Shown piece after piece: positions 1 to 21,163 of a DNA stretch of 21,163 bases (its first letter is position 1; each line of letters opens with the position of its first letter). Source of the stretch: a virus; IMG/VR virus record IMGVR_UViG_3300030117_000477, positions 1 through 21,163 of that record. The stretch is one strand, 5' to 3'. The notes under the pieces were generated by a model. It was not told the origin of the DNA. It worked only from the letters and a program-made list of their open reading frames with translations, and ran no database searches. The position numbers and the translations under genes are program-made.

Positions 1-147
1 ATTACTGCATCAGCTATTATTGATATAACAAGTACATCTAATTGCAAAGTTAAGTTTACTACAAATGGTGGTACATATATTACTTATTTTGGAGATTCTG
101 CAAACAATTCAAATTGTTTTTCTTTTATAAGGCTTGGTGATACTTAA
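1..147 (+). CDS. Tail fibre-like protein, C-terminal fragment
   Basis: This frame is open from the left edge to a TAA at 145-147, giving the last 48 residues of a protein that begins outside the window. The fragment is rich in Thr, Asn, Ser and Ile, as in beta-structured fibre tips, and ends in FSFIRLGDT. A C-terminus of this kind (aromatic-x-R/T-x-GDT) is frequent in marine phage tail fibre proteins. It sits directly before a small membrane protein, as the T7 tail fibre gene sits before the holin gene. The TAA overlaps the next ATG by one base. The fibre assignment rests on composition, the terminal motif and gene order only. Confidence 0.6.
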   Translation: MTASAIIDITSTSNCKVKFTTNGGTYITYFGDSANNSNCFSFIRLGDT

Positions 148-380
148 TGGAAATAGATGCAATGTTATTTTGGAACATCATCCTAACTATGGTCGTTGTA
201 CCATTTGGTTGGGCATTCAACAAGATGTTTGGCGAAGTAAAAAGACTACAGATATTATTAAATAAGACACGAGAAGAGTATGCACGTAAAGATGATGTCA
301 AAGAAGATATGCATGACATCATGGATGCAATGAAAAGATTAGAAGATAAGTTAGATAAGATATTAATTGGAGCTAAATAG
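147..380 (+). CDS. Small membrane-anchored coiled-coil protein (holin or spanin candidate)
   Basis: A 77-residue protein with one hydrophobic segment at about residues 5-25 (FWNIILTMVVVPFGWAF) followed by a highly charged, predicted helical or coiled-coil tail rich in Lys, Glu and Asp. The topology fits a single-pass inner-membrane protein with a soluble helical domain. In T7-like phages the slot just after the tail fibre gene holds the holin and other lysis genes, so a lysis role is plausible, but no diagnostic holin or spanin motif is visible. The ATG overlaps the upstream stop (TAATG) and its own TAG overlaps the next GTG start, so translation is probably coupled on both sides. Confidence 0.6.
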   Translation: MEIDAMLFWNIILTMVVVPFGWAFNKMFGEVKRLQILLNKTREEYARKDDVKEDMHDIMDAMKRLEDKLDKILIGAK

Positions 381-2272
381 TGGAATTGAATCAAGCTATA
401 CCTGAACAAGATATGCTTATAAATGCATTAAATATGCAACAAAAGTACATTGAAGATTTAGAGCAACAAGATGTCATACAGATGGCAGAGGGTGGCACTG
501 TTCAAACACAGAAGCAAGAAGACGTAGGTGCGTTTGTTCCACCACCAAAACAAAACTTTACTACATTACCTACTGTGCAGAATCCGGGTGCTACGTTTGA
601 CCCTAATGCTACAATAGGAGATATATCTGCACAAATGGCTACTGCTCCTCAGTTACCTATGGGTGCTCAAGTACAACCTGTAGGTGTAACACCTACTACA
701 GGACAGTTTATACCTACTAATATAGGTGTGCAGGGTCAAGTAGCATTACCTGCAGCACAAGCAGGAACTGCAACTGCACAACAACAAACTAAAACTCAAG
801 CACAACAATTACAAGCACAAGCAGTAACTCCACAGGTTCAAGAAGCATTGCAAACTATACAGGGTGCTCAAGTAACTGACCAAGAAAGAGCAAGGTCACA
901 AGTACAGGCACAACAACAGGTAGGAACTTCTGTGGCTAACTTAACTGCTGCTCAAGGCACTGCTACTAAGATGACTAATCCTGTGCAAAGAGAGATACAG
1001 GCAGGTGAATTAGTATCACCAACTGCTAATGCAGAAAAGGCAAAAGCATTTACTGAGCAAGTTCAGGCAGCAACTGCATCTCCAACAGATAAAGCGACTG
1101 TGGCAGGACAACTTGCTACACTAACTGCAGATTTTGATGCAACAAACCCACCTGCTTGGGCAGCAGGAGCAATCAGAGGTGTACAGGCAGTTATGCAACA
1201 AAGAGGTTTAGGTGCTTCTAGTATTGCAGGACAGGCACTTGTTCAAGCTGCAATGGAATCTGCACTACCTGTAGCACAGGCAGATGCTAGAACTGTTGCT
1301 GCTTTTGAAACACAAAATTTATCTAACAGACAACAAAGAGCAATGTTAGCTGCTCAACAAAGAGCACAGTTTATAGGACAGGAGTTTGACCAAGGGTTTC
1401 AAGCTAAAGTTCAGAATGCTGCAAAGATAGCAGATATAGCAAACAGAAACTTTACTGCAGAACAACAGGTAGCTTTAGAGAACTCTCGTGCTGCTCAGAC
1501 CATGAATTTAAATAATCTATCTAATAGACAAGCATTAACAATGGCAGAAGCATCTGCATTAGCAAGTATGGACAGTGCTAATTTAAATGCAAGACAACAG
1601 TCTGCAGTGCAGAATGCACAGTCATTTCTACAAATGGACATGGCTAATCTTTCTAATAGGCAACAAGCAGATATGTTTGGAGCACAACAACAGATACAAT
1701 CTTTGTTTACAGACCAAGCTGCTCAGAATGCAGCAAGACAGTTTAATGCTACTTCACAGAATCAAGTTGACCAATTCTTTGCATCATTAGGGCAACAAGC
1801 TAATCAGTTTAATGCGACACAGATGAATGCACAAGAGCAGTTTAATGCAGGTCAGGCTAATACTATAGAAAGATTTAACGCAGAGATTAATAATCAACGT
1901 GACCAATTCAATGCACAGAATCAATTAGTTATTGCACAAGCTAATGCTAATTGGAGAAGACAGTTAGCTACTGCAGACACTGCAGCTATCAACAGAGCTA
2001 ATGAATTAAATGCCCAAAATATATTAGGTCTAAGCAATCAAGCCTATAATAATTTGTGGCAATATTATGGTGACACTATGGAGTGGGCATGGACTTCTGC
2101 AGAAAATGAAAGAAGTCGTGTAATTGAACTTGCTATTGCACAATTACAAGCAGACAATAAAACTAACATCCAAGAGATGAAGAATGATTATAACTCTTCC
2201 TCTGCTTTTGGTAGTCTAATTGGTAAATTCGTAACAGGTTCAATGTTTGGTGGTGGAGGATTATTCGGATAA
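380..2272 (+). CDS. Gln/Ala/Asn-rich repeat virion structural protein
   Basis: A 630-residue protein of very low complexity, dominated by Gln, Ala, Asn and Thr. Residues 1-40 form a charged helix ending in IQMAEGGT. About 45-160 are Pro/Thr/Gln-rich. From about 313 the protein becomes strictly periodic: NLSNRQ-type motifs begin at residues 313, 379, 401 and 423 (spacings of 66, 22 and 22), and QFNA-type motifs start at 454, then every 11 residues to 509. Such 11-residue periods fit a hendecad coiled coil. The C-terminus is Gly-rich (MFGGGGLFG). The GTG start at 380 overlaps the previous TAG, with GGAG eight bases upstream. Its position in the late operon suggests a virion protein, perhaps a fibrous or internal one. 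No enzyme motif is seen. Confidence 0.7.
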   Translation: MELNQAIPEQDMLINALNMQQKYIEDLEQQDVIQMAEGGTVQTQKQEDVGAFVPPPKQNFTTLPTVQNPGATFDPNATIGDISAQMATAPQLPMGAQVQPVGVTPTTGQFIPTNIGVQGQVALPAAQAGTATAQQQTKTQAQQLQAQAVTPQVQEALQTIQGAQVTDQERARSQVQAQQQVGTSVANLTAAQGTATKMTNPVQREIQAGELVSPTANAEKAKAFTEQVQAATASPTDKATVAGQLATLTADFDATNPPAWAAGAIRGVQAVMQQRGLGASSIAGQALVQAAMESALPVAQADARTVAAFETQNLSNRQQRAMLAAQQRAQFIGQEFDQGFQAKVQNAAKIADIANRNFTAEQQVALENSRAAQTMNLNNLSNRQALTMAEASALASMDSANLNARQQSAVQNAQSFLQMDMANLSNRQQADMFGAQQQIQSLFTDQAAQNAARQFNATSQNQVDQFFASLGQQANQFNATQMNAQEQFNAGQANTIERFNAEINNQRDQFNAQNQLVIAQANANWRRQLATADTAAINRANELNAQNILGLSNQAYNNLWQYYGDTMEWAWTSAENERSRVIELAIAQLQADNKTNIQEMKNDYNSSSAFGSLIGKFVTGSMFGGGGLFG

Positions 2273-2463
2273 TGGAAACAAACCCATCTTTAGATATTTA
2301 TAAAAAGTTAAATAAGATAGAAGTAGAGCCTGTAGAAGAGCCTAAAGGTGGTCTACTATCCAAAACAATGTCTACAAAGGCTAGAAAGTATAAGCCTAAT
2401 GTAGATGTAACTATGCGAGTTGCAAGATATATACAAGATATAAAGGATTATAATAGTGCCTGA
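2272..2463 (+). CDS. Small conserved phage protein, unknown function
   Basis: A 63-residue protein, charged and without membrane segments. The central part carries GGLLSKTMSTKARKYKP, followed by a short amphipathic helix (VTMRVARYIQDIKDY). Its ATG overlaps the previous TAA by one base, preceded by a GGAGG-like stretch, and its end overlaps the next GTG start by eight bases. The tight coupling between two virion-module genes supports it being real and expressed late. I do not recognise a domain. A role as a small virion or chaperone component is only inferred from position. Confidence 0.6.
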   Translation: METNPSLDIYKKLNKIEVEPVEEPKGGLLSKTMSTKARKYKPNVDVTMRVARYIQDIKDYNSA

Positions 2464-2947
2464 AATAGAAGAAGTATCATTAAGTAGACCAATTCCGGGT
2501 CAATCACTGACACATGAGTTAAGAGATAGACCTTGGCAAAACCCACCACAGTTTAATACTGTAGAAGAATCTATGGGTTGGTACTTAGAAAGATTTGAGA
2601 ATGATGAGATAGTCGAAGAACTTATGTCTATTATAGAAATGGGTATACCTATATCTACTATTGCTAATTCTATGCAACTTGGTGCAGTATTACAAGGTAT
2701 ACATACAATAGACGTTGGTGTATTAGTTATGCCTATACTAATTGAGATTATGAAAACATTAGCAGAAAAAACAGGAATAGAATATAAGATGGGTGATGAG
2801 CCTGAAGAAACAGAAAGACCATCTGATGCTAGTATACAATCTGCTATAAATGATATTAGAAAAAAAGGAGTAGAACCTGTGAAAGAGGATACTCTTGAAG
2901 AAGAAGATGATGAAGAACCTATGGGTCTTATGGCAAGGAGAGCATAA
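2456..2947 (+). CDS. Conserved marine-phage virion-module protein
   Basis: A 163-residue protein. The N-terminus holds a conserved-looking patch (RPIPGQSLTHELRDRPWQNP), followed by a helical region whose hydrophobic segments (GIPISTIANSMQLGAVLQ and IDVGVLVMPILIEIMKTL, residues about 60-103) look like a buried helical bundle more than membrane spans. The tail is very acidic (EEEDDEEP). I recall proteins with the same PIPGxSLT...PPxF and GIHTIDVG patches in the structural regions of other marine phages, without a known function. The GTG start at 2456 follows AAAGGA and overlaps the previous gene by eight bases; its TAA overlaps the next ATG. Confidence 0.6.
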   Translation: MPEIEEVSLSRPIPGQSLTHELRDRPWQNPPQFNTVEESMGWYLERFENDEIVEELMSIIEMGIPISTIANSMQLGAVLQGIHTIDVGVLVMPILIEIMKTLAEKTGIEYKMGDEPEETERPSDASIQSAINDIRKKGVEPVKEDTLEEEDDEEPMGLMARRA

Positions 2948-4437
2948 TGGGATTTAACTTTGGTGCATTTTTAGGTGGTGCTGCTTCGCAGATAGTAGAA
3001 GATATTGATGAGCAAGAAAAAGAAGTAAAACTACGTACTAGAAATATACTTGATAGACAGGTGGCACAGACTCTAGCTAATCAAAAAGAATATAAAGCTA
3101 AGAAAGAAAAAGTACAAAATCAAATGAATGCACTTGTACCTTTATTTGGTGGTGGTGCAGATGCTATTGCCAAAGCTAGAAGCATAGTTGCAGGTGGTGA
3201 TAATCATTATAACTTCATGTTTAATAAATTAGTACAGGCACAAGATAATAATCAAAACGTAAATGATATATATAGTTTAATACCTAATAAAGATGCAGTG
3301 GGATTCAAAAATGTAGAAGAAGCTACAGATAGTTTAGTAACTATGGCAGCATTACCTGAGATTAAATTAGGTGAATCTACAGGTATGGCTAAATTATTTG
3401 GAATAGACCAAAAAGCATATTATGATAAAGAAAGAAAGATATTAGAAGAGGCAGGTCAGATACAATCTGCTACTGCTTCTGTTCCTGAAAAAGGTGTATA
3501 TGCTCAAGGTAAATTAGATTTAGGTAAAATGAAGAAAGTATTTAAGTCTGCCGATGAATTTGAAGCTAATTTACTTAATGAGACAACTAAGTATAATGTT
3601 GGAACTAAAGAATATGATGAAGCTATGGCTAAATATGAAGACTTTAGAATTAAAAAAGCTAAAACTTCGGGAGCATACATAGCAGAAGAACTTAGACAAA
3701 AGAATGCAAAGAGTAAAACTGCTATATCTTATGGTAATTTTCGTGCAGGTTGGAAAGATAAATTAGATGACATAAGAGACAAATATGGAACTAGAATAGA
3801 GATAGGTGGTAAAACTTACTTACAAGGAACTAAAGAGTATGATAACTATGTTCAATCCGAAATAGATGCTTATAACAAAGAATTTGTTAAAGGAATATTA
3901 GAGGATATAGAAGGTGGAGACCTATCAACTAATGGTTTAAAACTTATACAGGCAACTCCTGAATTAAAAGAAATGGCTATACAGATACAAAAGGAAAGTA
4001 AAGAAGACTTAACAAAAGAAAAGAAAGACGAAGATAAAAAAGTTACTGACCCTTTTGCAGAGGCTGATAAAATTAAAGAAGCAAAAAAGAAAGAGAATAG
4101 AATAAAAGAGTTTAAAAATAAATACACTACACCTGAAGCAGGTGCTCAAGATTTAGTTAATAGAGGTATAGATAGAAAAGACATATTAGTATCATTGCAA
4201 GAAGTATATCCTAATGTAGAGCAGAAAGATTTAGTTGATATAATTGTTGCTGCAGAGGCAGAGAAGGAAAGATTAATTAAAAGTGAAGTGCCTCCAAGAC
4301 CTAAAGGTGGTTTTATCTTTGACTCAGATGAAGAAAAAGAAGAGATGAGAAAATGGGATGAGCAGTATGGTAAAACTCATAGATATGATGGTACACCAAA
4401 AGGAAGTCCAAAGAAGAAAAAGAAAAGAAATAGGTAG
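2947..4437 (+). CDS. Large charged internal or ejected virion protein candidate
   Basis: A 496-residue protein that begins with a short Gly/Phe-rich segment (GFNFGAFLGGAASQI) and continues as long charged helices, with coiled-coil character at about 20-65, 210-260 and 340-400. The C-terminus is extremely basic (SPKKKKKRNR), which could contact packaged DNA. It lies directly before the 1175-residue protein, an arrangement reminiscent of the adjacent internal core genes of T7-like phages (gp15/gp16), though I see no sequence similarity to them. An AAGGAG ribosome binding site precedes the ATG, which overlaps the previous stop by one base. No catalytic motif was found. Function is inferred from size, composition and position. 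Confidence 0.6.
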   Translation: MGFNFGAFLGGAASQIVEDIDEQEKEVKLRTRNILDRQVAQTLANQKEYKAKKEKVQNQMNALVPLFGGGADAIAKARSIVAGGDNHYNFMFNKLVQAQDNNQNVNDIYSLIPNKDAVGFKNVEEATDSLVTMAALPEIKLGESTGMAKLFGIDQKAYYDKERKILEEAGQIQSATASVPEKGVYAQGKLDLGKMKKVFKSADEFEANLLNETTKYNVGTKEYDEAMAKYEDFRIKKAKTSGAYIAEELRQKNAKSKTAISYGNFRAGWKDKLDDIRDKYGTRIEIGGKTYLQGTKEYDNYVQSEIDAYNKEFVKGILEDIEGGDLSTNGLKLIQATPELKEMAIQIQKESKEDLTKEKKDEDKKVTDPFAEADKIKEAKKKENRIKEFKNKYTTPEAGAQDLVNRGIDRKDILVSLQEVYPNVEQKDLVDIIVAAEAEKERLIKSEVPPRPKGGFIFDSDEEKEEMRKWDEQYGKTHRYDGTPKGSPKKKKKRNR

Positions 4438-4442
4438 TAGTC

Positions 4443-7400
4443 ATGGCAAAAAGTATTTTTGATTCTGACTATGGAAAAGAAATAGATGTTATTGAGAGAG
4501 ATACTCAAGAGCAAGAAGAAGAAGAAAAGGTAAAGCAAAGAGCACCTAGAAGTATATTTGACGAGCCTGAACAGGTTCAACCAACCCTTGATTTAGAGTC
4601 AACGCAACCTCAAGTTGACTTCGACTATGCACAAGAAACTAAAGCATTAGACGAAAAGAAAACCTTCCAAGATTTTATTAATGATGAAAAATTCTTACAA
4701 GAAGCTGATTTGTATATGCAATCTCGTTTTGGAAAAGAGGATGGCAGACAAGATAATGAGTCTGCTAAAGACTTTACAAAAAGATTTATAGAGCATTACA
4801 GGCACGTAAATGGTAATACACTTGACCTCATGAGTCAAATTGATTGGACTCGTAGTGCCTCACAAACAGATAAACAAAGATATGCTGCATTATTTAGAGA
4901 TATGGAAAGACTACCTGACTTCTATGAAGAGGGTGGCACAGGTACTTTTGATGCATTAATGGATTATGGAGAGGCATTGTTAACCGACCCACTTACATAT
5001 TTTGGTTTTGGTGCAGGTGCAGTAGCTAAGTTTGGTGCTACTAAAGCAGCTAAAAAATTAATATTAGACCAAATGGCAAAGGGTTTAACTAAAGAGGCTG
5101 CCACTGAAGCAGCTAAAAAGCAGTCCCTTAAAATAGGATTAAAAGCAGGTGCTTTACCATTAGCTGCAGAGACTGTTGTAGCATCAGGTGAAGGTGCGTA
5201 TGCTGCAGTTGCAGGTGCAGAGCTAGATGAAGAGGCAGGTATAAGGGAACTCTATGGATTAGATGAAAAAGCATCAGCAGAAGAAATTGTATTAACAGGT
5301 GGTATAACAGGTGCTTTAACTCTAGGTCTTGGCTCACTTGCAATCCCTGCTGTAGGAAAATTAGGTAGAGGAGCTGCAATTAAAAATATTAATTTAGAGG
5401 AAACAGTTAGAGAGGGTTATAAAAAGAAAATAAAACAAATAGCACAAAAAGGTAAAGTAGATGAAAAGCAACTAGATATGTTTGACCCTATAAATGTAGA
5501 GTCTAGAGTTGATATTGTTGGAAAAACAGATGGTGACATAGCTAGTGATTTAGCACAGGGAAGAGAAATTTTAGAGGTGCTAGACCCTAAAACGGAAATA
5601 ACCTCTGCTACTTTAAATTTAGATATGAAGAGAAGAGTTAGTAAAATAGTGCTAGAGACATTTCAAAATTTAACTAAATCATCCGACCAAGCTGCAAAAG
5701 ATTTTGTAGAAGAAGTAACTACTAATGGTGACAAAGCTATGGTAGTTACTAAAAAATTATTAGAAAGATTAAATAAATTAGAGGGTGTAGATGCAGATGA
5801 TTTTGACTCTGCAGTTGCTAGAGCAGGTTTAACAAGAGACCAATTTGCAAAGATTGTAATGACTACAAGTAGTGATGCAGGTAAATTATTACAAACTGAT
5901 TCCCCTCTTGGAAAATTTCTAAAAGAATATAAAGAATTTGACCCTAAATTTAAAAGTGAGTTTGAAAAAAAGTTTGGTAAAGAAGATGCTACCTCTTCTA
6001 TGTTTACTAAAGCACACAACTTTATGCAAAGACTTGATAGAGAACGTAGAGCATTAATGGTTACACAATTATCCACTACTGTTCGTAACGTAGCAACAGG
6101 TGGTATGAGAGTTACTTTTGAAATAGGTTCAAATCTTGCAGAGTCTTTAATGTATAATATAGGTAGAGGAGTTAATAGTGCGTTAAAAGGTGACTTTAGT
6201 AAAGATGGAATACAAAAAAGCATAGGAGATATTGTTAGGGACACCTTTGGTACATTGACTGGTTTAAATGTAGTAGGTTCAGGTGCATTTAGAGCCAGTG
6301 AAATAACTTCTCAATTATTAAAATATAATCCTAGACTTGCAGCACAAATGGATAGGTCACTGCAAGAGGTAGGTGCAGACCAAAGTTTATCTTCTATAAC
6401 TAGGTTTCTTAATAAGGCTAATATGGCTCAAGATATATTGTTCAGAAAAGCAGTATTTACTGCTAAACTAGATAAGCAGTTAAGAAGAATGGGTACAAAC
6501 GTACTAGAGGTTGCAACAAGTGGAAAAACTTTACCAAAGGAAATGTTAAAGAATGCAGTTGATGAGTCTTTATATTTTACATTTGCGAGAATGCCTAAAG
6601 AGGGTGGTGATAAGTTTGGGGATAATATTGCTAATAAATTTATTAAATTTAATGAAGCCTTAGGTCCTTTGCCCGGAGTTGTAGGAATACCCTTAGGTAC
6701 AGGTCAATTTCCTTATACAAGGTTTATGGCAAATGCTATGCAAATGCAACTTGATTATTCTCCTGTAGGTGGTGCTATAGGTTTAACTAACTTAACTAGA
6801 GGTGCATGGAATGTATTAAGAAAAGATGGAACATATAAAGATTTAGGATACAAACAATTAGGAAAAGCTAGAGAACAACTTGGAAAAGGCATGGTAGGTG
6901 TGGCTGCTCTACTAGCAGCTTATAAAGAAAGAAAAGAAAATCAAGACACTAATTGGTATGAAATGAAGAGTGACGATGGTAGAACATTTGATACTAGACC
7001 ATTTTTTCCTCTTGCACCTTATCTAATAATAGGTGATTTGATGGTTAAGTGGGAAGAGGGTAGATTAAAAAATGGTGTAGGTTCAGATTTTATTGAAGGA
7101 TTTACGGGTGCAGTATTTAGAAGTGGTGCTAGTGCTTACGTAATAGATAATGCTTTTTTAGGATTTGGAAGTGCAGATGAGTTTAATACCCTAGAGGCAG
7201 AGAGAATATCTGAAAAAGTATCAGGCTATATAGGAGAGCTAGTTGGAGGTATACTAACACCTGCTAGAGTTCTAAAAGATATAGAGGCTGCTTTTAATAA
7301 AGAGGCAGCAATCATACGTGACTCTAGACAGATAGAAGGTATAGGTGCAGGGGAACGTTCTTTAAAGACATTTCAAAATGCTATACAAAGAAACTTACCA

Positions 7401-7970
7401 TTTATAAGTAAGAATCTACCTGAAAAACAATTTGCAACTAGGTCAGGTCCTGTATACGAGCAGAGTTCTATTGGTAAACAACTCACAGGTAGACGTTTTA
7501 CACCCAAGAAAAATACAGTGGAAAGAGAGTTAGTTAGATTTGGCATGGAAGAATTTGAATTATTACCTACCACAGGTGATAAGGTTGCAGATTCTTATGT
7601 TAAAAAATTTCTTGGTCAATTAGCAGAGGACAATCTCACAAAAGAAATAAATTCTGATTATTATCAGAGTTTAACTGATAAACAAAAAGAAGCATCTTTT
7701 AATAATAAATTAAAATATTATAGAAAGATAGCAAAAGAATTAGGAGAGAGTTTAGCAGTAAAAGAAGCTAATGAATTAGGTAAAAAGATAACTCCTTTTG
7801 ATAGAGCAAAGTATACAAAACTAACAAAAAGACAAAGGCAATTAGCAGACGATTATTATATAGAGAAGTATGGTAAAACTGTATTAGAAATGCAAGAGGA
7901 AGAACCTGACTTTAATCACTATCTTAATGCAGTATATTTAGGTAGACAATTAAGTCAAGCATTTCAATAA
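4443..7970 (+). CDS. Giant virion-associated protein (internal/ejection protein candidate)
   Basis: At 1175 residues this is the largest product of the window and the last late gene. The acidic N-terminus (to about 80) precedes a helical region. Residues about 170-310 hold Ala/Gly-rich hydrophobic stretches such as TGALTLGLGSLAIPAVG. Another hydrophobic part at about 740-870 includes GTGQFPYTRFMANAMQMQ, GMVGVAALLAAY and FFPLAPYLIIGDLMV. That part resembles the large polyvalent protein-associated domains (LPD38-like) of big phage virion proteins, by recollection only. A charged helical C-terminus follows. I see no lysozyme, transglycosylase or protease motif. Combined hydrophobic and helical segments fit a protein that enters the cell envelope during DNA ejection. 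It starts five bases after the previous stop with a weak ribosome binding site. Confidence 0.65.
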   Translation: MAKSIFDSDYGKEIDVIERDTQEQEEEEKVKQRAPRSIFDEPEQVQPTLDLESTQPQVDFDYAQETKALDEKKTFQDFINDEKFLQEADLYMQSRFGKEDGRQDNESAKDFTKRFIEHYRHVNGNTLDLMSQIDWTRSASQTDKQRYAALFRDMERLPDFYEEGGTGTFDALMDYGEALLTDPLTYFGFGAGAVAKFGATKAAKKLILDQMAKGLTKEAATEAAKKQSLKIGLKAGALPLAAETVVASGEGAYAAVAGAELDEEAGIRELYGLDEKASAEEIVLTGGITGALTLGLGSLAIPAVGKLGRGAAIKNINLEETVREGYKKKIKQIAQKGKVDEKQLDMFDPINVESRVDIVGKTDGDIASDLAQGREILEVLDPKTEITSATLNLDMKRRVSKIVLETFQNLTKSSDQAAKDFVEEVTTNGDKAMVVTKKLLERLNKLEGVDADDFDSAVARAGLTRDQFAKIVMTTSSDAGKLLQTDSPLGKFLKEYKEFDPKFKSEFEKKFGKEDATSSMFTKAHNFMQRLDRERRALMVTQLSTTVRNVATGGMRVTFEIGSNLAESLMYNIGRGVNSALKGDFSKDGIQKSIGDIVRDTFGTLTGLNVVGSGAFRASEITSQLLKYNPRLAAQMDRSLQEVGADQSLSSITRFLNKANMAQDILFRKAVFTAKLDKQLRRMGTNVLEVATSGKTLPKEMLKNAVDESLYFTFARMPKEGGDKFGDNIANKFIKFNEALGPLPGVVGIPLGTGQFPYTRFMANAMQMQLDYSPVGGAIGLTNLTRGAWNVLRKDGTYKDLGYKQLGKAREQLGKGMVGVAALLAAYKERKENQDTNWYEMKSDDGRTFDTRPFFPLAPYLIIGDLMVKWEEGRLKNGVGSDFIEGFTGAVFRSGASAYVIDNAFLGFGSADEFNTLEAERISEKVSGYIGELVGGILTPARVLKDIEAAFNKEAAIIRDSRQIEGIGAGERSLKTFQNAIQRNLPFISKNLPEKQFATRSGPVYEQSSIGKQLTGRRFTPKKNTVERELVRFGMEEFELLPTTGDKVADSYVKKFLGQLAEDNLTKEINSDYYQSLTDKQKEASFNNKLKYYRKIAKELGESLAVKEANELGKKITPFDRAKYTKLTKRQRQLADDYYIEKYGKTVLEMQEEEPDFNHYLNAVYLGRQLSQAFQ

Positions 7971-8058
7971 TCACCACAATCCTAACAACCTACCATTACC
8001 TACGATAATAAATAGACACGTAACTATGTGCAGAGTGTACCAAAATATCTGTGCTAGT
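7971..8058. other. Convergent intergenic junction of late and early modules
   Basis: The only gap longer than about 45 bases. It separates the end of the rightward late operon from the end of the leftward early operon. I looked for a bidirectional terminator and found only weak pairings (CACG/TGTG around 8016-8030, CAGA/TCTG around 8031-8052) without a run of T, plus the palindrome GTTTAAAC near 8057. No tRNA, small gene or repeat is evident. Confidence 0.5.
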
Positions 8059-8307
8059 TTAAACAAACAAATATCTCAGTATTCCCATAGCTAATGCTGC
8101 ACAAGCTACCCCATTTACCATGAGTAAGGCTCTGTCATGCCATAGGTAAGCCATACCTGCTAGTAATCCTGTACCAATACAAGACGATACAAGGTCGTAC
8201 AGAGGCAGAACACCCACAGACCTACATATTATACCTGACATGATTAAGAACGACCCTGCCCACTTTAAATACCAAGATAGGTCATGTGTGGGTGTTATCT
8301 TTTGCAT
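8059..8307 (-). CDS. Small DUF6552-like membrane protein
   Basis: An 82-residue, three-segment membrane protein: about residues 14-32 (KWAGSFLIMSGIICRSVGV), 38-55 and 62-80. The patch DLSWYLKWAG plus the later WHDRALLMVNG match what I remember of DUF6552 proteins, often mislabelled UbiE methyltransferase in phage annotation. No methyltransferase motif exists here. The ATG at 8307 has a good AAAGGAAT ribosome binding site about seven bases upstream, located inside the end of the preceding small gene. It is the last gene of the leftward operon and faces the late genes. Function is unknown; a role at the cell membrane is inferred from the hydrophobicity. Confidence 0.65.
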   Translation of the reverse strand: MQKITPTHDLSWYLKWAGSFLIMSGIICRSVGVLPLYDLVSSCIGTGLLAGMAYLWHDRALLMVNGVACAALAMGILRYLFV

Positions 8308-8413
8308 TCAATTCCTTTACTTTTTTAAATATTAATTCTAATTGTTTATTAACATTCTCTAATCTTTTAATTATATCATCAAGAGGACTTACAGGTTGTC
8401 TTCTACTCTGCAT
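8282..8413 (-). CDS. 43-residue coiled-coil peptide
   Basis: A small open frame with ATG at 8411-8413 and TGA at 8282-8284. The product has a short basic head (MQSRRQP), then one amphipathic helix (DDIIKRLENVNKQLELIFKK) with hydrophobic residues in heptad-like positions, and a polar end. AAGAGG lies just before the start, though the spacing is short. It overlaps the end of the upstream RMF-like gene by 11 bases and the start of the DUF6552-like gene by 26 bases, in line with the packed style of this operon. Too short for a family call; it fills what would otherwise be a gap of about 95 bases. Confidence 0.5.
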   Translation of the reverse strand: MQSRRQPVSPLDDIIKRLENVNKQLELIFKKVKELNAKDNTHT

Positions 8414-8672
8414 GAACCTCTTGGCTTCTTCTTCTAGACTCTTCACGTTTTACTTTCTCCAACTGTTTAGCATAGGCAAAGTTATATCCTCTCTGCCACT
8501 CTCTATGTTGCATGGTGTTAGACGGATAAGGACTAACTGTTGCTATAGTTTTTACACCTTTTACATTCTTGATGTATTGTTTACCTCTAAAGGCATTTAT
8601 ACCACGTTCATACTGAATACGTAGTGGTGCATCATATTTACTTAGATTTGGGTTTCTCTTCTTTCTTTTCAT
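8403..8672 (-). CDS. RMF-like (ribosome modulation factor-like) protein
   Basis: An 89-residue, strongly basic protein. It parallels E. coli ribosome modulation factor: the start MKRKKR compares with MKRQKR, ERGINAFRGK with QRGYQAGIAGR, and SPYPSNTMQHREWQRGYNFA with the CPYQTLNQRSQWLGGWREA region. About a dozen extra residues lie between the second and third blocks, and a charged tail follows. RMF dimerises 70S ribosomes into inactive particles, so a phage copy could act on host ribosomes, but relatives of this fold are also reported in other roles. I chose the ATG at 8672 because AGGAG lies eight bases upstream; a TTG at 8690 overlaps that site. It overlaps its upstream neighbour by 35 bases. 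Confidence 0.55.
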   Translation of the reverse strand: MKRKKRNPNLSKYDAPLRIQYERGINAFRGKQYIKNVKGVKTIATVSPYPSNTMQHREWQRGYNFAYAKQLEKVKREESRRRSQEVHAE

Positions 8673-8883
8673 CTTCCTGTCTCCTTTCAAAATATTTTGT
8701 TATCATTGCTAGTCTGTCATCAAACTGAGCAATCTTTTCTATCTCTTTATCAATAGTTTCCTGTATGTCTGAATGCTCTCCTATACCTACAGTCATTCTT
8801 AAATATACTTCTACGTTTGCTATGTGTCTATTTATATTACCTATATAAAAAGACTTCAATGCATTTAACATTATGTCTCTCAT
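8638..8883 (-). CDS. Small helical phage protein, unknown function
   Basis: An 81-residue, soluble, helical protein with charged residues throughout and a Lys/Glu-rich tail (RRQEDEKKEEKPKSK). No recognised domain. The N-terminal half (MLNALKSFYIGNINRHIANVE) is amphipathic and may pack as a helical hairpin with the second half. The ATG at 8883 is supported by AGGAG six bases upstream, inside the last codons of the nuclease-like gene. Its end overlaps the start of the RMF-like gene, so the two are probably translated together. Function unknown. Confidence 0.6.
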   Translation of the reverse strand: MRDIMLNALKSFYIGNINRHIANVEVYLRMTVGIGEHSDIQETIDKEIEKIAQFDDRLAMITKYFERRQEDEKKEEKPKSK

Positions 8884-8884
8884 A

Positions 8885-9292
8885 CTACTCTCCTTTAAAT
8901 GGCTTAATTACATCAGAAGAAAATAACTTATCAAGTTTTAGTAAATACATTTTTGATGCGTTATGGTCTCCACCTGATACACTACGTTTGTAATCTAAGT
9001 TATCTATTAACTTTCTTAGATTCTCCACACTAAATACAAGTGTACAGAATACATTATCTCCTATGCATAGATTATGAAACCAATAGTCTGCTTCCGTTGC
9101 GTTGATGCCACTAGGCTTACCATATGATTCATATTCTATCGCTATGTTTCCTGTCTTCTGCCACTTGTCTCTTTCACTTTTAACTTCTATCTTTTTGTCT
9201 TGCAACATATTAGCCACAAGTTCTTCTCTGACTTTGCCATATTCTAGGTCAATGTCAAATTTCTTTCTGTCTTCTACTGATGGTGATAACAT
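8885..9292 (-). CDS. Putative PD-(D/E)XK-type nuclease-like protein
   Basis: A 135-residue protein with an N-terminal helix (LEYGKVREELVANMLQ) leading into IEVKSE, where E36-V-K38 matches the ExK half of a PD-(D/E)XK active site. It is followed by a strand-like segment (TGNIAIEYE) and TEADYWFHNL, a layout seen in small restriction-like nucleases. The upstream acidic residue of the motif is not clear (candidates E24 and D32), so catalysis is uncertain. AGGAG eight bases before the ATG at 9292 supports the start. The gene overlaps the end of the upstream membrane protein by 38 bases. If active, it may help degrade host DNA or process recombination intermediates; this is inference. Confidence 0.5.
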   Translation of the reverse strand: MLSPSVEDRKKFDIDLEYGKVREELVANMLQDKKIEVKSERDKWQKTGNIAIEYESYGKPSGINATEADYWFHNLCIGDNVFCTLVFSVENLRKLIDNLDYKRSVSGGDHNASKMYLLKLDKLFSSDVIKPFKGE

Positions 9293-9509
9293 ATCTAATC
9301 TCCTTTATAATTAATATTAAAGTTAAGAGAGCAATACAATAAAAGTATTCTTCAATCATGCTACCCTCAAGTGCTTCACTACCCACGATACCTGCAAACA
9401 CTAAGGTAAGCAGGTATGCAAGGATAGGAATTAAGACTATAGCATTAACTAGCCTCAATGTCAACGACTTCACATACACCTGCAGTACAGGCGAGTTCTT
9501 TGCTACCAT
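9255..9509 (-). CDS. Small two-segment membrane protein
   Basis: An 84-residue protein with two hydrophobic segments, about residues 21-43 (LVNAIVLIPILAYLLTLVFAG) and 56-72 (YFYCIALLTLILIIKEI), and a basic C-terminal tail (ISRRQKEI). I prefer the ATG at 9509 to the TTG at 9530 because AAGAGGA lies eight to nine bases upstream of it. That start overlaps the last 65 bases of the ribonucleotide reductase gene in another frame, so the first 20 or so residues share DNA with the reductase's redox-active tail. A later non-ATG start would remove this overlap, and I cannot exclude it. Function unknown. Confidence 0.5.
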   Translation of the reverse strand: MVAKNSPVLQVYVKSLTLRLVNAIVLIPILAYLLTLVFAGIVGSEALEGSMIEEYFYCIALLTLILIIKEIRYVITISRRQKEI

Positions 9510-11376
9510 TTGTCGTATCCTCTTTCTCAAAGTCTTTTAGTTTACTCCAATCAATAGCCTTTGGCATAGTCTTCATGAGTTCCTTGTACTCATTCTCATC
9601 TATATCTTGATAAGGAGCTTGTTTATATGTATGCTCACTAAAAGGTAAGAAGGATATACCTGATACTTCATTAAAGTTTTTGTATACCCATGCACCTACT
9701 TCCATCCACTCATCATCTTTAACAGAGATAGTAACAGATGGTTTATGCTCACACCAATGCCTTTGAAACATTAGCCAATAATCTAACTGTTCTATGGCAG
9801 TCATTGCAGTTCTTGTGATAGCACCTATAGGTGACTTCATAGGAAAGCTAAACACAGATACACTCTCAGGCTTAGTAATGTCAGGCTCTATAGGTATACC
9901 TGCTTCTTTCATAAACTGTGTAAGTGGGTCTTTGTTATCTCCACGTACAGTTCTAATGTAATAATCATTATGTCTAGCATGAATACCTGATGCACTATCC
10001 ACTAACTGCGATACAGTTCCTGATGGTTTGATACAAGTAATTGCAGTTGACTGTGGTATACCTAAATCACTAGCAATCTTTTTATTAGTTTCAACTGCAA
10101 CTTCTTTTAGTTCCATTAGCATTCTTTGTAAAGGTTCTTTTGTACCATTATTAAGAAGATAACAATCTAATATACCTGTAAGAGACACACCTAGTAATCT
10201 TTCTTCTTCTGTATTTTCTTTCCATACTTTTCTAAGATATTTAAACTCTGTAAGAGTAGATTGGAATGTGCCTAATATGGTAGCGAGTCTAACCTTTTCT
10301 TTCAGAATATCTAAATGGTCTGCTTCTCTACAAACAACTTCAGTAAGATTACAGAACTGATAAGGTCTAAGTATAATCTCACTACATGGATTGCAACCAA
10401 AAGCATAATCTGATTTACGTCTACCATTCTCTTCTACTTTTTTCTTAGCAGACTTACGATTAAATATACCACGTTCTCCTGACTTAGATTCGTACAAAGC
10501 TAACCACTCTCTCATGAATGTGCCCATGTCAGGCTTACCCTTATAAGCTACAGAGTTATTGGCTAATGCTCTATGTCCTTCATTCTCCCACCATTGACCT
10601 GATTTTGCGTGTCTCATTTGGTCATCATTAAGATTAGATAGACTAATTAGTGCAGAACGTCTGACACCACCTACAACTACAACTTCTCCTATCTTACACA
10701 TGATGTCATGGCACTCAATAGGATATAATCTTCTTCCTGCTGCTTTTTTAAATATAGAAATACAAAAGTTATATAAGTCAACTAGAGGTTGAGGACCTGA
10801 TGCTCTACCACCAAATGTTTTAAGTCTTGCACCTGCAGGTCTAACCTGTGATACATCAAGAGATGGTATCTGTCCTACATATAACATAGCGATAAGTTCA
10901 CGTAAAGCTCTTGCCCATCCGGGTCTGCTATCTGCAACTGTAATTACTGTAGTGCTTTTCTCAAAGTGTTCATTAACTGTAGGTAACTTATCTACATTCT
11001 CTCTTTCAACAGAGAAACCTACACCTGTGCCACACATAAGTATGTACATACATTCATCAAAAGAACGTGGACTATCTACAGGTATATAACTACAATTATA
11101 TCCTGCAACATGGCATCTGTCTAGTGCTACACCTGCAGTCATTAATGCTCTCATACTAGGCATAGTTCCTAATGATAATATAGAATCATTTAGTTTTTCT
11201 CTTAATGCTTTGGTTAAAACGTAACCATGCTTCTTTTTCAAGTGATTTGCCATGTAGTCAAAATATCTGTCTACAGTTTCACTCCAAGTTTCTCTTCTTT
11301 GCTCATCATCTTTCCATCTTGCATATCTAGAAAGAGCAATAAAATTCTGATAATCAGTTGGTAAATAGTTTTGCAT
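9445..11376 (-). CDS. nrdJ: Adenosylcobalamin-dependent (class II, monomeric) ribonucleoside-triphosphate reductase
   Basis: A 643-residue enzyme that reduces ribonucleoside triphosphates to dNTPs with coenzyme B12, supplying phage DNA synthesis. Active-site residues align with Lactobacillus leichmannii RTPR: C95 in YNCSY (C119), the thiyl cysteine C331 with N329 and E333 in CNPCSE (C408, N406, E410), C342 in QFCNL (C419; the 11-residue spacing is identical), and the C-terminal redox pair C630/C635 in ACTAGVC (C731/C736). Other family patches are CGTGVGFSVE, VVGGVRRSALI, LLGVSLTGILD and CIKPSGTVSQL. At 643 versus 739 residues it is compact, about 50 residues shorter between the first cysteine and the thiyl cysteine. 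GAGGAG precedes the ATG. The class II enzyme needs no oxygen but does need B12 from the host. Confidence 0.93.
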   Translation of the reverse strand: MQNYLPTDYQNFIALSRYARWKDDEQRRETWSETVDRYFDYMANHLKKKHGYVLTKALREKLNDSILSLGTMPSMRALMTAGVALDRCHVAGYNCSYIPVDSPRSFDECMYILMCGTGVGFSVERENVDKLPTVNEHFEKSTTVITVADSRPGWARALRELIAMLYVGQIPSLDVSQVRPAGARLKTFGGRASGPQPLVDLYNFCISIFKKAAGRRLYPIECHDIMCKIGEVVVVGGVRRSALISLSNLNDDQMRHAKSGQWWENEGHRALANNSVAYKGKPDMGTFMREWLALYESKSGERGIFNRKSAKKKVEENGRRKSDYAFGCNPCSEIILRPYQFCNLTEVVCREADHLDILKEKVRLATILGTFQSTLTEFKYLRKVWKENTEEERLLGVSLTGILDCYLLNNGTKEPLQRMLMELKEVAVETNKKIASDLGIPQSTAITCIKPSGTVSQLVDSASGIHARHNDYYIRTVRGDNKDPLTQFMKEAGIPIEPDITKPESVSVFSFPMKSPIGAITRTAMTAIEQLDYWLMFQRHWCEHKPSVTISVKDDEWMEVGAWVYKNFNEVSGISFLPFSEHTYKQAPYQDIDENEYKELMKTMPKAIDWSKLKDFEKEDTTNGSKELACTAGVCEVVDIEAS

Positions 11377-11541
11377 TCATGTCTCCTCTGTTACTACCTT
11401 TATGTTTTTAACTTTCACTCCTTCTATTTCGTGAAAAGTCTCATGGATATATTCTTCCATCTCATCATCTACTCTGCCATCTGCAGGAATAGGATACTCC
11501 TCTGCATCTATGTGCAGAGTCATCATTATCTTAACTTTCAT
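11377..11541 (-). CDS. 54-residue conserved small phage protein
   Basis: A small gene with ATG at 11539-11541 and TGA at 11377-11379, directly adjacent to the reductase start. The product begins with a strand-like MKVKIMMTLHID, has an acidic middle (AEEYPIPADGRVDDEMEEYI) and a second strand near the end (VKVKNIKVVT). I remember very similar short proteins (MKVxxMMTLxID...P...D) near replication genes of other marine phages, with no known function. It overlaps the end of the DUF3310 gene by 11 bases. The ribosome binding site is weak (AGAGAAAG). Position, codon pattern and resemblance support a real gene. Confidence 0.65.
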   Translation of the reverse strand: MKVKIMMTLHIDAEEYPIPADGRVDDEMEEYIHETFHEIEGVKVKNIKVVTEET

Positions 11542-11848
11542 CTTTCTCTAACACATCAATTAATTCATTGAGATACCATTGTGCTTTTTTTAAATCCTCT
11601 ACACCATTCTTGTATCTGTATCTCCAAAGATACTTCATAATGTTACCTTGTAAATAATATTCAAACCCATCATCTGTCATAGCCTTGATAGCTTCAATAG
11701 TCTCTATACCTGCTTTATTATAATGTGGTGGACTATTAACCATATCCATAGTTTGATTGTGGTCTGATTGTTCTTGTGCTTGTTTTTTAATCATCTCTTC
11801 GTATACCTCTCCGTATCTTTTTCTTAATGCTTCTCTGTACATTCCCAT
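11531..11848 (-). CDS. DUF3310 family protein
   Basis: A 105-residue protein. After a charged N-terminal helix, residues about 37-100 carry the DUF3310 signature: VNSPPHY, then GIETIEAIKAM, GNIMKYLWRYRYKNGVEDL, and AQWYLNELI. The family is widespread in phages and often labelled nucleotide kinase-like; its activity is not established. The all-helical pattern with paired acidic and basic residues recalls MazG-type nucleotide hydrolases, but I do not see that motif clearly. The ATG at 11848 overlaps the upstream TAA (TAATG) and follows AAAGGA. Placement just upstream of the ribonucleotide reductase fits a role in nucleotide metabolism. Confidence 0.8.
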   Translation of the reverse strand: MGMYREALRKRYGEVYEEMIKKQAQEQSDHNQTMDMVNSPPHYNKAGIETIEAIKAMTDDGFEYYLQGNIMKYLWRYRYKNGVEDLKKAQWYLNELIDVLEKDES

Positions 11849-12198
11849 TATGTCGTTTCCTTTTTAAAGTCCACATGAATTACATTACCACCATCATCTT
11901 CTAGTGTCAACTTATCTTTATGCTTTGGATAATCTAACATCTCTTCCATAGGTAAATACTTCTCTGCTAACTTTTCGGCAGCTTCTCTAAATACTTTATT
12001 GTCTTCCATCAAAGGTATAGATGAACATACCTGTCTAGTAAAATGTAACATACCCTCAAAGTCCTCATCATTCAGAGTATTCCGTTCATCTAAGACAACC
12101 TTTACAGATACTTCTCCATTCCATCTTTTATTTTTAGTAAGGTGTGGTTTTATGACTATTACAAAGTCATGTGGTGCTATTTTATGCTCTAATTTCAT
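11848..12198 (-). CDS. Conserved phage protein, unknown function
   Basis: A 116-residue soluble protein. The first part looks like alternating strands (HDFVIVIKPHL, NGEVSVKVVLD), followed by a helix (DEDFEGMLHFTRQVCSSIPLM), another helix (FREAAEKLAEKYL), and a final strand (GGNVIHVDFKK). I do not recognise the family. AGGAG lies eight bases before the ATG at 12198, inside the last codons of the endonuclease I gene, and its stop overlaps the DUF3310 start. It is probably part of the same nucleotide-metabolism and recombination block. Confidence 0.6.
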   Translation of the reverse strand: MKLEHKIAPHDFVIVIKPHLTKNKRWNGEVSVKVVLDERNTLNDEDFEGMLHFTRQVCSSIPLMEDNKVFREAAEKLAEKYLPMEEMLDYPKHKDKLTLEDDGGNVIHVDFKKETT

Positions 12199-12201
12199 AT
12201 A

Positions 12202-12672
12202 TTATCTCCTTATTTTTTTGTTAGGAAACACAATAAACTTTGGGTGTTTATTCTTTCCTATTTCTTTTATCCACTCTTCAGGTATAATTCTATCGTGGAA
12301 TCTAAACCCATACTTTATACACCACTCTGCATACGTTGACTTAGCACCTTTACGTAACTTCCTTCTGCTATTTTCAAACACAAATCTAATGTCTAGTTTT
12401 GGATGTTGTTTCTTTATCGCTAAATGTTTTCTCCTATCAATAGCTAGAAACCTACCTTTAGTCTCTATAATTATGCCATTGTAAAGCACAAAGTCAGGGG
12501 TATAGGTACGATAGCACAAGTCTTCCCATTGTATCTTTATAGATTCATAGTCAAACTTACACTTTTGTTCTTTTAAGTAGTCTGATAGCTTATGTTCAAA
12601 ACCACTCCTATACCCATGCTTTATTGCAATCCTGCGTACAGAATACGGAGACACTAGAGTAGTCTTCTCCAT
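12202..12672 (-). CDS. T7-type endonuclease I (Holliday junction resolvase)
   Basis: A 156-residue protein (T7 gp3: 149) of the branched-DNA endonuclease family, which resolves four-way junctions and helps break down host DNA. Visible features are GFEHKLSDYL with E26 (T7 E20), TPDFVL with D60 (T7 D55), and IIETKG with E70 and K72 (T7 E65, K67; the 10- and 2-residue spacings are identical). Then come RKHLAIKKQHP, IRFVFENSRRKLRKGAK, YAEWCIKYGFRF and IPEEW, all typical of the family. The start is uncertain: ATG at 12672 (chosen) or GTG at 12690, six codons earlier. Neither has a perfect ribosome binding site. It overlaps the upstream coiled-coil gene by 19 bases. Confidence 0.88.
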   Translation of the reverse strand: MEKTTLVSPYSVRRIAIKHGYRSGFEHKLSDYLKEQKCKFDYESIKIQWEDLCYRTYTPDFVLYNGIIIETKGRFLAIDRRKHLAIKKQHPKLDIRFVFENSRRKLRKGAKSTYAEWCIKYGFRFHDRIIPEEWIKEIGKNKHPKFIVFPNKKIRR

Positions 12673-12893
12673 CCTGAGAAAGGACTCCACTCATACTCTG
12701 AGTTATATGAACTATAATTTACTCCTAAAGCTTTCATCTCTTCTCTTACTGCTTCGTCTGCTAACTTTTTAGCTTCCATAGCTTCACGTAAACCTTTAGT
12801 TTTCATTTCACGAAGAGTCTTCTTCGCTTCTGCTAGTTCTTTTTCCATAGAGTCTATGTCCTTTTGCAGGTCTTCTATTTTTTTATCTGTCAT
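12654..12893 (-). CDS. Small coiled-coil protein
   Basis: A 79-residue protein whose first 55 residues form one long charged helix (KIEDLQKDIDSMEKELAEAK and onwards) with clear heptad spacing, ending in a short aromatic, Ser-rich segment (YSSYNSEYEWSPFSGW) and RRLL. It likely dimerises or bundles. Its ATG overlaps the exonuclease stop (TAATG), and its end overlaps the endonuclease I start. Lying between two nuclease genes, it might be an accessory or regulatory subunit, but nothing in the sequence shows this directly. Confidence 0.6.
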   Translation of the reverse strand: MTDKKIEDLQKDIDSMEKELAEAKKTLREMKTKGLREAMEAKKLADEAVREEMKALGVNYSSYNSEYEWSPFSGWRRLL

Positions 12894-13639
12894 TATTTAA
12901 CACTCCATATTTTATTTGCTTCTTCTTTCATACCTGACCATAACCAAGAGTCAAGGTTAGGATATATAAGAGAAGCTAACTCATGCTTATCATCACTGAT
13001 AGACAAAAACTTCTGTATAGAAAGAGCTACCTTACGTAACTGTTTCTTATACAAAGTTAAATTCTTTAGTGTAAACTTCTTATGTTCCTTTGGGGTAGCA
13101 AAGAATAAGTCTACACTACTTTTAGGATATGCCATAGAATATAAAGCCATCTGTCTTTTTTGTGCTTCAGTAGGTCTTGTTGGCATCCTTGTAGATGTCT
13201 TTAAGTCTACTATCTTGCCTTTAAATCTGAAGTCAATATATCCCATAATAGGCACAGGCATATCCTCGATTTGAACTTCAACCTTTTCTTGATATGCTTC
13301 AAGGTCTTTGTAGTCAAAGTTCTCATCAATTATAGTGCCAAAGTCTTTGAGTAACTTCTTTTCTTTTGCAGTCTTTATATCTCCCAAGTCAATACCTGAC
13401 TCTGCACAGAGAGACATAAACTTTACATCCAAAAGATTATAATCAAAGACCCCTTTTTCGTACTTGTCTGCAAGTACAAATTCAGTAGCAATACCCCTTA
13501 CTGCACTTGCACCACTTGAAGATTTAATCTTAAACAAGTATCGTGCCACCCATAATGACGTATCATTAATGTAGGTATTTATACTACTAGGTGACAAGTA
13601 GTTTATACCATGTGCTTTGAAGGGGTTATTGCTTCGCAC
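12893..13639 (-). CDS. PD-(D/E)XK exonuclease (RecB/Cas4-like)
   Basis: A 248-residue protein of the RecB/Cas4-type nuclease group. The start LSPSSINTYINDTSLWVARY is the usual opening helix of this family. E53 in RGIATEF, D136 in MGYIDFRF, D145 and K147 in IVDLKTS, and the QMALYSMAYP helix form the recognisable active-site set (motifs I to IV). Such proteins trim DNA ends for recombination or degrade host DNA, filling the place of T7 gene 6 exonuclease. No Cys cluster for an iron-sulphur centre is evident, unlike many Cas4 proteins. It begins exactly where the putative ssDNA-binding protein ends and runs into the coiled-coil gene with a TAATG overlap. Confidence 0.82.
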   Translation of the reverse strand: MRSNNPFKAHGINYLSPSSINTYINDTSLWVARYLFKIKSSSGASAVRGIATEFVLADKYEKGVFDYNLLDVKFMSLCAESGIDLGDIKTAKEKKLLKDFGTIIDENFDYKDLEAYQEKVEVQIEDMPVPIMGYIDFRFKGKIVDLKTSTRMPTRPTEAQKRQMALYSMAYPKSSVDLFFATPKEHKKFTLKNLTLYKKQLRKVALSIQKFLSISDDKHELASLIYPNLDSWLWSGMKEEANKIWSVK

Positions 13640-14547
13640 TATGCGTTTTCCACTTCAATAAAGTTATCCTCTGCACTAACAATACTGTCAACTGCTTTGG
13701 ACATATCTTCATCGACAGACTTTTGAGAAGCCTGTTCATTCCACTCTGAAACTATGTACTGATTATAGTTCTCTATCCAAGATAGAAAATCTGCAAACAT
13801 AGTTTGGTCTGTATCAGATAAACTAATCTTCTCTGATAAGTTTAAAGTGCTAGTAGGCAAGTAGAACTGACTACCATTAGGTAATTTTCTAGCTTCAGTA
13901 GCTAAACTAATAGTGTGTTGCACAGGAAGTGCTTTCATCTTAGCTAACTTTGTAAAGTTACTACCTATAGTTTTGAACGCATCTCTATTATCTATCTCCC
14001 ATATAAATGGAGTAGTTTCAAACGCAATCTCTTTACCTTGAGCATCAGTAGCATCATGTAAATCTACTAAACCAAATACGACTCTTACACGTTTAATCTG
14101 CTTAATTAAATCTTTAGTCTTATCAGGTAATGCATCAAAGTCTTGAATCCATCCTGCAGGTTTTCCACAGTTAAAACCACCTTGGTTATCCTTCAAATCT
14201 TTATTAAGATTATCTGCCATAACTGTCTTATGATATACACCCAATGGCTCTCCTGCTTTTGCAGACATATTCTTAACAAACCTTTTATACATATATCTTT
14301 GCATGAAAGGTCTGATGGTAGCAGTCTTACCATATAAGATATTACCCTCAGGTATATCTAATTTGTAAGTGCCACCCTTAACTAGAATCTCATCACCCTC
14401 TATGATAGGGGTGTGTTGTATTCTAAATCTAGGTAACTGTTGAGTCTTCTTCTCAGTAGAGGAAGAAGTCTCGTTGGCTATACCCATAGCCTTTGCCATA
14501 GATTCATAATTATTAGTGTCTATGGTCACTAGGTTTGCTTCAGTCAT
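13639..14547 (-). CDS. Putative single-stranded DNA-binding protein
   Basis: A 302-residue protein with an alternating-strand core (about residues 40-240) and a long acidic C-terminal tail ending in FIEVENA. An acidic tail is typical of phage ssDNA-binding proteins such as T7 gp2.5, where it recruits polymerase and helicase-primase. A single NCGKPAGW patch is seen but no full zinc motif. It lies between the DNA polymerase and an exonuclease, as ssDNA-binding genes often do. I recognise no diagnostic OB-fold motif, so the call rests on size, acidic tail and neighbourhood. AGGAG eight to nine bases before the ATG supports the start, and a strong promoter-like sequence lies 36 bases upstream, making this the first gene of the downstream transcript. 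Confidence 0.5.
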   Translation of the reverse strand: MTEANLVTIDTNNYESMAKAMGIANETSSSTEKKTQQLPRFRIQHTPIIEGDEILVKGGTYKLDIPEGNILYGKTATIRPFMQRYMYKRFVKNMSAKAGEPLGVYHKTVMADNLNKDLKDNQGGFNCGKPAGWIQDFDALPDKTKDLIKQIKRVRVVFGLVDLHDATDAQGKEIAFETTPFIWEIDNRDAFKTIGSNFTKLAKMKALPVQHTISLATEARKLPNGSQFYLPTSTLNLSEKISLSDTDQTMFADFLSWIENYNQYIVSEWNEQASQKSVDEDMSKAVDSIVSAEDNFIEVENA

Positions 14548-14582
14548 ACATTTTCTCCTTTCTTATTTTAAAATGTCTCATA

Positions 14583-14611
14583 GTTATATCAGTTAATATC
14601 TTTAGTGTCAA
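14583..14611 (-). promoter_or_regulatory. Sigma70-like promoter
   Basis: Reading leftwards, TTGACA (14606-14611) is followed by exactly 17 bases and TATAAC (14583-14588): a perfect -35 and five of six bases of the -10. The -35 lies in the last codons of the polymerase gene and the -10 immediately after its stop, in the 41-base gap before the ssDNA-binding protein gene. Expected transcription start is near 14576, giving a leader of about 29 bases that contains AAAGGAG. This would let host RNA polymerase express the recombination and nucleotide genes independently of the polymerase-helicase-primase transcript. Confidence 0.6.
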
Positions 14612-16604
14612 GCCAATTATCTCCTATTTTTGATTCTAATAATAATGGTACATTAAAGTCTATTCCAAACTCGTTGTTTATAATACTATTTATGTCTTGA
14701 TTTATAGTTTTCAAGATGAACACAACTTTATTTATTTCATCAGGGTGTACATCAATAACTATTGAATCGTGTACTGTGTTTACAATACAAGACTGTAGTA
14801 ATTGTATTCTGTCTTCTATGTGATGAAGAATCAAAGGCACTATGTCTGCAGTTGCAAAGCTCTGCACAGGATAGTTCTTTATCTGTGTAAAGTGTGACAC
14901 AGAGCCATTCATTCTTCTCTCTACATCAGGAAAACTAAACTGTCTTCCTGATGGTGTTGTAATACTACGTTTTTCTAGAGCCTCTTTAGCCAATCTGGAA
15001 TGCCAAAGTGCGATGCCTTTGTACTTTTTCGTGAAGTCTTGGTAGTATTTCGCTTCTGCTTTCGACCTACCGAACCCTGTCGCACCATACAACGGAGCAA
15101 AGGTATGTGCTTTAGCATCTTGCCTAGTAGTGTACTGACCTGATTTCGTAATGACGTTAGCAGTGTACGTGTGAACGTCAAATCCCGTTTTGATTTCATT
15201 AATCGCTACCTCATCTTGTGATAAATAGGCTGCAGTTCTAAACTCTAACTGTGCAAAGTCTGCTTCTAGAATCTTGCCACCTGTCCAACGTGAAACAAAT
15301 ACCTTCTTTACAGGGAACGTGCCACCTCTAGGCATATTCTGCATATTAGGGTCTGCTCCACTAAATCTGCCTGTAGCAGTTCTATGTTGTAACAACCTAA
15401 CATGAAGCATACCATCAGACTTAACGTGTGCCTTGATACCTTCAACAAAAGAAGATAGATAACTATCTAACGCAGACAATCTCTTCAAGTCTTGAAGAAA
15501 CTGACTAGCTTCTGTCATGTTGTTACGTTGTGCCATGCCTTGTAATATATCTAAATTACCTTTGGATACACCAAAGCCATTTGCACTTATCCATTTTGCA
15601 TTGGGTGCATTAAACTTTAACCCCCCAACTTGGGGTCTGGAAGTAAAAGTATAACCACTAGCACCACAATGAATGCAATTATTTTGATTAGTGTATGGAG
15701 TTCCATTTTTTCTTACCTTTCTTATTTTACCTGTACCATTACATACACGACACGTATTAGCTTGTGTCTTGTAAACGATATCAGAGTTTTGTTTAACATT
15801 ATATTTAAAGTCTTCTACACTCATGTGAGGAGTAAATTCATTTCCCCACATGGCTTTGTCTTTAGGCTTTCTACTATAGATAACCCAAGACATTTGTTCA
15901 GGACTATTGAGATTGATAGGAGTATCCCCCATAAGTTTTCTTACTTGTACAGATAATCTCTCTTCTATCTCAATCTTCTCCTTCTCAAATTCTTTTTTTA
16001 CAGATTCTAAGACATCTTGATTTACCTTGAAACCATTTCTGTGTGTCCTAGCTAGAGTCATAGCTACTTTATTTGTAAGTATAACTGTGTCCATAAGAGA
16101 TGAGTTAAGTAACTGCTTATACTGACTAGAACACAACTCTTGCGTTGCTCTCAAGTCTGCTCGTAAGTATTCTGTCAATTCATCCTTTGGTATCTCATCT
16201 ACACCCATACCTTTAGCAAAGTATTCTTTTAGAGTGTCTTGCTTCTGTGTATTTAACTCATGTCTTTCTGCACAGGCTTCTAATGATAAGGAATATTTAT
16301 CAGGGTTACCTCTGCTCAATACATATTCTGATAACATGGTATCAAATATAACACCATCATATTTAAAGCCACACTCCCACAACCACATCAAATCATATGT
16401 GATATTGTGTCCTATTAATACTGTGGCTTTATCCAATATATCTTGTACACCTATGAATCCACCATCCATATCGAATATAGATTCATTTCCATTGTCATCA
16501 CGACAACCAACCATAACTAATTTATTAGTAGGTTCGTATGGGTCTAAATATAATCTACCATCTCTCTTGGTTACTGTATTTTCTACATCTATTACTATCT
16601 TCAT
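14589..16604 (-). CDS. Family A DNA polymerase with DnaJ-type zinc insertion
   Basis: A 671-residue replicative polymerase. The 3'-5' exonuclease domain has Exo I (IDVENT, D6/E8), Exo II (IGHNITYDL, D71) and Exo III (YLRADL, D150). The polymerase domain has motif A (LEADFAQLEFR, D449), motif B (R494, K498, F502, Y506, G507) and motif C (VHDS, H612/D613). Between the domains, CRVCNGTGK and CIHCGASGY (C285, C288, C310, C313) form a half DnaJ-like zinc site, a domain arrangement described for phage HMO-2011. The residue at the E. coli Pol I F762 position is Phe (F502). Start and helicase stop overlap as ATGA. The partial DnaJ element may serve thioredoxin-like processivity or protein contacts; that is speculation. 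Confidence 0.95.
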   Translation of the reverse strand: MKIVIDVENTVTKRDGRLYLDPYEPTNKLVMVGCRDDNGNESIFDMDGGFIGVQDILDKATVLIGHNITYDLMWLWECGFKYDGVIFDTMLSEYVLSRGNPDKYSLSLEACAERHELNTQKQDTLKEYFAKGMGVDEIPKDELTEYLRADLRATQELCSSQYKQLLNSSLMDTVILTNKVAMTLARTHRNGFKVNQDVLESVKKEFEKEKIEIEERLSVQVRKLMGDTPINLNSPEQMSWVIYSRKPKDKAMWGNEFTPHMSVEDFKYNVKQNSDIVYKTQANTCRVCNGTGKIRKVRKNGTPYTNQNNCIHCGASGYTFTSRPQVGGLKFNAPNAKWISANGFGVSKGNLDILQGMAQRNNMTEASQFLQDLKRLSALDSYLSSFVEGIKAHVKSDGMLHVRLLQHRTATGRFSGADPNMQNMPRGGTFPVKKVFVSRWTGGKILEADFAQLEFRTAAYLSQDEVAINEIKTGFDVHTYTANVITKSGQYTTRQDAKAHTFAPLYGATGFGRSKAEAKYYQDFTKKYKGIALWHSRLAKEALEKRSITTPSGRQFSFPDVERRMNGSVSHFTQIKNYPVQSFATADIVPLILHHIEDRIQLLQSCIVNTVHDSIVIDVHPDEINKVVFILKTINQDINSIINNEFGIDFNVPLLLESKIGDNWLDTKDIN

Positions 16605-17824
16605 GCACTATACCTCGCTGTATATGGGTTAATGTTACAGTTAATCATTCCATGCCAACCTGTAATTTTGTTCTTAACAACATTTAAATGTCTCATGTTA
16701 GACTGCTCATCTACACCCTCGACATTTGCAGGTTGACCTATGAGTATCATAAGGTCTGCTTCTGCTGCCTTACCTGTACGTGAGCCTTCCATCATAGCCT
16801 GATTAAGAACTTGTCTTCCCTCTGCTTCTGCGTTTAGTTGTGACATATAGAATATAACACAATCATATTGTTTTGCAATCTGTCTTGCATATATCGCATT
16901 TGCTTTGAGTGCTTCATCAGGTCTTGCATAACCTGACATACGTGCAAACTTATCTCCCATGTCTATTACTACAACATCAGGCTTTACACTCTTACACATA
17001 CTTTCTACCCATGTCATGTCTTGTCCTGTCACATCTTTAATCTTCAGGTTAGGGGATACAATCTTATATCTGTCTCTAGCCTGTGATGGATTATCCTTTA
17101 TCTCATACTTATCCATATTGGATGAAGCAGTAAGATACCTGAATCCAACTCTATCATAAGACTCTTCGTTACACAAAACAACACAGTTAGCACCTTGTCT
17201 TGCAAAGCCATTCTCTCCTACAAGAAGAGATGCATGGAAAGATGTCTTACCTGTATTAGGTCTAGCACCTATCTCTACAAGATAGCCACCATTGACACCT
17301 TCCACTTTCCTAGCTAACTCAGGTAGATTAAAAGACCAACGTGTCTGTTGGTTCTGCTTTGCTATCAAAGTATCAAATGATATATCATCCCATTCAATGT
17401 TCATCTCAGGTGTGAAATCATCATTATACTTTTCTAACAAGTCACGTAATGGTTTCATGCTTGTCTGTGTACCATTAACAAAATCAAAACCTAAATTAGC
17501 TACGTCTTCTCCTATAACTTGTTGGAACAGTTTAGATAACACATCTTGTGCTACATCTGTTCCCATAGGTTTCTGTCTTTTAATATCATTAAACAGAGCA
17601 GAGTATCCCTGCTTCTGTGCAGTTGTCATAGCAGGATTGCTTGACAAAAACAGAGCTTCTACCTCATCAGGTGAAATATCTCTGTTGTATTTTTGTATAG
17701 CTTTATCAATAGTGTGCTTGATAGTTCTAGCATCCTTGCTAAATAATCTATCAGGACATCTCGCACCTCTATGGTCTTCATAGAAGTCTTTATTCATTAA
17801 GCTACGTAGTAGTGATAGTTCCAT
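16601..17824 (-). CDS. DnaB-type replicative helicase
   Basis: A 407-residue hexameric-type helicase that would unwind the fork ahead of the polymerase. The N-terminal 170 residues are helical (DnaB-N-like role). The RecA-type core follows: Walker A GARPNTGKTS (186-195), catalytic Glu in LCNEES (220/221), Walker B VVVIDMGD (D288), motif H3 YMSQLN (Q329), and MEGSRTGKAAEADLMILIG (344-362) with KNKITG, typical of the C-terminal core of the DnaB/T7 gp4 family. Unlike T7 gp4, primase is a separate upstream gene overlapping by 23 bases. AGGAG eight bases before the ATG supports the start. Confidence 0.92.
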   Translation of the reverse strand: MELSLLRSLMNKDFYEDHRGARCPDRLFSKDARTIKHTIDKAIQKYNRDISPDEVEALFLSSNPAMTTAQKQGYSALFNDIKRQKPMGTDVAQDVLSKLFQQVIGEDVANLGFDFVNGTQTSMKPLRDLLEKYNDDFTPEMNIEWDDISFDTLIAKQNQQTRWSFNLPELARKVEGVNGGYLVEIGARPNTGKTSFHASLLVGENGFARQGANCVVLCNEESYDRVGFRYLTASSNMDKYEIKDNPSQARDRYKIVSPNLKIKDVTGQDMTWVESMCKSVKPDVVVIDMGDKFARMSGYARPDEALKANAIYARQIAKQYDCVIFYMSQLNAEAEGRQVLNQAMMEGSRTGKAAEADLMILIGQPANVEGVDEQSNMRHLNVVKNKITGWHGMINCNINPYTARYSA

Positions 17825-18596
17825 GTTGGTTCTCCTTTGGGGTTAGTTTATGTAAATTAATTATGTCATTATCCGTTGCATACTTTAAGTCATCCTTTAG
17901 TTTTAAAACTCTTACGTCATCTACGTAACCTCTTAACTCTTTTGCAAAGGCTAGTGTCTTGGGCATTGCATCAGGGTCTAAGGCTATTATAGCAGTTGAG
18001 AACTGTGCTAGGTATCTCTTGTGTGAATCGCTTAATGATGTTCCCAACACAGCTACCCCTACATAAACACCATTGCCTACAACAGATGCACTCACACAAT
18101 CCTCAACAACTACTGCCACTTTACCATAGCCATATGTAAAAGGCAAGTCACTTTTTCCATATCTTTTCCATTTAGGTAAACGGAATCCTACAGAACGACC
18201 AACTGCATCTACAATTAGTCCGTTCTTTTTGATAGGAAATACAACTCTCTTTTCTTTTACATCATAATAAAGTGGTATCTCTTTATAATTTAACCCAAAC
18301 TCATAAGCATATCTACGAACCTCAACTCTATCGTTGTGGAATACTACGTGTTCAGGCATATTAAATTCTTTTTCCATCCTCTTTGCTTCAAATACAGAGT
18401 TTTTAATATCATCTACAGATAAATTAACTTTCTTTGTACCTGATATTGGGCAAGAAGATTTGTAACAGTTCCAAACTAACCTGCCCATGTTGTTGGTTAC
18501 TGTAAATGTTTTATATCCATTACAACTAGGACAGTTAGTTCTTCTTGTTTCTCCTACACTTAAATGTAAATCATTTATATAATTATATATATTCAT
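17802..18596 (-). CDS. DNA primase (zinc-ribbon plus Toprim)
   Basis: A 264-residue primase of the T7 gp4 N-terminal type. The zinc-binding domain has C22, C25, C44 and C49 (NCPSC ... NCYKSSC). The catalytic part includes RVVFPIKKNGLIVDAVGRS, then the Toprim motif glutamate E165 in VVVEDCVSA and the DxD pair D207/D209 in IALDPDA. It would synthesise RNA primers for lagging-strand replication. It starts one base after the integrase stop (TAATATG) with no good ribosome binding site, so it may rely on translational coupling. Its end overlaps the helicase start by 23 bases, consistent with a primase-helicase pair that is split here into two proteins. Confidence 0.9.
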   Translation of the reverse strand: MNIYNYINDLHLSVGETRRTNCPSCNGYKTFTVTNNMGRLVWNCYKSSCPISGTKKVNLSVDDIKNSVFEAKRMEKEFNMPEHVVFHNDRVEVRRYAYEFGLNYKEIPLYYDVKEKRVVFPIKKNGLIVDAVGRSVGFRLPKWKRYGKSDLPFTYGYGKVAVVVEDCVSASVVGNGVYVGVAVLGTSLSDSHKRYLAQFSTAIIALDPDAMPKTLAFAKELRGYVDDVRVLKLKDDLKYATDNDIINLHKLTPKENQHGTITTT

Positions 18597-18597
18597 A

Positions 18598-19491
18598 TTA
18601 TATACTCTTATTGTAATTATTACGTAATGTCAAGGCATTTTCTGCACTAGCATACGTATTTTTCATGTAAGGCTTGACCGATTGTGGGTTTGCATGACCT
18701 GTAACGGACATAATCTGACCCATAGGCACACCTGCTTCTACCATTTCAGTAGTTCCTGTCCTACGTAAGTCCGATATACGTAACTCATTCGGTAATCCTG
18801 ACTCTATTATTATCCTTCGTGCTACTTTTGACAGTCTTTGCATAGCATACGGACTGTAAACACCCTTCATTGGTGTTGGATAGGGTGCAACATAAGGTTG
18901 AAAGTCATAATCTTTTGCCTGTTCTTTAAGCATTTCTAATAAGTCAAGAGAAATAGGCAGGTGTACTACACTTCTTCTCTTTGACTGTTGCAAATTTAAC
19001 ACACCTTTGTCAAAATCTATGCTAGAAAACTGTAACATTCTCATATCTCCTACCCTCTGACACCATTCGTATGCCATTTGTACTATCAATCCTAAGTTTC
19101 TATACTTGAAATCGTTGTAACAGTAGTTAAGAAATATCCTAACTTGTTCTTTTGTCCAAGTAACATTCCTTATATGAGTAGTTTTTCTTTTGAAAGTAGA
19201 GAATGGATTGCTCTCTGCATACCCCATCTCCATTCCAAACGAATACATCTTACGTGCAACTGCACATACTGAGTTAGCTAAATAAGTTCCCCTACTTAAC
19301 CATACTTCGTATCCTCTTCGAGCAGTCGCACCTGTCATATCAGACAATAAAATACTTGACATCTTTTTTCCATCAACTTCTGTGTTCAACATAACGTTGC
19401 AACAGTATTGATAATCATGTTTAGTTTTGTCTGCTAAGTTATTGTAATCGTTAGACAAAAGGTACTTTTCATTAAGCGATTTTAAGTTCAT
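18598..19491 (-). CDS. int: Tyrosine recombinase / integrase
   Basis: A 297-residue protein with an N-terminal SAM-like core-binding region (about 1-105) and a C-terminal catalytic domain. Catalytic candidates are R146 (EWCQRVGDMR), K171 (QQSKRRSVVHLPI), R243 (ISDLRRT), H266 (SVTGHANPQ) and nucleophile Y275 (VKPYM). The usual first His of the HxxR box is Ser here (S240, codon TCG at 18772-18774). I chose the ATG at 19491 because GGAG lies five bases upstream; a longer frame to 19554 would add 21 residues in another gene's coding DNA. It sits inside the early operon between a Pyr_excise-like gene and primase. No att site or tRNA is visible beside it. Confidence 0.9.
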   Translation of the reverse strand: MNLKSLNEKYLLSNDYNNLADKTKHDYQYCCNVMLNTEVDGKKMSSILLSDMTGATARRGYEVWLSRGTYLANSVCAVARKMYSFGMEMGYAESNPFSTFKRKTTHIRNVTWTKEQVRIFLNYCYNDFKYRNLGLIVQMAYEWCQRVGDMRMLQFSSIDFDKGVLNLQQSKRRSVVHLPISLDLLEMLKEQAKDYDFQPYVAPYPTPMKGVYSPYAMQRLSKVARRIIIESGLPNELRISDLRRTGTTEMVEAGVPMGQIMSVTGHANPQSVKPYMKNTYASAENALTLRNNYNKSI

Positions 19492-19981
19492 TATTCTCCA
19501 TCCATTTTGGTTTCTCTGTATACTTGTACCTCGCAAATTTAGATTTGTCAACAATATAAAACTTTCTATATGCTTCTATAGGAAAGAACTCATCTGTCTT
19601 GAGGTCATCATGCCCACTAAAACATTGTGGGTGTGAAGTCATAACACCACAAGGTATGTGCCATCTACCTTCCCATAAGGCATCGTAATGTTTAGATGCA
19701 CCATGCGTCTTTTTATATCTCGCACTATACTCAAAGAGCATTGCTTTATATAAACAAAATGCCCATACATAGTTTGACCTGTTCTCCATCGCCCACAAAG
19801 TACATGGATGTTTTTGATGCACAGGTTTGTATATTCCATGTTCCTCTGCGTAGTCAGGTGCATGATGCCACAAGCTAGTACACAACATCTGTGCTTCTTC
19901 TAATGGCATCTTAACTATATGTTGGTCACACAAAGACTGTGCAATACCTATTGGGTTACGTTCTATAATAAATCTATTCAT
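19472..19981 (-). CDS. Pyr_excise-like conserved phage protein
   Basis: A 169-residue protein. Characteristic patches are CDQHIVKMPLEEAQML (18-33), YKPVHQKHPCTLWAMENRSN (51-70) and EYSARYKKTHG (84-94). Many phage and bacterial proteins with this pattern are annotated in or near the Pyr_excise family (pyrimidine-dimer DNA glycosylase, T4 DenV-like fold), but the catalytic N-terminal Thr of DenV is not evident (the protein starts MNRF), so enzymatic activity is unproven. If active it could repair UV damage, useful for a surface-ocean phage. The ATG at 19981 overlaps the preceding 27-codon gene (ATGA) and follows GGAG. Its end overlaps the integrase start by 20 bases. Confidence 0.6.
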   Translation of the reverse strand: MNRFIIERNPIGIAQSLCDQHIVKMPLEEAQMLCTSLWHHAPDYAEEHGIYKPVHQKHPCTLWAMENRSNYVWAFCLYKAMLFEYSARYKKTHGASKHYDALWEGRWHIPCGVMTSHPQCFSGHDDLKTDEFFPIEAYRKFYIVDKSKFARYKYTEKPKWMENNELKIA

Positions 19982-20061
19982 AATCCTACTCCAAAATATC
20001 CAAATAAAAATGCTACTGAACTAGCACCTAGTATTAACCAAATCCACTCTTCATTATTCAT
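19978..20061 (-). CDS. 27-residue single-segment membrane peptide
   Basis: A very short gene with ATG at 20059-20061 and TGA at 19978-19980. It has one of the strongest ribosome binding sites in the window (AAAGGAGGAG). The product is a short acidic-aromatic head (MNNEEWIW) followed by a hydrophobic helix (LILGASSVAFLFGYFGVGL), long enough to cross a membrane once. Its stop overlaps the next ATG as ATGA, and its start lies inside the end of the preceding membrane protein gene. The ribosome binding site and coupling support a real gene. Function unknown. Confidence 0.65.
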   Translation of the reverse strand: MNNEEWIWLILGASSVAFLFGYFGVGL

Positions 20062-20410
20062 GTTCTCCTCCTTTATCGTTGTTATCTAACTCAAACCTTT
20101 TACCATTATAATATATAGCACGACTACGACTAGGTGTATGATACCCCTTCTGTAGAAAGAAACTAGGCTTTCTTTTAGCAGTCTCAAACGTAGCCACAGT
20201 TAAAACAATAGCAGCCAATATAAACACATGGGCAATCGCAGTTATCCCAAACATCCACATACTACCAAAATACATAGAGAATACAATACACCACATCCAT
20301 GCTAACACTTGCATAACCATATGCCTAGTGTTTAAGTCAGGTATATGTCGCAAGGGATTGTATTCATAGTTCATGACAGATTGCCATGCATCATATATTA
20401 ATTTAATCAT
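20054..20410 (-). CDS. Two-segment membrane protein conserved in marine phages
   Basis: A 118-residue protein. The N-terminal part includes NYEYNPLRHIPDLNTRHMVM, which I recall from other marine phage and alphaproteobacterial proteins. Two membrane helices follow (about 33-50, VLAWMWCIVFSMYFGSMW, and 53-72, FGITAIAHVFILAAIVLTVA). The C-terminal part is basic then acidic (NNDKGGEHE). The ATG at 20410 follows GAGGAG by about eight bases and overlaps the previous stop by eight bases. Function unknown; it is likely inserted in the host inner membrane early in infection. Confidence 0.65.
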   Translation of the reverse strand: MIKLIYDAWQSVMNYEYNPLRHIPDLNTRHMVMQVLAWMWCIVFSMYFGSMWMFGITAIAHVFILAAIVLTVATFETAKRKPSFFLQKGYHTPSRSRAIYYNGKRFELDNNDKGGEHE

Positions 20411-20588
20411 GTGTCCACTCCTCTTGTTTACAAAACAAATCTATACCAAAGTCATAACCTTGATTATAATAATGGTGTGATTTTTTCTCATCTCTTGTGC
20501 CATGTATCATAGCATCTGTAACACCATCTTTAAAATTTTCTATGATTTTACACTCTTTAATTTGTTTTTCCAATTCTATTAAGTTCAT
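20403..20588 (-). CDS. Small protein with weak RMF-like pattern
   Basis: A 61-residue, acidic-to-neutral soluble protein. Residues about 20-52 read FKDGVTDAMIHGTR ... YYNQGYDFGIDL, a G-xx-DA-xx-G ... aromatic-xx-GY-xx-G pattern resembling the two helices of the RMF/CrpP-type small-protein fold. The match is weaker than in the protein at 8403-8672, and the basic N-terminus of RMF is missing. AAAGGAG lies eight to nine bases before the ATG. The start overlaps the previous gene as ATGA and the end overlaps the next gene by eight bases. Confidence 0.55.
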   Translation of the reverse strand: MNLIELEKQIKECKIIENFKDGVTDAMIHGTRDEKKSHHYYNQGYDFGIDLFCKQEEWTHD

Positions 20589-20719
20589 GACAATAACTCC
20601 TTTGCTACTTCAAATACTGCATATGCATACAATATTATTATTATTAATTTTAATGTCTTGTTGAATGAATCATCAGACATAACTTCCCAATGTGGTCTAT
20701 CTTTTTTCTTAGCCATCAT
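20585..20719 (-). CDS. 44-residue C-tail membrane peptide
   Basis: A small gene with ATG at 20717-20719 (a second ATG follows immediately) and TGA at 20585-20587. The product has a basic, polar head (MMAKKKDRPHWEVMSDDSF) and one C-terminal hydrophobic helix (LKLIIIILYAYAVFEVAKEL), the topology of a tail-anchored protein. AAAGGT lies upstream at a suitable distance. The start overlaps the previous stop as ATGA and its stop overlaps the next start the same way. Function unknown. Confidence 0.6.
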   Translation of the reverse strand: MMAKKKDRPHWEVMSDDSFNKTLKLIIIILYAYAVFEVAKELLS

Positions 20720-20850
20720 GATACCTTTATGGCTATATAAATACATAGTCCTATGATAACAAGTTTGCCATAGTCGAGGTCATACTTTGTGCCCTCTCCA
20801 TATCTTTTGTTGAAATCTATATTCAACCAATCTATTATTCTACCCCACAT
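20716..20850 (-). CDS. 44-residue C-tail membrane peptide
   Basis: A small gene with ATG at 20848-20850 and TGA at 20716-20718. The product starts with an amphipathic segment (MWGRIIDWLNIDFNKRYGEG), continues with a charged linker, and ends in one hydrophobic helix (GKLVIIGLCIYIAIKVS). AAGGAG lies six to eight bases before the ATG, in the 14-base gap after the methyltransferase stop. The stop overlaps the next ATG as ATGA. It is the first of a run of tiny coupled genes. Function unknown. Confidence 0.6.
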   Translation of the reverse strand: MWGRIIDWLNIDFNKRYGEGTKYDLDYGKLVIIGLCIYIAIKVS

Positions 20851-20864
20851 ATTTTTCTCCTTTC

Positions 20865-21163
20865 TTAGTTATAAACAAAATATCCTTTTTCATAATTAGT
20901 AGATGCTATCTTTTTAGGCAATAACATCTCCCCTAGTATGTGTGCAATCACATCAACTGTCCACCCATTGCCAATCATCTTGTATCTTTGTGTCTTTGAC
21001 ACACCCTCTGTATAATTGTCAGGCAGAGTCTGTAATCTCTCACACTCTACAGGTGTAAGTTTTCTCCATGTCATACCTTCTAGGTCAACAATCCTACCAC
21101 CTTTAGGTGAATAGGTTGCAACCTTTGGCTCTCTGTTACCACCTTGCATGGTAAGTAACGTAG
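20865..21163 (-). CDS. C5-cytosine DNA methyltransferase, C-terminal fragment
   Basis: An open frame running off the right edge, with TAA at 20865-20867. About 98 C-terminal residues are visible. LLTMQGGNREPKV resembles the end of the target-recognition region in Dcm-type enzymes. RKLTPVECERLQTLPDNY is motif IX, and QRYKMIGNGWTVDVIAHIL is motif X, with the usual GN. The catalytic Pro-Cys and SAM-binding motifs lie outside the window. Such phage enzymes methylate cytosine in a short target and commonly protect phage DNA from host restriction. The target is not readable from this part. An internal ATG at 21149 is not the real start because the frame stays open through typical family sequence. 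Confidence 0.85.
   Translation of the reverse strand, partial: TLLTMQGGNREPKVATYSPKGGRIVDLEGMTWRKLTPVECERLQTLPDNYTEGVSKTQRYKMIGNGWTVDVIAHILGEMLLPKKIASTNYEKGYFVYN

Follow-up and report, generated by a model that had tools for sequence, protein, structure and literature searches.

HMO-2011-type phages are described as dominant and widely distributed in the ocean, and a DnaJ-like CXXCXGXG zinc motif inside the DNA polymerase is a mark of the group (PMC9038755). HMO-2011 itself is a phage of a SAR116 bacterium and, by polymerase, the nearest cultured relative of the phage examined here (61.7% identity over the full polymerase length). The stretch of viral DNA analyzed in this study (the window; 21,163 nucleotides, IMG/VR record IMGVR_UViG_3300030117_000477) is, judging by its sequence, a fragment of a marine HMO-2011-type podovirus: the integrase, primase, helicase and polymerase genes occur in that order, matching locus L002, and the polymerase translation contains CRVCNGTG, which fits the zinc motif, along with a second similar motif, CIHCGASG. 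This gene order recurs in 48 of 48 related intervals, as far as they were visible. The genes flanking the chain described below resemble phage genes, with 77% DNA identity over 153 bases between the integrase and the HMO-2011 phage integrase, and 71-79% over approximately 130 bases between the methyltransferase and phage DNA methylases. No tRNA was found in the window, and searches for promoters and terminators returned nothing clearly exceeding shuffled sequence (21 promoter-like sites compared to 16.4 expected). The available portions of the literature searched, including PMC9038755, PMC12753301, PMC9758184, PMC5241685 and PMC11323111, contained no mention of the small genes of the chain.

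Table 1. Features of the gene chain and its flanks, in window numbering.
Feature	Position	Strand	Codons	Pooled pN/pS	Description
Cytosine-5 DNA methyltransferase, C-terminal part	20865..21163	-			Cut by window end
A44	20716..20850	-	44	0.21	One predicted C-terminal membrane helix; conserved YGEGTKFDLDYGKLLII.LCIYIA
A44/B44 overlap	20716-20719	-			ATGA
B44	20585..20719	-	44	0.52	One-helix protein; resembles the C-terminal half of an 84-residue protein from SAR116 chromosomes
B44/C61 overlap	20585-20588	-			ATGA
C61	20403..20588	-	61	0.51	Soluble protein
C61/D118 overlap	20403-20410	-			8 bases, ATGATTAA
D118	20054..20410	-	118	0.15	Two hydrophobic stretches; putative viral member of unnamed bacterial inner-membrane family
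D118/E27 overlap	20054-20061	-			8 bases, ATGAATAA
E27	19978..20061	-	27	0.32	One-helix peptide
E27/F169 overlap	19978-19981	-			ATGA
F169	19472..19981	-	169	0.30	Soluble; pyrimidine dimer DNA glycosylase family (PF03013 / PHROG 624) by profile matches
F169/integrase overlap	19472-19491	-			20 bases
Tyrosine integrase	18598..19491	-			Directly after F169; HMO-2011 phage integrase match

Geometry and conservation of the chain

The original prediction described a chain of tiny coupled genes encoding membrane peptides (19472-20850), and all six minus-strand frames were confirmed at their positions and with their codon counts. A script reproduced the overlaps between them (4, 4, 8, 8 and 4 bases in order; Table 1) and added the F169/integrase overlap, which had not been listed. 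The chain comes first on the strand that carries the replication genes, and its members recur at this place in relatives. Within the chain the genes are joined by overlaps only, and 14 bases separate the methyltransferase from A44. Purine runs resembling ribosome sites stand 5' of the starts, the weakest being the one before B44 (aaagg). Hydrophobic stretches are present in four of the six products, both in the sequence and in a hydropathy scan of relatives, with one each in A44, B44 and E27 and two in D118, in agreement with the predicted membrane helices.

On comparative grounds, the six frames are genuine genes, intact and under purifying selection in relatives. Frames broken in relatives or a Ka/Ks near 1 would have spoken against them; overall, the frames were intact and pooled pN/pS ranged from 0.15 to 0.52. 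Confirmed relatives in viral contigs numbered 490 for F169, 458 for A44, 288 for D118 and 85 for C61. An open frame by itself says little, since most relatives also keep some stretches of 25-38 codons open in the wrong frame, including one of 25 codons that is open in 43 of 43.

Bacterial relatives of D118 and B44

By its alignments, D118 belongs to a broad, unnamed cellular family with one viral clade. The protein is full length in 44 of 47 relatives, with a mean column identity of 90% (35 rows). Homologues occur in 29 of the 58 genomes examined from the bacterial family containing SAR116 and in 21 of 385 genomes of its class; of 56 loci in bacterial genome contigs, approximately 20 belong to SAR116 (69-75% over nearly the full length), and relatives are also found in the named strains Zhongshania antarctica and Aliiroseovarius marinus. 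In several genomes the gene lies, by eye, amid ordinary chromosomal genes. Phage and SAR116 versions have a common tail, SRSR..Y..GKR..D.ND.GGEHE. In an unrooted tree of 112 columns, a single branch separates the 44 phage rows from the others (support 79/88, present in 78% of bootstrap trees), and the genome rows form no clade. Some of these genome rows probably derive from phage contigs that were binned with bacterial genomes; one locus (L271) adjoins T4-like genes by eye. Among 50,697 phage records, D118 was found in only two T4-like phage types, and HMO-2011 gave no match. A structural model of D118 (pLDDT 69.9, pTM 0.34) contained one long helix (residues 26-79) and had no PDB or viral fold match, and the best profile hits of the family, Pfam DUF6136 (E 0.0077, 1 of 35 members), DUF6251 (E 0.02, 12 of 35 members) and PHROG 37134 (E 0.0072), were left unused.

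The similarity of B44 to its cellular counterpart is short. B44 is without the first membrane helix of the 84-residue host protein, with which the window version shares 36.6% identity over 41 residues (E 1.5e-9) and the version at locus L067 51% over 41 residues. Relatives occur in 23 of the same 58 genomes (E as low as 2e-18), but are rare beyond that family (2 of the 385 genomes from its class). In three relatives B44 is fused to a second domain, and in others it is joined to that domain by a 4-base coupling. The start of B44 varies among relatives, and a further in-frame ATG lies 27 bases upstream (53 codons). Of the six genes it is the weakest on selection, with a pN/pS of 0.68 in a tight subset of 8 sequences and up to 1.35 in single pairs. 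Both D118 and B44 occur in 13 of the 58 genomes, no better than chance (11.5 expected from 29 and 23), and in 6 of these 13 they share a contig, no more than 4 kb apart.

These relatives bear on the role originally proposed for the chain, in which early inner-membrane helices block other phages (superinfection exclusion) or silence membrane-bound defence. The small size of these proteins, their one or two helices and their place at the start of the early strand are compatible with such a role, as is the presence or absence of single genes among relatives, a pattern typical of exclusion- and defence-type accessory genes. However, there was no PADLOC match, the membrane genes belong to no PHROG of known function, and D118 is highly conserved with chromosomal relatives in free-living bacteria; its unusual conservation would be unlike that of a protein in an arms race, and the homology of two of the four membrane genes to bacterial chromosomal proteins argues against purely viral weapons. 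The proposal was left without support, and we regard it as unlikely.

It is also possible that D118 belongs to a family linked to light-response clusters of the photolyase/LitR type and acts with the pyrimidine-dimer-glycosylase-like F169 in a light or oxidative stress module protecting the infected cell or the phage DNA from sunlight. In 4 of 18 genomes checked, a photolyase/cryptochrome-type gene lies within 6 kb of D118 (L291, L293, L295 and L298); this gene is single copy in 12 of the 18 genomes, and the expected number near D118 is 0.05 (P 3e-7, for a comparison chosen after looking). MerR-type regulators are near D118 at L292, L293, L295 and L298, and F169 directly follows D118 in 6 of the 27 phage intervals holding D118. 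Nevertheless, no photolyase link is seen at SAR116, Pelagibacteraceae, Porticoccus or Zhongshania loci, no light induction of D118 is known, and the F169 model matches no solved glycosylase, making this module rather improbable.

A44, C61, E27 and F169

No relatives of A44, C61 or E27 were found in the 58 genomes of the SAR116-containing family, in searches whose controls recovered 3 of 3 phage records for A44 and for E27. A44 is intact with an ATG start in 52 of 52 relatives and has 18 invariant columns in an alignment of 43 rows, and E27 is intact at 27 residues in 21 of 21 relatives. Host D118 genes have a frame that overlaps their 3' end, but an origin of E27 from it was rejected, as most of these host frames are short and do not resemble E27. 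The ribosome site of the following gene lies within the last codons of C61, and the same tail stands ahead of D118, F169 or B44, depending on the relative. Pfam, PHROGs, NCBIfam and PADLOC provided nothing useful for A44, B44, C61, D118, E27 or the host versions.

The sixth gene does not encode a membrane peptide: F169 is soluble and, by profile, a pyrimidine-dimer-glycosylase-family protein. All 45 family members match PF03013 (best E 1.2e-6), although the window protein alone scores 19.9 bits, under the curated cut-off of 23, and F169 matches PHROG 624 with an E of 1.9e-40. The gene is found in 574 of the 50,697 phage records. Its structural model (pLDDT 76) had a best Foldseek E of 4.7 and a best VIA Z of 4.2, the latter to unrelated folds, and a search of its profile against solved chains found no glycosylase.

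Gene gain and loss in related intervals

The gene string differed in all 48 related intervals, and the six families alone gave 29 distinct strings. The genes nevertheless largely retain their relative order: B44 precedes D118 in 25 of 25 pairs, and D118 precedes F169 in 12 of 12 and E27 in 8 of 8. Free shuffling was therefore rejected in favor of single-gene gain and loss; A44 is the only chain gene that really changes place. The 48 intervals contain 338 frames in 32 families, only 9 of which are membrane-type by hydropathy, so that membrane peptides are not the defining trait of the region. The variable strings and the small membrane-type share could mean that the chain is an ordinary accessory mosaic whose genes share no role, a dense landing strip on which unrelated small genes each provide a minor benefit to the phage. 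This explanation is possible but doubtful, given that order is largely kept and that D118 and B44 have cellular relatives close together in one host clade.

One of the accessory families of the interval is Hydrolase_2 (PF07486, E 5.5e-27; 20 of 338 frames), a cell-wall hydrolase with which D118 or the one-helix peptides could partner as holins. Such a lysis function is very unlikely, however: the window interval has no hydrolase and no endolysin beside the chain, CRP-1, a related phage, carries its putative endolysin separately, within the packaging module, D118 has chromosomal relatives, and the chain lies on the strand and in the region of the early and replication genes.

In relatives, homology switches at the start codon, and each gene thus carries the ribosome site of its successor. 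The junctions show a simple rule for the gain and loss of genes in a spacer-free operon, in which the swap is made at the start codon. In addition, both other frames are closed within 12 bases at 35% of interval-gene starts, compared to 8% of replication-gene starts and 11% of internal ATGs; within 30 bases the proportions are 71% at interval-gene starts and 62% at replication-gene starts. Such 'portable stop codons' are only suggestive, because the families are few and non-independent and the integrase and primase partly show the effect.

A possible role in the host inner membrane

The reading that we favor, with a probability of roughly 45%, is that the chain consists of coupled accessory cassettes in which D118 and B44 are phage forms of proteins from the host inner membrane, replacing or competing with them. 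The cassettes would be translationally coupled and made together with the replication genes. D118 would be a full-length copy of the unnamed bacterial protein and B44 the C-terminal half of the 84-residue host protein, and we infer that both originated in a host. Early in infection the two proteins would insert into the inner membrane, where D118 would stand in for its host counterpart at the normal partners and B44 would compete with its own, allowing the phage to reset or sustain a membrane function as host gene expression fails. The phage-only helices A44 and E27 may assist or regulate D118 and B44. Early membrane action by the chain products is plausible, and the similarities suggest that the phage copies parts of the host membrane rather than simply attacking it; mimicry of host proteins appears to fit better than exclusion or lysis.

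Several observations were counted against this proposal, namely the short similarity and fast evolution of phage B44, the chance-level co-occurrence of D118 and B44, the lack of relatives of A44, E27 and C61 in the 58 genomes, the lack of a D118 match in HMO-2011, a D118 tree in which the genome rows form no clade and in part are probably of phage origin, which leaves transfer from host to phage unproven, and a SAR116 link that runs via the host of the nearest cultured relative. A bolder version, which we consider a long shot, is that the D118 stand-in and the amputated B44 competitor form a coupled set of miniature host membrane proteins and jointly seize a conserved but unstudied process at the inner membrane of bacteria of the sunlit ocean. 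That process could be a response to light or to oxidative stress, whose genes in other lineages lie next to those for photolyase and LitR-type regulators, and each gene of the cassette chain would hold the ribosome site of its successor and take its own stop codon from it. If the smallest membrane genes of HMO-2011-type phages do copy host proteins, they would indicate a process in the membrane over which the phage needs control and would offer a way into two marine bacterial protein families that lack names.

Comparison with known systems

Puniceispirillum phage HMO-2011 and Roseobacter phages CRP-1, CRP-345 and CRP-603 have the same integrase-primase-helicase-polymerase order as the window, and HMO-2011-type phages also carry accessory genes upstream of the integrase; however, the 50,697 phage records contain no match to B44, C61 or E27 and no significant match to A44. 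F169 resembles T4 endonuclease V (PF03013) at the level of its family profile, but the T4 endonuclease V fold was not recovered from its model. For D118, gene 127 of the T4-like Methylophilales phage Melnitz is 59.5% identical over 79 residues and likewise lies within a run of small abutting genes, yet it is without the long SAR116-type tail and groups with Rhodobacteraceae-labelled rows, apart from the podophages. New in this study is the finding that D118 and B44, but not A44, E27 or C61, have relatives in the SAR116-containing bacterial family. As with the host-derived auxiliary genes of marine phages, families of the chain are thus common to the chromosomes of the likely host group; those auxiliary genes encode enzymes of known pathways, whereas the chain encodes tiny unnamed membrane proteins, one of them half-length.

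Small overlapping genes between the methyltransferase and the integrase

The window is a complete virus record of 21,163 bases (G+C 35.6%) but a fragment of a phage. Between its methyltransferase and integrase lie six minus-strand frames of 44, 44, 61, 118, 27 and 169 codons (A44, B44, C61, D118, E27 and F169). Neighbouring frames from A44 through F169 share 4, 4, 8, 8 and 4 bases, F169 shares 20 with the integrase, and a 14-base gap separates the methyltransferase from A44. Reading B44 from an in-frame ATG 27 bases before its coupled start, within the end of A44, also gives an open frame (window 20585-20746).

Features of the window and of related loci
Feature	Locus	Coordinates	Strand
Methyltransferase, cut	window	20865-21163	minus
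Integrase	window	18598-19491	minus
Small exported-looking domain (WNDKPVMC...), joined to B44 in one protein or encoded directly after it	L067	1649-1975	
Small exported-looking domain (as preceding row)	L228	3046-3516	
Chromosomal D118 relatives adjoining photolyase and MerR-type regulator genes	L291, L293, L295, L298		

Scans of viral contigs yielded confirmed relatives numbering 288 for D118, 490 for F169, 85 for C61 and 458 for A44, the best 80 being retained from each. The D118, F169 and C61 scans, taken together with annotated records, amount to 239 loci, of which 128 were left once near-identical ones were removed. In this set A44 is complete with an ATG in 52 of 52 copies, E27 has 27 residues in all 21, 44 of 47 D118 copies reach 118 residues, two being shorter and one cut, and F169 is complete in 79 of 80, with length and start variable in B44 (39 found) and C61 (71 found, 8 cut). 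An open frame alone is not decisive, because a few wrong-frame stretches likewise remain open. Pooled over moderately diverged pairs, pN/pS was 0.21 for A44, 0.52 for B44, 0.51 for C61, 0.15 for D118, 0.32 for E27 and 0.30 for F169, and a second computation was similar; B44 is under weaker constraint, since its close subset (n = 8) gave 0.68 with a maximum of 1.35. The original prediction of six tiny overlapping genes is correct: the frames are intact in relatives, with pN/pS of 0.15-0.52, and are genes. Their frequency was taken from a sample anchored on the integrase only (56 non-redundant loci), where the 16 loci reaching from methyltransferase to integrase contained F169 in 13, A44 in 11, B44 in seven, D118 in six, C61 in four and E27 in two cases. 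Among 50,697 named phage records, F169 had 574 matches and D118 had five, of which four are Melnitz isolates and one is phage C48C1; the sole match to A44 was non-significant (E = 0.5), and B44, C61 and E27 had none.

Assembly of the interval from cassettes

We compared 48 intervals, namely the 49 having both ends minus one named record that we dropped. Called with a simple gene finder, they contain 338 frames that group into 32 families, plus 17 singletons, and 278 of 386 junctions overlap, most commonly by 4 (110), 8 (54) or 1 (54) bases. All 48 gene strings are different, and the six families alone give 29 different strings. Relative order is largely conserved, with B44 ahead of D118 in 25 of 25 pairs and D118 ahead of F169 in 12 of 12 and of E27 in eight of eight; A44 occurs on either side of all the other five genes but E27. 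The integrase-primase-helicase-polymerase order is unchanged in 48 of 48 cases, as far as seen. A mosaic of accessory genes without a common role is a somewhat doubtful account of the chain, although the nearest in probability to the reading favoured below. Other occupants of this early interval in relatives include a SleB-type cell-wall hydrolase (PF07486; family f2, e.g. L061), even though one relative encodes its own distinct endolysin among the late genes; a DUF932-like family (f4; L034, L078, L087; Pfam E = 5.8e-4); and, identified by eye, nuclease-like (f21; L071, L113) and ADP-ribosylglycohydrolase-like (f23; L077, L155) families.

Where loci share a downstream gene behind different upstream genes, identity is mostly 0.2-0.5 until the start codon and 0.6-1.0 thereafter (D118, F169, A44, E27), with greater divergence past the start codon for B44 and C61. 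Where the upstream gene is shared, identity holds to the last base ahead of the start codon (mostly 0.8-0.9; D118, E27) and is lost within about 9 bases past it. Homology therefore switches at the start codon; selection against every other breakpoint would be enough to explain this. The last codons of each gene bring the ribosome site of its successor, which supplies the stop codon in turn. That the chain consists of start-codon-bounded cassettes is among the facts more informative than the suggestion that it encodes membrane peptides acting early on the host envelope, which is plausible but unspecific. Exclusion or anti-defence, one such envelope role, is unlikely, and lysis is very improbable.

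Cellular relatives and possible roles

A D118 profile scan of bacterial genome contigs yielded 56 loci, including about 20 SAR116 genomes (69-75% identity along almost the whole protein) and, among others, Rhodobacteraceae, Pelagibacteraceae, Porticoccus and Zhongshania. Within the family to which the SAR116 genome of L246 belongs, D118 occurs in 29 of 58 genomes and B44 in 23; A44, E27 and C61 were found in none of the 58, and as a control the A44 and E27 models do recover phage records. A class-wide sample gave D118 in 21 and B44 in two of 385 genomes. In several genomes the genes around D118, named by eye, are ordinary chromosomal ones. An internal stop interrupts two of the 29 D118 genes of the family; one host copy (L256, SAR116 AG-390-L20, 6001-6342) is broken by TAG, and G026 of the same family has TAA. 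Phage contigs probably account for some genome rows, as judged by eye: a Rhodobacteraceae-labelled relative (L271) lies among apparent T4-like phage genes, so genome bins include phage copies. In the D118 tree (99 rows, only 112 columns), a branch with support 79/88, found in 78% of bootstrap trees, separates the phage proteins from the rest. Two of the four membrane genes, D118 and B44, have counterparts in chromosomes of likely hosts, which is more informative than the membrane idea. We favour mimicry of host membrane proteins early in infection, at a probability of about 0.45; this reading and its four alternatives overlap, and their figures do not add up to one.

The host relative of B44 has 84 residues and two hydrophobic stretches, and phage B44 aligns to residues 39-83. 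B44 is fused to a second domain in three phages (L038, L116, L228). This domain is free-standing, with a signal-peptide-like start, at L048, L054, L067, L075, L080, L169, L346 and L371, and comes immediately after B44, overlapping it by 4 bases, in all four mapped cases (L054, L067, L080, L169). Such fusion or coupling points to a periplasmic location for the C-terminal end of B44.

D118 has a photolyase/cryptochrome-type gene no more than 6 kb away in Aliiroseovarius and at three gammaproteobacterial loci, and a MerR-type regulator equally close at four gammaproteobacterial loci; the names photolyase, MerR, TspO, DCC and CIA30 are our reading of the sequences without a family search. Of 18 genomes, which we chose among those behind the 56 loci after viewing neighbourhoods, 12 have a single copy of this photolyase type, and the adjacency (expected 0.05) has a post hoc P of 3e-7. 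Neither neighbour was present at the SAR116, Pelagibacteraceae, Porticoccus and Zhongshania D118 loci. A Pseudomonas study describes LitR/CarH-type regulators controlling photolyase-type genes (PMC9758184). These neighbours may place the unnamed D118 membrane family in a light-response cluster and are a possible clue to its role; light stress as the role of the chain is still less probable than exclusion or anti-defence.

Comparison with known phages

Melnitz carries both D118 and a weak relative of the B44 partner domain (E = 1e-3). The window polymerase is closest to that of Puniceispirillum phage HMO-2011, at 61.7% along the entire protein; the host named in the record of this phage is Candidatus Puniceispirillum marinum, a SAR116 bacterium. 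The window shares the integrase-primase-helicase-polymerase order of HMO-2011, and its polymerase contains the DnaJ-like zinc motif reported from the HMO-2011 group (PMC9038755).
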